Of a stretch of DNA of 64,000 nucleotides, positions 1-64,000 are shown piece after piece. Position numbers and translations under genes: made by a program. The notes below the pieces were generated by a model. It worked only from the letters and a program-made list of their open reading frames with translations. It was not told the origin of the DNA and did not search any database. The stretch lies in contig NZ_CP151792.1 of NCBI RefSeq assembly GCF_038446525.1, positions 124,001 to 188,000 of the forward strand, written 5' to 3'. The stretch is from Methanolobus sp. ZRKC5. GTDB lineage: Archaea; Halobacteriota; Methanosarcinia; Methanosarcinales; Methanosarcinaceae. The stretch's first letter is position 1. Each line of letters opens with the position of its first letter.

Positions 1-117
1 CAGATAATCCGGAGAATCTAGAATAGGTTTGTAAAAAGCTTCTCCAATAAAAAGCATAACAATCGCAAATATAAACAATAATCCCACAATTATTGCGGTC
101 TTTCTGTTTGAATCCAT
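1..117 (-). CDS. DUF4386 family membrane protein, N-terminal part (runs off the window)
   Basis: The reverse-strand frame opens at an ATG at 117 and runs to the window edge (39 codons). It has a GAGATG-type ribosome binding site about 6 bases upstream. The visible residues are a short polar start (MDSNRKTA), one hydrophobic helix, and then YKPILDSPDYL. This resembles the start of DUF4386 proteins and the two complete DUF4386 genes at 1237 and 2450. The family has no established function; members are small multi-spanning membrane proteins. The IS630 element lies just upstream, between this gene and its paralogues, and may have separated it from a shared promoter region. Only the first helix can be judged, so the family call is tentative. 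Confidence 0.6.
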   Translation of the reverse strand, partial: MDSNRKTAIIVGLLFIFAIVMLFIGEAFYKPILDSPDYL

Positions 118-152
118 TCTTTCATCTCTTTTATTGTCAAATTCTGTAATTA

Positions 153-1227
153 TAGTTGTTCACTTAATATTCATAACTTATTTTTCAGAAACTTATCAAT
201 CCATTTTCTTGCGAAACTAATCTTTGATGAACAACTAATAAACGTCTCAGCAATCAGATTTTTCATATGGTCAAGATCTTTCACAAAATTACAAGAAATT
301 ATTCTTTTGACGCTCTTCCAGATGAATTCTATTGGATTCAAGTCTGGCGAATATGGAGGTAAATAGACCAATTCGATGTCATTTGCCTGTGCAAAATCCA
401 ATGTATCTTTTGCTCGATGTGATCTAAAATTGTCGAGAATGATTACAATTCTTTTTCCTATGTTACTGTTTTTTACAGTTGACAGAAATGAACATACATC
501 TTCTTTGGTTGAATGTTCCTTAAAATTTATAACTGAATTACCATTCAATGCATAAAACCCGAAGGAGTTTGCTTTTAGCCTGGTTGTGTTTTTGAAGATA
601 ACAGGTTTATTGAAAGACCATAAACGAACTGTATTTGATGTTGTTTGTGGAGATGATTCATCAAGAAAGCCGATAACGCAACCATCATCGATTAATGGTA
701 AGTTTTTTTTAAACGGTCTTCTGCGTCTTCTGGTCTTCGATGATCATGTGTATAGGGTTTGCCATGATGCATGCCAAACTTTTTCAAGATGACTAATATT
801 TGCTTAATGGTGTATTGAACTTTAAACTCATTATATATGAGTTCCTGAACTGCTTTTGTTGACCAGTCATCACGCTCATGTAACATGGTCTTTAGTTTTT
901 CTTTTTGGTCATTAGTGAGTTTTGAAGGGCAACCTCCTGAAAACCTGGGTTTCAAACCTTTATATCCGTCTTGATTCCACCGTTCTTGCCATTGATATGC
1001 AACGGGTTTTGATATCCCTACAAGTTTAGCCGCTTCATTAACTGAAGCACCTTCATAACGGTGTTTAACAAAATACAAACGTTGTAGAACTCTTGTATCT
1101 TTCTCTAACGACTTAATATGTTTAAGCAATTCCTCTAATGAAAGATGATGCTCTATCAGAATTTGTTCTGGTTTAGCCATGAAAAATAGTTGTATCTCTT
1201 AAGTAATAAATGTTTAGTTAATAACTA
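153..1227 (-). mobile_element. IS630-family insertion sequence
   Basis: Imperfect terminal inverted repeats are visible: tagttgttcacttaat at the left end and, reverse-complemented, tagttattaactaaac at the right end. Both ends are flanked by a TA dinucleotide (151-152 and 1228-1229), the target duplication expected for IS630/Tc1-mariner elements. The length is about 1075 bp, normal for the family. It carries one transposase gene split over two frames. The right end lies about 10 bp after the stop codon of the DUF4386 gene at 1237. Confidence 0.8.
171..1180 (-). CDS. IS630-family transposase, split by a -1 frameshift at an A8 run
   Basis: The 5' frame (692-1180, 162 aa) encodes the tandem helix-turn-helix and winged-helix DNA-binding part (NEAAKLVGISKPVAYQW, then a linker). 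The 3' frame (171 to about 700) encodes the DDE domain. The first Asp lies in GFLDESSP, upstream of the first ATG of that frame, the second in IILDNFRSH, and the Glu in LNPIEFIWKSVK. The two frames overlap at eight consecutive A residues (minus-strand sense, complement of 703-710). A -1 slip on A_AAA_AAA there joins them into one protein of about 335 aa with all three catalytic residues. It could be programmed frameshifting or a one-base mutation; the sequence alone cannot decide. Confidence 0.8.
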
Positions 1228-1236
1228 TAATCAATC

Positions 1237-1959
1237 TCAAGATCCGACCTCTGGTATTTTACTTCCTTTCAATAGAAGCCACACGGTAAACGATAGTTCT
1301 CCAATAACTCCGGGAACGATAACTATTATCATAAATATTGTTGCGTAGTTTGCATAGTTGGGTAAAAGGAAGTTTGCAAAACTATCAGCAAGATAACCTA
1401 ATGATGCAATTATCAACAAGATGCCAATAACTTTTGGAATATAACCCGACTTGAAAATTAAATAACCAAGAACAAACAGATGAATACCAAAAAAGATCAA
1501 TCCGATCAGCCATGTCTGGTTAAATGCATTGAGTAATATCATCACCTGTGCCTGTAGTTGAGCTGTGTCAAATGCAGCCAGGTAACTGGCACTACCTAAA
1601 AGTTGTAATACACTGAAAAGATTGTATAAGGCAATTCCAAAAATAGTTGCATTCACAAGTCTTAGCCATGCTGCAAGCAATGAAAGACTGTTGTTTACCG
1701 GTTTGAGTAAAATATAAAGTGCCCAGGCCACCACCACATCAAAAATAACCATGATTATAAAGCCTAAAATACCTAAACGAAATTGCCCTTCATTAGTCAG
1801 AATATTGTTTACAGTTGTTGCAGCGTCTTCCGGTACAAAAAGATTCATGAGAACGACAAAGTTAGCTGCGATACCAAGTACAAAAATAATCAGGTAACTA
1901 AAACCGGCAATTAATGCAGCTTTACGTAGTGATATATCATCGACAATGTGGTTTACCAT
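1237..1959 (-). CDS. DUF4386 family membrane protein
   Basis: This 240-aa protein consists mainly of six or so hydrophobic helices with short loops. It shows the family pattern: an N-terminal RKAALIAGFSYL segment, a central DVVVAWALYILLKPVN followed by AAWLRLVNATIFG, and a C-terminal IPKVIGILLIIASLGYLAD. It is clearly paralogous to the gene at 2450, with the same segment order and many identical residues. The start ATG at 1959 has a GGGTGG ribosome binding site. DUF4386 has no assigned reaction; the protein should sit in the cytoplasmic membrane. The IS630 element ends about 10 bp after the stop codon and a MITE lies about 245 bp upstream of the start, so the gene is bracketed by mobile DNA but intact. 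Confidence 0.85.
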   Translation of the reverse strand: MVNHIVDDISLRKAALIAGFSYLIIFVLGIAANFVVLMNLFVPEDAATTVNNILTNEGQFRLGILGFIIMVIFDVVVAWALYILLKPVNNSLSLLAAWLRLVNATIFGIALYNLFSVLQLLGSASYLAAFDTAQLQAQVMILLNAFNQTWLIGLIFFGIHLFVLGYLIFKSGYIPKVIGILLIIASLGYLADSFANFLLPNYANYATIFMIIVIVPGVIGELSFTVWLLLKGSKIPEVGS

Positions 1960-2086
1960 TTAAACCCACCCTTTCCTCTCAATTTAAAGTTGATTACAGG
2001 TCTTATTTATATATATTCCTGAATTGTAATGGGTCAAAATTTAATCCTGATGCTTATGTTCAAAAAAAATAGTTGTTGAATAATTG

Positions 2087-2185
2087 AAAAAAAATGCTTT
2101 TTATCTTTCAACCTATGGTTCTAGAGGCTGCAGGCAATGGAACAACAGATTAGCTGGCGCTGGCAGATAAAGCCCTATCCTTTAT
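2087..2185 (-). ncRNA. Candidate structured small RNA (minus strand)
   Basis: A distinctly GC-richer block sits in an AT-rich intergenic stretch. Read on the minus strand, GCTTTATCT (2165-2173) can pair with AGATAAAAAGC (2096-2106) to close a domain of about 60 nt, and this is followed directly by eight T residues, like an archaeal oligo-T terminator. A TATA-like stretch lies upstream around 2185-2200, where a MITE has inserted at 2204. No reading frame explains the block. No known RNA family is recognised, so this is a structural inference only. Confidence 0.35.
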
Positions 2186-2203
2186 TTTTATGGTTTATAT
2201 TTA

Positions 2204-2397
2204 GTAACTATTCAGCCTACCACAATTAGCCTATTGATACTGATTTAATCAAAACGGAGATGTTTGCTCACTAACAACCTAAGAATCAAAAAAGCAATCA
2301 ATGGCAACAATCAAAATTAATGATCCTAATAAAATGTAGGTCTCAACTTTTTGTCAAGATTGCTATTGATAGTGTTTTTATCAGGCTGAATAGTTAC
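2204..2397. mobile_element. 194-bp MITE with IS66-type ends (copy 1)
   Basis: It begins GTAACTATTCAGCCT and ends with the exact inverse, AGGCTGAATAGTTAC. It is flanked by an 8-bp target duplication tatattta (2196-2203 and 2398-2405). It has no coding capacity. The 15-bp ends are identical to those of the IS66 elements at 13378 and 43816, so it is likely mobilised by their transposase. It belongs to the sequence variant shared with the copy at 9736 (ACCACAATTAGCC after the end repeat). Confidence 0.93.
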
Positions 2398-2449
2398 TAT
2401 ATTTATTCAAAAAGGAGGTGTTTTGCGAATTAATTAAGTAACTATTGTT

Positions 2450-3148
2450 TTAGGACCTAATTTCAGGTATTCTGTGCCCTCTTAATAAAAGCCAGAACAT
2501 GAATAACAGTTCACCCCAACCCAGAACTGTGCTTATCTGTAGATCAAGGTATGGAACAAGAAATCTGCCAAAATTATCGATCACATAACTTAAACCTGCA
2601 GCTATCAGAAGAACTCCCAGAATGCGGGGGATGTATTCTGACCTGAAGACCAAATACCCAAGGAGTGTAAGATGAAGACCAAAAAATACAAGCCCTACAG
2701 CCCATCCGTCACTGAATGCGTCAAGGGACAACATTATAAAAGTATGCAGCTGATCTGTTGTAAGTACTGTTAGGTAGTCTGCACCACTTAAAAGCAGCAA
2801 AGGAATGACAAGGAATAATAGAGTAAATGCAAAGATTGTGGCATAAACCAACCTAAACCATGCCATAAGTAGCGAAAGACCCTTGTTCACCGGTTTGAGC
2901 ACAATATAAAATGCCCAGGCTACCAGCACATCAAGAATGACCACGATAAGAAAGCTACAAATGGCCATACGAAACAACCCCTCATTAGCCATGATATTGT
3001 TTGCCGTTCCTGTGGCATCTCCTGGTACAACAAGGCTAGGGAGAGCAAAAACAAGAGAGAATAGAGCGAATATGGTCATTACCAGAAGCCCGAATCCTGC
3101 GACCATTGCAGCTTTGCGTTGTGATATATCTACGCCAAGGTTTGTCAT
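2450..3148 (-). CDS. DUF4386 family membrane protein
   Basis: A paralogue of the gene at 1237, about 232 aa, with the same helix order (RKAAMVAGFGLLVM; DVLVAWAFYIVLKPVNKGLSL; IPRILGVLLIAAGLSYVID). The frame is open further upstream to a TTG at 3172, but the ATG at 3148 is preferred. It has a good GGGAG ribosome binding site and gives an N terminus (MTNLGVDISQRKAAM) that matches the paralogue. The start is about 20 bp after the stop of the dehydrogenase gene at 3169 on the same strand, so the two are probably cotranscribed. Its function is unknown, and it is probably in the cytoplasmic membrane. Confidence 0.85.
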   Translation of the reverse strand: MTNLGVDISQRKAAMVAGFGLLVMTIFALFSLVFALPSLVVPGDATGTANNIMANEGLFRMAICSFLIVVILDVLVAWAFYIVLKPVNKGLSLLMAWFRLVYATIFAFTLLFLVIPLLLLSGADYLTVLTTDQLHTFIMLSLDAFSDGWAVGLVFFGLHLTLLGYLVFRSEYIPRILGVLLIAAGLSYVIDNFGRFLVPYLDLQISTVLGWGELLFMFWLLLRGHRIPEIRS

Positions 3149-3168
3149 TTCAGTTTCTCCCTTCCCTA

Positions 3169-4158
3169 TCAAACTTGATCATGAGTTATTTTTATGACGA
3201 CATTTCCTTTTTTGTGTCCTTTTTCGACATAGCTATGAGCCTCAGCAATTCGTTCCAGCGGATAACTTCTATCTATGACCGGTTTTAACTTTCCCGCTTC
3301 AATAAGCTCTTTCAGAAAAATCAGATCTTCTTTGCGCTCGTCTGCTACTGCATGGATTACTTTTTTGTTGCCTGTCACTGAAGTCCATAGCATTTGAAAA
3401 ATAACTGACAATGTAGGAAAAGTAGCAATATAGACCCCACTTTGCTTTAGCGAGTTCTTGCAATGTGAAAATGAAGTTTTGGTTACCGTATCAAAAATAA
3501 TGTCATAGTGCTCATCATTTTTGGTGAAATCATCTTTAGTGTAGTCAATTACATGATTAGCTCTGAGCGATTTTATCAATCCTATATTCGTGGTACTGCA
3601 TACCCCGGTAACTTCTGCCCCAAAATATCTGGCAAGCTGCACTGCTGCGGTACCTACCGCTCCGGAAGCACCATAAATGAGGACTTTATGTCCGCTTTGA
3701 ATGTTTCCCTTATCTCTAAGGAAAAACAATGCAGTATGTGCACCAAAAGGAATGGCTGCAGCCTCTTCATAGGACATGATAGATGGTTTTATTGAAATTG
3801 CAGCTTCTTCAGAGATACACTTATACTCGGCATAGGTGGCACAATCATCGCCATCAATTCCAAAAACCTGCTCCCCAACTTTGAACCGTGTTACGTCTTT
3901 TCCAACTTCTTCGATCACTCCGGCAAAATCGCTTCCAAGTATTGTTCTTTTTGGTCTTATAAGACCTGTTGTTATTCTGAAGGGAAGCCAGAGCAAAACA
4001 GGGATTTTTTTGAAACTTCGTACTTTAACGTCCCCTGATGTTACTGTTGTTGCATATATTCTTATCAGTACTTCATTGTCTCCGGGAATAGGTTTTTCTA
4101 TTTCTCTAAGTTGAAGAACATCCGGTGGTCCGTATTTTGTCCATACGATCGCTTTCAT
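3169..4158 (-). CDS. NAD(P)-dependent alcohol dehydrogenase / quinone oxidoreductase-like (MDR superfamily)
   Basis: This 329-aa medium-chain dehydrogenase/reductase has the GroES-like N-terminal domain (about 1-120, with PGDNEVLIRIYATTVTSGDV and GSDFAGVIEEVG) and the Rossmann domain with the nucleotide motif YGASGAVGTAAVQLA. The structural and catalytic zinc cysteine sets of classical alcohol dehydrogenases are not evident, which places it with the zinc-free quinone-reductase-like branch. The substrate cannot be predicted. The C-terminal KGNVVIKI ending is typical of the branch. It is probably the first gene of a short operon with the DUF4386 gene downstream. The start ATG at 4158 has a GGA-containing ribosome binding site. 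Confidence 0.88.
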   Translation of the reverse strand: MKAIVWTKYGPPDVLQLREIEKPIPGDNEVLIRIYATTVTSGDVKVRSFKKIPVLLWLPFRITTGLIRPKRTILGSDFAGVIEEVGKDVTRFKVGEQVFGIDGDDCATYAEYKCISEEAAISIKPSIMSYEEAAAIPFGAHTALFFLRDKGNIQSGHKVLIYGASGAVGTAAVQLARYFGAEVTGVCSTTNIGLIKSLRANHVIDYTKDDFTKNDEHYDIIFDTVTKTSFSHCKNSLKQSGVYIATFPTLSVIFQMLWTSVTGNKKVIHAVADERKEDLIFLKELIEAGKLKPVIDRSYPLERIAEAHSYVEKGHKKGNVVIKITHDQV

Positions 4159-4183
4159 TTTGGTATCCTTCCTTATAATGTGC

Positions 4184-4387
4184 TTATTTTATCTTGTTAA
4201 TATCATTTCTGGTTGACCTGAAAACAATTACAGATGGATGGAATCCTTTAACAATAAGCCATGTAGTCAGAAATTCCTTATTTTTGAATGGTACAATATC
4301 CATGTATGGTCTTGTACGACCCTTAAACAAAATTATAGCAAACTTTGTACCTGCACATTCCAATTGTAAGTAAATCCAGCATATCAT
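4184..4387 (-). CDS. Short uncharacterised frame, possibly a gene remnant
   Basis: A 67-codon frame lies between the dehydrogenase and the acyl-CoA synthetase, on the same strand as the former. It encodes a mixed peptide with GRTRPYMDIVPF and VKGFHPSVIVFRSTRN. I recognise no family and see no convincing ribosome binding site. It could be a small gene, a decayed fragment or chance; it is listed only because this stretch has nothing else. Confidence 0.2.
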   Translation of the reverse strand: MICWIYLQLECAGTKFAIILFKGRTRPYMDIVPFKNKEFLTTWLIVKGFHPSVIVFRSTRNDINKIK

Positions 4388-4466
4388 CCTGTTAGTTTAA
4401 ATAATCAAAATCATGGACAAATTAAAAAAAAAGCATTAAAATACTTTGAATACTTCGAAATGTTTA

Positions 4467-6317
4467 ATGACAACAGAGAAACAACACTATCTCACGCCAC
4501 ATGAAGTGGCCAGACAGCTTAGAGTCGAAACAAAAACGATTCATACGTGGCTTCAGGAAGGAACCATGGATGGCTTAAAGGTTGGCAGGCTATGGAGAAT
4601 TCCACGTGCTCAACTGGAACAGACAGATGAGAATTGTTTTACAAAGAACGTTGGTACATTGAGCATTAAAGAAATTCCACGCAATATGTGTGACTACAGC
4701 AAGACCAGAGAAGAATGGAACAATGAAATTCCAGAATATTTTAATTTCGGATATGACATCGTTGATGCCTGGGCAAAGGAAGACCGTAATAAACTTGCAA
4801 TGATTTACGTCAATCAATTGGGTGAAGAGAAAAAGTATACATTTCGAGATATGATGAAACTCTCCAACCAGGCAGCAAATATTCTTCTCAAATACGGGAT
4901 TAACAAAGGAGATAGAGTAATTCTGATGCTTCACCGTGTGCCTGAATGGTGGATATTTGTAATTGCATTGACGAAACTTGGTGCTGTTGTATGCCCGTGT
5001 CCGACACTCCTAACAGCAAATGATCTTCAGTACAGGATCAACGCAGGCAAATTCAAAATGATAGTTACTGACATGGAAAATGCACCTAAGATCGATGAGA
5101 TACGAGCAGAGTGTCCTACTCTTAACGAATGCATGCTTATTGACGGGGAAGACGAAAATTGGATCAGTTTCCAGTATGAGCTCCTATATCCTGCACCTGT
5201 GTCACATCACTCAGTATCCATACCCGTACTTACCAGTTCCACCGATCCAATGTTAATATACTTTACATCAGGAACTACAGGTAAAGCCAAGATGGCGCTT
5301 CACAACCACGCATACCCTTTGGGTCACAGGGTTACTGCAGAACTTTGGCAGGATCTTACTGAGAATGACCTGCATTTCACTTTCTCAGACACCGGTTGGG
5401 CAAAATGTGCATGGGGTAAAATATTCGGGCAATGGATCACTGGTTCATGTATTTTTGTGTATGATATTAGAGGTAAATTCAAGGCAACTGAGCTTCTTCC
5501 ACTTATCGAGAAGTATGAAGTTACAACCTTCTGTTGTCCACCCACCATTTACAGAATGCTCATACTTGCAGACCTGAGCAAATTCGACCTTACTCAACTC
5601 CGTCACTGTTGTAGTGCAGGTGAACCGCTAAATCCTGAAGTTATCAAAGTGTGGAAGGAAGGAACTGGTCTTAACATCTATGAAGGCTACGGCCAAACAG
5701 AAACTTGTTGTGCAATTGCATCTTTTGCCTGTTTAGAGAACAAGCCAGGTTCAATGGGCAAACCATCTCCCGGATGGAATATTGAACTGCATGATGAATC
5801 CGGCAAACAGGTCAGTAATTTTGAAGAAGGAAGAATCGCGATATCACTTGATCCACGGCCTATGGGTCTTCTTGTGAAATACATTAATAACGATGAAGAA
5901 AACGAAAAGTCATTCCAGAAAGGGTTCTATTACACCGGCGATAAGGCATATACGGATGATGAGGGTTACTTCTGGTTTGTCGGTCGTGATGATGATGTCA
6001 TCAAGAGTTCAGGATACCGTATCGGTCCTTTTGAGGTTGAGAGTGCACTACTTGAACACCCAGCTGTTCAGGAATCTGCTGTCATTGGTTCTCCTGACAA
6101 TATCAGGGGTATGATAGTCAAGGCTTTTGTAGTACTGAACGAAGGATTTGAACCTTCGGATAAACTAATAAAAGAACTTCAAAACCATGTGAAGCAAACA
6201 ACAGCACCGTACAAATATCCACGTTCTGTTGATTTCGTGAATGAACTGCCAAAAACTATCGGAGGTAAGATCAAACGAAAAGAACTTCGGGATATGAACT
6301 CCGGAAAGCTTCAGTAA
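4467..6317 (+). CDS. Medium-chain acyl-CoA synthetase (ANL superfamily) with N-terminal excisionase-type HTH
   Basis: Residues about 8-50 (YLTPHEVARQLRV, TIHTWLQEGTMDG, LKVGRLWRIPRAQLEQ) form a HTH_17/excisionase-type DNA-binding domain. From about residue 67 (IKEIPRNMCDYSKTREEWN) the protein follows archaeal medium-chain acyl-CoA synthetases of Methanosarcina, which start at this point without an HTH. The adenylation motif TSGTTGKAK is near residue 266, the YGQTET motif follows, the hinge/GRDDDVIKSSGYRIGP region is near 512, and the acyl-adenylate lysine in TIGGKIKRKEL is near 600. It should activate short or branched carboxylates with ATP and CoA. The frame is open to a TTG at 4446, but ATG 4467 is preferred. 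The HTH and enzyme are in one uninterrupted frame, so this looks like a real fusion. Its DNA-binding role is inferred. Confidence 0.9.
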   Translation: MTTEKQHYLTPHEVARQLRVETKTIHTWLQEGTMDGLKVGRLWRIPRAQLEQTDENCFTKNVGTLSIKEIPRNMCDYSKTREEWNNEIPEYFNFGYDIVDAWAKEDRNKLAMIYVNQLGEEKKYTFRDMMKLSNQAANILLKYGINKGDRVILMLHRVPEWWIFVIALTKLGAVVCPCPTLLTANDLQYRINAGKFKMIVTDMENAPKIDEIRAECPTLNECMLIDGEDENWISFQYELLYPAPVSHHSVSIPVLTSSTDPMLIYFTSGTTGKAKMALHNHAYPLGHRVTAELWQDLTENDLHFTFSDTGWAKCAWGKIFGQWITGSCIFVYDIRGKFKATELLPLIEKYEVTTFCCPPTIYRMLILADLSKFDLTQLRHCCSAGEPLNPEVIKVWKEGTGLNIYEGYGQTETCCAIASFACLENKPGSMGKPSPGWNIELHDESGKQVSNFEEGRIAISLDPRPMGLLVKYINNDEENEKSFQKGFYYTGDKAYTDDEGYFWFVGRDDDVIKSSGYRIGPFEVESALLEHPAVQESAVIGSPDNIRGMIVKAFVVLNEGFEPSDKLIKELQNHVKQTTAPYKYPRSVDFVNELPKTIGGKIKRKELRDMNSGKLQ

Positions 6318-6375
6318 ATGATACTAAATTTTGCTGACGAGATAATAAATTAAATGAACTCTATCTGAGTTCCGG

Positions 6376-6783
6376 TTAATCATTGCTAGCAGAACTTTCA
6401 GTCATGTGGAATATTGCCCAAACATGTCCGTCAGGATCTTCAAAACTACGTCCATACATCCATTCATTATTCTGTGGTTCTGCTGCTTCCAGACCACCAA
6501 CTTTTATGGCTTTGTTTACTATTTCATCCACTTTTTCCCTGCTTTCAGCAGATAGGGATATCGCCATCTGTGAACACTTTTTGGAATCACATCTATGTTT
6601 TGCAGTAAATAACTGGAAAAGACTTTCAGTTAGTAACATTACAAAACTATCTTTGTTCACGATCATACAGGTACCGTTCTCATCAGATAACCGTGGATCA
6701 AATTCAAAACCAAGTTCAGTAAAGAACTCAATTGATCTTTTGAGATCTTTCACAGGCAAATTTACGAAAAGTTGAGTAATCAT
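6376..6783 (-). CDS. VOC-family protein (glyoxalase/bleomycin-resistance fold)
   Basis: The 135-aa single-domain protein begins with the standard fold entry (TQLFVNLPVKDLKRSIEFFTELGF) and ends with the paired strand motif EPQNNEWMYGRSFEDPDGHVWAIFHM. This is the arrangement of PhnB-like/YqjZ-like VOC proteins. Members act as metal-dependent lyases, dioxygenases or drug-binding proteins, and the substrate here cannot be told. It converges on the acyl-CoA synthetase gene (stops about 60 bp apart) and is divergent from the FilR1-type regulator at 7014. Confidence 0.85.
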   Translation of the reverse strand: MITQLFVNLPVKDLKRSIEFFTELGFEFDPRLSDENGTCMIVNKDSFVMLLTESLFQLFTAKHRCDSKKCSQMAISLSAESREKVDEIVNKAIKVGGLEAAEPQNNEWMYGRSFEDPDGHVWAIFHMTESSASND

Positions 6784-7013
6784 AATATTAGCTTATAATT
6801 CAAAGATTATAAGTTATTCTCTAAGAAAGAATCTGTTGATTGAAAATGTAGAAACGGTTTCTTGATTTGGTTTTTAGTAAACACTACCTCCAAACTATTA
6901 ACTCTAAAACTATAATAAATCAACAAAAATATATATAGTTGCAGCGTTTTGTACAATATACGTCATATAAAAATTTTTAAACACTCTGTTATTATTTAAT
7001 AAAGGTGGTATGA

Positions 7014-7799
7014 GTGAAGAAAACGTTGCTTGATATTATGCTAATGTCAGAGAAGAGAAAAAGAGTTCTCCTATTGCTAAAAGATGGAGCAAAGGAAATG
7101 GAAGATATTCTCAAAACCTTATGCACCACCAGACAAGCATTACTTCCTCAAATAAAGATACTTGAAAAACACTTTCTTGTTTCTCATTATGAAGATACTT
7201 ACGAATTGACAAGTATAGGAAAAATATTAATCGATGATGCAGCTCCCCTTTTAAACACTCTCGAAATTTTGGATTTGGATGTTGATTATTGGGGGACCCA
7301 TAATCTTGATTTTATCCCAGTCCATCTCTTGAAAAGAATTAGTGAACTGCAAAAATGTGAGATTATAAAAACTTCTAATGCAGATCTATACGACCTTAAT
7401 AAAACAGTTATGAAATCATCCTTCATGTCGAATTCTCACCGTACGCTTTGTACGTTTTATCATCCAAATTTTCCGGAGTTCTTCTCAGGCTTGATGCAGA
7501 ATAATGCAAATGTATACTTTGTTACAACTCCAGAAGTATTTGATAAATTTAAAAAACAGCACATTGAAAATTTTGAAAATCTTCTAAAAAATAAATTGTT
7601 CCACTTTTATGTCTGCTCTGTAAAAATGAATTTTTTAGCTATGGTGTATAATGACTATCATCTCTTCCTACGCCCTCTTAAAAATAACGGAGAGGTTGAT
7701 AGTAGCTATGTTCTATGTTCAAATCCAGATTCGCTTGAGTGGGGAAAAGACCTCTTTAAACATTACATGAAGAAGTCAATCCCTATAACTGAAATCTGA
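7014..7799 (+). CDS. FilR1-type winged-helix transcriptional regulator (DUF1724)
   Basis: The 261-aa protein has an N-terminal winged helix-turn-helix (about 5-75, with KRKRVLLLLKDGAKEMEDIL and RQALLPQIKILEKHFLV) and a C-terminal sensor-like domain of the FilR1/DUF1724 type (about 130-255, with the MKSSFMSNSHRTLCTFYHPNFPEFF segment). This family is expanded in Methanosarcinales and includes regulators of methanogenesis genes. The GTG start at 7014 is supported by a GGTGG site 6 bases upstream. A TATA-like CATATAAAAATTTTTA lies around 6965, about 25 bp before a plausible transcript start. The nearest divergent gene, the VOC protein, is a possible target. Confidence 0.85.
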   Translation: MKKTLLDIMLMSEKRKRVLLLLKDGAKEMEDILKTLCTTRQALLPQIKILEKHFLVSHYEDTYELTSIGKILIDDAAPLLNTLEILDLDVDYWGTHNLDFIPVHLLKRISELQKCEIIKTSNADLYDLNKTVMKSSFMSNSHRTLCTFYHPNFPEFFSGLMQNNANVYFVTTPEVFDKFKKQHIENFENLLKNKLFHFYVCSVKMNFLAMVYNDYHLFLRPLKNNGEVDSSYVLCSNPDSLEWGKDLFKHYMKKSIPITEI

Positions 7800-7948
7800 T
7801 TGTCATTTACTTTTTTAGTTTTAGTCCTCTTGACGCTGAAACATAAATGCCAATCCAATGTCACAGCGATTAGAAGAGTGATTGTTGGGAATTCGACACT
7901 TTTGACTTGAAAAGTCTATTCAAATTCCCTTATCTCCATTTTTAAAGT

Positions 7949-9568
7949 TTACTTTAAGAGCCTCTCCATGTCCTCTTCTACGGTGGTGCTCGGTGTTATG
8001 TTGAACTTCTCCACCAGTACATTGAGAACATTGGGTGAAATAAATGCTGGCAGCGTTGGACCAAGCGTAATATCCTGTATTTCAAGTCTCAGGAGGGTAA
8101 GCAACACAAGAATTGCCTTTTGTTCGTACCATGCGATATTGTAAGAGATAGGGGCTTCATTAACATCCGTGAATCCAAGTCTTGCCATAAGTCCCTGTGC
8201 AATAACAACCAGTGAAAATGAATCATTGCACTGTCCAGCATCCAGTACTCTTGGAATTCCATCAATCTCTCCAAGGTTGAGTTTATTGTAGCGATATTTT
8301 GCACATCCGGCGGTAAGTATGACAGTATCTTTAGGCAATGCCTCTGCGAAATCCGTGTAATACTGCCTGTCCTTATGGCGTCCGTCACAGCCTGCCATGA
8401 CAATGAACTTCTTTATCTTACCGGCTTTGACAGCATCAACGATCTTGTCTGCATTAGATAGTACGGAATTGTAAGCAAAGCCTCCCATGATGCTACCTTC
8501 TTCCAGTTGTACCGGGGGTTCACAGGTCTTTGCCTTCTCAATAATGGCTGAGAAATCTTTCTTCCCGTCCTCAGCTACGATGTGTGTGACATCATCATAA
8601 CCGACGGAACCTGTAGTATATAATCTGTCAATATAGCTCTTCTTTGGAGGGAGGATACAATTGCTCGTCAGTAATATTGGTCCGTTGAAACTCTCGAATT
8701 CCTGCTTCTGCCGCCACCATGAACCACCGTAGTTGCCTACCAGATGTTCGTACTTCTTAAATACCGGATATGAATTTGCAGGCAGCATCTCACCGTGAGT
8801 ATAGATATCTACACCTGTCCCTTCTGTCTGATCGAGAAGCTGTTTCATGTCATTTAGATCATGTCCACTTATAAGGATTCCTGGATTGTCTCTTGTTCCA
8901 ATATTGACCTCGGTAGGTTCCGGGTTTCCAAATGTTGCGGTATTTACCTTATCAAGGTCTGCCATTACATCGAAACCTTTTTCCCCACATTTCAGGACCA
9001 ATGAGATCAGGTTCTTATCAGTCAGGCTGTCATTCGTGGTTGCCACAAGGCCTTCTTCTATAAATGAATTAACTTTTTTGTTGATATTTCCAAGCATCAT
9101 GGCATGGTGTCCATATGCTGCAATTCCTTTGATACCAAAGATCAACAGTTCTCTTAATGACCTGATATCTTCGTTCTCTGTTGCAAGTATGCCGGTATCC
9201 CTATCCTTGAGGTTTTCCGGGCTCACAGTTGCTATCTCAGGCAGATCGTTCTCATCAAGTGCATTGTTATCCAGAAGTTTCTGCTTGATCTCACTTTGAA
9301 TCCTGAATCCCTTGTCAATGCGATCCTGAATTCCGGTCACTCTGAAATCAGTATTCGTTATGGTTGCAAACAGTGCATCGAGCATAAAATCATCAGTGCT
9401 CTCTTCAGAAATACTTGCTTTTCTTGCTTTCTGGTTGTAGAATGCAACACTTTTAAGCACATAGATGAGATCATCCTGAAGATCTGCAACTTCCCCTTTT
9501 TTACCGCACATGCCGCTTTTTGTGCAGCCTTCCCCGTTCATTGTTTCTTCACACTGGTAGCAGAACAT
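7949..9568 (-). CDS. hcp: Hybrid cluster protein (hydroxylamine reductase)
   Basis: Hcp carries an iron-sulfur cluster and a hybrid Fe-S-O cluster. It reduces hydroxylamine in vitro and acts as an NO reductase in bacteria. The N-terminal cluster cysteines are C3, C6, C15 and C21 (spacing 2, 8, 5), the class I/II anaerobe pattern. Later motifs include the GNYGGSW region, [22 protein letters not shown] and [10 protein letters not shown], which carry hybrid-cluster ligands. The frame extends to an upstream codon at 9622, but ATG 9568 has a GGTGA ribosome binding site and gives the expected MFCYQCEE start, 539 aa. No Hcp reductase partner is adjacent. The upstream region holds a cas1 fragment, a MITE and a TetR-type palindrome. 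Confidence 0.96.
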
Positions 9569-9621
9569 ATTGTCACCTTCATTTTGTAGGTATGATGCGG
9601 AGGTATATCTATTTACTCTCA

Positions 9622-9717
9622 ATTATCAGTGGGTTTTTGCATGAGATAACAACAGGTAAGAATGTTTTGGCTTACTATCTGCAAGTGCCTTTCAGATTCC
9701 TTCTCCTTAATCTGAGT
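9622..9717 (+). pseudogene. cas1 fragment (about 90 bp)
   Basis: On the plus strand, the peptide GFLHEITTGKNVLAYYLQV followed by PFRFLL matches residue for residue the stretch GFLHEMASGKNSLAYDLQE-PFRFLV in the larger cas1 remnant at 12430. This segment carries the conserved His of the Cas1 active site; the E after Q in QEPFR is replaced by V here. Nothing on either side continues the homology. It is a short relic lying immediately upstream of hcp, in what must be the hcp 5' region. Confidence 0.75.
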
Positions 9718-9735
9718 TTTTATTTATCTCCATTT

Positions 9736-9929
9736 GTAACTATTCAGCCTACCACAATTAGCCTATTGATACTGATTTAATCAAAACGGAGATGTTTGCT
9801 CACTAACAACCTAAGAATCAAAAAAGCAATCAATGGCAACAATCAAAATTAATGATCCTAATAAAATGTAGGTCTCAACTTTTTGTCAAGATTGCTATTG
9901 ATAGTGTTTTTATCAGGCTGAATAGTTAC
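9736..9929. mobile_element. 194-bp MITE with IS66-type ends (copy 2)
   Basis: It has the same 15-bp ends and nearly the same sequence as the copy at 2204. The 8-bp target duplication is ctccattt (9728-9735 and 9930-9937). It sits between hcp and the TetR gene and has moved the palindrome at 9945 about 200 bp away from hcp. Confidence 0.95.
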
Positions 9930-9944
9930 CTCCATTTTAACAAT

Positions 9945-9968
9945 TGTCTACCTATATGCAGGTAGGTA
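9945..9968. promoter_or_regulatory. Candidate TetR operator upstream of the TetR gene
   Basis: The palindrome CTACCTatatgcAGGTAG (9948-9965) is preceded by TGT. It lies just before an AT-rich promoter-like stretch (TATTTATTATATG, 9966-9978) and about 50 bp upstream of the TetR start. A near-identical palindrome lies just after the TetR gene at 10625. Autoregulation is the simplest reading. Confidence 0.7.
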
Positions 9969-10013
9969 TTTATTATATGAGCATTATTCAAGTATTTATA
10001 AGAAAAAAGAAAC

Positions 10014-10604
10014 ATGTGGATCTATATGACAGATATGAACCCTACCAATCAACAAATACTCCATTATGCAAAGCACTTTTTGCAATGCAGGGGTTATAAT
10101 GGATTCAGCTATAGGGATATTTCTCAGAAACTGGGAATAAAAAATGCTTCGATCCATCATTACTACCCAAAAAAAGAAGATCTGGTTGCTGCCTTGCTTG
10201 AAGAGAGAAGAAAGAACTTAGCTATGTCCATTGCACAAATGGTAGAAGCCGGAGGGTCTGCGCGTGAGCAACTTCAATATTATTTTGATTATGCATTACA
10301 GGAGTTTGAGGAAGGTAAAACAATCTGTCCCCCTGGCTCAGTGATCATAGATTTTGAAGAACTTCCAGAGGAAGTTAAAAAGCAAAATAAGTTGCTAATG
10401 GACGATATACTTGACTGGATCACCAATGTTCTAAGAACCGGCCTGGAAAAAGGGGAATTCAATTTTTCAGACTCTGCAGAAGCACAGGCTGAAGATGTAT
10501 TTGTAACATTGATGGGAGCCAGACTGCTATCCAGCATTAAAGGTAGGAAAACACTTGTAAGATCGATTTCCTCGATCAAATACGGTCTTGGATGGAGGGA
10601 TTGA
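10014..10604 (+). CDS. TetR/AcrR family transcriptional regulator
   Basis: The 196-aa protein has an N-terminal TetR helix-turn-helix (about 12-60: ILHYAKHFLQCRGYNGFSY, DISQKLGIKNASIHHYYPKK, EDLVAALLEE) and an all-helical ligand-binding C-terminal domain including CPPGSVIIDFEELPEEVKKQ. Possible starts are ATG 10014, 10026 (MTDMNP) and 10035; none has a strong ribosome binding site, and the first is kept. Matching palindromes CTACCT(A/T-rich)AGGTAG occur 50 bp upstream and 20 bp downstream, so it probably represses itself and the DUF1638 gene that follows. The inducer is unknown. MITEs have inserted outside both palindromes, leaving this gene between two copies. Confidence 0.9.
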   Translation: MWIYMTDMNPTNQQILHYAKHFLQCRGYNGFSYRDISQKLGIKNASIHHYYPKKEDLVAALLEERRKNLAMSIAQMVEAGGSAREQLQYYFDYALQEFEEGKTICPPGSVIIDFEELPEEVKKQNKLLMDDILDWITNVLRTGLEKGEFNFSDSAEAQAEDVFVTLMGARLLSSIKGRKTLVRSISSIKYGLGWRD

Positions 10605-10621
10605 TTTTTTTATCCAGCCAG

Positions 10622-10642
10622 TGTCTACCTACATGCAGGTAG
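10622..10642. promoter_or_regulatory. Candidate TetR operator, originally in front of the DUF1638 gene
   Basis: CTACCTacatgcAGGTAG (10625-10642) is preceded by TGT and differs from the upstream palindrome only by C for T at one position in the centre. It lies about 27 bp before the MITE at 10669. If the MITE and one target copy are removed, it would be about 96 bp upstream of the DUF1638 start codon, in promoter range. Confidence 0.7.
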
Positions 10643-10668
10643 AATGGTTGTAAATATTACGTTATTTT

Positions 10669-10862
10669 GTAACTATTCAGCCTGGCACGATTTGCCTATT
10701 GGTACTGATTTCATCGAAATAGAGATGTCTGCTCACTAACAATCTAACAATCAAAAAAGCAATCAATAGCAACAATCAAAATAAATGATCCTAATGAAAT
10801 TTACGTTTCAACTTTTTGTCAAGATTGTTATTGATAGCGTTTTTATCAGGCTGAATAGTTAC
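10669..10862. mobile_element. 194-bp MITE with IS66-type ends (copy 3)
   Basis: Exact 15-bp inverted ends and an 8-bp duplication gttatttt (10661-10668 and 10863-10870). It belongs to the second sequence variant (GGCACGATTTGCC after the end repeat), like the copies at 19363, 32108 and 63626. It separates the putative TetR operator from the DUF1638 gene. Confidence 0.95.
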
Positions 10863-10922
10863 GTTATTTTTTCCATAAAAAATGGAAACTAGTTAAATAA
10901 AGAAAATTGGAGGAAATTTGTA

Positions 10923-11726
10923 ATGCCCGTTATGAGTATTATTTCATGTAAAATAATGCAGGATGAAATTGTCTGGCTTTTTACCAATGATCACGAAATT
11001 AATAAGATCATAATCGTACCTAACGAGAATATTTCTGAATTTACAGAAAAACTTAATGAACAGCATGTCTCTTATGACATTATACCTTTGGAAAAGATAC
11101 CATCTATTCTTGGGGAAATGGATGAATGTGAATCAATTGTTATAGTTAATATTCTGGAACTTGGACTTCATGCAGTACCAAAAATACTTAAATCTGAGGT
11201 CTACCAGAGTATTAGAAAAATGATACCATTCTCCGATGGGATACTCCTTTTTTATGGTCTTTGTGGTAATGTTTTGGGTAAGGTAGAGGAGGATTTCTGC
11301 CTGGAAAAAGATGGCTGTATTGTCCGAATACTCAGAGACAGTGAAAGGATCGTGGATGACTGCATCGGGGCAACAGTAGGCGGTGGAGCTAACTATCTAA
11401 AACTGCTTAAAACACACAGTAAAGAACCTGCTTTCTTCTTCACTCCTATGTATGCCAGTTCATGGAAAGAACTTCTAAACTTTGATAAATATGATCCTGA
11501 CCCTGAAAAAGCGTTCCAGATGGCAAAAATGGTCAATGATCTGGCAGGGTATTCAAGGGTTGCAAAGGTCAATACAGGACTGACATATGTAAAGGATATA
11601 GATACAAAAATTGAAGAATATGCCAATTTGTTTGGGTATAGTACTTTTGAGATCAGTGGTAATCAGGAAATATTCGAGAAATGCTATTTCTCAATAAAGG
11701 ATGAAATAAAGAACAAAAGTATGTAA
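10923..11726 (+). CDS. DUF1638 domain-containing protein
   Basis: This 267-aa protein begins with MSIISCKIMQDEIVWLFTND, followed by EIPLEKIP-like and LFYGLCGNVLGKVEED segments, a glycine-rich IGATVGGGANYL, and FFFTPMYASSWKELL. That pattern is characteristic of DUF1638, a family common in methylotrophic methanogens and often found near corrinoid methyltransferase genes; its biochemical role is not established. The start ATG has a strong GGAGG site 9 bases upstream. A MITE begins 60 bp before the start. The gene is probably under control of the preceding TetR through the palindrome at 10625. No methyltransferase gene lies in this window. Confidence 0.85.
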   Translation: MPVMSIISCKIMQDEIVWLFTNDHEINKIIIVPNENISEFTEKLNEQHVSYDIIPLEKIPSILGEMDECESIVIVNILELGLHAVPKILKSEVYQSIRKMIPFSDGILLFYGLCGNVLGKVEEDFCLEKDGCIVRILRDSERIVDDCIGATVGGGANYLKLLKTHSKEPAFFFTPMYASSWKELLNFDKYDPDPEKAFQMAKMVNDLAGYSRVAKVNTGLTYVKDIDTKIEEYANLFGYSTFEISGNQEIFEKCYFSIKDEIKNKSM

Positions 11727-11735
11727 AAGATAATT

Positions 11736-11879
11736 ATGCCTGTTTTAACAAGCGTATTCTTTTCAGATGATGTAGCATACGCTCTAAGAAATACAAAAGG
11801 GCACGTTAATGCTAAAAATAGCATTGGAATTAGAAAGAAAGCAAATAGCTTAATAGCATTAAAATATCAGAAAAGATAG
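11736..11879 (+). CDS. Very short frame in an intergenic stretch, unrecognised
   Basis: A 47-codon frame (MPVLTSVFFSDDVAYALRN...) begins 10 bp after the DUF1638 stop, in the same direction. It has no clear ribosome binding site and I recognise no family. Its opening MPV resembles the DUF1638 start only superficially. Low confidence; possibly a remnant. Confidence 0.15.
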   Translation: MPVLTSVFFSDDVAYALRNTKGHVNAKNSIGIRKKANSLIALKYQKR

Positions 11880-12002
11880 TTATCGGCCTTAAAATTCTTG
11901 TTCAGAATAAAACCAATGATTATATAGGTATTATAGAGAAATAAAAGGAAAACCAAAAAATTGGTCTTCCGATTAGATGCTCAATTAGTTAGTAACTTAA
12001 GA

Positions 12003-12215
12003 TTAAGCAACTTCGCCAAATGCGAACTTGCTCATTACTTTTGTTACTTTGATTGTTACTTCGTCGCCGACCTTTGTTTCAGGGACAAATACTACAAATC
12101 CGCTGACTCTTGCGATACCGTCGCCTTCTCTTGCGATATCTTCAATTGTCACATCATAAGTTTCCCCAGCTTCTACCGGAGCATCTGACTGCATTTTATT
12201 AAACAAATATTTCAC
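12003..12215 (-). CDS. TRAM domain-containing protein
   Basis: A 70-aa single TRAM domain: VEAGETYDVTIEDIAREGDGIARVSGFVVFVP followed by VGDEVTIKVTKVMSKFAFGEV. Stand-alone TRAM proteins bind RNA and have been shown in methanogens (including Methanococcoides) to act as RNA chaperones linked to cold response. The frame starts at GTG 12215 with GGA close upstream. An internal ATG at 12194 (MQSDAPVEAGE) is an alternative that matches the usual length better. Confidence 0.92.
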   Translation of the reverse strand: MKYLFNKMQSDAPVEAGETYDVTIEDIAREGDGIARVSGFVVFVPETKVGDEVTIKVTKVMSKFAFGEVA

Positions 12216-12429
12216 GTCCTTATTGATTAGCTTAAAAAGTAATACATAATTTGGTTAAAATATGGAAAAACAGTAAATTTGAGTAAACAAATACTATCTG
12301 AACCTATAATTAGCAAACCAGTTTAAACCTCTAAAAGCACACTTAGTATACCAAGGATACTATATAAAGCTGTCCTCTGGTGCCTAAATATTTTGAATGA
12401 AATATATAATGTGTGTTGAAATTGGTGTT

Positions 12430-13139
12430 GATTGGAAGTACTGGAATGAGTTGACTAAGGGACTATACCTGAAGATTATGATTTTTGTGTTAGGGGAGAT
12501 TAGTATAAGAGAGCAACAGAAGCAGGAGACAAGGTTAATGTCATGCTCAATTATGGTTATGCTCTGCTTGAGGCTGAATGCTTAAGAGCCATCAATGCTG
12601 TTGGTATGGATGTTCATGTAGGCTTTTTGCATGAGATGGCATCAGGTAAGAACAGTTTAGCTTATGATCTGCAAGAGCCTTTTAGATTCCTTGTTGATCT
12701 TACGGTTATCAGTCTTATTGAGTCTAAGAAGATGGATGATAAGGACTTTATCAGGACTGAGAGCTATTCACTCAGGTTGAAGCCTTCAGGAGCTAAGAAG
12801 GTTACTGAGGAGTTCAATAACTGGATGAATAAGAAGGTAGCTTACAAAAAACAATCTGTTATGTGGAGTTATGCTCTGTTATTGAAGACTAGGGAGCTTG
12901 ATCAGTATCTTGTTGGCAAGAGAAAGACTCTTGATTTCAGTAAGCCTGTTTATAGTGTTGAGAGGCATGATTCAGAAGAGATTAGACAGAAGATACTAAG
13001 TATTTCTTACTCAGACTGGAAGAAGATGGGATTCTCAAAAGGTACACTCCACTACATGAAGAAAAATGCTGAAGCGGATAAGCAATTTACCTTAAACTCT
13101 CACGTTAGGGAAAGATTAGAGATGTGGGGAGGATGTTGA
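12430..13139 (+). pseudogene. cas1: cas1 remnant (C-terminal half, with frameshift and stop)
   Basis: The long frame from ATG 12543 reads MLNYGYALLEAECLRAINA, GFLHEMASGKNSLAYDLQEP and so on to ERLEMWGGC and a stop. This is the Cas1 integrase C-terminal domain with the Glu (LLEAE), His (FLHE) and acidic (QEPF) active-site residues kept. Upstream, the same frame continues (YKRATEAGDKVNV) but is cut by TAG at 12501. Before that, CVRGD and PEDYDF are in frame, and DWKYWNELTKGL is in another frame, so there is also a frameshift near 12467. The N-terminal domain is missing, no cas2 follows, and no CRISPR repeats are visible. It is a dead relic. Confidence 0.9.
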
Positions 13140-13222
13140 CAAATTGAATAAAATTATATGTTGTATAAACACATCAAAGATTTGATTAATTTTAAACGTT
13201 TTTATTGAACAAGGTGGCTAGA

Positions 13223-13381
13223 ATGCAACAAAATAATGTGCAAAAGATAGTGAAAATATTGCAAAAACATTCATTCACCATTGGTATTTTATTTGTACTT
13301 GGTGGGATATTTCTACTTTACCATGAAGTAATTACAGAAGCCTACCATTTTAGCTATACTAAAATGATAATTTATATGTAA
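13223..13381 (+). pseudogene. Small membrane-protein gene truncated by IS66 copy A
   Basis: The frame starts at ATG 13223 behind a strong GGTGG site and encodes MQQNNVQKIVKILQKHSFT, then a hydrophobic segment (IGILFVLGGIFLLYHE) and YHFSYTKMIIY. It ends at ATG-TAA formed by the first bases of the IS66 element. The rest is not recognisable beyond the element, which lacks a matching target duplication here, so flanking DNA has probably been lost. Confidence 0.6.
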
Positions 13382-14999
13382 CTATTCAGCCTAGCTCACT
13401 TCCACCAAGCTGATTTCTTCATCCACGATCAATTCTGCAACTTTGGAACAAATGAATTGCCATAAAATATTGCACTAATTGCATCGATAACAGATTCAGA
13501 ATTCTTATTAACAGTAGACACGTATCCTCTTATACGGCAGAAATTTTTTGCACCCTGTTTACTGCGGAAAGTACCTGATATCTTCTGCTGTACTTTCGTC
13601 ATTCTGATATCTCTTTCAGCCTGATTGTTATCAAACGGAACGTTTTGGTCGTACATAAATCGCAAGATATCCTCTTTATGGCCAATAAACCTATCCAGCA
13701 AATTCTTTACCGTGGTCTGCTTCTTACGTCCTCGTTTTTTAGACCGCACATTTGATTCCGGATCAGGAGGATTTTCATTCACTCCTAAACAAGTTATGTG
13801 ATCATAATCCTCACTGAACCTTTGAATTAGCTCAGTATCTAAAAGATCATTATCAACATGATGTTTAATGCATATCAAGAGATCACTCATTATCTTTGTC
13901 CACTGTTGATCACTGTTTTCGGAAGCTCCAGTTAACTCTCGTAATAAATGTGCATTACATAATGAATGTTGACATTCATATTTGTTGTACGGTTTCCAAA
14001 AATCATGTGTTGCAACACCAGTGTAACCTGGTAATATGCCCATAGCATCCATTGCTTCTGAGCCCCTTTTGCGATGTGCAAAATAATAGGTCAGTTTGTC
14101 TGTACCTGCCACATGAAGCCAATTACGAACTGCATTTATTCTCATTCCTGTTTCATCCAGATTGATGACAGGAGATTCTTTCAGGAGATGTTTCACTGTA
14201 TTTTCAAAAGCTCCAAGCTTCTCAAAACAACTACGTTCCGTGTTCACCAAAGTAGCAGGACTTATCTTGCATCCCAAAATATCAGAGAACAACTTGGTAA
14301 CACGCTGATAAGGAAGTAATTGGTAAGTGTGCAAATAAACTGCAAATGACTTAACTCGATGACCGTATTGAGTCGGCTGAGTTACACCATCTGGAAAAAG
14401 AGCTTTGTTTACATGAGAACATTTGGGACATGTTTTAATCTCGCAACGATGTTCAATGCAATTGATAGTTATAGGAGGAATGTCAAAGACCTGTCTTCTT
14501 TCATAGTCAGAGGGAACAGAAGCTAACGATCTCCCACAATTGACGCATTGATTAACAGGATGAACAATAACTTCATCCGGATCATCATTTATTCTTAATG
14601 TAGTACCAGGATGACCGTTTTGACCACCTACATGCTTATTGGTCTTTTTTCTTTGACTTTTAAGGGTTGGTTTATTCCGTGCATAAGAATCAGTAGAAGG
14701 TGGTTTGCTACTGTTGCGACTATTCTTTTCAAGCATTTCTTCCAAATGCCTGACACGCTCTTCAAGTTGTGCAATTTGGAGAGATTGATGTTCAATTATC
14801 CCAAGTAATCGAGTTACAAGTTCTACTACTGCTTCTGGACCAGCTTCATAAACTGCAAGTATTTCTTCGCGGTCTATACAAATCCCCTCAGATTGATAGA
14901 CGTTTTTTATGATATTTTACTGAATATTTTTTAACACATAGAATGAAGCCATAGTATATTGTTTTTTGCATCATTAAAACAGTCAGGCTGAATAGTTAC
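13378..14999 (-). mobile_element. IS66-family insertion sequence, copy A
   Basis: About 1622 bp with perfect 15-bp ends GTAACTATTCAGCCT / AGGCTGAATAGTTAC, identical to those of the six 194-bp MITEs. It carries a single transposase (tnpC type) without tnpA or tnpB, as in the ISBst12 subgroup. It is nearly identical to copy B at 43816. Unlike copy B, the 8 bases on each side (atttatat and gtaatata) do not match, suggesting later recombination or a deletion at one end. Confidence 0.93.
13429..14745 (-). CDS. IS66-family transposase (TnpC type)
   Basis: From the TTG at 14745 the protein is 438 aa: NSSKPPSTDSYARNK linker, zinc-finger region (CVNCGRSL, CPKCSHVNK), YGHRVKSFAVYLHTYQLLPY, catalytic LDETGMR, CNAHLLREL and DNNQAERDIRM, ending in the IS66 C-terminal segment. 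The frame stays open for 44 more codons upstream and encodes DREEILAVYEAGPEAVVEL and a coiled segment, the normal IS66 N terminus, so the listed TTG is almost certainly internal. No ATG, GTG or TTG begins that extension; an ATA at 14877, 6 nt after GAGGGG, fits best and gives 482 aa. It differs from copy B at three residues. Confidence 0.93.
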   Translation of the reverse strand: MEEMLEKNSRNSSKPPSTDSYARNKPTLKSQRKKTNKHVGGQNGHPGTTLRINDDPDEVIVHPVNQCVNCGRSLASVPSDYERRQVFDIPPITINCIEHRCEIKTCPKCSHVNKALFPDGVTQPTQYGHRVKSFAVYLHTYQLLPYQRVTKLFSDILGCKISPATLVNTERSCFEKLGAFENTVKHLLKESPVINLDETGMRINAVRNWLHVAGTDKLTYYFAHRKRGSEAMDAMGILPGYTGVATHDFWKPYNKYECQHSLCNAHLLRELTGASENSDQQWTKIMSDLLICIKHHVDNDLLDTELIQRFSEDYDHITCLGVNENPPDPESNVRSKKRGRKKQTTVKNLLDRFIGHKEDILRFMYDQNVPFDNNQAERDIRMTKVQQKISGTFRSKQGAKNFCRIRGYVSTVNKNSESVIDAISAIFYGNSFVPKLQN

Positions 15000-15143
15000 G
15001 TAATATATAACAAATTCCGGACCATGTTACAGATTCATAGTATACTTAACTGTTCTTAATATTGGGTACTCAACTATAATTCCACTACAAAACAGGACTG
15101 CAATTAACAAAAGGATCAATACATTAGTAAATTAGGAGACAGG

Positions 15144-16922
15144 ATGTATTTCAATATTTATTCAATTCCTTTGTTCATTTCGTGTTTTATTGTCTGCATT
15201 CTTTTGTATTATATTGAAAAATACAAGGCTACCCCAGGTGCAAAATATTGTGCATTTCTTCTGATTTCCATAGCTTTTTATTCATTTTTTTATGCACTGG
15301 AAATATCGGCTACTGAAATCGACACATTTTTACTCTTTTATAAACTGGAATATATAGGAATTGCTATAATTCCTTTATTCTTCATGCTTTTTGCAATAAC
15401 CTATAGTGGTAAAAAAGACCGTTTATCGAAACCTTTAGTAGCTGTGTTCCTAAGTATTCCGCTTGTAACTCTTTTGCTTGTATTTACTAATGAATATCAT
15501 AGTTTGTTCCATAAGAGCTTTTATATAAATAATGATGGTCTGTTCCCTGTATTTGCTTATGAACCTGGTATATGGTACTGGGTACACTTTTCATATACTA
15601 TTCTTTGTATCATTATTAGCTTAAGTTTTCTTTTTGGTATGCTGCAAGGAACCCTGCCCTTTTTCCGCAAACAGATTATTATTGTTATAATCGGGTCTTC
15701 AATACCCTTTTTAACCCTTTTGATCCATCTATTAGGAATGGCTCCCTGGGGTATTGACCCTGCTCCTTTTTCCCTCACGCTGAGTGCAATCATTATATAT
15801 GTAGGGTTTACGCGATATAAGTTGTTTAACCTTGTTCCTTTGGCACGGGGTCTGCTTTTTGACAATCTCCTTGATAGTGTCATAGTTTTCGATAATGAAC
15901 AGAGAGTAGTGGACTATAACAGTTCTGCTATGAAAAATCAATACATAAAAACAAAAAATGTAGGAGCACACATATCGGAATTACCAGAGCCATGGTGTAA
16001 TCTTTTAAAAAGAGAAAACGATTCAAGCAGAAGAAGTGTAATTGAAATTAAGGAGAAGATTGCAGATTCTATGTTCTGGTTCAGTATCACATTTCTTCCA
16101 CTTTATGATCACTATGGGAGTACAATAGGAAAAATGGTGGTCATAAATAATATCACTGAACGTAAGAATGCAGAGGAAGAGTTGCTTGAAGCTATTAATA
16201 AAGCTAATTATATGGTAGCTAAGGCAGAGATGGCTAATATTGCCAAAAGTGCTTTTCTGGCCAATATGAGTCATGAGCTACGGACACCTCTCAATTCGAT
16301 AATTGGTTTTTCAGATATCCTTCTTGAGAACAGGATTGGAAGTCTCAATGAAAAACAAAGTAAGTATGTGAGTAATGTATCTAACAGTGGTAAGCATCTT
16401 CTCAACGTCATAAACGATATACTTGATATCTCTAAGATCGAAACTGGAAAAATGGAACTATTTGATGATAATGCATCAATTGATGAGGTTGTTGATGAAG
16501 TCTTAATGTCATGTTCTCCTCTTGCACTTACAAAGAAAATTGAGCTGCTGCAGAATAATGATTGTGATACAAAAACAATCAAAGCTGATAAGGTCAAGCT
16601 TAAACAGATATTATACAATTTTGTTAATAATGCTATAAAATTTACTCAAGACGGTGGCAAAGTAACTTTGAACATTAAATCAATTGATAAAAAAATCCGG
16701 TTTGAAATAATTGATACAGGAATGGGTATATCTAAAGAGGATCAGAGCAAGTTGTTTACAGTTTTTGGCCAGCTTGATACAGCAAATAATAGGATATATG
16801 AAGGAACAGGGCTTGGTCTGGCTATTGTAAAGAAGTTGGTAGAAATGCACAAAGGAACAGTTTGGGTTGAGAGTGAACTTGGCAAAGGATCCACCTTTGT
16901 TTTTGAAATACCAGTCGAATAA
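15144..16922 (+). CDS. Sensor histidine kinase with 7TM N-terminal region
   Basis: 592 aa. Seven hydrophobic helices occupy about 1-225, of the HisK_N 7TM type (GAKYCAFLLISIAFYSFFYALE; FYKLEYIGIAIIPLFFMLFA; LLIHLLGMAPWGIDPAP). A PAS-like domain follows at about 235-345 (DSVIVFDNEQRVVDYN, ending in NNITERKNAEEEL), then HisKA with the phospho-acceptor in SHELRTPLNSIIGFSD near residue 376, and HATPase_c (DKVKLKQILYNFVNNAIKF, DTGMGIS, GTGLGLAIVKKL). It should autophosphorylate in response to a membrane or redox-type signal. No response regulator gene is adjacent. The start has a GGAGA site. The gene follows the IS66 end by 145 bp. Confidence 0.93.
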   Translation: MYFNIYSIPLFISCFIVCILLYYIEKYKATPGAKYCAFLLISIAFYSFFYALEISATEIDTFLLFYKLEYIGIAIIPLFFMLFAITYSGKKDRLSKPLVAVFLSIPLVTLLLVFTNEYHSLFHKSFYINNDGLFPVFAYEPGIWYWVHFSYTILCIIISLSFLFGMLQGTLPFFRKQIIIVIIGSSIPFLTLLIHLLGMAPWGIDPAPFSLTLSAIIIYVGFTRYKLFNLVPLARGLLFDNLLDSVIVFDNEQRVVDYNSSAMKNQYIKTKNVGAHISELPEPWCNLLKRENDSSRRSVIEIKEKIADSMFWFSITFLPLYDHYGSTIGKMVVINNITERKNAEEELLEAINKANYMVAKAEMANIAKSAFLANMSHELRTPLNSIIGFSDILLENRIGSLNEKQSKYVSNVSNSGKHLLNVINDILDISKIETGKMELFDDNASIDEVVDEVLMSCSPLALTKKIELLQNNDCDTKTIKADKVKLKQILYNFVNNAIKFTQDGGKVTLNIKSIDKKIRFEIIDTGMGISKEDQSKLFTVFGQLDTANNRIYEGTGLGLAIVKKLVEMHKGTVWVESELGKGSTFVFEIPVE

Positions 16923-17060
16923 TAGTAATATTAAGCAAGTTAGTAAGGTAATTATTAAAATCACACTTTTAGATATTAGTACAGATACTTTCAAAGACCC
17001 GATGTCCTCTTCTAACACAAAAACCCTAAATACAACTTTCTCCAAATAAAGAAAAGGAGA

Positions 17061-17687
17061 TTGTTAAAATTGGTTTTATCCATAGTGATCCTTGTTCTAT
17101 GCCTTGTAGGATTTGCAGCTATTCATAGCCTTTTGGCGAGCTTGCCAGTTAAACGTTTCATCAGAGGAGCCTTAGGGTCCAAAGCAGACGATTTGTATAT
17201 GCCGGTATACAATCTTATCGCAGTGATAACTCTAATACCACTTGTCTATCTGCTCTATAAGAACCCAGGCCCGTTCTTATACATCGTCCCTTCTCCCTGG
17301 CGGTGGTTCATGGTAGGTGGACAGGTGATAGCTGCTATTGTTGGTCCAAGGGCTTTGCGGGATGCACCCCAAAGATTCAGGCTACGTGGGCAGTTATCCA
17401 CACCAAATACCCCTGATGCAGCCCCTCTGGATATCCGGGGTGTTTACCGATGGATAAGGGATCCTTTCCTTTTCTCCGGACTGGTGATAATGGTGCTTAC
17501 TCCTTTTATGACCGTCAATCTGCTCATCATGTACCTTCTGACAACCATATATCTGGTTATGGGATCCATGCACTGGGAAAGTAGGCTGGTGGCACAGTTT
17601 GGTGATGAATTCCGAGAGTATCAGAAAGAGGTTCACAGGATTATTCCACGCTTGAAAGGGTATAAGAAAAGCAGCAGAAAGTTATGA
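17061..17687 (+). CDS. NnrU / isoprenylcysteine methyltransferase-like membrane protein
   Basis: About 208 aa with five to six hydrophobic helices. The mid and C-terminal parts carry the methyltransferase-like motifs LDIRGVYRWIRDPFLFSGL and HWESRLVAQFGDEFREYQKEV, which in PEMT/ICMT-type enzymes bind S-adenosylmethionine (RHP-like motif, here RDP). NnrU and methanethiol methyltransferase relatives share the N-terminal AAIHSLLAS motif. Substrate unknown. The start is uncertain: TTG 17061 is only 2 bases after GGAG, so TTG 17073 (MVLSIVILV) is at least as likely. Confidence 0.75.
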   Translation: MLKLVLSIVILVLCLVGFAAIHSLLASLPVKRFIRGALGSKADDLYMPVYNLIAVITLIPLVYLLYKNPGPFLYIVPSPWRWFMVGGQVIAAIVGPRALRDAPQRFRLRGQLSTPNTPDAAPLDIRGVYRWIRDPFLFSGLVIMVLTPFMTVNLLIMYLLTTIYLVMGSMHWESRLVAQFGDEFREYQKEVHRIIPRLKGYKKSSRKL

Positions 17688-17791
17688 TATGCTTTCAATA
17701 TCCACTTTCCAGACAATCAAAAGTAGCTTTCGATAACACATTTTTTGCCAAAAAATATATACTGTTTATGTCTTATTAACAGACGATAGAC

Positions 17792-18079
17792 ATGATTCAT
17801 GAAGAAAGTACTAAACTGTCTGAAAAGACTTTAAATCTTAAAAGAGCAATCGATTCTCTAAGAGAAGAGCTGGAAGCTGTAGACTGGTACAACCAGAGAG
17901 CAGATGCCTGCACCGATGAGAACCTGAAGAAGATCTTGATCCACAATGCAAATGAAGAGAAAGAACATGCAGCCATGCTTATAGAATGGCTCAGACAGAA
18001 TGATGAGAATTTCGCCAAAGAACTTAAAGAATACCTTTTCAGCACAGAAAAAGATATAGCAAGCCTTGAAGAAGGCTAA
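17792..18079 (+). CDS. Encapsulated-ferritin-like protein (EncFtn family), without shell gene
   Basis: The 95-aa two-helix protein matches bacterial EncFtn through its core: EELEAVDWYNQRADACTDENL and HNANEEKEHAAMLIEWLRQND. The iron ligands of the ferroxidase site correspond to E26, E56 and H59, with W32 and Y33 also kept. EncFtn assembles as a ring of dimers whose ferroxidase centre forms between subunits, and it normally works inside an encapsulin shell. Here the protein ends in EKDIASLEEG with no C-terminal encapsulation peptide, and no encapsulin gene is adjacent or elsewhere in the window. A TATA-like AAAATATATA precedes the gene by about 35 bp. Confidence 0.88.
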   Translation: MIHEESTKLSEKTLNLKRAIDSLREELEAVDWYNQRADACTDENLKKILIHNANEEKEHAAMLIEWLRQNDENFAKELKEYLFSTEKDIASLEEG

Positions 18080-18226
18080 ATATATTTTTCTTCATTTTTT
18101 TATTTTTGTAATGAAGTTCTACTCAAACGAACTTTTTATATTCAATACATTGCATTTAATTCATATAACCTGTAATTAGAATCTTTCAAAATATCATATT
18201 TTTAATAAAGTAGTATTGGTAAAAGA

Positions 18227-18886
18227 ATGTCAGTCACTCAAAATATAAAGACCATCATCAAAGAACTTGAAGGAATAAAACTTGTCTGTGTCACCAAGAC
18301 AATCGACCCTGAGAGGATAAACGAATCCATCAGAGCCGGAGCCATTATTATTGGAGAAAACAGGGTTCAGGAGTTCGAAGAAAAGTATGAAGAGCTCCTG
18401 CCATGTGAAAGGCATCTTATAGGACATTTGCAGACAAACAAGGTTAAAAAAGCGGTTCAATTCTTTGATGTTATCCAGTCGGTCGATTCCTTAAAGTTGA
18501 TACAGGATATTGATAGGAAAGCCAAAACTATTGACAAGATGCAGAAAGTATTCCTCCAGGTCAACATAGGTAACGAGCCACAGAAGTACGGATTTGGCTT
18601 GGATGAAATTGAACAGGTTATAAGTGAGATTAGGTTACTGAAAAATGTCCAAGTGGAAGGACTTATGTGCATACCACCTTTTGTATCTCCCGAGGAAACG
18701 CGTTCATATTTCAGGAGAATGAAAGTACTTTTTGATGAGTTGAAACAGGAAAACTCAAGTAATAGTGACAATATCGATTTCCAAGAACTATCAATGGGAA
18801 TGTCCGGTGACTACAGGGTTGCTATTGAGGAAGGGGCTACCATGGTGCGTGTTGGTTCTGCGATATTTGGGGATAGGAAATACTGA
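18227..18886 (+). CDS. YggS-family pyridoxal-phosphate homeostasis protein
   Basis: The 219-aa protein has the PLP-binding single-domain TIM-barrel pattern: LVCVTKT with the PLP lysine K24, IGENRVQEFEEKYE, RHLIGHLQTNKVKKAV, SVDSLKLI, FLQVNIGNEPQKYGF, GLMCIPP, and the phosphate-binding end LSMGMSGDYRVAIEEGATMVRVGSAIFG. Family members bind PLP, have no known enzymatic reaction and keep vitamin B6 and amino-acid pools balanced. It is slightly shorter than the usual 225-235 aa. It follows the ferritin-like gene by 147 bp on the same strand. Confidence 0.93.
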   Translation: MSVTQNIKTIIKELEGIKLVCVTKTIDPERINESIRAGAIIIGENRVQEFEEKYEELLPCERHLIGHLQTNKVKKAVQFFDVIQSVDSLKLIQDIDRKAKTIDKMQKVFLQVNIGNEPQKYGFGLDEIEQVISEIRLLKNVQVEGLMCIPPFVSPEETRSYFRRMKVLFDELKQENSSNSDNIDFQELSMGMSGDYRVAIEEGATMVRVGSAIFGDRKY

Positions 18887-19362
18887 ATACAATGTTGTTT
18901 TTGCTAAAAATAGATAGTTATTCATTTTTGTACATCTGAAATTAGGTAATTATTTAGCAATTAAACTCACGGAAAAAACGATCAACTGGTATCAATTTAC
19001 TAGATCATCTCCATTTTTATAAAGATACCACATTCCCCATAAGCCATAGATTATGATCAAAGGAAGGATTATTGAATATGAAACATACTTATCCGGGTTT
19101 AGATTCAGAATATCCCTTCCAATAAAAACAGTAGCCAGACTGACAATTGGCCAGTAAGCAGTAATTGCCAATGCTGCAAACATGGAGTAAAAACCCCATG
19201 ATCTTCTTTTTAACAATCCGACTATTCCCAGAAACAACAGTGGAATATATAATATGGAGGATTTCGATATTCCCTCATTTTAGATCATTAAAGTATTCAA
19301 ACTCAATTATATCCTCTCATTTTTTATCATTTTGTTTATTTCTCTTCATTAATCCTTATTTT

Positions 19363-19556
19363 GTAACTATTCAGCCTGATAAAAACGCTATCAATAACAA
19401 TCTTGACAAAAAGTTGAAACGTAAATTTCATTAGGATCATTTATTTTGATTGTTGCTATTGATTGCTTTTTTGATTGTTAGATTGTTAGTGAGCAGACAT
19501 CTCTATTTCGATGAAATCAGTACCAATAGGCAAATCGTGCCAGGCTGAATAGTTAC
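19363..19556. mobile_element. 194-bp MITE with IS66-type ends (copy 4), nested in IS5
   Basis: Exact 15-bp ends, in the opposite orientation to the other copies, with the 8-bp duplication cttatttt (19355-19362 and 19557-19564). Second sequence variant. Its position inside an IS5 copy dates it after that IS5 insertion. Confidence 0.95.
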
Positions 19557-19583
19557 CTTATTTTTAGTATAGCTTCCGCTATC

Positions 19584-20528
19584 CTAGATTATTCCTTTGG
19601 TTTTTAGTGTCCTCAATTGATGCAGATTAAAACAAAAAGCTGTCATCAACATTTTTGCATTCACTCTTTCTACAGTTGTAACAAGAACCTTTCTGGTTTT
19701 AAATATTTCTTTTGTCACTGCATACACTCTTTCGCAAGGGACTCTTTTCACACTTATTCTTTCATTTCTGAGGATATCCATTATTCCTAAAGGATGTCCT
19801 CTTACAGCTCGTTGCATTGTTGCTGCAAAACCTTTTGCTATTGCTCCAAAATATCCTTTATCTCTATACACCACTTCACCCTTTTCAGACAGATCAACCT
19901 GTGAATCGTGAAGTGATGCAGTTGTTGTCTCAAATCTTCTGATTAGTTCATAATCCTTATCAATAATTGTATGAAGTTTGTATCCAAAGTGAGATTTACC
20001 ATTTTTCTTAGTCCAGGTTCCATCTTTGCTTCTTCTTGTTTTCGCATCTTTTCCTCTGAGTACATCTGCTTTTGCATGTCCTGGATCTGAGTGAATAAAA
20101 GTTGCATCCTGGATCATTCCTTTTTTAATCTTCAAACCAAGAGCATCAAGCTGATTCTGCATTTCATCCCACACCGCTTTTTCTTTACCATTGTCGATAA
20201 TTCTCTTCCTGAATGACCAGACAGTTGTACTGTCTGGTACATATTCAGGAAATCCCAGGAATTTCCTAAAGGATATCCTGTCAATACACTGCTTTTCAAG
20301 CTCAGCATCAGAAAGACCATGCCATTGTTGCAGAACAAGCATCTTGAACATTACAATAACATCAGCTTCAGGCCGTCCGCCTGAAGCTGTTCTGTTTATG
20401 TACATTGACTCCAGAATAGGGCGAAAAGGCTTCCAATCTACTAAATATTCAATTTCAGCAAGCTTATCTCCGACAGATTGGAGACGCTTATATTCTTCAT
20501 TTAAGGCAAAATCAGTAAAAGAATCCAT
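19584..20528 (-). CDS. IS5-family transposase (copy A)
   Basis: 314 aa with an N-terminal helical domain (DUF772-type: LVDWKPFRPILESMYINR, SGGRPEADVIVMFKMLVLQ) and a DDE catalytic domain. The Asp lies in IQDATFIHSDPGHAK, the second in EVVYRDKGYFG, and the Glu in the RNERISVKRVPCERVYAVTKEIF region. It is identical to copies B and C except for I instead of V as the penultimate residue. It should be active. Confidence 0.96.
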   Translation of the reverse strand: MDSFTDFALNEEYKRLQSVGDKLAEIEYLVDWKPFRPILESMYINRTASGGRPEADVIVMFKMLVLQQWHGLSDAELEKQCIDRISFRKFLGFPEYVPDSTTVWSFRKRIIDNGKEKAVWDEMQNQLDALGLKIKKGMIQDATFIHSDPGHAKADVLRGKDAKTRRSKDGTWTKKNGKSHFGYKLHTIIDKDYELIRRFETTTASLHDSQVDLSEKGEVVYRDKGYFGAIAKGFAATMQRAVRGHPLGIMDILRNERISVKRVPCERVYAVTKEIFKTRKVLVTTVERVNAKMLMTAFCFNLHQLRTLKTKGII

Positions 20529-21058
20529 AATAGTAAATTTGCTTTGCTATTATTTAAATTTTATTAAATTGTATGGGTATTGATGGTAGTTTCTCGAAAT
20601 CCTCTATGGTATCTGCAAATGCAACTCCTTTAGCCCAGGATACACCAACTTCACCCACCTCTTCGGCAGATTCCTGTAATCCAAGTGACACCGTCAAGTC
20701 ATAATCTATCAATGAGAATGTCTGACCTGTCAAAAATATTATCGTTAGTATTGTACTAATAATGATAAGAGTCCAAAAGCCAAACTTTTGTGTTCTACTT
20801 TGATCATTATTACTATCATTTTTATCCATTTGAGATTCAACTACTTGTAATACAACATGGTATCAATCATCAATCATCAATTATAATATTGAAAAATTGT
20901 TTTTGGTCGATATAAAAATTAGGAAACTATGTTTTGAATTATTTTCGTAACTTTTCAAGGTTGAAAACTGCACTAAATTATTCGAAAAAATTCAGAAGTC
21001 CGGAGCTAAAGGAAGGTAAGGAAGAAAAGATACTATAGGCAAATCTAATTCCATAGAC

Positions 21059-21664
21059 TTAACGTAGAGACAATGCCATTTTTTTACCCGCTTCAAATGC
21101 TTTTTTAAGAATATCTCCGTCTTTTAAGACCTCACCTTTACTGAAATAGCCGGTAGCTTCAAACTTGTCAAATATCTCATAACCAAGGGCTTCAAGAGGC
21201 ATTCCAAGAGCTTCAAGAGTAAATCCCATTTCTTCGGCTTTTACCTGCTCACAAACTGTAAAGACAAGTGCTTTTCGACCCTTGCCTGCAAGTTTGCTTG
21301 AATATGGACCCGGACGCTCCTCAGTAAAGTCGTAGAAAGGGTAAAGGCGGTCTATGAAGGTTTTCATTTCTGCCGTTACGTTGTAGTTATAAGTGGGAGA
21401 ACCAAGGATAAGGCCTTTAGACTCCTCTATTTCAGGATAGAGAAGTTCCATTCCATCATGGAACTGGGTACAAGTTCCGGTTTTTCTGCATGCTTCACAT
21501 CCAATGCAGGACTTAATACAATATTCTCTTAACATGACTTTTTTAGTTTCAGCTCCTGTTGATCTAGCCCCTTCTAAAAACTTGTCGAGCAAAATATCAG
21601 TATTCCCACCTTTTCGTGGACTTCCTCCAACTCCAATAATTTTAATCTTGTTCATCGTAGTCAT
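21059..21664 (-). CDS. Iron-sulfur flavoprotein / NAD(P)H-dependent FMN reductase-like
   Basis: A 201-aa flavodoxin-fold protein: phosphate-binding GVGGSPRKGGNTDILLD, then the compact cysteine motif SCIGCEACRKTGTC (C53, C56, C59, C65), and the FMN-contact segment ILGSPTYNYNVTAEMKTFIDR. This is the Isf pattern of methanogenic archaea, where an FMN and a 4Fe-4S cluster pass electrons from ferredoxin, possibly for O2 or peroxide reduction. A second Met (MNKIKIIG) three codons in is an alternative start. It stands alone, and no partner gene is adjacent. Confidence 0.9.
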   Translation of the reverse strand: MTTMNKIKIIGVGGSPRKGGNTDILLDKFLEGARSTGAETKKVMLREYCIKSCIGCEACRKTGTCTQFHDGMELLYPEIEESKGLILGSPTYNYNVTAEMKTFIDRLYPFYDFTEERPGPYSSKLAGKGRKALVFTVCEQVKAEEMGFTLEALGMPLEALGYEIFDKFEATGYFSKGEVLKDGDILKKAFEAGKKMALSLR

Positions 21665-21861
21665 TTTATGGCCTCAAATTATACCTGGGTCGACGGGTTA
21701 AATCAGTTTCTGAAAAGAGTTTCATATTTCTTATGGATCACGGAAACACAATCGAATATATGTGGGGATGATTTTTTAAGATATTGATTATTAAATAGAA
21801 TGTTGATATAGCAATTTATTAAATGCTACGTCTAAGAGTTATATATAATTAGGGGGCAATC

Positions 21862-22602
21862 ATGGAAAAAAATCAAAAGTATATAGTATTTGGTGCGGTT
21901 TTGATAATTTTATCGGCAATTATTTATTATTTCCATTACCTGATATTTCACGATCCTCATCACATTTTTATTTATCTTCTAGGAGATATTGCTTTTGTAC
22001 CAATGGAAGTTTTGCTGATATCAATGATCATTCATCATTTCCTTAATGATATGGACAAGAAACACAGGTTTGAGAAACTCAATATGTTAATAGGAGTGTT
22101 TTTCAGTGAAGTTGGCACAAACCTTTTGGAATTCATATCGGATGCTGATCCGGAACTGGATAGTCATAGAGAGAAATTCATAGTTGAAGCAGACTGGTCC
22201 GATAAGGATTTCGATAATCTTATAAAATCGATGAACAAGATGGTTTATAATGTTGATACGGAAAAAATAGATTTTGAACATTTAAGCGCATTGTTGGTGG
22301 GTAAAAGGGAATTCCTCGTAAGAATGCTTGAAAATCCTACAATGTTTGAGCATGAAGAATTTACCGAACTCTTGAGAGCTGTTTTCCATCTGACAGAGGA
22401 ACTAGATTGCAGAAATGAATTTTCATGCCTTCCAACGACAGATACACACCACTTAACAGGAGATATTACACGTGTATATGCACTACTTACACGGGAATGG
22501 CTGTCTTATATGAAACATACGAAGAAAAATTATCCATACCTGTTCTCTCTTGCGATCAGGACAAATCCATTTGATACAGAGAGCACACCAATTGTTACCT
22601 GA
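21862..22602 (+). CDS. Conserved membrane protein of unknown function
   Basis: 246 aa. Two N-terminal hydrophobic helices (about 8-28 and 38-60) surround HYLIFHDPHHIFIYLLGD, and a long soluble domain follows. It includes FSEVGTNLLEFISDADPELD, KREFLVRMLENPTMFEHEEF and LLRAVFHLTEELDCR, near-identical in style to proteins seen in methanogens and bacteria, but I know no function. The many His and acidic residues suggest metal binding but are not a known motif. The start has a strong GGGGG ribosome binding site. Confidence 0.7.
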   Translation: MEKNQKYIVFGAVLIILSAIIYYFHYLIFHDPHHIFIYLLGDIAFVPMEVLLISMIIHHFLNDMDKKHRFEKLNMLIGVFFSEVGTNLLEFISDADPELDSHREKFIVEADWSDKDFDNLIKSMNKMVYNVDTEKIDFEHLSALLVGKREFLVRMLENPTMFEHEEFTELLRAVFHLTEELDCRNEFSCLPTTDTHHLTGDITRVYALLTREWLSYMKHTKKNYPYLFSLAIRTNPFDTESTPIVT

Positions 22603-22778
22603 TTTCTTTCATTGGATGGCAAGAGTGGTGAATTATTTTGTTTTGTGAGAAGACCATTTAATCTTCTCACATCAACTAAATTCAAGTTAATATCTCCATT
22701 CCTACAATCCAGAAAGCATCTATTCTTTTACTCTTTTTTTTTTAGCTGGTTTTTTCTGCCGCTTTTAACTAAGGCAAA

Positions 22779-25529
22779 TCATTGTGAATTTACCTCCTCT
22801 AGAGCTAGAGAGAGTTGCTCAAGTATCTCCTCCAACTGATCGATCTCTTCTCCATACCCGGCCCAGTTACCTTCTGCAAGATACTCCTGTGCTTTGTCGT
22901 AATGATTCAGGGCTTCTTGTGCAAGTTCCCGTGCTGTTGCAGGTATATCAGGCTGGCCAGTTTCATCCTGCACATCGATTCTGCCTTCAACAAGCATTTG
23001 CAGTGATTCCTGCAGATCCTCACCCATAACAACCTTCTGTCCCGATGAGACCACAACTCTGCGTAGTTCCGGAATCTCGGACTCTTCGGCACTTATGAAT
23101 ATGGGCTCGGTGTACACTATAGAATTACCGATCGGCACCACCAGTAAATTACCTCTTATCACCCTGGAACCTGTCTGACCCCAGAGTGTCAGTTGCTCAG
23201 AAATATCCGGGTCCTGGTCGATTCTGGATTCTATCTGGGTAGGTCCGTAGATAAGTTCTCCCTTTGGCAGTTCATAATGTTTTATCTCTCCGTAATTCGG
23301 TTCATCGCATCTTGCTGCGATCCAGGCGATCATATTCTCCCTGTTTCTAGGTGTAAAGGGCTGTAGTAATACATATTCCAGTCCATCACCGTTGGGAAGT
23401 TTCGTGATCATGTAATAAGGTTCCATTTCAATACTGCTTCCCCGATAGACCTCATTTGGAATTTCCCACGCATCTTCTTTATTATAAAAAGTCTCAGCAT
23501 CTTTCATGTGATAATTCTCGTACAGGTCCATCTGAACCTTAAAGAAATCTTTAGGATAGCGGATGTGTTTTTGCAGGTCTTCAGGCATCTCGCTGAAAGG
23601 TTTGAACAGATCAGGAAATATCTTTGAATAGGTAGTTACCACGGGTTCGTTTTCCATGATATAGAAGTCAACAGTTCCATCATAGGCATCTACAACCACC
23701 TTTACAGAATTTCGGATATAATTGATATCATAAAATTTTGTCCCATAATAGCTTTCAGAATATGGATACCTATCAGCCGTGGTATAGGCATCTATTATCC
23801 AGTATATCTTTCCGCCAGAAATAACAGGATACGGATCACTATCATATTCAAGGAACGGAGCTATCATTTGCGCTCTCTCTTCTATTTGTTGATGATACAT
23901 CAACCGTGAATTATCATCTACGTATTCACTCAGGATGAATTTTAATTCACCAAAAGTGAATGCAAATATCATTCGTTTAACGAATGAATCAAGCATTATT
24001 CCACTTTTACCTTCATATTGTGTGAATACATTCTGTCCTCCTTTTGGATAGTCGAATTCCTCTTTTCCTGTATCTGCTATCTTATAGTCATTTGTGACCT
24101 CGCCATAGTAGATCCGTGGATTTTCGATATCGAATTCACCAGTAGGTGGAATATCCTGCAAAACAAATTCAGGTCTGCCGTCACTTGTCTTAGTACTTAC
24201 CGGATTCATAACGATTCCAAAACCATGAGTATAGACCAGACGTTCATTTACCCATGTTTTAGCTTCAGGTGCCAGTTGCATGGTATCCAGTTCCCTGGCT
24301 GATATCATATACTGTTTGTAGCCATCGTCCATGTGGTACCGGTCGGTGTCAACATCATTGAACGTGTAATATGTTCTTATTTGCTGGAGTTGCTTGTAGG
24401 TTTGCTCAAGAGCCCGCCGGTCCCATATTCTTATGTTTTCAGTTATATGGGTATTATTTTCCAGTTCCGACAATGTCAGATCAGTATTCGCTTCAAACGG
24501 GCTTTCTTCAATATCCGATAAGTAAAAGGCCATTCTTGTATAATCTATATTATATTCCAGATACGGTTTTTCCAGCTGGATCTCGGTGGGTTCCACTTTG
24601 AATTGCTGATAAACATCAGGTACAAAAGAACTGGCCATGATGAACAGTATTAGCAGAACTATACTGGCAATTGGAATTTTTATGTTCTTCAGTTTTACAT
24701 TTGCCAGTAAAGCGATAGCAGTCAGGAATGATAATATTGTCAGTATGTTGAATATTGGAAGCCTTATATGCACATCAGTATAGCCTGCACCTGATACTAC
24801 TCCCTGCTGTGAGAACAATATCTCATATCTGTTAAGATAAAATCCAAATGCAATTAATACAAACAAGAATGCAAGAAGTGCTGATATATGAATAAGGACC
24901 TTAACAGGCAGTTCATCCAGTATATCCTTTACACTATTTGTCGGATACAGGAAATAAGATGATTCAGTATTATCCGCTTCAATTGTATCGGACTTGAATA
25001 TAGATTCAAGCCTGATCATGTAAAGAATCAGAACCATTATGAGTGATATAACGGTCAGTGTCAGGAATATTCCTCTTATCATATGAATGAACGGGAGCTG
25101 GAATACGTAAAACCCTATATCGTTCATAAGAATAGGATCGTTAATGCCAAATGATGTGCTATTCAGATAGAAAAGAATTGTTTTCCAGTTACTGCTGAAT
25201 GCAAGCCCAAAAACAAATGAAAATACTGTAATTATTATTAAAATAAACTGCGAATCGATATTATTATAGGCTATGTTTCTCTCAGCAAGGATCTTACGTA
25301 TTGAATTCCCTGCAAATTTCGCATTTATGTACAGGAACGCAAAAGCAAGTATGAATCCAGGTATGATCGTAATCAGTTTCCATTGTAATATTGTTGTGAA
25401 TACGGATGTATAGCCGATCATATCAAACCATAGATAATCAGTATAAAATCCCACAAGGGGACTTATACCTAAAAAAAATGCAAGAATTAAAAAAAAGAAA
25501 ATTGTTCTTATATCTCTCATAATATTCAC
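22779..25529 (-). CDS. UPF0182 family large membrane protein
   Basis: 916 aa. Seven hydrophobic helices lie in the first 300 residues (GFYTDYLWFDMIGYTSVFTT is the family signature near the N terminus), followed by a large exported domain with LEKPYLEYNIDYTRMAFYL, YTHGFGIVMNPVS, and a YYLMITKLPNGDG-like stretch. A coiled acidic C terminus ends at EEVNSQ. UPF0182/COG1615 proteins are widespread and of unknown function. ATG 25529 has a GGTGA site. It begins one base after the stop of the upstream lipoprotein gene, so the two are translationally linked. Confidence 0.93.
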   Translation of the reverse strand: MNIMRDIRTIFFFLILAFFLGISPLVGFYTDYLWFDMIGYTSVFTTILQWKLITIIPGFILAFAFLYINAKFAGNSIRKILAERNIAYNNIDSQFILIIITVFSFVFGLAFSSNWKTILFYLNSTSFGINDPILMNDIGFYVFQLPFIHMIRGIFLTLTVISLIMVLILYMIRLESIFKSDTIEADNTESSYFLYPTNSVKDILDELPVKVLIHISALLAFLFVLIAFGFYLNRYEILFSQQGVVSGAGYTDVHIRLPIFNILTILSFLTAIALLANVKLKNIKIPIASIVLLILFIMASSFVPDVYQQFKVEPTEIQLEKPYLEYNIDYTRMAFYLSDIEESPFEANTDLTLSELENNTHITENIRIWDRRALEQTYKQLQQIRTYYTFNDVDTDRYHMDDGYKQYMISARELDTMQLAPEAKTWVNERLVYTHGFGIVMNPVSTKTSDGRPEFVLQDIPPTGEFDIENPRIYYGEVTNDYKIADTGKEEFDYPKGGQNVFTQYEGKSGIMLDSFVKRMIFAFTFGELKFILSEYVDDNSRLMYHQQIEERAQMIAPFLEYDSDPYPVISGGKIYWIIDAYTTADRYPYSESYYGTKFYDINYIRNSVKVVVDAYDGTVDFYIMENEPVVTTYSKIFPDLFKPFSEMPEDLQKHIRYPKDFFKVQMDLYENYHMKDAETFYNKEDAWEIPNEVYRGSSIEMEPYYMITKLPNGDGLEYVLLQPFTPRNRENMIAWIAARCDEPNYGEIKHYELPKGELIYGPTQIESRIDQDPDISEQLTLWGQTGSRVIRGNLLVVPIGNSIVYTEPIFISAEESEIPELRRVVVSSGQKVVMGEDLQESLQMLVEGRIDVQDETGQPDIPATARELAQEALNHYDKAQEYLAEGNWAGYGEEIDQLEEILEQLSLALEEVNSQ

Positions 25530-25530
25530 C

Positions 25531-26334
25531 TTATTTTAGTGTTCTATCAAAGAATGTAACCATCTGCCAGTAGGCATCCTCGGCTTCGAAGCTTCGTGAC
25601 AACTGACCATCTTCCAACATGAATCCGTGTGGTTGTCCCTGGTATACTTTCAATTCAAAGTATTTCCCGGCATTATCCAATTCAGTACTATATTTGTAGA
25701 TATCAGATACATTGCTAGCCTGGTCATTTGTTCCGTGTATTATTAACATGGGAACTTCCAGTTGTTCGATCACGTCAGCAGGTTTATCAGGTCGGGTTTC
25801 GGAATCTCCCGAATAAGGAAAACCGTACCATGCTACTCCAGACTTGAATTCTTTGATATCTGGAAGGAAAAGCATAGTGTAGCGTCCGCCTGCACAAAAA
25901 CCAGTCAGACCAAGAAGGTTGGTGTCAACATCGGGTCTTTCTCTTAAATAATCAATAGAGTCTCTTATCAATTGCTCTACAACTGCATCATGTGGAGATG
26001 TTTCAAAAGTCTGCCATTCAGGAGCGACTACCACATACCCTTCTGAAGCCAGCCTGTCAATAAGTTCTATATATCCGGATTCCATTCCCCTGAATGAATG
26101 TATCAGGACGATTGCCGGTTTTTTGTCTTTAGTTTCAAGAGCAGCTACATAAGCAGGATATGTCAGATTGCCACTGTCAATTGTCACTTCCGTCTTTTCT
26201 ACCTCAATTCCTGTCAATATTGGTATCTTTTCATTGCTCTTAATTCCATTATCAGCAATTTTATTTGTATCGCTTAAGCAACCTGATAATCCAACGAAAA
26301 TTATCATTAACAGACAAATAAGTGAATATTTCAT
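25531..26334 (-). CDS. Dienelactone-hydrolase-family lipoprotein
   Basis: 267 aa. The signal peptide ends in the lipobox LSGC (C19), so the mature protein is probably anchored outside the cell membrane. The alpha/beta-hydrolase domain shows the nucleophile elbow GFCAGGRYT with Cys in place of Ser, as in dienelactone hydrolases, the acid in HGTNDQASN and the His in GQPHGFML. The oxyanion region is HSFRGMESG. The substrate is unknown. It is the promoter-proximal gene of a two-gene unit with UPF0182; a GGGGG ribosome binding site precedes ATG 26334. Confidence 0.9.
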   Translation of the reverse strand: MKYSLICLLMIIFVGLSGCLSDTNKIADNGIKSNEKIPILTGIEVEKTEVTIDSGNLTYPAYVAALETKDKKPAIVLIHSFRGMESGYIELIDRLASEGYVVVAPEWQTFETSPHDAVVEQLIRDSIDYLRERPDVDTNLLGLTGFCAGGRYTMLFLPDIKEFKSGVAWYGFPYSGDSETRPDKPADVIEQLEVPMLIIHGTNDQASNVSDIYKYSTELDNAGKYFELKVYQGQPHGFMLEDGQLSRSFEAEDAYWQMVTFFDRTLK

Positions 26335-26506
26335 TTAACCCCCAATTAAACATACAATACTATCTTATTTCTATTATGTGCATGTTTATAGGTAAAAACA
26401 GAGCTCTTCTTAGCAACTGTTATTTGGATAGTACGTTAAAAAGTAGAATAGAATACAGAAGGTACTTACATTTCATCTATTGGCACAGTATTTTTAAAAA
26501 AATCGA

Positions 26507-27355
26507 CTATGAATTACTATTACCCTTTCGCCTTCTGGATTCCTGTAATATTTTCACAGGTATGTTTGCCCCTGGAATGACAGCTCCTGCAACTTCCCCT
26601 CCAATCTCGAACAATGTTTCTTCGGTGAATATCTCTGCCATCTTTTCCCTGAGCACTTTACCAGAATAGAACTCACCTGTAATACCATCAAATTCCAGAA
26701 CATTCTGTTTATTCTTTGGTAGCCATGAAAATTCAAAAGCATAAATTGGTCTGAAATACAGATCAAGAGTTTCGATTCTCACAGTCTCGTCCAGAACTTC
26801 ATCTGCATCAATGGGTTTCATCATATCGCTTAATAGTTTCCTGACAAGGTAAGAAGCTTTTATTTTTACCGGAACTACAATATTATCTCCGGCATTCAGT
26901 TCTTCAGTTTGTGATATTTCACGTGTTTCCATGGAAAGATATCGGGAGAGATCTTCTTCATTTTCTGTATACGCATCTACGAATATTTCTTTAGTACTTG
27001 ATTCCAGACAGTGTTCGCTACCGTGAAGTTTTACATTCCGCTCTTTATCTATATCCCTTTCCTCATTGCAGATTATTACTTTCTGCACAGCAAGATCACT
27101 AATTTTTACAGAAAACTCAGTGTTTCGCTTATACTCAAAATTGCTTGAGCATACAGCATGCCAGAAAGGCTTGTACTGTTTTTCCGCATGGATTATATTA
27201 ATATCATCAGGTTTTGGCCGTGATAATAGGTTTTTAATTCCTCCAAATGCTGCAGTCTTCTTATTCCAGGCAAGTTCTTTCATTTCCTCAAAGGACTTCT
27301 CACCTGTCAATACCAGCATTCTTGGCTCAATTATCTCTAAGTTTAAGTTATCCAC
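26507..27355 (-). CDS. Uncharacterised protein with two similar W/Y-rich modules
   Basis: 282 aa, mainly soluble. Two parts look alike: YKPFWHAVCSSNFEYKRN near residue 62 and YFRPIYAFEFSWLPKNKQ near 205, the second followed by LEFDGITGEFYSGKVL. No signal peptide or membrane span is present. I do not recognise a named family. Start GTG 27355 has only a weak ribosome binding site. It lies upstream of the hydrolase lipoprotein on the same strand, with 172 bp between. Confidence 0.55.
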   Translation of the reverse strand: MDNLNLEIIEPRMLVLTGEKSFEEMKELAWNKKTAAFGGIKNLLSRPKPDDINIIHAEKQYKPFWHAVCSSNFEYKRNTEFSVKISDLAVQKVIICNEERDIDKERNVKLHGSEHCLESSTKEIFVDAYTENEEDLSRYLSMETREISQTEELNAGDNIVVPVKIKASYLVRKLLSDMMKPIDADEVLDETVRIETLDLYFRPIYAFEFSWLPKNKQNVLEFDGITGEFYSGKVLREKMAEIFTEETLFEIGGEVAGAVIPGANIPVKILQESRRRKGNSNS

Positions 27356-27417
27356 AATAAAAGGTATGCTAAAATTAGCATAATAATCTTTCTGTTTGAT
27401 TTTGCCTTAACATCTGT

Positions 27418-27936
27418 TCATTCAATTTCAATATCATACGCATTTAAAAGAGATATGACTTCAGGAATTGAGAATTTTGTCTTTTTCAGGAAATTGTTAT
27501 TTGGGTCTATGTCGTAGTTCTTCGCGTTCCTGAATGATGTAAAACTCAGGTTTGTATTTCTAAAAAGACTGTTCTTTAGATCAGATCCCTGAAAATCCGC
27601 ATTTTTCAGGTTCGTATTTACAAAATCACAATCATAAACCTGACAATTGATAAAATCCGTATTTTCTAAATTCATATTGGAAAAGACTGATAATGAAAGA
27701 AATGAGCTTTCAAATCCAATGGTAAATATGAAGTCATTGCAATCTGAAAAATTCAATCCCATGATCTTGCAGTTCTTGAATCTGACATCCTGAAATCTTG
27801 TGCTATTCAAATCTACATTCGATAAGTTGCAATTTTCAAAGTTGCACTCAATGAATTTGGTATTTTTGAAAGACACACCTGTGAGATCAATACCCTCAAA
27901 GCTTTCTGCTTCAAATTCTTCATTCTGGTATTCCAT
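27418..27936 (-). CDS. Pentapeptide repeat protein
   Basis: 172 aa. From about residue 10 to 140 nearly every fifth residue is F or L in A/N/D/C-(F/L)-x-x patterns (FEGIDLTGVSFKNTKF, NLENTDFINCQVYDCDF, NLKNADFQGSDLKNSLF), the right-handed quadrilateral helix of pentapeptide proteins. The C-terminal 35 residues (FLKKTKFSIPEVISLLNAYDI) fall outside the repeat. Functions range from gyrase protection to unknown; none can be assigned here. Confidence 0.92.
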   Translation of the reverse strand: MEYQNEEFEAESFEGIDLTGVSFKNTKFIECNFENCNLSNVDLNSTRFQDVRFKNCKIMGLNFSDCNDFIFTIGFESSFLSLSVFSNMNLENTDFINCQVYDCDFVNTNLKNADFQGSDLKNSLFRNTNLSFTSFRNAKNYDIDPNNNFLKKTKFSIPEVISLLNAYDIEIE

Positions 27937-28010
27937 AATGCAAGGAAATTGTTGCTATTTTATATGATTTCTTCGCACATTTTAACCTTCCAACCTCCCT
28001 CTAAACGCGA

Positions 28011-28220
28011 ATGATTGCTTTTGGCAATGCTACAGTAGAGGAAAGCGGTTATAGCATTAATAAGAAGTGTGCATCATTTGGTATTTGTAAGAACGTCTGC
28101 CCTGTTGGTACAATCAGCAAAGGAGATATTTAAAAGGTAGATAGCTCTACATGCCTATAATGTGGAAATTGTTATGAAAAGTATCCAAAAGATGCCATTA
28201 ATTTGCCAAAAGAATTCTAA
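28011..28220 (+). pseudogene. Ferredoxin-domain remnant (EFR1-like flavoprotein C terminus)
   Basis: One frame reads INKKCASFGICKNVCPVGTIS, a stop (TAA 28131), KVDSSTC, another stop (TAA 28158), CGNCYEKYPKDAINLPKEF and a final TAA. This is a two-cluster 4Fe-4S ferredoxin with two in-frame stops and with the fourth cysteine of the second cluster changed to Tyr. The preceding residues fit the link to a flavodoxin domain in EFR1-type proteins, but that domain is gone. Confidence 0.8.
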
Positions 28221-28224
28221 CCAA

Positions 28225-28590
28225 TCAAAAGATAGGACTAATTAACAACCCTGCTAAGAAAGAAATGAGGTTACAGATCAAAGAAATAATCAGCGATTTT
28301 TTCATATTAGTTCTCAATACAAAGCAATAGATAATTGCTTCTATCAAAACTACTGAAATCTCCCCACTTACTGTAAGAAGACTATATGATCTTATTATCT
28401 GTGGTAATATGAACCAGAGATAAGGAAGTGTTGAAAACGAAGAAAAAATTCCTGCAAATAGTAATAGCCTATTAGTAATTTCATTTTTATTTGTTTTCAA
28501 AAAAAGTCTGAAAATAACAAATAGAGTTATAGTTTCTATAATTATTGTTAATATCAAGGACAATAAAAACCAGTATTCATATGTCATCAA
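28225..28590 (-). CDS. Small four-helix membrane protein, unknown
   Basis: 121 aa with four hydrophobic helices separated by short charged loops (LKTNKNEITNR, RTNMKKS). It overlaps the end of the upstream secreted-protein gene by 4 bp (ATGA-type arrangement), which implies coupled translation and a shared task. I do not recognise the family. Confidence 0.65.
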   Translation of the reverse strand: MMTYEYWFLLSLILTIIIETITLFVIFRLFLKTNKNEITNRLLLFAGIFSSFSTLPYLWFILPQIIRSYSLLTVSGEISVVLIEAIIYCFVLRTNMKKSLIISLICNLISFLAGLLISPIF

Positions 28591-29282
28591 TTTGGAACCC
28601 CAAATAGATTTTTGAAGAAAGAAATTATTATATCTATAATAGATCTTCCAGATAACATTTGATCATCAGAAATTGATTCATTTATAGTCTTTTTCTGGAC
28701 ATGCTCATTTGAAAGGTTTTCTTTTGTATATGCTGAATTCTCATAGATTGTTGATCTTAGGCCAGCTATTTCAGGCTGTTCGAATGTTTTCACTTTATCG
28801 GGTACACTTCCTACATATTTTGATACTTTTTTTGATTCATAAAGCACCAATTCATCATCTGTGAAACCTGCAATTGAATAGTATATCTCTTCCTCATTTA
28901 ACGGGTTTTCAATATCTATAATGTCCCAATCAGGATTTAAATCAAGCTGATAACCCAGAATATTAGTATCGGATTCAAAATCTATATTTTTGAGTTCTTT
29001 AGAATCAAGATAATCCTTTTCCATCGCATATATTGTCAGGTTATTTGCTTTATAATATTGTGTTAAGCATTTATCAGAAGTAACGATATATGGGTTTTCA
29101 CATTGGATTAATGGTCCTCTTATATATCCTATAAATACAGTATCTGGGAAATCATCTAAATTTGTTATCTTTACGCATCGATTAATACCCTTCATACCTG
29201 ATGGCATAATATCTGCATTTGCGGGAACTATAGCAGTAAGCAGGACTAAAATGGATATCAAAATTGTAATTTTTAATTTCAT
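28587..29282 (-). CDS. Secreted protein of unknown function
   Basis: 231 aa with an N-terminal signal peptide (MKLKITILISILVLLTAIVPANA). The mature part starts DIMPSGMKGINRCVKITNLDDFPD and has three Cys, and a hydrophobic stretch near the C terminus (IIDIIISFFKNLFG) may anchor it. It is followed by the overlapping four-helix gene, suggesting a two-component exported/membrane unit. The MPSGMK...C.KI...PD start occurs in proteins next to small membrane proteins in other genomes, but no function is known to me. Confidence 0.65.
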   Translation of the reverse strand: MKLKITILISILVLLTAIVPANADIMPSGMKGINRCVKITNLDDFPDTVFIGYIRGPLIQCENPYIVTSDKCLTQYYKANNLTIYAMEKDYLDSKELKNIDFESDTNILGYQLDLNPDWDIIDIENPLNEEEIYYSIAGFTDDELVLYESKKVSKYVGSVPDKVKTFEQPEIAGLRSTIYENSAYTKENLSNEHVQKKTINESISDDQMLSGRSIIDIIISFFKNLFGVPN

Positions 29283-29395
29283 TATATCATCTTCAACATT
29301 TATAAAATATGCTGTGTCTAGTTAAATAATTTATGAAACATGTCCAACAAAACATAAATACACAGGAACCAATCTAAAAATGAGGATTGTGGTGA

Positions 29396-29848
29396 ATGGT
29401 TACTGAAATGTCTGAAAGCGATTTGAAAGAACAAATTAATAATCTCGTGAAAGAACAAAAACTTGCAGTCCTTGCAAGCTTTCATGATGATGAGCCATAT
29501 ACTAACTTAATAGCCTTTGTAGCCACTGATGATCTTAAACATATATATTTTGTAACTCCTGTGGCCACAAGGAAATATTCTTATCTCAGTATTTCCAAAA
29601 AAGCGTCCTTGATGATAGATAACAGGTCTAACAAAGAGAATGACTTTAAGGATGCCATAGCTGTAAATGCGAATGGCACAGTTATGGAAGTCAAAAAAAC
29701 TGATGTTTCCATGGATCTCTACCTTGGAAAACATCCTTATCTCAAAGATTTCCTGTTGTCGCCTTCTTCTGCCCTCATGAAACTTGAAGTGAACAGATAC
29801 ATTGTTGCAAGCAAATTCCAGAATGTCGTGGAGATAGATATGACATGA
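29396..29848 (+). CDS. Pyridoxamine 5'-phosphate oxidase-fold flavin-binding protein
   Basis: 150 aa split-barrel protein: KEQKLAVLASFHDDEPYTNLIAFVATDD, HIYFVTPVATRKYSYL, KKASLMIDNRS, and a C-terminal LEVNRYIVASKFQNVVEI. Such proteins bind FMN, F420 or heme and often act as reductases. The start is either ATG 29396 or 29408 (MSESDLKE); GGTGA lies just before the first. The stop overlaps the start of the PEP-synthase-like gene by 4 bp, so the two are one operon. Confidence 0.85.
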   Translation: MVTEMSESDLKEQINNLVKEQKLAVLASFHDDEPYTNLIAFVATDDLKHIYFVTPVATRKYSYLSISKKASLMIDNRSNKENDFKDAIAVNANGTVMEVKKTDVSMDLYLGKHPYLKDFLLSPSSALMKLEVNRYIVASKFQNVVEIDMT

Positions 29849-32019
29849 AGGAACTTGTCATTTTCATGGAGAACATAAAAAAAGAAAACATGGACCTTAT
29901 AGGTTCAAAGGCATTCTCACTTCACGACATCGTAGACAAAGGCTTAATGGTCCCTCCATTTATTTGCATCACCACAAAAGCCTATGAAGAATACCTTAAT
30001 TCCAGCGCCCTGAAAGGTAGGATAACACTTGAGCTTGCCCGAAAAGATATCAAAGATATGCGCTGGGAAGAGATGTGGGATACATCCCTGAGAATCCGGA
30101 ATATGTTCCTTAACACACCAATCCCTGAAAATCTTGCTAGGGGAATACGGGATAATATTGATAAACATTTCACTGACATTCCGGTTGTTGTCAGGTCATC
30201 GGCACCAGGCGAGGATTCCAGTAATACATCTTTTGCAGGCTTACATGAATCCTATGTGAATATAAAAGGCCTGGAATCCATATTAGAACACATCAGGCTT
30301 GTATGGGCTTCCCTATGGTCAGATGCAGCTTTCCTTTACAGGAAGGAATTGGGACTTGACATAAAACATAGTACAATGGCAGTGATGGTTCAGGAACTTA
30401 TTACAGGGGAAGTCTCAGGCATCATTTTCAGCAGCAGTCCTGAAAATAGCAAACAGATGATAATTGAAGCCGTTCATGGTTTGAATAAAGGGCTTGTGGA
30501 TGGTGATGTGGAACCGGACAGATGGATAATTGACAGAGAAAATGCTGTCATAATCCAGCATGTCGATCCATCAAGTCGTGAAAAAATGACCGTTTTGAGA
30601 AATACTGGCACTGCTCTTGAAAAGACTTCTCCTGCTATATCAAAAACTCCTCCTCTTGGAGAAAATGATGTTCATGAACTGCATGAGATAGCTTTGATTA
30701 TGGAAAGCAATTTTGGTAATCCACAGGATATTGAATGGACTAAAAGAGATGAGGAGATATACGTACTCCAGTCAAGACCAATAACAACAACAGATGAAGG
30801 AGAAAAACTCTGGTATCTATCTCTTAGAAGGACAATGGATAATTTGCAGGAGCTTCGCAAAAGAGTAGAGGATAAATTGATCCCTGAAATGATCAGGGAT
30901 GCAAAAGCCCTGAAATCAATTGAAGTTGGAATCCTGAGTGATAAAGAACTTGCCAGGGAAATAACTCGAAGAAAAGAACTGTATAATGGATGGGATAAAA
31001 AATATACTGACGAGTTCATTCCCTTTGCCCATGGGATGAGACTGTTCGGCCAGGTCTACAATGATATGATAAAACCTTCAAATCCGTATGAATTCATGGA
31101 ATTGCTCTCAGGTTCCGGGTTGCTAAGCATCAAAAGGAACGAGAAACTCAACAGAATGGCCGATATGCTGAGAAAAGATGCTTCGCGCCTGAATACTACA
31201 AATGGCATAATTGTTGAAGGAGCTTTTAAGGAAGAGGTAGAGGATTTCTTTGAGAATTTCGGACATTCTGGTATTTTTAAAAATCAGGAAGAGCTGTTAA
31301 GGCTTATTGTAGAGCTTGCTTCCAACCCTGAAAAGGAAATGCCTGTTAAAAGAAATGCCAGTGGCCTGGAAGGACGCTTTATTTCTGCTTTTTCTGAAAC
31401 CGACAGGGAATTTGCAGAAGAACTTCTTGAAATAGGACGCACAAGTTATCGTCTGCGAGATGATGATAACATTCATCTTGGAAGGATAGAGGAGCAATAC
31501 ATTTCAACAGTGAACGAGGCAAAAAACAGGATAGCAACCAAAATAAAAAGCAGGTTCGAATATTTTGATATTAATGATGATATCGAGGAAAAAGAACTAT
31601 TAAAAGCGCTCAATGACGACAATTATGTCCCTGTAAAAAAAACGATAATAAAAGAAGAGATTTTAGTAAAAAAAGCACATCAAAGGCAGATTCAAGGACA
31701 GCCTGCAGGTGAAGGCCTTGTGACAAGTGTTGCACGGGTGATCACGAAGAACGAGGAGCTTTTCGACATCAAATTTGGTGAGATACTTGTATGCGATGCT
31801 ATTGATCCTAACATGACATTTGTAGTACCTCTTGTGAGCGGGATTGTGGAACGCAGAGGTGGTATGCTGATACATGGCGCCATTATTGCAAGAGAATACG
31901 GAATCCCCTGTGTCACTGGAATACCAGATGCAACAGACATTATCAAAAATGGTGATGAAGTTACGGTTGATGGTTATCTGGGTATAGTTACGATAAAAAG
32001 GAAAGCAATTACAGGGTAA
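29845..32019 (+). CDS. PEP synthase/PPDK-like phosphotransferase
   Basis: 724 aa. The N-terminal ATP-grasp part has LIGSKAFSLHDIV, VVVRSSAPGEDSSNTSFAGLHES, and NPQDIEWTKRDEEIYVLQSRPITT. A long helical linker of about 250 residues follows, and the C-terminal swivelling phosphohistidine domain has GGMLIHGAIIAREYGIPCVTG with H677. The third, PEP/pyruvate-binding barrel domain of true PEP synthase is absent. Proteins of this build include rifampin phosphotransferase-like and other PEP-utilising enzymes; the acceptor is unknown. Translation is coupled to the flavin-fold gene by an ATGA overlap. Confidence 0.88.
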   Translation: MKELVIFMENIKKENMDLIGSKAFSLHDIVDKGLMVPPFICITTKAYEEYLNSSALKGRITLELARKDIKDMRWEEMWDTSLRIRNMFLNTPIPENLARGIRDNIDKHFTDIPVVVRSSAPGEDSSNTSFAGLHESYVNIKGLESILEHIRLVWASLWSDAAFLYRKELGLDIKHSTMAVMVQELITGEVSGIIFSSSPENSKQMIIEAVHGLNKGLVDGDVEPDRWIIDRENAVIIQHVDPSSREKMTVLRNTGTALEKTSPAISKTPPLGENDVHELHEIALIMESNFGNPQDIEWTKRDEEIYVLQSRPITTTDEGEKLWYLSLRRTMDNLQELRKRVEDKLIPEMIRDAKALKSIEVGILSDKELAREITRRKELYNGWDKKYTDEFIPFAHGMRLFGQVYNDMIKPSNPYEFMELLSGSGLLSIKRNEKLNRMADMLRKDASRLNTTNGIIVEGAFKEEVEDFFENFGHSGIFKNQEELLRLIVELASNPEKEMPVKRNASGLEGRFISAFSETDREFAEELLEIGRTSYRLRDDDNIHLGRIEEQYISTVNEAKNRIATKIKSRFEYFDINDDIEEKELLKALNDDNYVPVKKTIIKEEILVKKAHQRQIQGQPAGEGLVTSVARVITKNEELFDIKFGEILVCDAIDPNMTFVVPLVSGIVERRGGMLIHGAIIAREYGIPCVTGIPDATDIIKNGDEVTVDGYLGIVTIKRKAITG

Positions 32020-32107
32020 AATGAAGAATGCAACTGTTTCCGACCATAAATTTAATTATATACTAAAATTACTGCTAAATAAATTCATTCAAATTGCTTT
32101 GCAAAAC

Positions 32108-32301
32108 GTAACTATTCAGCCTGGCACGATTTGCCTATTGGTACTGATTTCATCGAAATAGAGATGTCTGCTCACTAACAATCTAACAATCAAAAAAGCA
32201 ATCAATAGCAACAATCAAAATAAATGATCCTAATGAAATTTACGTTTCAACTTTTTGTCAAGATTGTTATTGATAGCGTTTTTATCAGGCTGAATAGTTA
32301 C
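32108..32301. mobile_element. 194-bp MITE with IS66-type ends (copy 5), no target duplication
   Basis: Exact 15-bp ends and full length, second sequence variant. The flanking 8-mers differ (tgcaaaac at left, aatttttc at right), unlike the five other copies. This points to recombination between MITE copies, or loss of one flank, after insertion. IS5 copy B starts 36 bp away. Confidence 0.93.
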
Positions 32302-32336
32302 AATTTTTCTTTAATGACATAATCAATTATATTGAA

Positions 32337-33482
32337 GAGGATTTCGAGAAACTACCATCAATACTCATACAATTCAATAAAATTTAAATAATAGCAAAGC
32401 AAATTTACTATTATGGATTCTTTTACTGATTTTGCCTTAAATGAAGAATATAAGCGTCTCCAATCTGTCGGAGATAAGCTTGCTGAAATTGAATATTTAG
32501 TAGATTGGAAGCCTTTTCGCCCTATTCTGGAGTCAATGTACATAAACAGAACAGCTTCAGGCGGACGGCCTGAAGCTGATGTTATTGTAATGTTCAAGAT
32601 GCTTGTTCTGCAACAATGGCATGGTCTTTCTGATGCTGAGCTTGAAAAGCAGTGTATTGACAGGATATCCTTTAGGAAATTCCTGGGATTTCCTGAATAT
32701 GTACCAGACAGTACAACTGTCTGGTCATTCAGGAAGAGAATTATCGACAATGGTAAAGAAAAAGCGGTGTGGGATGAAATGCAGAATCAGCTTGATGCTC
32801 TTGGTTTGAAGATTAAAAAAGGAATGATCCAGGATGCAACTTTTATTCACTCAGATCCAGGACATGCAAAAGCAGATGTACTCAGAGGAAAAGATGCGAA
32901 AACAAGAAGAAGCAAAGATGGAACCTGGACTAAGAAAAATGGTAAATCTCACTTTGGATACAAACTTCATACAATTATTGATAAGGATTATGAACTAATC
33001 AGAAGATTTGAGACAACAACTGCATCACTTCACGATTCACAGGTTGATCTGTCTGAAAAGGGTGAAGTGGTGTATAGAGATAAAGGATATTTTGGAGCAA
33101 TAGCAAAAGGTTTTGCAGCAACAATGCAACGAGCTGTAAGAGGACATCCTTTAGGAATAATGGATATCCTCAGAAATGAAAGAATAAGTGTGAAAAGAGT
33201 CCCTTGCGAAAGAGTGTATGCAGTGACAAAAGAAATATTTAAAACCAGAAAGGTTCTTGTTACAACTGTAGAAAGAGTGAATGCAAAAATGTTGATGACA
33301 GCTTTTTGTTTTAATCTGCATCAATTGAGGACACTAAAAACCAAAGGAGTAATTTAGGATAGCGGGAGCTATACTAAAAATAAGGATTAATGAAGAGAAA
33401 TAAACAAAATGATAAAAAATGAGAGGATATAATTGAGTTTGAATACTTTAATGATCTAAAATGAGGGAATATCGAAATCCTC
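32337..33482 (+). mobile_element. IS5-family insertion sequence, copy B
   Basis: 1146 bp with ends GAGGATTTCGA / TCGAAATCCTC and a 4-bp duplication tgaa (32333-32336 and 33483-33486). It is inserted between the PEP-synthase-like gene and the lipocalin-like gene, breaking no recognisable frame. The 270 bp after it, up to 33753, are AT-rich and hold no gene that I can see. Confidence 0.95.
32413..33357 (+). CDS. IS5-family transposase (copy B)
   Basis: 314 aa, identical to copy C and one residue different from copy A. All DDE motifs are present (IQDATFIHSD, VVYRDKGYFG, and the Glu in the C-terminal RNERISVKRVPCERVY region). The ATG lies 76 bp inside the element. Confidence 0.96.
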   Translation: MDSFTDFALNEEYKRLQSVGDKLAEIEYLVDWKPFRPILESMYINRTASGGRPEADVIVMFKMLVLQQWHGLSDAELEKQCIDRISFRKFLGFPEYVPDSTTVWSFRKRIIDNGKEKAVWDEMQNQLDALGLKIKKGMIQDATFIHSDPGHAKADVLRGKDAKTRRSKDGTWTKKNGKSHFGYKLHTIIDKDYELIRRFETTTASLHDSQVDLSEKGEVVYRDKGYFGAIAKGFAATMQRAVRGHPLGIMDILRNERISVKRVPCERVYAVTKEIFKTRKVLVTTVERVNAKMLMTAFCFNLHQLRTLKTKGVI

Positions 33483-33753
33483 TGAAGTTTTTTTGAGGAA
33501 CTATTCTTTAACCTAACAACTGATAGTTTTATTTCTAAAGTAAAAATAATTATTCATAGGGAATGCATGAAAAAATCCTGATGAACTATATTCGATTATT
33601 GAAATCCTCACAGTCCATGTGATTAAAAACAATGTTTAGAATTACAGTTTCCATACATTTATTATTTTTTACGGCTAAATATAATATACTCTATTCAAAG
33701 CATTATTTATTTCGAACAATCTGTGGGGGATTCAAACGAAAATAGAACAAGAT

Positions 33754-34980
33754 TTGATAATTCGTTTTGGGATGCTGTCTATTCTGCTTATAATGCTTGC
33801 CGGGACAGCGGCAGCAATCACAGCATCTGATAAAGTGGCTTTGCTGCAGGGGACTGAGGCAGACTACACTGAGGGAGGATACCTGGATACCGACTTTGAT
33901 ACAAACATGATGGCTGAATGGTGGTATCTGAATGGTGATACTAAACTTGTGGCAGATGATGGAGAGGAAAGAAATTTAGGATTCTTCGTTGTTCTGACAC
34001 ATCAGGAAGCACCCATGATAGTAGCTCCTGACGGGACACAACTTTCCTATATGCTTACCTTCTACGGTCTCTACTACGATAATGATACTGCATTTTTCAA
34101 CAAAAAGGATACCTATATCCCACGAGTGCTTCTTAACGATTATGTGGCAATACACACACCTTACGTGGATTACACGTTCCCTGATGGGATGAAGAGTTAC
34201 AATGGTTCACACTCTCAGGGATATGAGTTGAATTATACCTGTGAAGAGATGCAAATGGATCTGTTTTTCCAGACAGATGCTGACAGGACCGTGGACCAGG
34301 CCGATGGACCACTCAGATTCGTTGCGTATGAACACGCTTACGGAAACCTGACTGGCTCAATAGTTCTGGATGGTAAGAAGTACACGGTGGTACAGGGAGA
34401 AGGATACATGGACCACATGCTCTCAATGACTACCACAGAATTAACATGGCCAATGGAGATGCATGGTTGGAGCTGGTCCGAGGTCACAACAGACAACTAT
34501 CAGACAGTTTTTTACGGTGTCCGGGACATCAAAGGAGATTATTACGATGAATATTCATATAAACATCTGATACTGATGGACAGATACACTGGGAAAGTAA
34601 TCTCTGAATATTTTGATGATGAGATAAAGATCGATGAAAATAACTGGATAAATGAAGATCAATATAACAGGATGAGACCACGTAGTACCAGATTATCTAC
34701 ATCTGATCTGACAGTAACAATGGATGCCGATAATGTAGCTGTCTTTAACTACATAACCCCTATTGAGAACGGTGGATTTGTAGATTTCATGTCCTTCCAG
34801 AAGGAAAGTGCATCTATCCAGTACAATGACACGATAGAGGAGGGAAATGCTTTCTGGGAATACCTGGTCAGTGATATGGGTTCACTGGCACAGCCTGAAG
34901 CAGTACCCACCGCTGTACCTTTGATAACAGCAGGTGTATTGGGTCTGTTTACGATTCTTCTTCTCAAAAGAAAACAATAA
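33754..34980 (+). CDS. Secreted lipocalin-like / carotenoid-hydratase-fold protein
   Basis: 408 aa. A signal peptide (MLSILLIMLAGTAAA) is followed by the AttH/CrtC-like two-lobe lipocalin fold: MMAEWWYLNGDTKL, NLGFFVVLTHQEAP, a QGEGYMDHML segment with HGWSWSEV, and FVDFMSFQKES. A C-terminal hydrophobic helix ending in KRKQ anchors it in the membrane, with the fold outside. CrtC-like proteins are hydratases, but the substrate is not predictable here. The start is uncertain: TTG 33754 keeps a positive charge before the signal helix, ATG 33772 is simpler, and a GGGGG run sits farther upstream at 33725. Confidence 0.8.
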   Translation: MIIRFGMLSILLIMLAGTAAAITASDKVALLQGTEADYTEGGYLDTDFDTNMMAEWWYLNGDTKLVADDGEERNLGFFVVLTHQEAPMIVAPDGTQLSYMLTFYGLYYDNDTAFFNKKDTYIPRVLLNDYVAIHTPYVDYTFPDGMKSYNGSHSQGYELNYTCEEMQMDLFFQTDADRTVDQADGPLRFVAYEHAYGNLTGSIVLDGKKYTVVQGEGYMDHMLSMTTTELTWPMEMHGWSWSEVTTDNYQTVFYGVRDIKGDYYDEYSYKHLILMDRYTGKVISEYFDDEIKIDENNWINEDQYNRMRPRSTRLSTSDLTVTMDADNVAVFNYITPIENGGFVDFMSFQKESASIQYNDTIEEGNAFWEYLVSDMGSLAQPEAVPTAVPLITAGVLGLFTILLLKRKQ

Positions 34981-34989
34981 CATGAGACG

Positions 34990-35014
34990 TAAGCATCCTT
35001 TACAAGGATGCTTA
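34990..35014 (+). terminator. Strong hairpin after the lipocalin-like gene
   Basis: AAGCATCCTT-tac-AAGGATGCTT, a 10-11 bp perfect stem with a 3-nt loop, 10 bp after the stop codon. There is no long T-run after it, so it may act as an mRNA 3'-end stabiliser or processing signal rather than a classical terminator. Confidence 0.5.
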
Positions 35015-35181
35015 TCGATAAGTTACAGAGAATCAATCCTCAGAAACATTGTTTCAAAAGTAATATTTTAAAGCACCCCAATAAGTACATTTAGAAATAA
35101 TATTGTGTTGGTTAAAAATATTAGAAAACGGTGTTGTTTTCTTATTTGACAGTGTAAAGTGTTATAGCTGGGGATAGATAG

Positions 35182-38100
35182 ATGAGGATTATAAATAATT
35201 TCGTAACTAAAATCGTTTTGTCTTTTATTTTAATAGTGACAATGGCTTGTATAACAGTATCTGCATCATCAACCGGACCAATATACGATGGTCCTGATCT
35301 TGATACTATTGTCGGATCTGAAAATTCAGACTTTCTTGAAATGAATGCTAGCAATTTTGCAGAATTTATTTTTGATGAACAACTGCGTATATACGGAGGA
35401 GACTTTGTATCGGGAAGAACAATCGAAGAAGATGGCCTCAGATACCATACAAGCATTGTTCAGGCAGATTATCAGGCAGACTTCGCTGATGAGAATACGG
35501 GCATAAACAAAGGCACTTTCCCAGTCATCGGACTCTTTACAGAAGAATACGTTCCACTTTCTGACTATGATGCAGGTGAACTGGTCAAGTTACTCGTTGA
35601 CTCCAATGACACGTACAACCTAGAAACCGGTGACTTACTGGAACTTCCAAATGGCTATGCACTCGCTGTAAAGCAGATCGATGTTGTGGGTAACAAGGCA
35701 TGGATGGAATTGTCCAGGGATGGAGTATTAGTAGAATATGAAGTTATCGATATAACGGCTGGAGATGCAACCTGGGACTATGATACAGATGTCGGAGACC
35801 AGGATGATGTGATTGTATTCAGAGCACTTATTACTGAGATATCTCAGGTTGACAACTATGTAGTTGTTGAAGGTTTCTGGTTAATTGATTTCCAGAACGT
35901 CTACGAGATTGAAACAAGTGATGAGTTTGCGATTTTGGAAGTTGATAGTGTTAGTGACTCACTTTCGATGGTGAATTACGAACCAATGAATTTAGTACCT
36001 GATTCAGTTCAGGGAATAGCTGAAGGACTGAAGTTCAAAGTTAACAGTTCCATTGAATATTTGGAATTTTATCTGATCAATGAATCTACAGAACCAATAG
36101 AACCAAGAACAATCTACGTAAACGAGGATGGTACGGCAGACTATACAACGATAACTGAAGCTACTTATAATGCAAACAATGGAGATACAATTATTGTTTT
36201 TTCGGGAACTTATGTGGAAAATGTGTTTGTAGATAAGGAGTTAACAATCATATCTGAATCAGGGGATCTAAATTATACTGCTGTCTATGCTCAAAACTCT
36301 AATCAAAGTGTTTTTCATGTAGCTGCAGACAATGTAACTATCAGTGGCTTCAACGTAACTGGTGCAAACGACGAGTTGTTTTGGCCATTCGCTGGAATAC
36401 ACCTTAATGAGGTTGAAAATTGTAATATTGCCAACAACGTTCTATCAAACAATATATGTGGCATTCTATTGAGTGTATCCAACAATAATACCTTACTTAA
36501 CAACTTTGTTTCAAATAATGAAGTGGGCATTCTTTTTGAAGGATCAATAAATAGCTGGCTAGCAAATAACAATGTATCAAATAATTATGATGGTATTGCT
36601 CTATTCATGTCAAATGGCAATATTCTAAATGACAACAATATATCAAAAAATGAGTATGGCATATATCTTGATACATCCCAAGAGAACACTATATATAATA
36701 ACTACTTCAGCAATGTACAAAATATCGAGATATTTGAGTCCGAGAATATTTGGAATGTCACCAAAACAGAAGGATCAAACATTATTGGAGGTGCATTCAT
36801 CGGTGGGAACTTCTGGGCAACACCAGATGGTGAAGGTTTTAGCCAGACCTGCAATGATACAGATGGAAATGGAATATGTGACATGGTCTATGAACTTAAT
36901 GTTAATAATATCGATCATCTACCGCTTTCATTGAAACAATTTGAACCAATAATTCCAATCTGTGATTTCACTGCAAATACTACATTTGGCATCCCACCAT
37001 TAACAGTTCAGTTCACTGACCTTTCTACAAATACTGATTCCTGGGAATGGGATGTTGACGGTGATAACATCGCAGATTATACCACCAGGAACCCTGTGCA
37101 TACATACACATCGATTGGCTCTTACAATGTCACACTTACTGCAGGCAATATGAACAGTAGTGATACAAAGACCGTGAATAATTACATAAGTGTTAGTGAT
37201 CCAAGAGCAAACGTCTCAATAGAACCGTCTTTAATACCTTTATCGGGCCATCTTGAACCTGGAGATACTTTTCAGGTGGCAGTGGAAGTAGATTGTGAAG
37301 AGGATAATTTGAGAGGTATCAAATTAGCTATTGATTATGACAACGCTTCACTTGAACTGAACAGTGAAAACTATGAAGACCTGCTTGGATCTGACGTCCT
37401 GATCATGTCACGTCCCTCATCCGGAACATATCTATTCGACCTTGCATCCAGGGATCGTGAAACAATAGTTCCAAGAAGCGGTACCCTGCTTATACTTAAC
37501 TTCCAGGTTAAAGATGAAGCAACGACTGGTGTATATGCTCTTAATCTGTATGATGTAAAACTTACAGACGAAAATGTTGCTGCTATACCAACCATTGTCA
37601 ATGATGGCCAGGTATCAATCTTAAATTCAAGTGAACTTACCGTACCCACTGTAAGGATCGTTACTGATACAGGTCCTTTTATGCCGGGTGAAGAGTTCTA
37701 CACCACGGTAAGGGTAAATTCCGTTAGCTACGCACTGAATGACATTGCTCTTCAATTAAACTATGACCCTTCGGCTGTTATTGTTACCAATATTATAGAT
37801 GATGGGATTTTCGGAGAACATACGCTGATAGTGCCCGGAAGCGGAGATAAAGGTGATGGCTTGCTAACTTATAAAGTCAATACTACTGCATCCAGTCCTG
37901 TACCAGTATCAGGAGATGTCCTCACTATTGGTTTTGGTGTAAAGGAGAATGCAACTGATGGTGTATACGGTCTTGAACTGGAAAATGTTCTGCTTAAAGA
38001 TGAAAATACTACCACCATGCCGAATGTGATGGTCAGTAATACTACTTTCAGAATCTCGAATGCGTCGAACGTGATGCCAATAGTTGGCATAATATCACCA

Positions 38101-39423
38101 AATGAGAGTGATATCATCTCAGGCATACAGAATATTGAAGCTGTGGACCTGTCAGGAGATGAAGATGTAGTTTCAACAGCTTTCAGAATTTATGCGGACA
38201 TCAATGGTGATGGTCTGGTTAATGATGGAAAAGTATGGAGGGGCCTTGGAACTGACAACAACGGAAATGATGGATGGAATATTACATTCCTTTCTAATGA
38301 GTTCCTGGATGGTACATACCTGCTTCGTGTGCTTATGGCAGATGGCAGCGGTACAAGTGATGCATACAGATCAGTAGAGATCTATAATGCAGATACTCCA
38401 TTCAGCATGGCTAAAGTGGTTTCTGAAACAGGTCCTTTTAAGCCGGGACAAAATTTCCAGGCTACTATCAAAGTGATCTCAAATGGCTACCCACTAGACA
38501 GTATCAATCTTCAGTTGAACTATGACCCATCAGCCATCAATATCACAGGTATTACAAATGAAAATCTGCTCGGTAATAGTACAACGGCAGGAATCGGAAT
38601 TGGTGGTAACAATGCAATAGCTTCAGTTATCTATGGGATCAATGTAATAGAAACAATCAATGAACCAATATCAGGCAATCTTCTTACCATTGGTTTTGAG
38701 GTGACTGAAAATGCATCTGAGGGAACATACAGCCTTGATCTGGAAAATGTCGTGTTTAGAGATGAGAATAATACTGCAATACCAGATACTGTAGTTTTCA
38801 ATACTGTAATTCAGATAGCAAATGCCACAGACCCAATAGATGGGGAACCAGATGAGGAACCGGGAGATGAGATTCCTGTCGATGATGAGGAAACTGACAT
38901 TACAGGTATCACTCTGCAACCCGGCTGGAACCTGATATCGTTCCCGGAGAATCTGGATGAACCCTCTATTGATGATGTGCTAAGGAAGTTCAGCGACGAT
39001 GAGATAGATATTGTGTTCTATAACGATGCAAATTCTGGTATGATGATAATACCTGTTGAATTTGAACCGCTTAAAGGGTACTGGGTACATAACAATATGT
39101 CGGAATCTGCTGTTGTGGATGAGACATACCTCAAACCAAAGATACCAGCAGGACCACCATCTTTAACCTTATATTCTGGCTGGAATGCAATTGGTCACAC
39201 GGCAAAGGTAGAACTACCTGCTGAATATGCTCTCATTACCATAGATAATCTTTACACCGAGATAAGAGGTCCGTGGATACCAGCAGAAAAAAAGCATGCA
39301 TATATTGGCTACAACAATGAAGAAGGTATCATTGGAGGTAATCAGGTAGGCACAGATGTCTTCAACATGAGCATGTATGAAGGGTACTACGTGTTTGTTG
39401 AAGATGAATGTGTGCTGGCATGA
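35182..39423 (+). CDS. Giant secreted protein: S-layer domain, NosD beta-helix, PKD, three cohesin-like domains
   Basis: 1413 aa. Signal peptide about 1-29. About 30-305 is an S-layer-family duplication domain of Methanosarcina type (IYDGPDLDTI, SGRTIEEDGLRYHT). 310-585 is a NosD-type right-handed beta-helix (YTTITEATYNANNGDTIIVF, many NNxxxNNxxGI repeats). 590-673 is PKD (PPLTVQFTDLST, WEWDVDGDNIADY). 673-819, 822-959 and 1074-1214 are cohesin-like domains (GPFxPGxxF...LNYDPSA pattern). About 963-1071 is an Ig-like domain. 1216-1240 is an acidic DE/P linker, and 1240-1413 has two GWN(L/A)I-type repeats (PGWNLISFP, SGWNAIGHT). It has many N-glycosylation sites and no C-terminal anchor. Probably a cell-surface adhesive or envelope protein. 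Confidence 0.9.
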   Translation: MRIINNFVTKIVLSFILIVTMACITVSASSTGPIYDGPDLDTIVGSENSDFLEMNASNFAEFIFDEQLRIYGGDFVSGRTIEEDGLRYHTSIVQADYQADFADENTGINKGTFPVIGLFTEEYVPLSDYDAGELVKLLVDSNDTYNLETGDLLELPNGYALAVKQIDVVGNKAWMELSRDGVLVEYEVIDITAGDATWDYDTDVGDQDDVIVFRALITEISQVDNYVVVEGFWLIDFQNVYEIETSDEFAILEVDSVSDSLSMVNYEPMNLVPDSVQGIAEGLKFKVNSSIEYLEFYLINESTEPIEPRTIYVNEDGTADYTTITEATYNANNGDTIIVFSGTYVENVFVDKELTIISESGDLNYTAVYAQNSNQSVFHVAADNVTISGFNVTGANDELFWPFAGIHLNEVENCNIANNVLSNNICGILLSVSNNNTLLNNFVSNNEVGILFEGSINSWLANNNVSNNYDGIALFMSNGNILNDNNISKNEYGIYLDTSQENTIYNNYFSNVQNIEIFESENIWNVTKTEGSNIIGGAFIGGNFWATPDGEGFSQTCNDTDGNGICDMVYELNVNNIDHLPLSLKQFEPIIPICDFTANTTFGIPPLTVQFTDLSTNTDSWEWDVDGDNIADYTTRNPVHTYTSIGSYNVTLTAGNMNSSDTKTVNNYISVSDPRANVSIEPSLIPLSGHLEPGDTFQVAVEVDCEEDNLRGIKLAIDYDNASLELNSENYEDLLGSDVLIMSRPSSGTYLFDLASRDRETIVPRSGTLLILNFQVKDEATTGVYALNLYDVKLTDENVAAIPTIVNDGQVSILNSSELTVPTVRIVTDTGPFMPGEEFYTTVRVNSVSYALNDIALQLNYDPSAVIVTNIIDDGIFGEHTLIVPGSGDKGDGLLTYKVNTTASSPVPVSGDVLTIGFGVKENATDGVYGLELENVLLKDENTTTMPNVMVSNTTFRISNASNVMPIVGIISPNESDIISGIQNIEAVDLSGDEDVVSTAFRIYADINGDGLVNDGKVWRGLGTDNNGNDGWNITFLSNEFLDGTYLLRVLMADGSGTSDAYRSVEIYNADTPFSMAKVVSETGPFKPGQNFQATIKVISNGYPLDSINLQLNYDPSAINITGITNENLLGNSTTAGIGIGGNNAIASVIYGINVIETINEPISGNLLTIGFEVTENASEGTYSLDLENVVFRDENNTAIPDTVVFNTVIQIANATDPIDGEPDEEPGDEIPVDDEETDITGITLQPGWNLISFPENLDEPSIDDVLRKFSDDEIDIVFYNDANSGMMIIPVEFEPLKGYWVHNNMSESAVVDETYLKPKIPAGPPSLTLYSGWNAIGHTAKVELPAEYALITIDNLYTEIRGPWIPAEKKHAYIGYNNEEGIIGGNQVGTDVFNMSMYEGYYVFVEDECVLA

Positions 39424-39436
39424 TAGAATATAGATA

Positions 39437-39459
39437 AAAAGAGGCAAAAGGTCTCTTTT
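39437..39459 (+). terminator. Hairpin with T-rich tail after the giant surface-protein gene
   Basis: AAAAGAG and CTCTTTT pair across a 9-nt loop, followed by ATTTTTCTTT. It starts 14 bp after the stop codon, consistent with a transcription end. Confidence 0.6.
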
Positions 39460-39566
39460 ATTTTTCTTTATAATAAAAGAGAAAAAATTGAATTAAACCT
39501 GTAAGTCCGTCACCAAAATAACTAAATAAAGTAGGCCACCTCGAATGCATAAAGCGAGTTGATAAA

Positions 39567-39992
39567 TTGGTAATAAAAGACGGAGATACTATAAAGATAG
39601 ATTATACAGGCACACTTGATGATGGTTCAGTTTTTGATTCATCGGAAAATCATGGACAAGCACTGGAGTTCACAGTAGGTTCCGGGAAAGTCATAAAAGG
39701 TTTCGATGATGCTGTAAAAAATATGGAAGTGGGTGAGGAAAAAGAATTCAGACTTGAACCTGCAGAAGCATATGGTGAATATAAGGATACACTTACTGAT
39801 ACTGTATCCAGAGACCTTGTCCAGACAAGTATGGATATGGAAGTTGGAAAAATATTCCTTGTACAAAATCCACATGGACAACAGATGCCTGCAAAAATAA
39901 TTAACCTGACAGATGACGAAGTTACTTTTGACCTGAATCATCCACTTGCTGGTAAAGCATTGACTTTCAAGATAAAAATTGTAGAAGCATAA
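39567..39992 (+). CDS. FKBP-type peptidyl-prolyl cis-trans isomerase
   Basis: 141 aa, short archaeal SlyD-like FKBP: GDTIKIDYTGTLDDGSVFDSS at the N terminus, KVIKGFDDAVKNMEVGEEKEF, the insert-in-flap region with AYGEYKDT, and the C-terminal FDLNHPLAGKALTFKIKIVEA characteristic of the group. It catalyses proline isomerisation and chaperones folding in the cytoplasm. The start is TTG 39567 with a GAGTTGAT-type site; no ATG gives a complete domain. Confidence 0.94.
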   Translation: MVIKDGDTIKIDYTGTLDDGSVFDSSENHGQALEFTVGSGKVIKGFDDAVKNMEVGEEKEFRLEPAEAYGEYKDTLTDTVSRDLVQTSMDMEVGKIFLVQNPHGQQMPAKIINLTDDEVTFDLNHPLAGKALTFKIKIVEA

Positions 39993-40029
39993 ATTAGTGA
40001 TCGGATTTTAAACTCATTTGTGCCTGCTA

Positions 40030-40818
40030 ATGAAAGAAAAAGATTTCCTCAAATTCAGAGAATGGTTTAATCGTTATGTTCAGTCCTTTTATTCAGGTGA
40101 TGCTTTTATTCAAGAGAATATAAGGCTCAAAGAAGAGCATAGTATAAGGGTATGTGAAAATGCTTCCCTCATTGCAAAATCAGAATATCTGGGTAATGAA
40201 GAGTATTATCTCGTAAAGACTATTGCTCTGCTTCATGATATTGGCCGTTTTGAACAGATCAGGAAATACAGAACCTTCAAGGATTCTGAATCTGAGAACC
40301 ATGCTCTCCTGGGAGTAAAGATATTGCAGACAGAAGGAGTTCTGTCAGATCTGCCTCTGGAAGAACAGAGAATAATTCTCACAGCCATTACGAGTCATAA
40401 TCTTCTCCGGATACCAGATAAACTCGATAAGAGAACTCTTTTTCATTCTAAACTCATCAGGGACGCAGACAAGCTGGATATCTACAAAGTCTTGACAGAT
40501 TACTATACTATAAAAGATACATCTCCAAATCCCGCACTTTACCTTGGGTTTCCTGATACTTCTGAATATAACCGTGACCTGCTGGAAGATATATTCAATA
40601 ACAAGGTTGCAAGTGTCAAGAAGGTCAAAACATGTAATGATATGAATCTCACACGTCTTGCATGGTTATTTGATCTGAATTTCGTAGAAACCGTCAGACT
40701 TGTCAGGAAAAGAGGCTACATCGACAAAATGATAGCCACCCTGCCACAGAATGATGAAATGGATAAGCTCCGCATTCATTTGACAGAGTATATGGATTCT
40801 GTTCTGGCTAATTGCTGA
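40030..40818 (+). CDS. HD-domain metal-dependent phosphohydrolase
   Basis: About 262 aa. N-terminal helical part (FRKWFNRYVQSFYSGDAF-like), then the HD motif in IALLHDIGRFEQIRKYRTF, and the later LIRDADKLDIYKV metal ligand. A preceding His lies in EEHSIRVCENASLIA. Members hydrolyse nucleotides or second messengers, and the substrate is open. ATG 40030 (MKEKDFLKFREW) is preferred to an upstream TTG at 40018. It follows FKBP by about 40 bp on the same strand, perhaps one transcript. Confidence 0.85.
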   Translation: MKEKDFLKFREWFNRYVQSFYSGDAFIQENIRLKEEHSIRVCENASLIAKSEYLGNEEYYLVKTIALLHDIGRFEQIRKYRTFKDSESENHALLGVKILQTEGVLSDLPLEEQRIILTAITSHNLLRIPDKLDKRTLFHSKLIRDADKLDIYKVLTDYYTIKDTSPNPALYLGFPDTSEYNRDLLEDIFNNKVASVKKVKTCNDMNLTRLAWLFDLNFVETVRLVRKRGYIDKMIATLPQNDEMDKLRIHLTEYMDSVLANC

Positions 40819-41183
40819 AACAATTAAGATCGTTGGGCTTACCTCATCATCATCATGCTCATTATATATTTAAGTATAGATATATTTATATAGTTGTGAA
40901 ATGTAGTAGGAATTGCAGTCACAAGGGCTGAAGACTCAGACCGACTGTATAGCCATTCGGTGGTACGATATGGACTTGATTAAAATGACTGAAGCTAAAA
41001 ACGAATAAAGATATACGAACACTAACAAATCTGTTCCACATTACTCCCACACACACATCAGGTTTGTTACGTTCATGCTTCAGTCATCACAATTATTTAG
41101 AGTATGAGCAGTGGGGAAATTTGTTCCTTTAAGGGACGGGGTTATTGTCTACACTGCAAATACCATCTGTGTATTTTTCTAAC
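40819..41183. other. Intergenic region with a possible IS200/IS605-type right-end relic
   Basis: The segment around 41112-41160 (AGTGGGGAAATTTG, then the hairpin GTTCCTT-t-AAGGGAC, then GGGGTTATTGTCTAC) resembles the conserved right end and guide-RNA scaffold of IS605-group elements carrying tnpB. A short frame 40917-40983 ending in VVRYGLD has no recognisable TnpB motif. If real, it is a decayed end without a gene. No other feature is seen here. Confidence 0.3.
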
Positions 41184-41954
41184 TTAGAACAATGAACCAA
41201 GAACTACTAATATCATAAAAGTAGCAGTCAGGTTTGCAATAATTGCTGCTTCAATTCCTTTTTTCCAATACAACCAACCAAATATTATCCCGGCAATTCC
41301 ATTCAATACAATAATTTGAAGGGCCAGAAAATGGTCTAGATCTGTTGAAACAGACGTGACCAGATGACCCAGGCCGTAAATAAAACTGACTAGAAGTATT
41401 GCTATCCAGGCACCCATATTAGTTGGAAGACCATCAGATGTCTTTTTTATTTTCCATGATATCCACATAAGTAATGTCAAAAGGAAAAACCTCAGCACAA
41501 GCTCTTCAACAATCCCTGCATAGAAAGTGTACAGCAAACGCTGCCACAAAGGAGGGGTTGTCAAAAGGACCAGCAGAGGTTCACCAAACATTGAAAGAAC
41601 GAAACGGTCCAGGATAAAAATAATGATCGATGCAAGGATACCAAAGAAAATTGATAATTTTGCAGTGGATGCAAAATTTTCTGGCAGACCTTTGCCTTCA
41701 AATATTGAAGTGAGCAATGGTGTTTCCAGGCCTATCTTTTTACCAAGATACAAGCCTATGAAGATAGAGACTATAAAGAATACAGTCGATCGGGTAAATT
41801 GAGCAGCAAGAATATTAGGCAGTGATACTGCCACATCATATATTGCATCACCTGATATCGAGATAGAATATGGAAGGGCTGCAAACAAGGAAAATTCACC
41901 CAGCATAAAAAGAAGCCAGTAAATATTCCAGTCCACAAGATCCCTTAGTTTCAT
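41184..41954 (-). CDS. CPBP-family intramembrane protease
   Basis: 256 aa, about eight hydrophobic helices. The ABI/CPBP motifs are EELVLRFFLLTLL (EExxxR), FIYGLGHLV (FxxxH) and IIANLTATF (the final conserved motif with Asn). These residues form the metal-independent active site of Rce1/MroQ-like glutamyl proteases. Targets are unknown. The gene points toward the HD-protein gene and lies 47 bp downstream of RubisCO on the same strand, so cotranscription with RubisCO is possible but not shown. Confidence 0.88.
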   Translation of the reverse strand: MKLRDLVDWNIYWLLFMLGEFSLFAALPYSISISGDAIYDVAVSLPNILAAQFTRSTVFFIVSIFIGLYLGKKIGLETPLLTSIFEGKGLPENFASTAKLSIFFGILASIIIFILDRFVLSMFGEPLLVLLTTPPLWQRLLYTFYAGIVEELVLRFFLLTLLMWISWKIKKTSDGLPTNMGAWIAILLVSFIYGLGHLVTSVSTDLDHFLALQIIVLNGIAGIIFGWLYWKKGIEAAIIANLTATFMILVVLGSLF

Positions 41955-42000
41955 CCCGATTATCCTTTTGGGTAATTATTTTAATTTACTTTCAAAAGAA

Positions 42001-43440
42001 TCACATGGCATCTTTCGACGCCTTTGTGAAAAAGTCTATAGCTTGTTCAAGCTCTGAATGGTCTTTTGCATAATCTGCTACGTCAATATTCTTAAGATAG
42101 GCTTCACATGCCTGAACAAGAGCCCTGGCACCATCCTGAGTTCCACCCGGATGAGCGTGGACACCGGAGCCCATTGTTGTTATGAAATCAACATTTTCCA
42201 TAACATCGATGAAAGGCTTAAGCCTGACAGGATTGAGACCACCGGAAACAATAGGACAGCATTTCTTCATACCTCTCCAGCTGTCGTCCTCAAGAATAAC
42301 ATGGTGTGCCATATCTTCATTCACAAGACCTATCGCATCCTTGTCAGTCTCAGGTATCTTTGACCAGCTTTGATCAAAGAAGTGACCCATGGAACTCATA
42401 TACTGGATTCCGTGCGCAGCAACAACATCATCTTCAGGTGTTCCTTTCATCTTCCCGACACCTGCAGTACCCGTATGGATTCCTGAAGCACCTGCGAGTC
42501 TGGCAAACTTGGACAGGACGAGTACTGAGAATCCCAGTGGGTTCTCCGGCCTCGTATAAGCTCCGTGGGCTGCCCTGTGGAAATGAATGAACACATCAGG
42601 ATATCTTCGCCTGAGCGTCTGCACAGCCATCCAGCCAGCAGTTATTCCATCAATGAGAAAAGCATAGCTTCCCGGCTCAAATCCTGCCCCTACTATCATT
42701 TCACATCGCTCTATCATAGTGTCAAAATCAGCGGCTGAAACATTGAAAGAGTGTACTTTTTTGTGGCCTGTTTCCTTCACCGCTTTGTCCATGGCCTCTT
42801 TTACATGCTTCACCATCTTATCGTACGGGCAGAAATCCTGGTTTGCCTGTGGTTCGTCATTCTTGACAAAATCCCCGCCACCTGCCCAGAAATCATAACA
42901 GACCTCAGCATACTCTGCTGAAGTGAGTCCCATCTTTGGTTTTACTATGGTTCCAAGGATTGGCCTGTCATAGACGTTCAGGTACTTTCTCATATCATCT
43001 ACAGTGTAGCTTGGCCCGTCATATTGCTCAAGCATTGAAGGAGGGAACCAGACATCGAGAAGTTTTAAAGCTGCTACTTCCTTCATTCCAAGAATATTAC
43101 CCACAATATATGTCAGGATGTTCTGGACATTGCCTTCCCTGTCAAAAAGCCTCCAGGGATAAGCTATCCATATAAGTTCCTTTTCCAGATCAAGCTGATA
43201 TACCAGCGCATTCATCGTCCTGGAAAAAGGAGTCTCTGTAGTAACTTTGAAATTGGTACCTGTGGAAGATTCAGCAGCTACTTCCGCAGCAGCTTGTAAA
43301 ACATTAAATTTACCTCCCGGGACCATGTGAAATACACTCAGCAGATATTCCCCGTTTGTCGGGTTTGCTAATTCCAGATTCACATATGCTTCCTGTTTGG
43401 AATTAAGCGACTTGACCAGATCATCGTGAATTGAACTCAT
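42001..43440 (-). CDS. rbcL: Ribulose-1,5-bisphosphate carboxylase, form II/III large subunit
   Basis: 479 aa from ATG 43440. Catalytic residues are visible: K167 in GTIVKPKMG, the carbamylated K193 in GGGDFVKNDEPQ, H288 in IHFHRA, and K330 in GTAGVGKMKG on loop 6. Compared with ordinary form III enzymes it carries an extra segment of about 30 residues near 347-380 (YMSSMGHFFDQSW...GLVNEDM), at the position of the assembly domain of the Methanococcoides burtonii II/III enzyme, which it resembles throughout. In methanogens it works in AMP/nucleoside salvage, converting ribulose-1,5-bisphosphate and CO2 to two 3-phosphoglycerates. Neither AMP phosphorylase nor ribose-1,5-bisphosphate isomerase is nearby. 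Upstream TTG 43461 is unlikely. Confidence 0.96.
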   Translation of the reverse strand: MSSIHDDLVKSLNSKQEAYVNLELANPTNGEYLLSVFHMVPGGKFNVLQAAAEVAAESSTGTNFKVTTETPFSRTMNALVYQLDLEKELIWIAYPWRLFDREGNVQNILTYIVGNILGMKEVAALKLLDVWFPPSMLEQYDGPSYTVDDMRKYLNVYDRPILGTIVKPKMGLTSAEYAEVCYDFWAGGGDFVKNDEPQANQDFCPYDKMVKHVKEAMDKAVKETGHKKVHSFNVSAADFDTMIERCEMIVGAGFEPGSYAFLIDGITAGWMAVQTLRRRYPDVFIHFHRAAHGAYTRPENPLGFSVLVLSKFARLAGASGIHTGTAGVGKMKGTPEDDVVAAHGIQYMSSMGHFFDQSWSKIPETDKDAIGLVNEDMAHHVILEDDSWRGMKKCCPIVSGGLNPVRLKPFIDVMENVDFITTMGSGVHAHPGGTQDGARALVQACEAYLKNIDVADYAKDHSELEQAIDFFTKASKDAM

Positions 43441-43815
43441 GTAATAAAAAACAGTCTGCAATCTATTTTAGTTTTTGGCAGAAAAGGAACATTTTGAAGT
43501 CGTAAAAGTCTTCAGAATGCAACTCGGATTGTAATGAATTTGAAAAAATTGTTTATTTGGTCTGTGAACTTCGTAATTAATTCGACATACCAAACTAAAA
43601 AAAACCAAAAATATCAGCTATCTTTATTTCTCGTTCAATCTTCTGCTGGAGAAATGTTTTCATTTGATTCACCAGGTCCAATATCACCTGTACCTGGTTG
43701 AGTATTATCTGCACTATGGTCGCTGCAGTTTTCATCACCCATTGCATTTGCCATGATATTACCGGATAATGTAATAACAGCTAGCATAATAACCAATACG
43801 ATTGTAATTATTTTT

Positions 43816-45437
43816 GTAACTATTCAGCCTAGCTCACTTCCACCAAGCTGATTTCTTCATCCACGATCAATTCTGCAACTTTGGAACAAATGAATTGCCA
43901 TAAAATATTGCACTAATTGCATCGATAACAGATTCAGAATTCTTATTAACAGTAGACACGTATCCTCTTATACGGCAGAAATTTTTTGCACCCTGTTCAC
44001 TGCGGAAAGTACCTGATATCTTCTGCTGTACTTTCGTCATTCTGATCTCTCTTTCAGCCTGATTGTTATCAAACGGAACGTTTTGGTCGTACATAAATCG
44101 CAAGATATCCTCTTTATGGCCAATAAACCTATCCAGCAAATTCTTTACCGTGGTCTGCTTCTTACGTCCTCGTTTTTTAGACCGCACATTTGATTCCGGA
44201 TCAGGAGGATTTTCATTCACTCCTAAACAAGTTATGTGATCATAATCCTCACTGAACCTTTGAATTAGCTCAGTATCTAAAAGATCATTATCAACATGAT
44301 GTTTAATGCATATCAAGAGATCACTCATTATCTTTGTCCACTGTTGATCACTGTTTTCGGAAGCTCCAGTTAACTCTCGTAATAAATGTGCATTACATAA
44401 TGAATGTTGACATTCATATTTGTTGTACGGTTTCCAAAAATCATGTGTTGCAACACCAGTGTAACCTGGTAATATGCCCATAGCATCCATTGCTTCTGAG
44501 CCCCTTTTGCGATGTGCAAAATAATAGGTCAGTTTGTCTGTACCTGCCACATGAAGCCAATTACGAACTGCATTTATTCTCATTCCTGTTTCATCCAGAT
44601 TGATGACAGGAGATTCTTTCAGGAGATGTTTCACTGTATTTTCAAAAGCTCCAAGCTTCTCAAAACAACTACGTTCCGTGTTCACCAAAGTAGCAGGACT
44701 TATCTTGCATCCCAAAATATCAGAGAACAACTTGGTAACACGCTGATAAGGAAGTAATTGGTAAGTGTGCAAATAAACTGCAAATGACTTAACTCGATGA
44801 CCGTATTGAGTCGGCTGAGTTACACCATCTGGAAAAAGAGCTTTGTTTACATGAGAACATTTGGGACATGTTTTAATCTCGCAACGATGTTCAATGCAAT
44901 TGATAGTTATAGGAGGAATGTCAAAGACCTGTCTTCTTTCATAGTCAGAGGGAACAGAAGCTAACGATCTCCCACAATTGACGCATTGATTAACAGGATG
45001 AACAATAACTTCATCCGGATCATCATTTATTCTTAATGTAGTACCAGGATGACCGTTTTGACCACCTACATGCTTATTGGTCTTTTTTCTTTGACTTTTA
45101 ACGGTTGGTTTATTCCGTGCATAAGAATCAGTAGAAGGTGGTTTGCTACTGTTGCGACTATTCTTTTCAAGCATTTCTTCCAAATGCCTGACACGCTCTT
45201 CAAGTTGTGCAATTTGGAGAGATTGATGTTCAATTATCCCAAGTAATCGAGTTACAAGTTCTACTACTGCTTCTGGACCAGCTTCATAAACTGCAAGTAT
45301 TTCTTCGCGGTCTATACAAATCCCCTCAGATTGATAGACGTTTTTTATGATATTTTACTGAATATTTTTTAACACATAGAATGAAGCCATAGTATATTGT
45401 TTTTTGCATCATTAAAACAGTCAGGCTGAATAGTTAC
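43816..45437 (-). mobile_element. IS66-family insertion sequence, copy B
   Basis: About 1622 bp, nearly identical to copy A, with the same 15-bp ends and an 8-bp duplication ttattttt on both sides (43808-43815 and 45438-45445). It is inserted four codons into a small secreted-protein gene. This copy, with its intact duplication, is the likely source of transposase for the MITEs in this window. Confidence 0.95.
43867..45183 (-). CDS. IS66-family transposase (TnpC type), copy B
   Basis: Same as copy A except V for L in PTVKSQ, E for D in EREIRM and E for K in RSEQG. All catalytic and zinc-binding motifs are present. The open frame likewise continues upstream without ATG, GTG or TTG to an ATA at 45315 behind GAGGGG, giving about 482 aa and the usual DREEILAVYEAGPEA start. 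Confidence 0.93.
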   Translation of the reverse strand: MEEMLEKNSRNSSKPPSTDSYARNKPTVKSQRKKTNKHVGGQNGHPGTTLRINDDPDEVIVHPVNQCVNCGRSLASVPSDYERRQVFDIPPITINCIEHRCEIKTCPKCSHVNKALFPDGVTQPTQYGHRVKSFAVYLHTYQLLPYQRVTKLFSDILGCKISPATLVNTERSCFEKLGAFENTVKHLLKESPVINLDETGMRINAVRNWLHVAGTDKLTYYFAHRKRGSEAMDAMGILPGYTGVATHDFWKPYNKYECQHSLCNAHLLRELTGASENSDQQWTKIMSDLLICIKHHVDNDLLDTELIQRFSEDYDHITCLGVNENPPDPESNVRSKKRGRKKQTTVKNLLDRFIGHKEDILRFMYDQNVPFDNNQAEREIRMTKVQQKISGTFRSEQGAKNFCRIRGYVSTVNKNSESVIDAISAIFYGNSFVPKLQN

Positions 45438-45553
45438 TTATTTTTTTCATATAAAGCCTCCACGTGGGTAATTTATAATGGTGCTATTATAATATATCGA
45501 ATAAAAATTTTATCTCACAAAACAATTTAATCAGGGAAAGACTATTTCTTTTT

Positions 45554-48244
45554 ATGGATGGGGATGTTAGCTGGTATCGCGCCACTGGAGATGAAACTTT
45601 CAGTCTTCTGGAAACAAATAAAGAAGGACTCAGCAATGATGAAGCTTCATTACGTCTGTCAAAACATGGGTACAATGAAGTTGAAACAAAGAGAAGGCAC
45701 GGACCTGTCTATCAATTCTTAAAACAGTTTGCTAATCCTCTTATTTATGTACTGATCGCGGCAGCCATAATAACCTTTATCCTGGATGAATATGCAGATT
45801 CTATTGTGATAACAGGCGTCATTTTTGCAAATGCCATCATCGGTTTTATTCAGGAAAGTAAAGCAGAACACGCTCTTGAATCACTGGCAAAAATGATGCA
45901 ATCCGAAGCCATTGTGATAAGAGAAGGGTTGCGCAAGTTAATTCCCAGCAGGGAACTGGTCGTCGGTGACGTGGTACTTCTTGAAGCTGGCTCCAGAGTA
46001 CCTGCAGACTTGCGATTGTTCCAGACCAAAAACCTTCGCATAGACGAATCAGCCCTTACCGGTGAATCTCTGGCTGCTGAAAAGAACACCACACATATTG
46101 CAGGTGAGGATATAGCCCTTGGTGACCAGAAGAATATGGCATTCTCTGCCACACTAATCACACAAGGTGTTGGTATGGGAGTAGTTGTGTCAATTGGTTC
46201 AAGGACCGAGATCGGAAAAATATCAGAACTCATAAGGGAATCCGAGACCATCTCCACCCCCCTCACACGTACCGTTAACCGCCTTGGAAAAAAACTCTTC
46301 ATAGTGATTATTTTTGTTTCTATTTTTACATACATTATAGGCAGATTGCAGGGTTTTGAGAACCTGGAAATATTCCTGGCTACTGTAAGCATGGCTGTCG
46401 CAGCCATACCAGAAGGACTTCCAGCCCTGATCACTATCTCCCTTGCGATAGGTGTCAAATCAATGGCTTCCAAGAATTCCATCATAAGGAATCTGCCTTC
46501 TGTAGAGACACTTGGTTCGGCAACGGTCATCTGTTCCGATAAAACAGGAACGCTTACAATGAATCAGATGACTGTGACATCAATCTACACTATGGAAGCT
46601 CTGTTTGATGTCACCGGAGATGGGTATTCCATTGAAGGCGAGTTCTTCCAGAACAACAGGCAAATTGATGCTCTGAAATACCAATCTCTTCTGGAAACTC
46701 TTAAAGCAGGAGCTTTGTGTAATGATGCTTATATCAAGGATGAAGGCAGCATTCAGGGTGACCCCACAGAAGGTGCTTTGCTCGTATCAGCAATGAAAGT
46801 ATCCGGCTTTCATCTTCCCAGATTGGATTCTCTGCCTTTTGAGTCTGAAAAAATGTTCATGGCCACTCTACACGAGCAAGACGGGGGTTCAAATGTTGTA
46901 TATGTAAAAGGCTCTCCTGAGAAAATAATCAACATGTGCCATTCACAGTATGATGGAGAGAAGGAAACTGAGATCCAGTCAGGAAAGATACTTGAAGCAG
47001 CTTCCTCAATGGCATCAAGTGGTTTGCGTGTTATCGCAATGGCATACAAGCACGTAGATAAGAATAAAAAAGAGCTGTTTGTGGAAGATGTCAACACTCT
47101 TACATTCCTTGGGTTACAGGGAATGATGGATCCTCCCAGAGACGAAGTAAAGGAGGCCATACAAAAGTGTAACAATGCCGGTATCAGGGTAGTTATGATA
47201 ACTGGAGATCATGTACTTACAGCCAATAGCATTGCCGGACAGCTCGGTATCACAACTAAAGGGGCACTATCTGGTTCTGACCTGGACAGCATGTCCGATG
47301 AACATCTGTTGGAAAATCTAAAAGATATATCAGTTTTTGCACGCACATCCCCGGAGAACAAATCCCGTATTGTACGCCTGCTACAAGAGCAGGGGAATAT
47401 AGTTGCAGTAACGGGGGATGGTATCAATGACGCACCGGCACTTAAAAGAGCTGATATCGGTATCGCGATGGGCAGGTCAGGTACGGAAGTTGCCAAGGAA
47501 GCCTCCGATATGGTACTTGCAGATGATAACTTTGCATCCATCGTGAACGCCATCGAGGAAGGAAGGGATGTCTATGATAAGATACAGAAGGTCATTCTCT
47601 GGACACTACCCACCAATGCAGCAGAGGGTCTTGCTATCATGGCAGCAGTTTTGCTCGGGATCACAAATCCTCCACTTTTGCCAATTCATATACTGTGGAT
47701 CAATACTGTTACAGCCATAGGACTGGGTGTTCCTATTGTATTTGAGCCAAAAGAAGAAAACCTACTGAAAAGGCAACCTCGTTCCCCGGATGAACCTATC
47801 TTACTTCCAATTATAAAGCGCAGGATAGTGACCGTAGCACTTTTGATGGTGACGGCAAGTTTTCTGTTATTCTTCTTTGAAATGGATGGTCAAAATATAA
47901 ATACATCAAAAGGACAGACCATAGTATTGAATACCATTGTTCTCTTCGAGGTATTTTATCTCTTCAGCTCGAAGTCCATCTATGAGAATGTCATTGGGCG
48001 TCTGTTCTCAAACAGGGTAATGTTAGGTGGAGTGTCACTGGTTATCCTTTTGCAACTTTTCATCACCTATAGTCCTTTGATGAATAATGTACTGCGTACT
48101 GCTCCTCTGGAAATTGCTGACTGGATGAACATAGTACTGGTATCAAGTACTGTATTCTTTGTAATAGAAGCAGAAAAGTTGGTGTATAGAAAACGTCAGA
48201 AAATAAGAGGAGCGTCATTTAATGCAATTTCGAAGTTAAGCTAG
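45554..48244 (+). CDS. Cation-transporting P-type ATPase (P2-type, Ca2+-ATPase-like)
   Basis: 896 aa. Domain order: cation-ATPase N-terminal domain (ATGDETFSLLETNKEGLS), TM1-2, actuator domain with TGES, TM3-4 with AAIPEGLPALIT, the phosphorylation site DKTGTLT near D328, the nucleotide-binding KGSPE segment, the hinge TGDGINDAPALKRADIGIAMG, and TM5-10 including LPTNAAEGLAIM and LWINTVTAIGLGVP. The PEGLP of TM4 is that of SERCA/PMCA-type pumps, but the TM5/TM6 ligands differ (N and T-rich), so the ion is uncertain. It sits in the cytoplasmic membrane. It begins 103 bp from the gene interrupted by IS66, divergently. Confidence 0.93.
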   Translation: MDGDVSWYRATGDETFSLLETNKEGLSNDEASLRLSKHGYNEVETKRRHGPVYQFLKQFANPLIYVLIAAAIITFILDEYADSIVITGVIFANAIIGFIQESKAEHALESLAKMMQSEAIVIREGLRKLIPSRELVVGDVVLLEAGSRVPADLRLFQTKNLRIDESALTGESLAAEKNTTHIAGEDIALGDQKNMAFSATLITQGVGMGVVVSIGSRTEIGKISELIRESETISTPLTRTVNRLGKKLFIVIIFVSIFTYIIGRLQGFENLEIFLATVSMAVAAIPEGLPALITISLAIGVKSMASKNSIIRNLPSVETLGSATVICSDKTGTLTMNQMTVTSIYTMEALFDVTGDGYSIEGEFFQNNRQIDALKYQSLLETLKAGALCNDAYIKDEGSIQGDPTEGALLVSAMKVSGFHLPRLDSLPFESEKMFMATLHEQDGGSNVVYVKGSPEKIINMCHSQYDGEKETEIQSGKILEAASSMASSGLRVIAMAYKHVDKNKKELFVEDVNTLTFLGLQGMMDPPRDEVKEAIQKCNNAGIRVVMITGDHVLTANSIAGQLGITTKGALSGSDLDSMSDEHLLENLKDISVFARTSPENKSRIVRLLQEQGNIVAVTGDGINDAPALKRADIGIAMGRSGTEVAKEASDMVLADDNFASIVNAIEEGRDVYDKIQKVILWTLPTNAAEGLAIMAAVLLGITNPPLLPIHILWINTVTAIGLGVPIVFEPKEENLLKRQPRSPDEPILLPIIKRRIVTVALLMVTASFLLFFFEMDGQNINTSKGQTIVLNTIVLFEVFYLFSSKSIYENVIGRLFSNRVMLGGVSLVILLQLFITYSPLMNNVLRTAPLEIADWMNIVLVSSTVFFVIEAEKLVYRKRQKIRGASFNAISKLS

Positions 48245-48321
48245 TACATTATACCAGGTGAGTTCACTGCTTCAATGTCTGTTCAAGTGACATATCTTGT
48301 TGAATAAGATTACTGGATATT

Positions 48322-48675
48322 TTAATAAAGACCCAGAACAATAAGGGTAATCGTAATTCCAAAGAGGATGAATTGGGGAACAGATGTCCTGATCATCCCT
48401 ATTTGTTTTTCTTTTGTGCAGATGATTAGAAAAGCAAACAGATTACCTATAATCAATGAAAGAATGAAAAGTGGAAGCTGGAAATTGAAATAAAAAGCAG
48501 AATAAATGAGTCCTAAACCCTGGAACAACAATACAATTGACATCTGATGATATGGAACATAACCTGCTATGTAGCGTTTTTCTTTACTTGTAAAATAATT
48601 CCTTTCTCCAAAAACTATATGAAGAAGGCTTAATCCTATCAGAAGCAAGCCGGATGTTACCAGGTAAAAATTCAT
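48322..48675 (-). CDS. Small four-helix membrane protein, unknown
   Basis: 117 aa with four hydrophobic helices (VTSGLLLIGLSLLHIVFGE; MSIVLLFQGLGLIYSAFYF; LFILSLIIGNLFAFLIICT; FILFGITITLIVLGLY). It faces the ATPase gene tail to tail. No family is recognised. Confidence 0.65.
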   Translation of the reverse strand: MNFYLVTSGLLLIGLSLLHIVFGERNYFTSKEKRYIAGYVPYHQMSIVLLFQGLGLIYSAFYFNFQLPLFILSLIIGNLFAFLIICTKEKQIGMIRTSVPQFILFGITITLIVLGLY

Positions 48676-48838
48676 ATTCTGAAATCCTTTGAATAACTAC
48701 ATTTAATATTGCATTTCTTTTTATGTCTAGTTTATGATAGTTGATGCTTATTCACCCTTTTAAATTTATAATAACTTGATTTTTAAATGTTAAATAATAT
48801 AATACTGAGTCATAGGCGCTAACTTTATATGTAATTCA

Positions 48839-48859
48839 GCACCTAAATTTTTTAGGTGC
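48839..48859 (+). promoter_or_regulatory. Perfect hairpin that contains the kinase ribosome binding site
   Basis: GCACCTAAA-ttt-TTTAGGTGC. The AGGTG in the 3' arm is the only Shine-Dalgarno-like sequence before the kinase gene and sits 5 nt before an in-frame ATA at 48864. If transcribed, the hairpin would hide it. It could alternatively be a protein-binding palindrome. Confidence 0.5.
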
Positions 48860-48905
48860 GAACATAAAAAAAGTATTATTACTTTTTGAGAAAGAATCCG
48901 GTAAT

Positions 48906-51143
48906 TTGGAGCTTTCACAAAGAATTAAATCAAATGATTATTCGGTTTATGAAAAATCATTGAGTTCTGATAATTTGGATACTTTCGTTCAAAATGAAAA
49001 AATTGATGTTATTCTACTTCATTTTGGAACAAAATCGATTTGTGCTAATGTAGATTACAAGAGTCTTCAGAAAATCGGAAACATTCCAATTATTCTTATT
49101 GCTTCATCCTTCAGTGATTCGCAATCCAGGTGCTTCGAAGAAATCTCATTTTCTAATTGCCTGATAGAACCGTTCTCTGATGAACAACTGCGTGCTTGTA
49201 TTGAATTGAATTACCGAAAACAAGCAAATTATTATGTACAGAACATGCCAGATATCGACCTTGAAACCGTAGAATACGTACAACGCTATAGTACAATTAC
49301 TGAGATGTCGGTAGATGGTTTCTTACATATTGATATGGAAGGCAAGATCCTCGAAATAAATGGCAAGTATTGCAAAATGATAGGGTACACATACGTAGAA
49401 TTGCTTGACATGAGCATACATGACCTGGAAACAGATATGAATCAGAACCAGATAATATACCATATCGACAGAACGAAAAAGGTCGGCAAAGACTTTTTTG
49501 AAACTCATCACCGTATGAAAAATGGGAAAGTATTGTACATTGAAGTAAGCACTATCTATTTTGGGTATTCTACTCCCAGTATATTTTGTTTTCTGAGAGA
49601 CATAAGTGAACGTAAAAAACTGGAACAGGCACTTCAGGAAAGTGAGAGAAGCAAGTCAGTTCTTCTTTCGAATATGCCCGGAATGGCATATCGTTGTGAT
49701 TACGACCGGGACTGGACAATGCGGTTTATATCCGAAGGTTGTTATGAATTAACTGGATATAAACCTGAAGATCTTCTCGGAAATAGAACTATTACTTTTA
49801 ATGATCTGATCGAACCTGAATACAGGGATTACCTGTGGGACAAATGGGAAAGAACCCTTTCCAAAAGAGAAACTTTCCAGGATGAATATATTTTAACTAC
49901 TTCTTCAGGCAAACTCAAATGGGTGTGGGAACAGGGTAAAGGAATCTATGATTACGAAGAAAATGTGATTGCTCTTGAAGGTTTCATTACCGACATAACC
50001 CACCGTAAAATGATTGAAGAAAAGCTCAAGGAGAGCGAAGCACGTTTCCGTTTTCTTGTTGAAAATGCACCTGAAGCTATCTTTGTTCAAACAGATTGGA
50101 AGTTTACATACCTTAATCCTGCAGCATTAAAAATATTAGGTGCAGAGTCTGAGAAACAATTGATTGGCAGTCCTGTTATAGACCGTTTCCATTTTGATTC
50201 TCATGCTACTGTCAAAGAACGGATACATTGTCTGAATGCTGAAAAGAAGAATGTTCCAACAATAGAAGAAACATGTCTTCGTCTGGATGGCAGTTCTTTC
50301 ATTGCAGAGGTATCTGCTGTTCCAGTTACTTATGGTGGTTCTGCAGGAGCTCTTGTGTTCTTCCGAGACATAACTGAGAGAAAACAAGCCGAAGAAGCTA
50401 TTCTTAAAGCTAAAATGATAGCTGATAATGCCAATCGCAGCAAGAGTGAATTTCTGGCAAATACAAGTCATGAACTTAAAACTCCTTTAAGTTCTATTAT
50501 CGGGTATTCAGATGTTCTATTAGATGGAATGCTGGGAGATCTTAATGAAAGACAAATAAAATATATCAACATCATATATCAGAATGGGCATTTACTTCTG
50601 AATCTGATAAATAATATACTTGATATTTCTCAGATCGAGTTTGGTGAAATGGAACTAAACTATGAAAAAATTGATTTGACGGATGTTGTAAATGGCGTTC
50701 ATTCAATGATGTCCATATTATCCGGCAAGAAAAACATAACAATTAATGTAGATATAGTTCTGAAACAAACTGAAATAATGGCTGATAGTATAAAGGTCAA
50801 AGAAATCCTTTATAATCTTGTAGACAACGCGCTGAAATTCACCCCAAACGGTGGAACAGTAACAATCAATGCCCTGCAAATAGATAGACACTATATACAG
50901 GTGTCAGTTAGTGATACAGGTATTGGGATGCCAAAACAACATATGAACAGAATATTCGACCCATTCTATCAGGTTGACAGCTCAAGCACACGCAAATACA
51001 AAGGAACTGGATTGGGCTTGGCAATAATCAAGAAATTTGTCAAAATGCATGGCGGCAATATCTGGGTTAAAAGTGAAGTTGGTAAAGGAAGTACTTTCTT
51101 CTTTACGATTCCGATATCTAAGGACTTTACTGAAGAAATGTGA
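48906..51143 (+). CDS. Sensor histidine kinase: receiver-like N terminus, three PAS domains
   Basis: 745 aa from TTG 48906, but the frame is open upstream and encodes KKVLLLFEKESGN, a good first strand of a receiver-like domain. An ATA at 48864, 5 nt after AGGTG, is the likely true start. The N-terminal part (to about 125) has DVILLHFGT where a receiver would have its phosphorylated Asp, so it is probably a degenerate receiver. PAS domains follow at about 130-240, 250-370 and 375-495 (each ending in DI(S/T)ERK- or DITHRK-like), then HisKA (TSHELKTPLSSIIGYSD, His near 521) and HATPase_c (VKEILYNLVDNALKF, DTGIGM, GTGLGLAIIKKF). Soluble cytoplasmic kinase with no adjacent response regulator. Confidence 0.92.
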   Translation: MELSQRIKSNDYSVYEKSLSSDNLDTFVQNEKIDVILLHFGTKSICANVDYKSLQKIGNIPIILIASSFSDSQSRCFEEISFSNCLIEPFSDEQLRACIELNYRKQANYYVQNMPDIDLETVEYVQRYSTITEMSVDGFLHIDMEGKILEINGKYCKMIGYTYVELLDMSIHDLETDMNQNQIIYHIDRTKKVGKDFFETHHRMKNGKVLYIEVSTIYFGYSTPSIFCFLRDISERKKLEQALQESERSKSVLLSNMPGMAYRCDYDRDWTMRFISEGCYELTGYKPEDLLGNRTITFNDLIEPEYRDYLWDKWERTLSKRETFQDEYILTTSSGKLKWVWEQGKGIYDYEENVIALEGFITDITHRKMIEEKLKESEARFRFLVENAPEAIFVQTDWKFTYLNPAALKILGAESEKQLIGSPVIDRFHFDSHATVKERIHCLNAEKKNVPTIEETCLRLDGSSFIAEVSAVPVTYGGSAGALVFFRDITERKQAEEAILKAKMIADNANRSKSEFLANTSHELKTPLSSIIGYSDVLLDGMLGDLNERQIKYINIIYQNGHLLLNLINNILDISQIEFGEMELNYEKIDLTDVVNGVHSMMSILSGKKNITINVDIVLKQTEIMADSIKVKEILYNLVDNALKFTPNGGTVTINALQIDRHYIQVSVSDTGIGMPKQHMNRIFDPFYQVDSSSTRKYKGTGLGLAIIKKFVKMHGGNIWVKSEVGKGSTFFFTIPISKDFTEEM

Positions 51144-51551
51144 GTTTCTTATTAGTTTTATTTCTACATTAATCCAGATTCTTAATTTATTATGAATCTA
51201 TTGATTGGCATAAAATTAAATATTCATATTGATTAGAGTTATTGACACGGCATTTCTATATAGATTTTCCATACTCATTTTAGATAAATAACCATTAATT
51301 ATGCTTTAAAATAGAAATTACTTCATTTTAAGCAATTAAATAGATTATAGGGCAGTTATTGTCAGATTTTTTTATTATAAACATATAATTACTTATTAAT
51401 AACTATGAAAAATCAATTTTAAATACTTAATTAGTTATTAACAGTCCATTATCAAGTATTTATTTGAATAAGCTAGTATGGTATGATTTTATGGGTTAAT
51501 TTAACTTACTAGCTCCTAATAGTACTTGTTTAATCATAAAAAGGAGTCGAT
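51144..51551. other. AT-rich intergenic region without recognisable genes
   Basis: About 400 bp of very AT-rich DNA between the PAS kinase and the decarboxylase. It contains scattered TATA-like strings and the ribosome binding site AAAAGGAG at 51538-51545 of the following gene. No frame, repeat or hairpin stands out. Confidence 0.6.
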
Positions 51552-52724
51552 ATGAGAAAAGAGCATTATAAATTCTCTCTAAGTGATTTCATCTCAGAGG
51601 AAGACTTTGGAAAGATAAAGGAATTCTCTAAAGGCAAAGAAACACCTTTCCTTACTGTTAATCTGACTAAAGTAGAACAAATGTACGATGAGCTTATCAG
51701 AAACATGCCTTTTGTAAAAATCTATTATGCAATGAAGGCAAATCCTCTTGATGAGGTCATTATAGCCCTTAAAAATAAAGGATCTAATTTTGACGCTGCC
51801 ACAACATACGAAATAGACCAGCTCATCAGACTTGGAGTCCAGGCGGAGAAAATAAGCTATGGTAACACCATTAAAAAAGAAAAGGATATTGCTCATGCAT
51901 ATGAAAAAGGTGTTAGACTTTTTGTTACTGACTCAGAAAGCGATTTGAAGAAAATTGCACAAAATGCTCCTGGTTCTCGTGTATTTTTCCGTCTGCTTAC
52001 TGAAAGTGATGGTGCAGACTGGCCACTATCTCGTAAATTCGGAGCTCATCCGGATATGATCTACGAACTAATACTTGAAGCTCATGGCCTTGGACTGGAA
52101 CCTTACGGTCTTTCTTTTCATGTAGGTTCCCAGCAGCGCGATATAGGACAATGGGACAACGCGCTTTCAAAGTGCAAATATCTCTTTGAGGCTGTAGCCC
52201 AGAGAGGCATTAAACTTAAGATGATAAATCTTGGAGGAGGTTTTCCTGCTAAATATTTTTCTCCAGCCAATGAACTTGGAACCTATGCCCATGAAATACT
52301 CCGTTTTATAAAAGAAGATTTTGGAGATGAACATCCGGAGATAATTATTGAACCAGGACGCTCACTTACTGCAGATGCCGGAATACTCGTCACAGAAGTT
52401 ATCATGGTTTCAAAGAAGGCAAAATTCAACCAGTACAAGTGGGTGTATCTTGATGTCGGAAAGTTTGGAGGACTTATTGAAACCCTTGATGAATGCATAA
52501 AATATCCTATTTACTCCGAAAATAAGGGATATGAAGAGGAAGTGATAATTGCGGGACCGACATGTGACAGTATGGATATCCTCTACGAAAATCACAAGTA
52601 TACCTTCCCCAATACTTTAAAAGAAGGTGAGCATCTCTATATTTTCACTACCGGTGCTTACACACAGAGTTACAGTTCTGTGGCTTTCAACGGATTTCCA
52701 CCATTAAAAGCATACGTATTTTGA
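51552..52724 (+). CDS. Type III PLP-dependent ornithine/lysine-type decarboxylase
   Basis: 390 aa of the alanine-racemase-fold decarboxylase family. The PLP lysine is K62 in YYAMKANP, followed by the glycine-rich MINLGGGFPAKY, EPGRSLTADAGILV, the active-site cysteine in AGPTCDSMDILYE and a C-terminal YTQSYSSVAFNGFPP. CDSMD fits ornithine decarboxylase-like rather than diaminopimelate decarboxylase enzymes. It would make putrescine or cadaverine; the specificity is not decided by sequence. ATG 51552 follows AAAAGGAG by 6 nt. It stands alone between intergenic DNA and the disrupted transglutaminase gene. Confidence 0.92.
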   Translation: MRKEHYKFSLSDFISEEDFGKIKEFSKGKETPFLTVNLTKVEQMYDELIRNMPFVKIYYAMKANPLDEVIIALKNKGSNFDAATTYEIDQLIRLGVQAEKISYGNTIKKEKDIAHAYEKGVRLFVTDSESDLKKIAQNAPGSRVFFRLLTESDGADWPLSRKFGAHPDMIYELILEAHGLGLEPYGLSFHVGSQQRDIGQWDNALSKCKYLFEAVAQRGIKLKMINLGGGFPAKYFSPANELGTYAHEILRFIKEDFGDEHPEIIIEPGRSLTADAGILVTEVIMVSKKAKFNQYKWVYLDVGKFGGLIETLDECIKYPIYSENKGYEEEVIIAGPTCDSMDILYENHKYTFPNTLKEGEHLYIFTTGAYTQSYSSVAFNGFPPLKAYVF

Positions 52725-53001
52725 ATGAGGAAAAAGTAAATCGTTTTCCTGTAATTTTATTTTTTTATATGTTCATACATCATTTTTAGACTATGATCCA
52801 GTCACTATGAACATATTTAGCTTCAGCATTGGAACCCCATACCCATATTCCCACGCGATATTTTTCATCCACTGGAACACGTAGATCTGATGCAGTATAG
52901 GTCACAGTTTCTTCTACACCCAGATCTGACTTAGTATTGGTCTTAAGATCATCCCATACCATATTTTCAGTAGTGCTTTCAAGGGTAGCATAAATAATTA
53001 C

Positions 53002-53741
53002 GGCTTTGGTAATTAAACATCGTTATATAATATGATGGCCTCTTTTTATATATGAATTGTCCAAAGTGTAAGAGTTCCAGTCATAAGAAGAACGGTAGGA
53101 TTGATGGTCGACAACGCTACAAATGCCATGATTGTGGATACAACTATTCAGTAGATATAAAATCCACCGCTAGCCCCGTATCTGTTAAGCGACAGGCTTT
53201 ACAACTCTATCTGGAGGGGTTGGGATTTCGTTCAATTGGACGTTTTTTGGGCGTTAGTCATGTTTCTGTTCAAAAATGGATTCGAAAATTTGGTAGTGAA
53301 TTAGAGGATCTAAAAAGTGAAAATGAGATTTCTGTTGTGGAATTGGACGAGATGCATACTTATATTGGGAATAAAAAAACTACTGCTGGATATGGATTGC
53401 TGTTGATAGATATGGGAAGAAATTCATCGATTGCTCTTTTGGCAGCAGAGGAACAAAAACAGGACAAAAACTCTGGAAAAAGTTAAAGACAAAAGAGGTT
53501 GGGGAAGTAATGACGGATTATTGGAGGGCATATGCCAAGTTAGTCCCCAGAAACATCCATACTCGATCAAAAGCAGAAACATATACTGTTGAAGGATACA
53601 ACAGCATATTTAGGCATTTCCTGGCAAGACTAAGGAGAAAGTCAAAGTGTTATACTAAAAGTCTTGAAATGCTAAAAATCTCCGTTTTGCTCTTGATGAA
53701 ATATAGGAATAAAGAACTAGCTATGTTTAATTAACAATGCC
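53002..53741 (+). mobile_element. IS1-family insertion sequence
   Basis: 740 bp. The ends are GGCTTTGGTAATTAAACAT and, inverted, GGCATTGTTAATTAAACAT (17 of 19 match), flanked by the 8-bp duplication ataattac (52994-53001 and 53742-53749). It is inserted in the 3' part of the transglutaminase-like gene. Confidence 0.93.
53052..53734 (+). CDS. IS1-family transposase in two frames
   Basis: The first frame (53052-53486, 144 aa) has the zinc ribbon CPKCKSSSHKKNGR...CHDCGYNYSV, an HTH (GFRSIGRFLGVSHVSVQKW) and the catalytic Asp in VVELDEMHTYIG. The second (53510-53734, with continuity upstream as GTKTGQKLWKKLK) has the second Asp in MTDYWRAYAKL and the Glu in YTVEGYNS. A -1 shift near 53445-53460 joins them. 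Unlike IS630 there is no long homopolymer at the junction, so a mutation is as likely as programmed frameshifting. Confidence 0.82.
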
Positions 53742-54587
53742 ATAATTACATCTTCTGCAACAGAGGAACCCACATTCTCAACCTCTATTTCAAGGTTAGC
53801 ATAAGTAAGAAATCCATCGCTTTTAGCAGTTCCACTAAAATCAATCTTCAATTCTGGATAGCCCTCTAGAATGGGTACTAAAACAGCTTCTGAATCGGAG
53901 TATTCTTCAGGAATAACGCCCACAGCCCATCTGGAATTAGTGGTCTCAAGATAATAGTATCGTGTACCGGAATATTCATAATAACTGCCTTCAAGGCTTG
54001 AATCCCCCTTCACTCCTACTGCCATATGCCCTGGCAACTCTATAAGTGCGACCCCATATTCCATATCAGAAAGAAGTGCAGCCAGAAGAATTGATGAATC
54101 CTCGCAGTCCCCACCGCCATGATACAATGTTTCAAAAGGAAATCTTGTGTATTCATCATAACCTGCAGAAGCATTATCGCTAACGTATGGAAGTGACTGT
54201 ACAAAAGCCATGGTAATGTATGGTATGTCGCTGTTAGTGTAACCTGCCTCGTTAGCAAGTTTCCCTATCTGTATGGTAATTTGAGAAATAAGCTCATCGT
54301 CATAAGGATCACTCACAAAGTTAGGATAGTCTCTGTTACGACTTCTTTCTGAATAAGTGTCATAAGCCTGAATGTTGTACTCATAAACCACAGTGAAATC
54401 CGTATCTTCATATTTCCATCTATAAGTTCTTGTAATGGTATCTTCATTTATCCTGACTTCATTTATCCTAGTTTTTCCTTCATAGGTCTCAGTTTCCAGT
54501 GATATTTCAGGTTTTATTGCACATGTAAGTTCAACAACAAAATTATTGTCAAGTATTCTGTCAACATGAACTGTGTATACGACATTT

Positions 54588-55734
54588 GAGGATTTCGATA
54601 AACTACCATCAATACTCATACAATTCAATAAAATTTAAATAATAGCAAAGCAAATTTACTATTATGGATTCTTTTACTGATTTTGCCTTAAATGAAGAAT
54701 ATAAGCGTCTCCAATCTGTCGGAGATAAGCTTGCTGAAATTGAATATTTAGTAGATTGGAAGCCTTTTCGCCCTATTCTGGAGTCAATGTACATAAACAG
54801 AACAGCTTCAGGCGGACGGCCTGAAGCTGATGTTATTGTAATGTTCAAGATGCTTGTTCTGCAACAATGGCATGGTCTTTCTGATGCTGAGCTTGAAAAG
54901 CAGTGTATTGACAGGATATCCTTTAGGAAATTCCTGGGATTTCCTGAATATGTACCAGACAGTACAACTGTCTGGTCATTCAGGAAGAGAATTATCGACA
55001 ATGGTAAAGAAAAAGCGGTGTGGGATGAAATGCAGAATCAGCTTGATGCTCTTGGTTTGAAGATTAAAAAAGGAATGATCCAGGATGCAACTTTTATTCA
55101 CTCAGATCCAGGACATGCAAAAGCAGATGTACTCAGAGGAAAAGATGCGAAAACAAGAAGAAGCAAAGATGGAACCTGGACTAAGAAAAATGGTAAATCT
55201 CACTTTGGATACAAACTTCATACAATTATTGATAAGGATTATGAACTAATCAGAAGATTTGAGACAACAACTGCATCACTTCACGATTCACAGGTTGATC
55301 TGTCTGAAAAGGGTGAAGTGGTGTATAGAGATAAAGGATATTTTGGAGCAATAGCAAAAGGTTTTGCAGCAACAATGCAACGAGCTGTAAGAGGACATCC
55401 TTTAGGAATAATGGATATCCTCAGAAATGAAAGAATAAGTGTGAAAAGAGTCCCTTGCGAAAGAGTGTATGCAGTGACAAAAGAAATATTTAAAACCAGA
55501 AAGGTTCTTGTTACAACTGTAGAAAGAGTGAATGCAAAAATGTTGATGACAGCTTTTTGTTTTAATCTGCATCAATTGAGGACACTAAAAACCAAAGGAG
55601 TAATTTAGGATAGCGGGAGCTATACTAAAAATAAGGATTAATGAAGAGAAATTAAACAAAATGATAAAAAATGAGAGGATATAATTGAGTTTGAATACTT
55701 TAATGATCTAAAATGAGGGAATATCGAAATCCTC
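54588..55734 (+). mobile_element. IS5-family insertion sequence, copy C
   Basis: 1147 bp, the same ends as copies A and B, with a 4-bp duplication attt (54584-54587 and 55735-55738). It is one base longer than copy B in the 3' noncoding part (GAGAAATTAAAC versus GAGAAATAAAC). It splits the transglutaminase-like gene after codon 137. Confidence 0.95.
54664..55608 (+). CDS. IS5-family transposase (copy C)
   Basis: 314 aa, identical to copy B. Complete DDE domain and N-terminal helical domain. Confidence 0.96.
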   Translation: MDSFTDFALNEEYKRLQSVGDKLAEIEYLVDWKPFRPILESMYINRTASGGRPEADVIVMFKMLVLQQWHGLSDAELEKQCIDRISFRKFLGFPEYVPDSTTVWSFRKRIIDNGKEKAVWDEMQNQLDALGLKIKKGMIQDATFIHSDPGHAKADVLRGKDAKTRRSKDGTWTKKNGKSHFGYKLHTIIDKDYELIRRFETTTASLHDSQVDLSEKGEVVYRDKGYFGAIAKGFAATMQRAVRGHPLGIMDILRNERISVKRVPCERVYAVTKEIFKTRKVLVTTVERVNAKMLMTAFCFNLHQLRTLKTKGVI

Positions 55735-56252
55735 ATTTGTATTTTTAGTATCTTTTATGTTATATGTAGAACCTGTGACCATCGTTCGTGTGTCATATTC
55801 ATTTCCATCTTTTCTTAGAGACACTATAATCTGTTTTTCCTGCTTATCGATATTCAATACCTTGAAAGAATACCCATTACCAAGCTCCAGAATACCTGTT
55901 TTTTTAATGGATGAGGTGTAAGTTGTTAACTCAATATCAATATCTACTAAATCACTATCCGGATTTTCTTTGTCTAAAGGATTATTATTGAACTTAGTAT
56001 CTTCCAGAACAATAACAGGAGTACTGATATTGTCATCTTCCAAAACAGTAGCTCTATCATCTGATATACATCCACATGAACAGACTGCAGAAAAAACAAT
56101 CAGTAAAATAATTATTAGAATATAACAAAGTTTTCTGATAGCCATGATACCCTCTACTATTTATTACTGGAATACATATCAGCTTTTTTGATTGGCTATG
56201 CATATATACTTACTTTATTGTCTCAGATACGAATTTTGACAAAATGGGATTT

Positions 56253-56588
56253 TTACAATGAAACTGCTCCCTTTTTTAATATCTTAAATTGCAGAGTAGG
56301 CTCATTTTCAAACCGCACAATTCCATGGTATGTATTTATGCCTGCTGCTTTGAAACAATCCTCCGCTTGTTCAGGGTGCGGGTCAGTAAAAGTGTTTTTA
56401 TAATCAATGAGTGCAGGCCAATCGATAATTTCTTTGCTGTCCCCTGTGCCTTTTCCAAGCATTCTGTTATGAGCATCAATGATGCTGGCCACACCTGCCA
56501 ACACTTTTTTGGGAATACAACCCCACAAGGCACAAGTTCCACTATATTCCCTGCAGTCTGCTATTGCCACCTTCATACAATACACCAA
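56253..56588 (-). pseudogene. Fragment of an FAD/NAD-linked disulfide oxidoreductase
   Basis: About 111 codons: VAIADCREYSGTCALWGCIPKKVLAG with the redox pair CxxxxC of the glutathione/mercuric reductase class, then the helical PALIDYKNTFTDPHPEQAEDCFKAAGINTYHGIVRFENEPTLQF. The N-terminal FAD GxGxxG strand and everything after about residue 150 of the family (second nucleotide domain, dimerisation domain) are missing. It cannot be a working enzyme. Confidence 0.82.
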
Positions 56589-56659
56589 ATTGAAAGAATA
56601 ATTGGAAAGAACTCTAAATAAAATTCTGTGAAATATTTTACAATCAAAAATAAAAAAGA

Positions 56660-56677
56660 CCTGAAATAAATTTCAGG
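56660..56677 (-). terminator. Terminator of the M1 peptidase gene
   Basis: On the minus strand CCTGAAA-ttta-TTTCAGG is followed by TCTTTTTTATTTTT. It begins 2 bp after the peptidase stop codon. A classic hairpin plus T-run. Confidence 0.75.
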
Positions 56678-56679
56678 CT

Positions 56680-59529
56680 TTAACTCAAATTGAGTTTTCC
56701 ATTAACTGCTTCATATTTTCCCACGGCTTTTGGAGTATTAAGCAGTATCTTCCTGATCCTGTTGTATACACTTGGTGTATTGTCCTGATCAAGCCTGTCC
56801 AGGAAACCAATCAGCATTCCCACCAAAGGTACATGATATTCGTCTTCCATCCTATCAATATTTGCAAGGACGTTAAGTATGCCTACGGCAGTATATTCAT
56901 TGACTTCTGCCAGCTTGAGAACTATATCTCCAAGCAATTGTCTTCCCTGTTCGGTTTGCAGAGATCTTTTTCTGTTCATTGCAAAACTTCCATAAAGAGC
57001 TCTTTGGTCATTTGCCTGTTCTATCCTGAAAGAATTAGAATTTTCAACCTGTTTTATCATGTCAAATACATCATCTCTGCTACTACTTCCTATGACCCTC
57101 AGGAAAGCTTCCCAACTTACCGGATTCTTTTCTGCTTCTTTCTGGAAAGTTTGCATAAACTGGATCCTGTCAGGAGCCGAACTGTTAAGATAATAACTGA
57201 AAGCACTTAATTTATCCGTGGCATTTTGGGCTGCCTTAACCTGTTCCCTGATCATATCGTGCACTATGGGAGTATCGAGAGTCGAAAGAACAGAGAGACA
57301 CGTATTCTTTATCTGGCGATCCTTGATCGCATTTACCTGCTCATTCACATAATCCTTGTTTTCATTTTTAGATTCATTTCCCTTTTTATTGTAAACCTGA
57401 TAAAGTGACATAAGGGAATCCACATGTCCACTTGCTATTGCTTTGAAAAGTTTTTGTTTAACTTCATACAACAAAGAATATCTGTGTGCAAGTATCTCAT
57501 CTTCCACGGATTCAAATATTGTCAGGAATTGAGCTCCTGCCTCCTTCATTAAGTCATAATCCTGAATGAGTTCATGATAAAGGTCTGTGAATTCTTTTGA
57601 GGTAGCATGATTACTATCCTCAATTAATTTCATTTTTTCAATATCCACAATTTTGTAGAATGCAATGAACCTGTTTATCAGATCTTGATCCATTTTTGTC
57701 TGCAAGATCAGCTCATCAATATCCACATCATGAATTACTTTTCCAAAGAAAGAATACCTACGGTTCAAGGATGAAAATGCGGGTTTATCTACATCATTGA
57801 TAACAATCTTTTTCTCTTTGCCCTTCATCAGCTCCATGACTTCGGCAAGATCATTGCCTTCTTTATCTACCAGAGCTACACAGAATGGGAACTCCCAGAA
57901 TTTTCCATCTACTGGAACTTCCTGTTCTAAGAATAATGTAAAAGTCCTTTCATTTTCATCATAGGAAGATTTTACATGGACCAGAGGGAATTGTGTTTGT
58001 TTTAGCCATATTTTTGCCATTTCTTTAAAATCAAGCCCTGAAACCTCTTCCATTACTTCGATCCAGTCCCAGCTTGAGGCATTTGAGTGTTTATATCTGG
58101 CATGATAGACATTCAGAGCTCTGGCAAATGTGGCTTTTCCCATAAGTTTCTCTATCATCAGTACAAATTCCGGGGATTTTACATAGGTCACTGCACTGAT
58201 CAGATCATCAGGGTCATTGAATCCATCTGGGATGATGGGCATGGAGGCTGCGCCCGTGTCAAGGGCAAAGGTTCCGGCCCCGGGAGCCAGAAAACCAAGG
58301 ACTTCATCAAGACGGCTATATTCCTCTCCAAAATGATATGCATGATACATTTTCTCTATATGAACGGTCACCGCTTCGTTAAGCCATATTTCAAATGGAC
58401 TTTTTCCGGTTACTTCAGAGCCGTTAAGGTTATGGTAGAATTCATGAACTTTTACCCGCATCATATACTCGAAAGCATTGTCAGTCATTTGAGGGAAGGG
58501 CATTATGCGATTGGTGCTAATAGTAGTATTTCCTACATTTTCCATACCACCAAAATTAGAATTCTGCATCCCTATCTCCCTGTAAACGGTGCCCGTATAC
58601 TTGTATCCGGTCTGTATCAATCCAACTGCCTTTTTCAGTTCATCCCTGATGGTTCTAATCTTTTGGTTCTGTTCATCAGCTCCCTTTCCTCCATTTTTAA
58701 GCAGGTCCCTTTCCATGACCAGATCCATAATCTCTCTGCGTTCTTCAGATTGAGCATATTGTTCAGGACCTGTAAAAAGATGGATCCACATAATCGAATC
58801 GTAGAGTACGTCAAGACTTTTTTGGGCAATCAAGGAATCAGAACCGGGAGGCACCAGCAACTCCAGGTCAAAGGTGTGCCCATCCGGGTATTCAAACTCT
58901 TTTTTGAATGTGTCATAGGTGCCTACACCCAGGAAAAAAAGATAGGGGGCCATGGGGGTGATTGAATTGTCATAGACAATCTGATCCCTTCCATTTCCAA
59001 TCGAGTGCCTTGCCTCTATAATATCGCCGTTACTTATGAGATTTGTATACCTCTCATCGGCAATGATGGTTGTAGTGTAAGTGCATTTCGCTACCATATC
59101 ATCTATGCATGGCACGATTCTCTGGAATCCCCATTGCTGGCATTGGGTTATCTGTTGTGGAGGAGCGCCTGCAGGGGTTTCATCATAATAAAGACCTTCC
59201 AGTATGTTTTTAGTAGGTCTGCAGATGGTCTGGGTATTGATCACAATATCAGTGTTTTCAGGTACTAACTGGTTGAATTTGATTAAGAGGATATCATCTT
59301 TTTCCCTGTATTCGTAACCAATCTCATACTCTATGCAACTTACGGATAGAATTTCAAGCTTCTTGCAATTCAGCTCAAGTTCATTGATGGGGTTGTCAAG
59401 AGTTCGTACTTTGAGATGAGATGTTACCTTTGTATGATCGGCAAACATATCGAAAAGAAGGTCCATGTGTACAACTTTTACAGTTAATTCTCCAAAATCT
59501 TCCGGATAATATTTGTATATTCTTTCCAT
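56680..59529 (-). CDS. M1-family zinc metallopeptidase (aminopeptidase N-like)
   Basis: 949 aa. The N-terminal beta-sandwich domain includes LELNCKKLEILSV and the family start MERIYKYYPEDFGELTVKVV. The exopeptidase motif is GGMENVGNT near residue 326, the zinc site VHEFYHNLNG near 360, and the third ligand in the IWLNEAVTVHIE helix 18 residues later, followed by a long HEAT-like C-terminal helical domain. It should remove N-terminal residues from peptides; there is no signal peptide, so it is cytoplasmic. ATG 59529 has a GGTGAT site 4 nt upstream. It is an isolated gene with its own terminator. Confidence 0.94.
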   Translation of the reverse strand: MERIYKYYPEDFGELTVKVVHMDLLFDMFADHTKVTSHLKVRTLDNPINELELNCKKLEILSVSCIEYEIGYEYREKDDILLIKFNQLVPENTDIVINTQTICRPTKNILEGLYYDETPAGAPPQQITQCQQWGFQRIVPCIDDMVAKCTYTTTIIADERYTNLISNGDIIEARHSIGNGRDQIVYDNSITPMAPYLFFLGVGTYDTFKKEFEYPDGHTFDLELLVPPGSDSLIAQKSLDVLYDSIMWIHLFTGPEQYAQSEERREIMDLVMERDLLKNGGKGADEQNQKIRTIRDELKKAVGLIQTGYKYTGTVYREIGMQNSNFGGMENVGNTTISTNRIMPFPQMTDNAFEYMMRVKVHEFYHNLNGSEVTGKSPFEIWLNEAVTVHIEKMYHAYHFGEEYSRLDEVLGFLAPGAGTFALDTGAASMPIIPDGFNDPDDLISAVTYVKSPEFVLMIEKLMGKATFARALNVYHARYKHSNASSWDWIEVMEEVSGLDFKEMAKIWLKQTQFPLVHVKSSYDENERTFTLFLEQEVPVDGKFWEFPFCVALVDKEGNDLAEVMELMKGKEKKIVINDVDKPAFSSLNRRYSFFGKVIHDVDIDELILQTKMDQDLINRFIAFYKIVDIEKMKLIEDSNHATSKEFTDLYHELIQDYDLMKEAGAQFLTIFESVEDEILAHRYSLLYEVKQKLFKAIASGHVDSLMSLYQVYNKKGNESKNENKDYVNEQVNAIKDRQIKNTCLSVLSTLDTPIVHDMIREQVKAAQNATDKLSAFSYYLNSSAPDRIQFMQTFQKEAEKNPVSWEAFLRVIGSSSRDDVFDMIKQVENSNSFRIEQANDQRALYGSFAMNRKRSLQTEQGRQLLGDIVLKLAEVNEYTAVGILNVLANIDRMEDEYHVPLVGMLIGFLDRLDQDNTPSVYNRIRKILLNTPKAVGKYEAVNGKLNLS

Positions 59530-60257
59530 CAAATCACCTCTGATAAATTACAGGATACCATGATCGTTCATCGAACTGGTCATAACGTTTTTATTGTGTC
59601 CTTTATTCAACATAACAATAGACCTAGTATAAAATACATTAATGTATTGAATTTATTTTAGCTGGTAGCAGAGTCATAATATGAATCATGGAATTCTTTG
59701 CACATTATAATAACTTCCTTCAAAGTATGCAACTATTCCAATTATTGTCTTAATTTTATTCCAGGGAGTGCATCTAAGAGTATAGGAACACTGGCTTAGT
59801 TGCGACATGTATTCCTCAATATTTAGTCTCTGTGGGTCTCCTTATCAATCCTAAAGTTAAATTCACCCAAGGCCGTCTGATGAACAAAACTAAAATCAGA
59901 TTGTCTCGTGAATAAAAGACAAGTTTCGTATGAATAGATGTATTCTACAAACCCGCGTATTTAGCCATCCACAAAATTTGAATTTATGTTGTATTTATTT
60001 TTTTGAATGCCTATATTTTAAATATGTTAAGTACATGCATTTTAATGTTGTATATTATCAAATAAAAAGCACATGTGTGCATAATAAAATGTATTTGTGA
60101 CTAGGGTAAAAATACCTGAATAAAACAGATGTAGGATATTAGTTTTAAAATGAGGGAGCTAGCGGGGACATGACACCTCTTTTTGGTTAGTGGTAACAAG
60201 GTTTCTGCAAAAATCTGATTTCACCTCAAGATATTTAGTTTTTAATGGGGAGATAAC
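59530..60257. other. Long intergenic region without recognisable genes
   Basis: About 730 bp between divergently oriented genes. The left part would hold the M1 peptidase promoter, and the right end has the GGGGAGAT ribosome binding site of the nuclease-like gene. A less AT-rich patch lies near 59760-59900, but I find no frame, known RNA or repeat in it. Confidence 0.5.
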
Positions 60258-61250
60258 ATGCCAACCAAACTACGAATAGCAACATTCAATCTGGAAAATC
60301 TTGACGATCGTGAAAAGAAAAAACCAACGTTGGAAGAGCGTATAGCCTTGATGCGACCCCAATTGCATAGGATTAATGCAGATATCCTTTGTCTGCAAGA
60401 GATCAACGGCCAGGAACAAGAAGGACAGCCTCGGCAGCTGCTGGCTCTGCAGGAACTTATTGAAGGCACACAATATGCGGAATACCAAATAGCGTATACG
60501 AAAACTGAGGCCGATGGACAGGCATATGATGAGCGCAACCTGGTCATCTTAAGCCGCTATGACATTCTGGAGTATCACCAGTACAAACATGATTATGCAC
60601 CTGCCCTATATTATCTGCAAGTAACAGCAAAAACGAATGAAGAAGAAAAAGAAGCGAAAAAAATTACCTGGGAGCGACCAATACTTCATGCCAGGATAAA
60701 AATTGGTGACAAAATCTTAGAAGTTATCAACCTTCACTTGAAATCACGAATACCATCCAACATAGAAGGACAAAAACTGAATAACTACACATGGAAGACC
60801 GCTTCTGGCTGGGCAGAGGGTTTTTTCATCTCTTCAACCAAAAGGGTGGGTCAAGCTCTTGAAACCCGAATGCTGGTAGATAAATTATTCGATGAGGATG
60901 AAGATTCATGGATTGTAGTGTGCGGAGATTTCAATGCGGACCTTGACGAAGTACCTTTGGAAGCCATCCGGGGCGAGGTTGAAGATACAGGCAACAGCAA
61001 ACTGGCTAAGCGCGTCATGATGCCCTGCGAGCTGAGTATTCCAGAATCATCTCGTTTTTCACTTTACCATAGGGGCAAAGGAAAAATGTTAGATCATCTT
61101 CTAATCTCTAGAGGCATGATGGCACAATATAGGGATTCTGAAGTGCACAACGAGTTGTTGCATGATGAATCGCTTGCCAATTCAACAGAGAAGAAATTTC
61201 CGGAATCTGACCATGCTCCAGTTGTTGCAGAGTTTGAGCTGCTCGATTAA
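60258..61250 (+). CDS. Endonuclease/exonuclease/phosphatase family protein
   Basis: 330 aa of the DNase I-like fold: RIATFNLENLDD at the start, ILCLQEINGQEQ with the metal-binding Glu, RPILHARIKIGDKILEVINLHLKS, VVCGDFNADLDEVP and the C-terminal SDHAPVVAEFELLD with the catalytic Asp-His. Members cleave DNA/RNA or phosphoester bonds of lipids and small molecules. No signal peptide. ATG 60258 follows GGGGAGAT by about 6 nt. It stands alone upstream of tRNA-Gln. Confidence 0.92.
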   Translation: MPTKLRIATFNLENLDDREKKKPTLEERIALMRPQLHRINADILCLQEINGQEQEGQPRQLLALQELIEGTQYAEYQIAYTKTEADGQAYDERNLVILSRYDILEYHQYKHDYAPALYYLQVTAKTNEEEKEAKKITWERPILHARIKIGDKILEVINLHLKSRIPSNIEGQKLNNYTWKTASGWAEGFFISSTKRVGQALETRMLVDKLFDEDEDSWIVVCGDFNADLDEVPLEAIRGEVEDTGNSKLAKRVMMPCELSIPESSRFSLYHRGKGKMLDHLLISRGMMAQYRDSEVHNELLHDESLANSTEKKFPESDHAPVVAEFELLD

Positions 61251-61334
61251 ACATTGTAAAATAGTACAAGTTTTACATCATCAGTATTCAGAAATTCTTT
61301 AAATGTACAAAAAAACATTTTATATGAAAAATAT

Positions 61335-61410
61335 TTTGGTAGCCCGGCACGGATTCGAACCGAGGTTGCGGGATCCAGAGTCCTGCATGATTGACCACTA
61401 CACTACCGGG
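61335..61410 (-). tRNA. tRNA-Gln (anticodon CTG), CCA encoded
   Basis: The minus strand reads AGCCCGG (acceptor) ... loop CTCTGGA with anticodon CTG ... GGTTCGAATCC (T arm) ... CCGGGCT-A-CCA. All arms fold: 7-bp acceptor stem, D arm with AGTGGTCAAT, anticodon stem CAGGA/TCCCG with one A-C mismatch, T stem. The mismatch may be a true variant or a sign of weak function. Confidence 0.93.
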
Positions 61411-61469
61411 CTACGGTGAATGCATTCCCTTAATTGTAAAGGTTAGATATTAAGATATCGGTCGGATGC

Positions 61470-61874
61470 TTATTCAAGTCCTTCCGGATTCTCATCGAGA
61501 ATTGCAGTCCACCACCATCTGGCCATGTCCATCAAATCTTTACTAAACTGTCCTGAAAGACGATATTCCTGATTCTTGTGAGAAATAAGGCCAGCGCCTA
61601 GCAATTTATTGCGCATGGCATAAAATGAAGCACGTCCTATATCCAGTTCTGCAAGTAGTGATTCCCATTCACTTGTTTTAATAGGGTCCCCACTTTTTTG
61701 TCGATCTTCAACCATCATGAGAAATTTCTGGCCACGAATAGCAGTTGCCTCTTCCTGAAAAAGTCGCCTCATTAAATTGTAATATGGATCCCTGGAATGT
61801 GTTATACGGGAATTCGAATCTGAACGTACAACTAATGTGGTAGATGTACGTGGAGCATTCTTTACAATAGACAT
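61470..61874 (-). CDS. Archaeal winged-helix-like protein, uncharacterised
   Basis: 134 aa. A disordered start (MSIVKNAPRTSTTLVVRSDSN) is followed by a helical region with LAELDIGRASFYAMRNKLLGAG, a typical winged-helix recognition unit, then LISHKNQEYRLSG as the wing. A C-terminal RWWWTAILDENPEGLE completes it. Probably a DNA-binding regulator. It lies 24 bp after the DUF2551 gene on the same strand, and the two are likely cotranscribed. Confidence 0.7.
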   Translation of the reverse strand: MSIVKNAPRTSTTLVVRSDSNSRITHSRDPYYNLMRRLFQEEATAIRGQKFLMMVEDRQKSGDPIKTSEWESLLAELDIGRASFYAMRNKLLGAGLISHKNQEYRLSGQFSKDLMDMARWWWTAILDENPEGLE

Positions 61875-61897
61875 TTAAGATCAAGTCTAAATGAATA

Positions 61898-62221
61898 TCA
61901 GCAGCTTGAACCTGTTGATCTTGATTCCAGCGTATTCCTGATAAGATCCACATACTCTTCTTTCAAAGAGTAGACTATAGGAGTCTTATAAGATTCCTTA
62001 TGAGATCTTAGTACACCTAATTTTGAATAGATGTAACCCACCATTGATGCCACTGCACTGCGCGAAATATCATACTTTTGAGTGATATTTGCGTGTAATT
62101 CATCAACAGTTGTCTTTTTTGCATTTAAGAACAGCGATAATATATGACTACGGAGTCCATTACAATCGAGTTCGATGAACTTTTGTAATCTTCGTTTTAT
62201 TTTTGCGCGAATTGAGTCCAT
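61898..62221 (-). CDS. DUF2551 domain protein
   Basis: 107 aa. IRAKIKRRLQKFIELDCNGLRSHILSLFL, VDELHANITQKYDISRSAVASMVGYIYSKLG and TPIVYSLKEEYVDLIR match the DUF2551 family of methanogens, a winged-helix-like domain. The function is not established; a transcriptional role is likely from the HTH-like middle. ATG 62221 follows a GGTGA site. It precedes the winged-helix gene at 61470 in a likely operon. Confidence 0.82.
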   Translation of the reverse strand: MDSIRAKIKRRLQKFIELDCNGLRSHILSLFLNAKKTTVDELHANITQKYDISRSAVASMVGYIYSKLGVLRSHKESYKTPIVYSLKEEYVDLIRNTLESRSTGSSC

Positions 62222-62378
62222 AACTTCACCTCACATATAGCACAATCTTTTATATGCATTTTAATCTATATATATGTTTCTAAATTTTTATAGCATGAAG
62301 TTAATTAATAGGTCGAAAATAGAAAAAAGTCTAATATGATAAAAACATTCTCTTATATCTCAGTTTTTTGGTGACTAT

Positions 62379-62828
62379 ATGGATATCAGGTACGACATTG
62401 AAAAAAATGTAATGCAGGTTGACAGTATCAATCTGGAACCCCAAAGTCTTGACACGAATTTTATTGGAGTTTGCAGTCATTGTAATTCAAATGTAGTCAG
62501 TATCAGTTATCATTCCTATGAAAATGGAATGATAGTGGCTGCAAAGTGTAATTTATGCAATAAACTATTTGCTATTGCATATGACAAAGACTGGACATGG
62601 CAGGATGAGGAGTTAATATCTCAATTTTTTGATGTTGAAAATAGCAATAACCTAAAATTTCTTGATGACATTGACAATAAAAAGTTGAAGGCTGTTTTCA
62701 CCCCTGCCGAAATAAATAGCATGTACGCAAAGGTTCGTGGTGAAAAATACGTTCGTCAATACCTTTACAGAGCTAGGAAAAAATATATGGATTTTGAAGA
62801 TCTGTTTGGACTTCAAATTAATATTTAA
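62379..62828 (+). CDS. Zinc-ribbon protein of unknown function
   Basis: 149 aa. A zinc ribbon is formed by GVCSHCNSNVV and KCNLCNKLFA; around it are HSYENGMIVAAKC, YDKDWTWQDE and a C-terminal basic helix (YVRQYLYRARKKYMDF) where AEINSMYAKVRGEKY gives a second helical unit. No named family is recognised. It is divergent from the DUF2551 gene, with about 157 bp between, so the two may share a control region. Confidence 0.7.
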   Translation: MDIRYDIEKNVMQVDSINLEPQSLDTNFIGVCSHCNSNVVSISYHSYENGMIVAAKCNLCNKLFAIAYDKDWTWQDEELISQFFDVENSNNLKFLDDIDNKKLKAVFTPAEINSMYAKVRGEKYVRQYLYRARKKYMDFEDLFGLQINI

Positions 62829-63489
62829 TCATAAATTTATGTGTTAGATAGTTGTGTGATGAACATAAACTCATCATATACTTATTCATAATATTTGCTT
62901 AAGTATAACAATCTAAAACATTTGCAAATGATTACTGCTGACTGTAGTCAAAAAAGAAAGAAGATTTATTAAATTCTACTGTTTTTATAATTATACTCCC
63001 ACTTTGCATCTGTAGAGGTTTCGAATCAAGAATCCATCAAAACAACTGCTTAATTTATTTAAGTTACCGTTGTTAAAATATAGGCAGTTGCATGTTTTTT
63101 GTTGCACCTTAGATTTGGGACTAAGAAAAAACCGGATCAAAAATCCTAAAACGATACAACAAATTTAAATAGCAACATTTGCATACAATTAATAAATGAG
63201 GGAACAATATAGATTTGTGTTTCTTGAAACGGGCAATTAAATCAGTCCTATTATATAACTTATTTCATATTAGTACCACTTTGTACCCTCATTTAATACC
63301 ATTTCAGGGAACTAATTTCATTTAATGTTATCTTTTTTGAAAAGTTTCTATTGATTTATAAAATATGTATTGTAATAATAATCAATTAAATAATTCCTAT
63401 TTATAGAATAAGTACGTAAATAAATTTTAAATTTTATACGTATGTATAAATGCCAATGTCTTTAAATATAATGCATTCTAAATATACAG

Positions 63490-63557
63490 ATGTGGTAGGT
63501 AAGGCATAAGGATTGGTATCATAAAGCACCAGTTTAAATGCTGGTGCATTCCTTTTT
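63490..63557 (+). ncRNA. Candidate small RNA with its own promoter and terminator
   Basis: TTTAAATATA (63461-63470) lies 25 bp upstream of a G-rich start TGTGGTAGGTAAGG. The element ends in GCACCAG-tttaaatg-CTGGTGC (63526-63547) followed by ATTCCTTTTT. An outer AAGGA/TCCTT pair can extend the stem. No frame explains it. The rest of 62829-63625 is AT-rich and shows nothing else. Confidence 0.55.
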
Positions 63558-63625
63558 AAGATCTATGTTCTTTCTATTGTTTCGTTTTGTTTATGATTTA
63601 TACACTTAATAATAGTAAATCTATT

Positions 63626-63819
63626 GTAACTATTCAGCCTGGCACGATTTGCCTATTGGTACTGATTTCATCGAAATAGAGATGTCTGCTCACTAACAAT
63701 CTAACAATCAAAAAAGCAATCAATAGCAACAATCAAAATAAATGATTCTAATGAAATTTACGTTTCAACTTTTTGTCAAGATTGTTATTGATAGCGTTTT
63801 TATCAGGCTGAATAGTTAC
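63626..63819. mobile_element. 194-bp MITE with IS66-type ends (copy 6)
   Basis: Exact 15-bp ends, second sequence variant, with the 8-bp duplication aatctatt (63618-63625 and 63820-63827). It differs from the copy at 32108 at one position (GATTCTAATG versus GATCCTAATG). The final 180 bp of the window after it hold nothing I can support. Confidence 0.95.
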
Positions 63820-64000
63820 AATCTATTAAAATAATAAGCAATACACTGTAATTGAAAATATCAGTACGAATGTTTTTCTAGGAAAATATACGTTTATTTT
63901 TTAAACCAAATAATACACACATTATTCAAGTGACGCTATTCTTTTTTCCCGTTGATTTTTTCGAACACAAAACCATCATCTGATTAAATTGAAGAATATT

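What the first reader, a model, noticed from the sequence alone, without database searches (positions are those of the whole stretch)
17792..18079. EncFtn-type ferritin without encapsulin shell or targeting peptide
The iron-site residues (E26, E56, H59) and the WY pair are all present, but the protein ends 10-15 residues earlier than shell-targeted EncFtn proteins. No shell gene lies within the window. It may be a free-standing ferroxidase in a methanogen, or use a distant shell. The neighbour is a YggS gene rather than iron genes.
Basis: partly seen in the sequence, partly recalled or inferred. Interest (0 to 1): 0.6.

Follow-up and report, generated by a model that had tools for sequence, protein, structure and literature searches.

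The report
Shell-less EncFtn ferritin in a methanogen
A methanogen (genus Methanolobus by kinship) carries a small iron-oxidising ferritin of a type usually locked inside a protein shell, but it has neither the shell nor the shell address tag; it is a well-conserved member of a known, widespread and little-studied short class.

Summary
Window 17792-18079 encodes a 95-aa EncFtn (PF22277, 130.7 bits) with every ferroxidase residue, ending 12 residues after the core. The short end is conserved: all 22 full-length orthologues in the order end 11-16 residues after the core. The closed genome has no family-1 or family-2 encapsulin; its only match is a sub-cut-off capsid protein (58 vs 100 bits) near a Mu-F-like phage head gene. 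None of 186 genomes of the order passes the encapsulin cut-off, yet the same search finds 25 encapsulins elsewhere in the phylum. In a bacterial control order all 12 shells have a tailed EncFtn (..GSLK) beside them, while 78 further genomes carry EncFtn and no shell. Where both forms share a genome (11 cases), only the tailed one adjoins the shell. Tail length is bimodal (at most 18 or at least 35) and needs one change on the tree. This is the 's-FLP' class known from Nitrosomonas NE0167 (PDB 3k6c), whose encapsulation was left open (PMC11202242). Most likely it is a free decameric ferroxidase that does not store iron. Ordinary as a family member; modestly interesting as genomic evidence that this class works without a shell.

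The parts
17792..18079 (+). EncFtn, short class (s-FLP), 95 aa; diiron residues E26 (17867-17869), E56 (17957-17959), H59 (17966-17968); W32-Y33 (17885-17890)
   Evidence: PF22277 130.7 bits; 3k6c 7e-29; alignment with solved EncFtns; best fold matches are EncFtn entries
18041..18076 (+). C-terminal end after the EncFtn core, STEKDIASLEEG, 12 residues, no targeting peptide (no GSL/GSI motif)
   Evidence: conserved end in methanogen orthologues; tailed forms have 35-65 residues with GS[LI]
17747..17762 (+). putative own archaeal promoter: BRE/TATA-like GCCAAAAAATATATAC, TATATA at -36 from the ATG
   Evidence: conserved box at about the same distance upstream of nearly all orthologues although more distal sequence differs
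17061..17687 (+). upstream membrane protein, weakly NnrU / MddA / isoprenylcysteine methyltransferase-like; adjacent in a subset of the genus; no demonstrated link
   Evidence: below-cut-off family matches; neighbour cluster 4 in 9 loci
18227..18886 (+). YggS-family PLP-binding protein, downstream neighbour; adjacency not conserved
   Evidence: TIGR00044 170.7 bits; several kb away in relatives

Best explanation
It is a free-standing EncFtn of the short class (s-FLP). Two long helices of neighbouring subunits pair to make a diiron site, and the protein most likely assembles as the decamer seen for NE0167 (3k6c). It oxidises Fe(II) in the cytoplasm, probably with traces of O2 or peroxide, without a shell and so without storing iron itself; the product would pass to the cell's ordinary ferritin or precipitate. 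Shown: shell-free genome, missing targeting peptide, EncFtn core with complete diiron site. Inferred: decamer, ferroxidase reaction, oxidant, physiological role.
For: Complete metal-site set and 58-63% identity to structurally solved EncFtns. No encapsulin over cut-off in its closed genome or in any of 186 genomes of the order, with the same search positive for 25 genomes of the phylum. Conserved short end. In the bacterial control order 12 of 12 shells adjoin a tailed EncFtn, and short forms live in shell-less genomes. Where both coexist, only the tailed one is next to the shell. NE0167 of the same class is a decamer in its crystal (PMC11202242). A separate classical ferritin is encoded in the genome.
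Against: No biochemistry on any s-FLP was found in the held papers; characterised EncFtns oxidise iron better inside a shell and do not keep it soluble alone (PMC11202242), so the benefit of a free form is unclear. The host is presumably a strict anaerobe, so the oxidant is unclear. A shell too divergent for the models cannot be fully excluded.
Confidence: 0.74

Rival explanations
1. It keeps the diiron site but acts mainly as a peroxide/oxygen scavenger (rubrerythrin-like, with an electron donor) or as an iron or metal carrier, not as a ferroxidase that feeds storage.
For: The host is presumably an anaerobe with little O2 (general knowledge of methanogens); the genome already has a classical ferritin; weak but above-cut-off Rubrerythrin match, 23.7 vs 22.8 bits.
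Against: The EncFtn site residues are fully kept, including those at the Rru E31/E34 entry positions; no electron-donor gene is consistently linked.
Confidence: 0.17
2. It is packaged in a distant or divergent shell, for example the capsid-like protein at G000:C1:1539058-1539879, using an undefined C-terminal signal.
For: That protein matches the encapsulin models over most of their length (58 bits NF041155, 53 bits PF04454); PMC11202242 leaves open an undefined signal in the short C-terminus.
Against: Below the curated cut-off of 100; lies near a Phage_Mu_F minor head gene; absent from 12 of 23 EncFtn-bearing genomes and present in 6 without EncFtn; the EncFtn end carries no GSL motif, whereas true shells of the phylum have their own ..IGSLK/R-tailed cargo.
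Confidence: 0.06
3. Recently truncated, decaying pseudogene of a tailed EncFtn.
For: It lacks the tail; the region is rich in insertion sequences.
Against: The same short end is conserved across three genera, with metal residues kept; the short state is general in the wider clade; one decayed copy is seen elsewhere (G137, in-frame TAG) but not here.
Confidence: 0.02

Closest known systems
s-FLP class, type NE0167 of Nitrosomonas europaea (PDB 3k6c; described in PMC11202242)
   Same: 95 aa, EncFtn core, full diiron site apart from W32, no targeting peptide; about 60% identity
   Different: archaeal host (the review calls the class predominantly bacterial); W32 instead of Leu; the shell-less status of the host was tested here at genome level
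FLP-TP / EncFtn cargo of Rhodospirillum rubrum (Rru_A0973, 5da5) and Haliangium ochraceum (5n5f)
   Same: same fold and iron-site residues, 52-59% identity
   Different: those carry a long tail with targeting peptide and sit with a family-1 encapsulin; neither is present here
Pyrococcus furiosus EncFtn-encapsulin fusion (5n5e, 2e0z)
   Same: archaeal EncFtn domain, weakly similar
   Different: [quoted passage not shown] here no shell domain follows

Membership tests
EncFtn-like (PF22277) | profile score over the curated cut-off | tested here: met
   130.7 bits vs 27
EncFtn-like (PF22277) | diiron residues E, E, H and Tyr (Rru E32, E62, H65, Y39) | tested here: met
   E26, E56, H59, Y33 aligned and invariant
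EncFtn-like (PF22277) | ferroxidase activity | not testable with these tools
   needs purified protein
s-FLP class (PMC11202242) | short C-terminus without an apparent targeting peptide | tested here: met
   12 residues after the core, no GSL/GSI motif
s-FLP class (PMC11202242) | closest sequence kinship to NE0167 and other short forms rather than tailed forms | tested here: met
   3k6c is the best PDB sequence hit; placed among short forms, tailed forms on a separate branch 93/88
s-FLP class (PMC11202242) | decameric ring assembly | not testable with these tools
   only a monomer was modelled
Family-1 encapsulin cargo (FLP-TP) | C-terminal targeting peptide | tested here: not met
Family-1 encapsulin cargo (FLP-TP) | encapsulin shell gene adjacent or in the genome | tested here: not met
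   no match over cut-off in the closed genome
TIGR04535 encapsulin-associated ferritin-like protein | score over the curated cut-off | tested here: not met
   119.9 vs 125 bits, match ends at profile position 92 of 114
Encapsulin (candidate shell at G000:C1:1539058-1539879) | NF041155 score over the curated cut-off | tested here: not met
   58 vs 100 bits, with a phage head gene nearby

The most novel reading that the evidence does not exclude
Short EncFtns are a large, old, truly shell-free ferroxidase lineage that passed between bacteria, CPR/DPANN and methylotrophic methanogens, and encapsulated EncFtn is an offshoot that gained tail and shell. The tree needs only one tail change, but its root and direction are not secured.
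Probability: 0.33. Interest if true: 0.55.

Novelty: new member of a known kind. Interest (0 to 1): 0.36.

Why it matters
EncFtn is treated as a cargo enzyme whose shell stores the iron it oxidises. A large short class kept intact in shell-less genomes, closed ones included, means EncFtn can do something useful without storage. It makes the question left open in PMC11202242 (are s-FLPs encapsulated?) testable in an organism that has no recognisable shell at all.

Tried and rejected
The PF04454 hit at first looked like an encapsulin; rejected as capsid-like after the stricter model, its neighbours and its patchy distribution. Family-2 shell (PF19307): none. Functional linkage: synteny over 20 loci shows a Lon protease and a MarR regulator on the opposite strand and a membrane methyltransferase-like gene, but no iron genes; YggS adjacency is local to this insertion-sequence-rich region. 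The residue counts are partly forced by the search pattern and are not used as evidence. Paper searches for methanogen EncFtn or encapsulin found nothing relevant.

Full report
WHAT IS THERE. Window 17792-18079 (+) is a 95-codon ORF with an ATG start. It matches PF22277 EncFtn-like at 130.7 bits over residues 2-84 and TIGR04535 at 119.9 bits, just under that model's cut-off of 125; the match stops at profile position 92 of 114, where the tail would be. The closest solved relative is NE0167 of Nitrosomonas europaea (3k6c, 7e-29), followed by Rhodospirillum and Haliangium EncFtn. All residues of the EncFtn diiron site and entry site align; W32 is the one that varies, being Leu in NE0167. A single-sequence AlphaFold2 model (mean pLDDT 84) finds EncFtn entries, 3k6c among them, as its best structural matches. 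The rmsd is high (4.5-7.1 A), so this supports the fold family but says nothing about assembly.

WHOSE GENOME. The window lies in a closed 3.05-Mb genome, 99.99% complete. A genome of the same genus (G117) has a contig of the same length (1,112,953) as Methanolobus profundi (L063), so the genus is inferred to be Methanolobus.

IS THE SHORT END REAL? EncFtn of this kind occurs in 23 of 186 genomes of the order, in three genera of one family. The 22 full-length copies all end 11-16 residues after the core, mostly at DIASLEE or DIASLED; the 23rd has an in-frame TAG. A BRE/TATA-like box stands about 36-40 nt before the ATG in nearly all copies although more distal upstream sequence differs. This suggests, but does not prove, a gene with its own promoter.

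IS THERE A SHELL? The only encapsulin-like match in the genome is a 288-aa capsid protein at C1:1539058-1539879: 58 bits with NF041155 (cut-off 100), 53 bits with PF04454. A Phage_Mu_F minor head gene lies about 2.6 kb away. No SrpI-like family-2 shell is present. Across the order, 0 of 186 genomes pass the cut-off; 12 of the 23 EncFtn-bearing genomes have no match at all, while 6 genomes have the capsid-like match without EncFtn. The search works: among 393 genomes of the phylum it finds 25 encapsulins at 143-236 bits, none in the window's family, and 10 of 12 inspected have a ferritin-like cargo of another subfamily beside them, tailed with ..IGSLK or ..IGSLR.

DOES THE TAIL GO WITH THE SHELL? 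A collection scan gave 80 relatives in proteobacteria, CPR, DPANN and other phyla; nearly all are short. This set is biased, because the query is short. Fifty of these genomes were searched for a shell: both with a tailed locus have one; of 48 with a short locus only one passes the cut-off (L114), and that genome holds a second, tailed EncFtn beside the shell. As a less biased test I took 146 genomes of the order of Thiohalocapsa: 12 shells in 11 genomes, each with a tailed EncFtn immediately adjacent; 89 genomes with EncFtn, hence 78 with EncFtn and no shell over the cut-off. Nine of the 11 shell genomes also hold a separate short copy away from the shell, as do two genomes of the other set. 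The copies fetched from shell-less genomes are short, apart from two damaged ones: L203, a decayed tailed copy, and L204, truncated. Tail lengths are bimodal, at most 18 or at least 35, and 14 of 14 long tails carry GS[LI].

TREE. On 99 rows the tailed forms are one side of one branch (93/88), tail state needs a single change, and the methanogen copies form one group (93/88) nested near CPR and DPANN copies, among bacterial short forms. Only 90 columns were usable, the bootstrap had not settled and the outgroup is distant, so the direction of the tail change is open. Transfer between these lineages is likely, but binning errors in the CPR/DPANN MAGs cannot be excluded (the Forterrea record is a complete genome).

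HOW IT LIKELY WORKS. Shown: EncFtn core with complete diiron site, no targeting peptide, no recognisable shell. Inferred from characterised homologues (PMC11202242, PMC8229669): decamer, Fe(II) oxidation at inter-subunit sites, no mineral storage by the decamer itself. The genome also has a classical ferritin (151 bits, C1:825448-825855), so a supplying or detoxifying role beside a real store is plausible. The oxidant in an anaerobe is unknown, which leaves room for a peroxide-scavenging reading.

WHAT IS KNOWN. PMC11202242 names the class s-FLP, says it is predominantly bacterial, was first called non-encapsulated, and that encapsulation is unresolved. The finding is therefore a new, archaeal member of a known kind; the added value is the genome-level link between tail and shell and the shell-free status of a whole lineage.

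Noticed in passing
L060:8409-8980 (-), about G000:C1:1983408-1983979; relatives L025-L031: A tandem pair of about 90-aa EncB-family-like ferritin-like proteins (PF22277 29-40 bits, Rubrerythrin 32-33 bits), present in many genomes of the family and without a GSLK-type tail in the copies read: possibly a second shell-free ferritin-like lineage.
   Followed up: partly
G000:C1:1539058-1539879 (L032, L151): Encapsulin-like capsid protein in a proviral-looking head module; similar sub-cut-off matches (37-86 bits) occur patchily in 17 genomes of the order.
   Followed up: partly
L064, L065, L066, L068, L069, L070: CPR and DPANN genomes (Moraniibacteriota, Gracilibacteria, Woesearchaeota, Nanoarchaeia, Forterrea) carry short EncFtns 70-79% identical to the methanogen one, closer than proteobacterial forms; transfer or mis-binning.
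   Followed up: partly
window 12543-14745 and 19584-20528: A C-terminal Cas1 fragment (12543-13139, +) next to an IS66 transposase (13429-14745, -), and a second DDE transposase (19584-20528, -) on the other side of the EncFtn gene: a locally rearranged region.
   Followed up: partly
L203 (G268:C56:6760-6996): Decayed tailed EncFtn in a bacterial genome that has no shell match and keeps an intact short EncFtn, as if tailed copy and shell had been lost together.
   Followed up: partly
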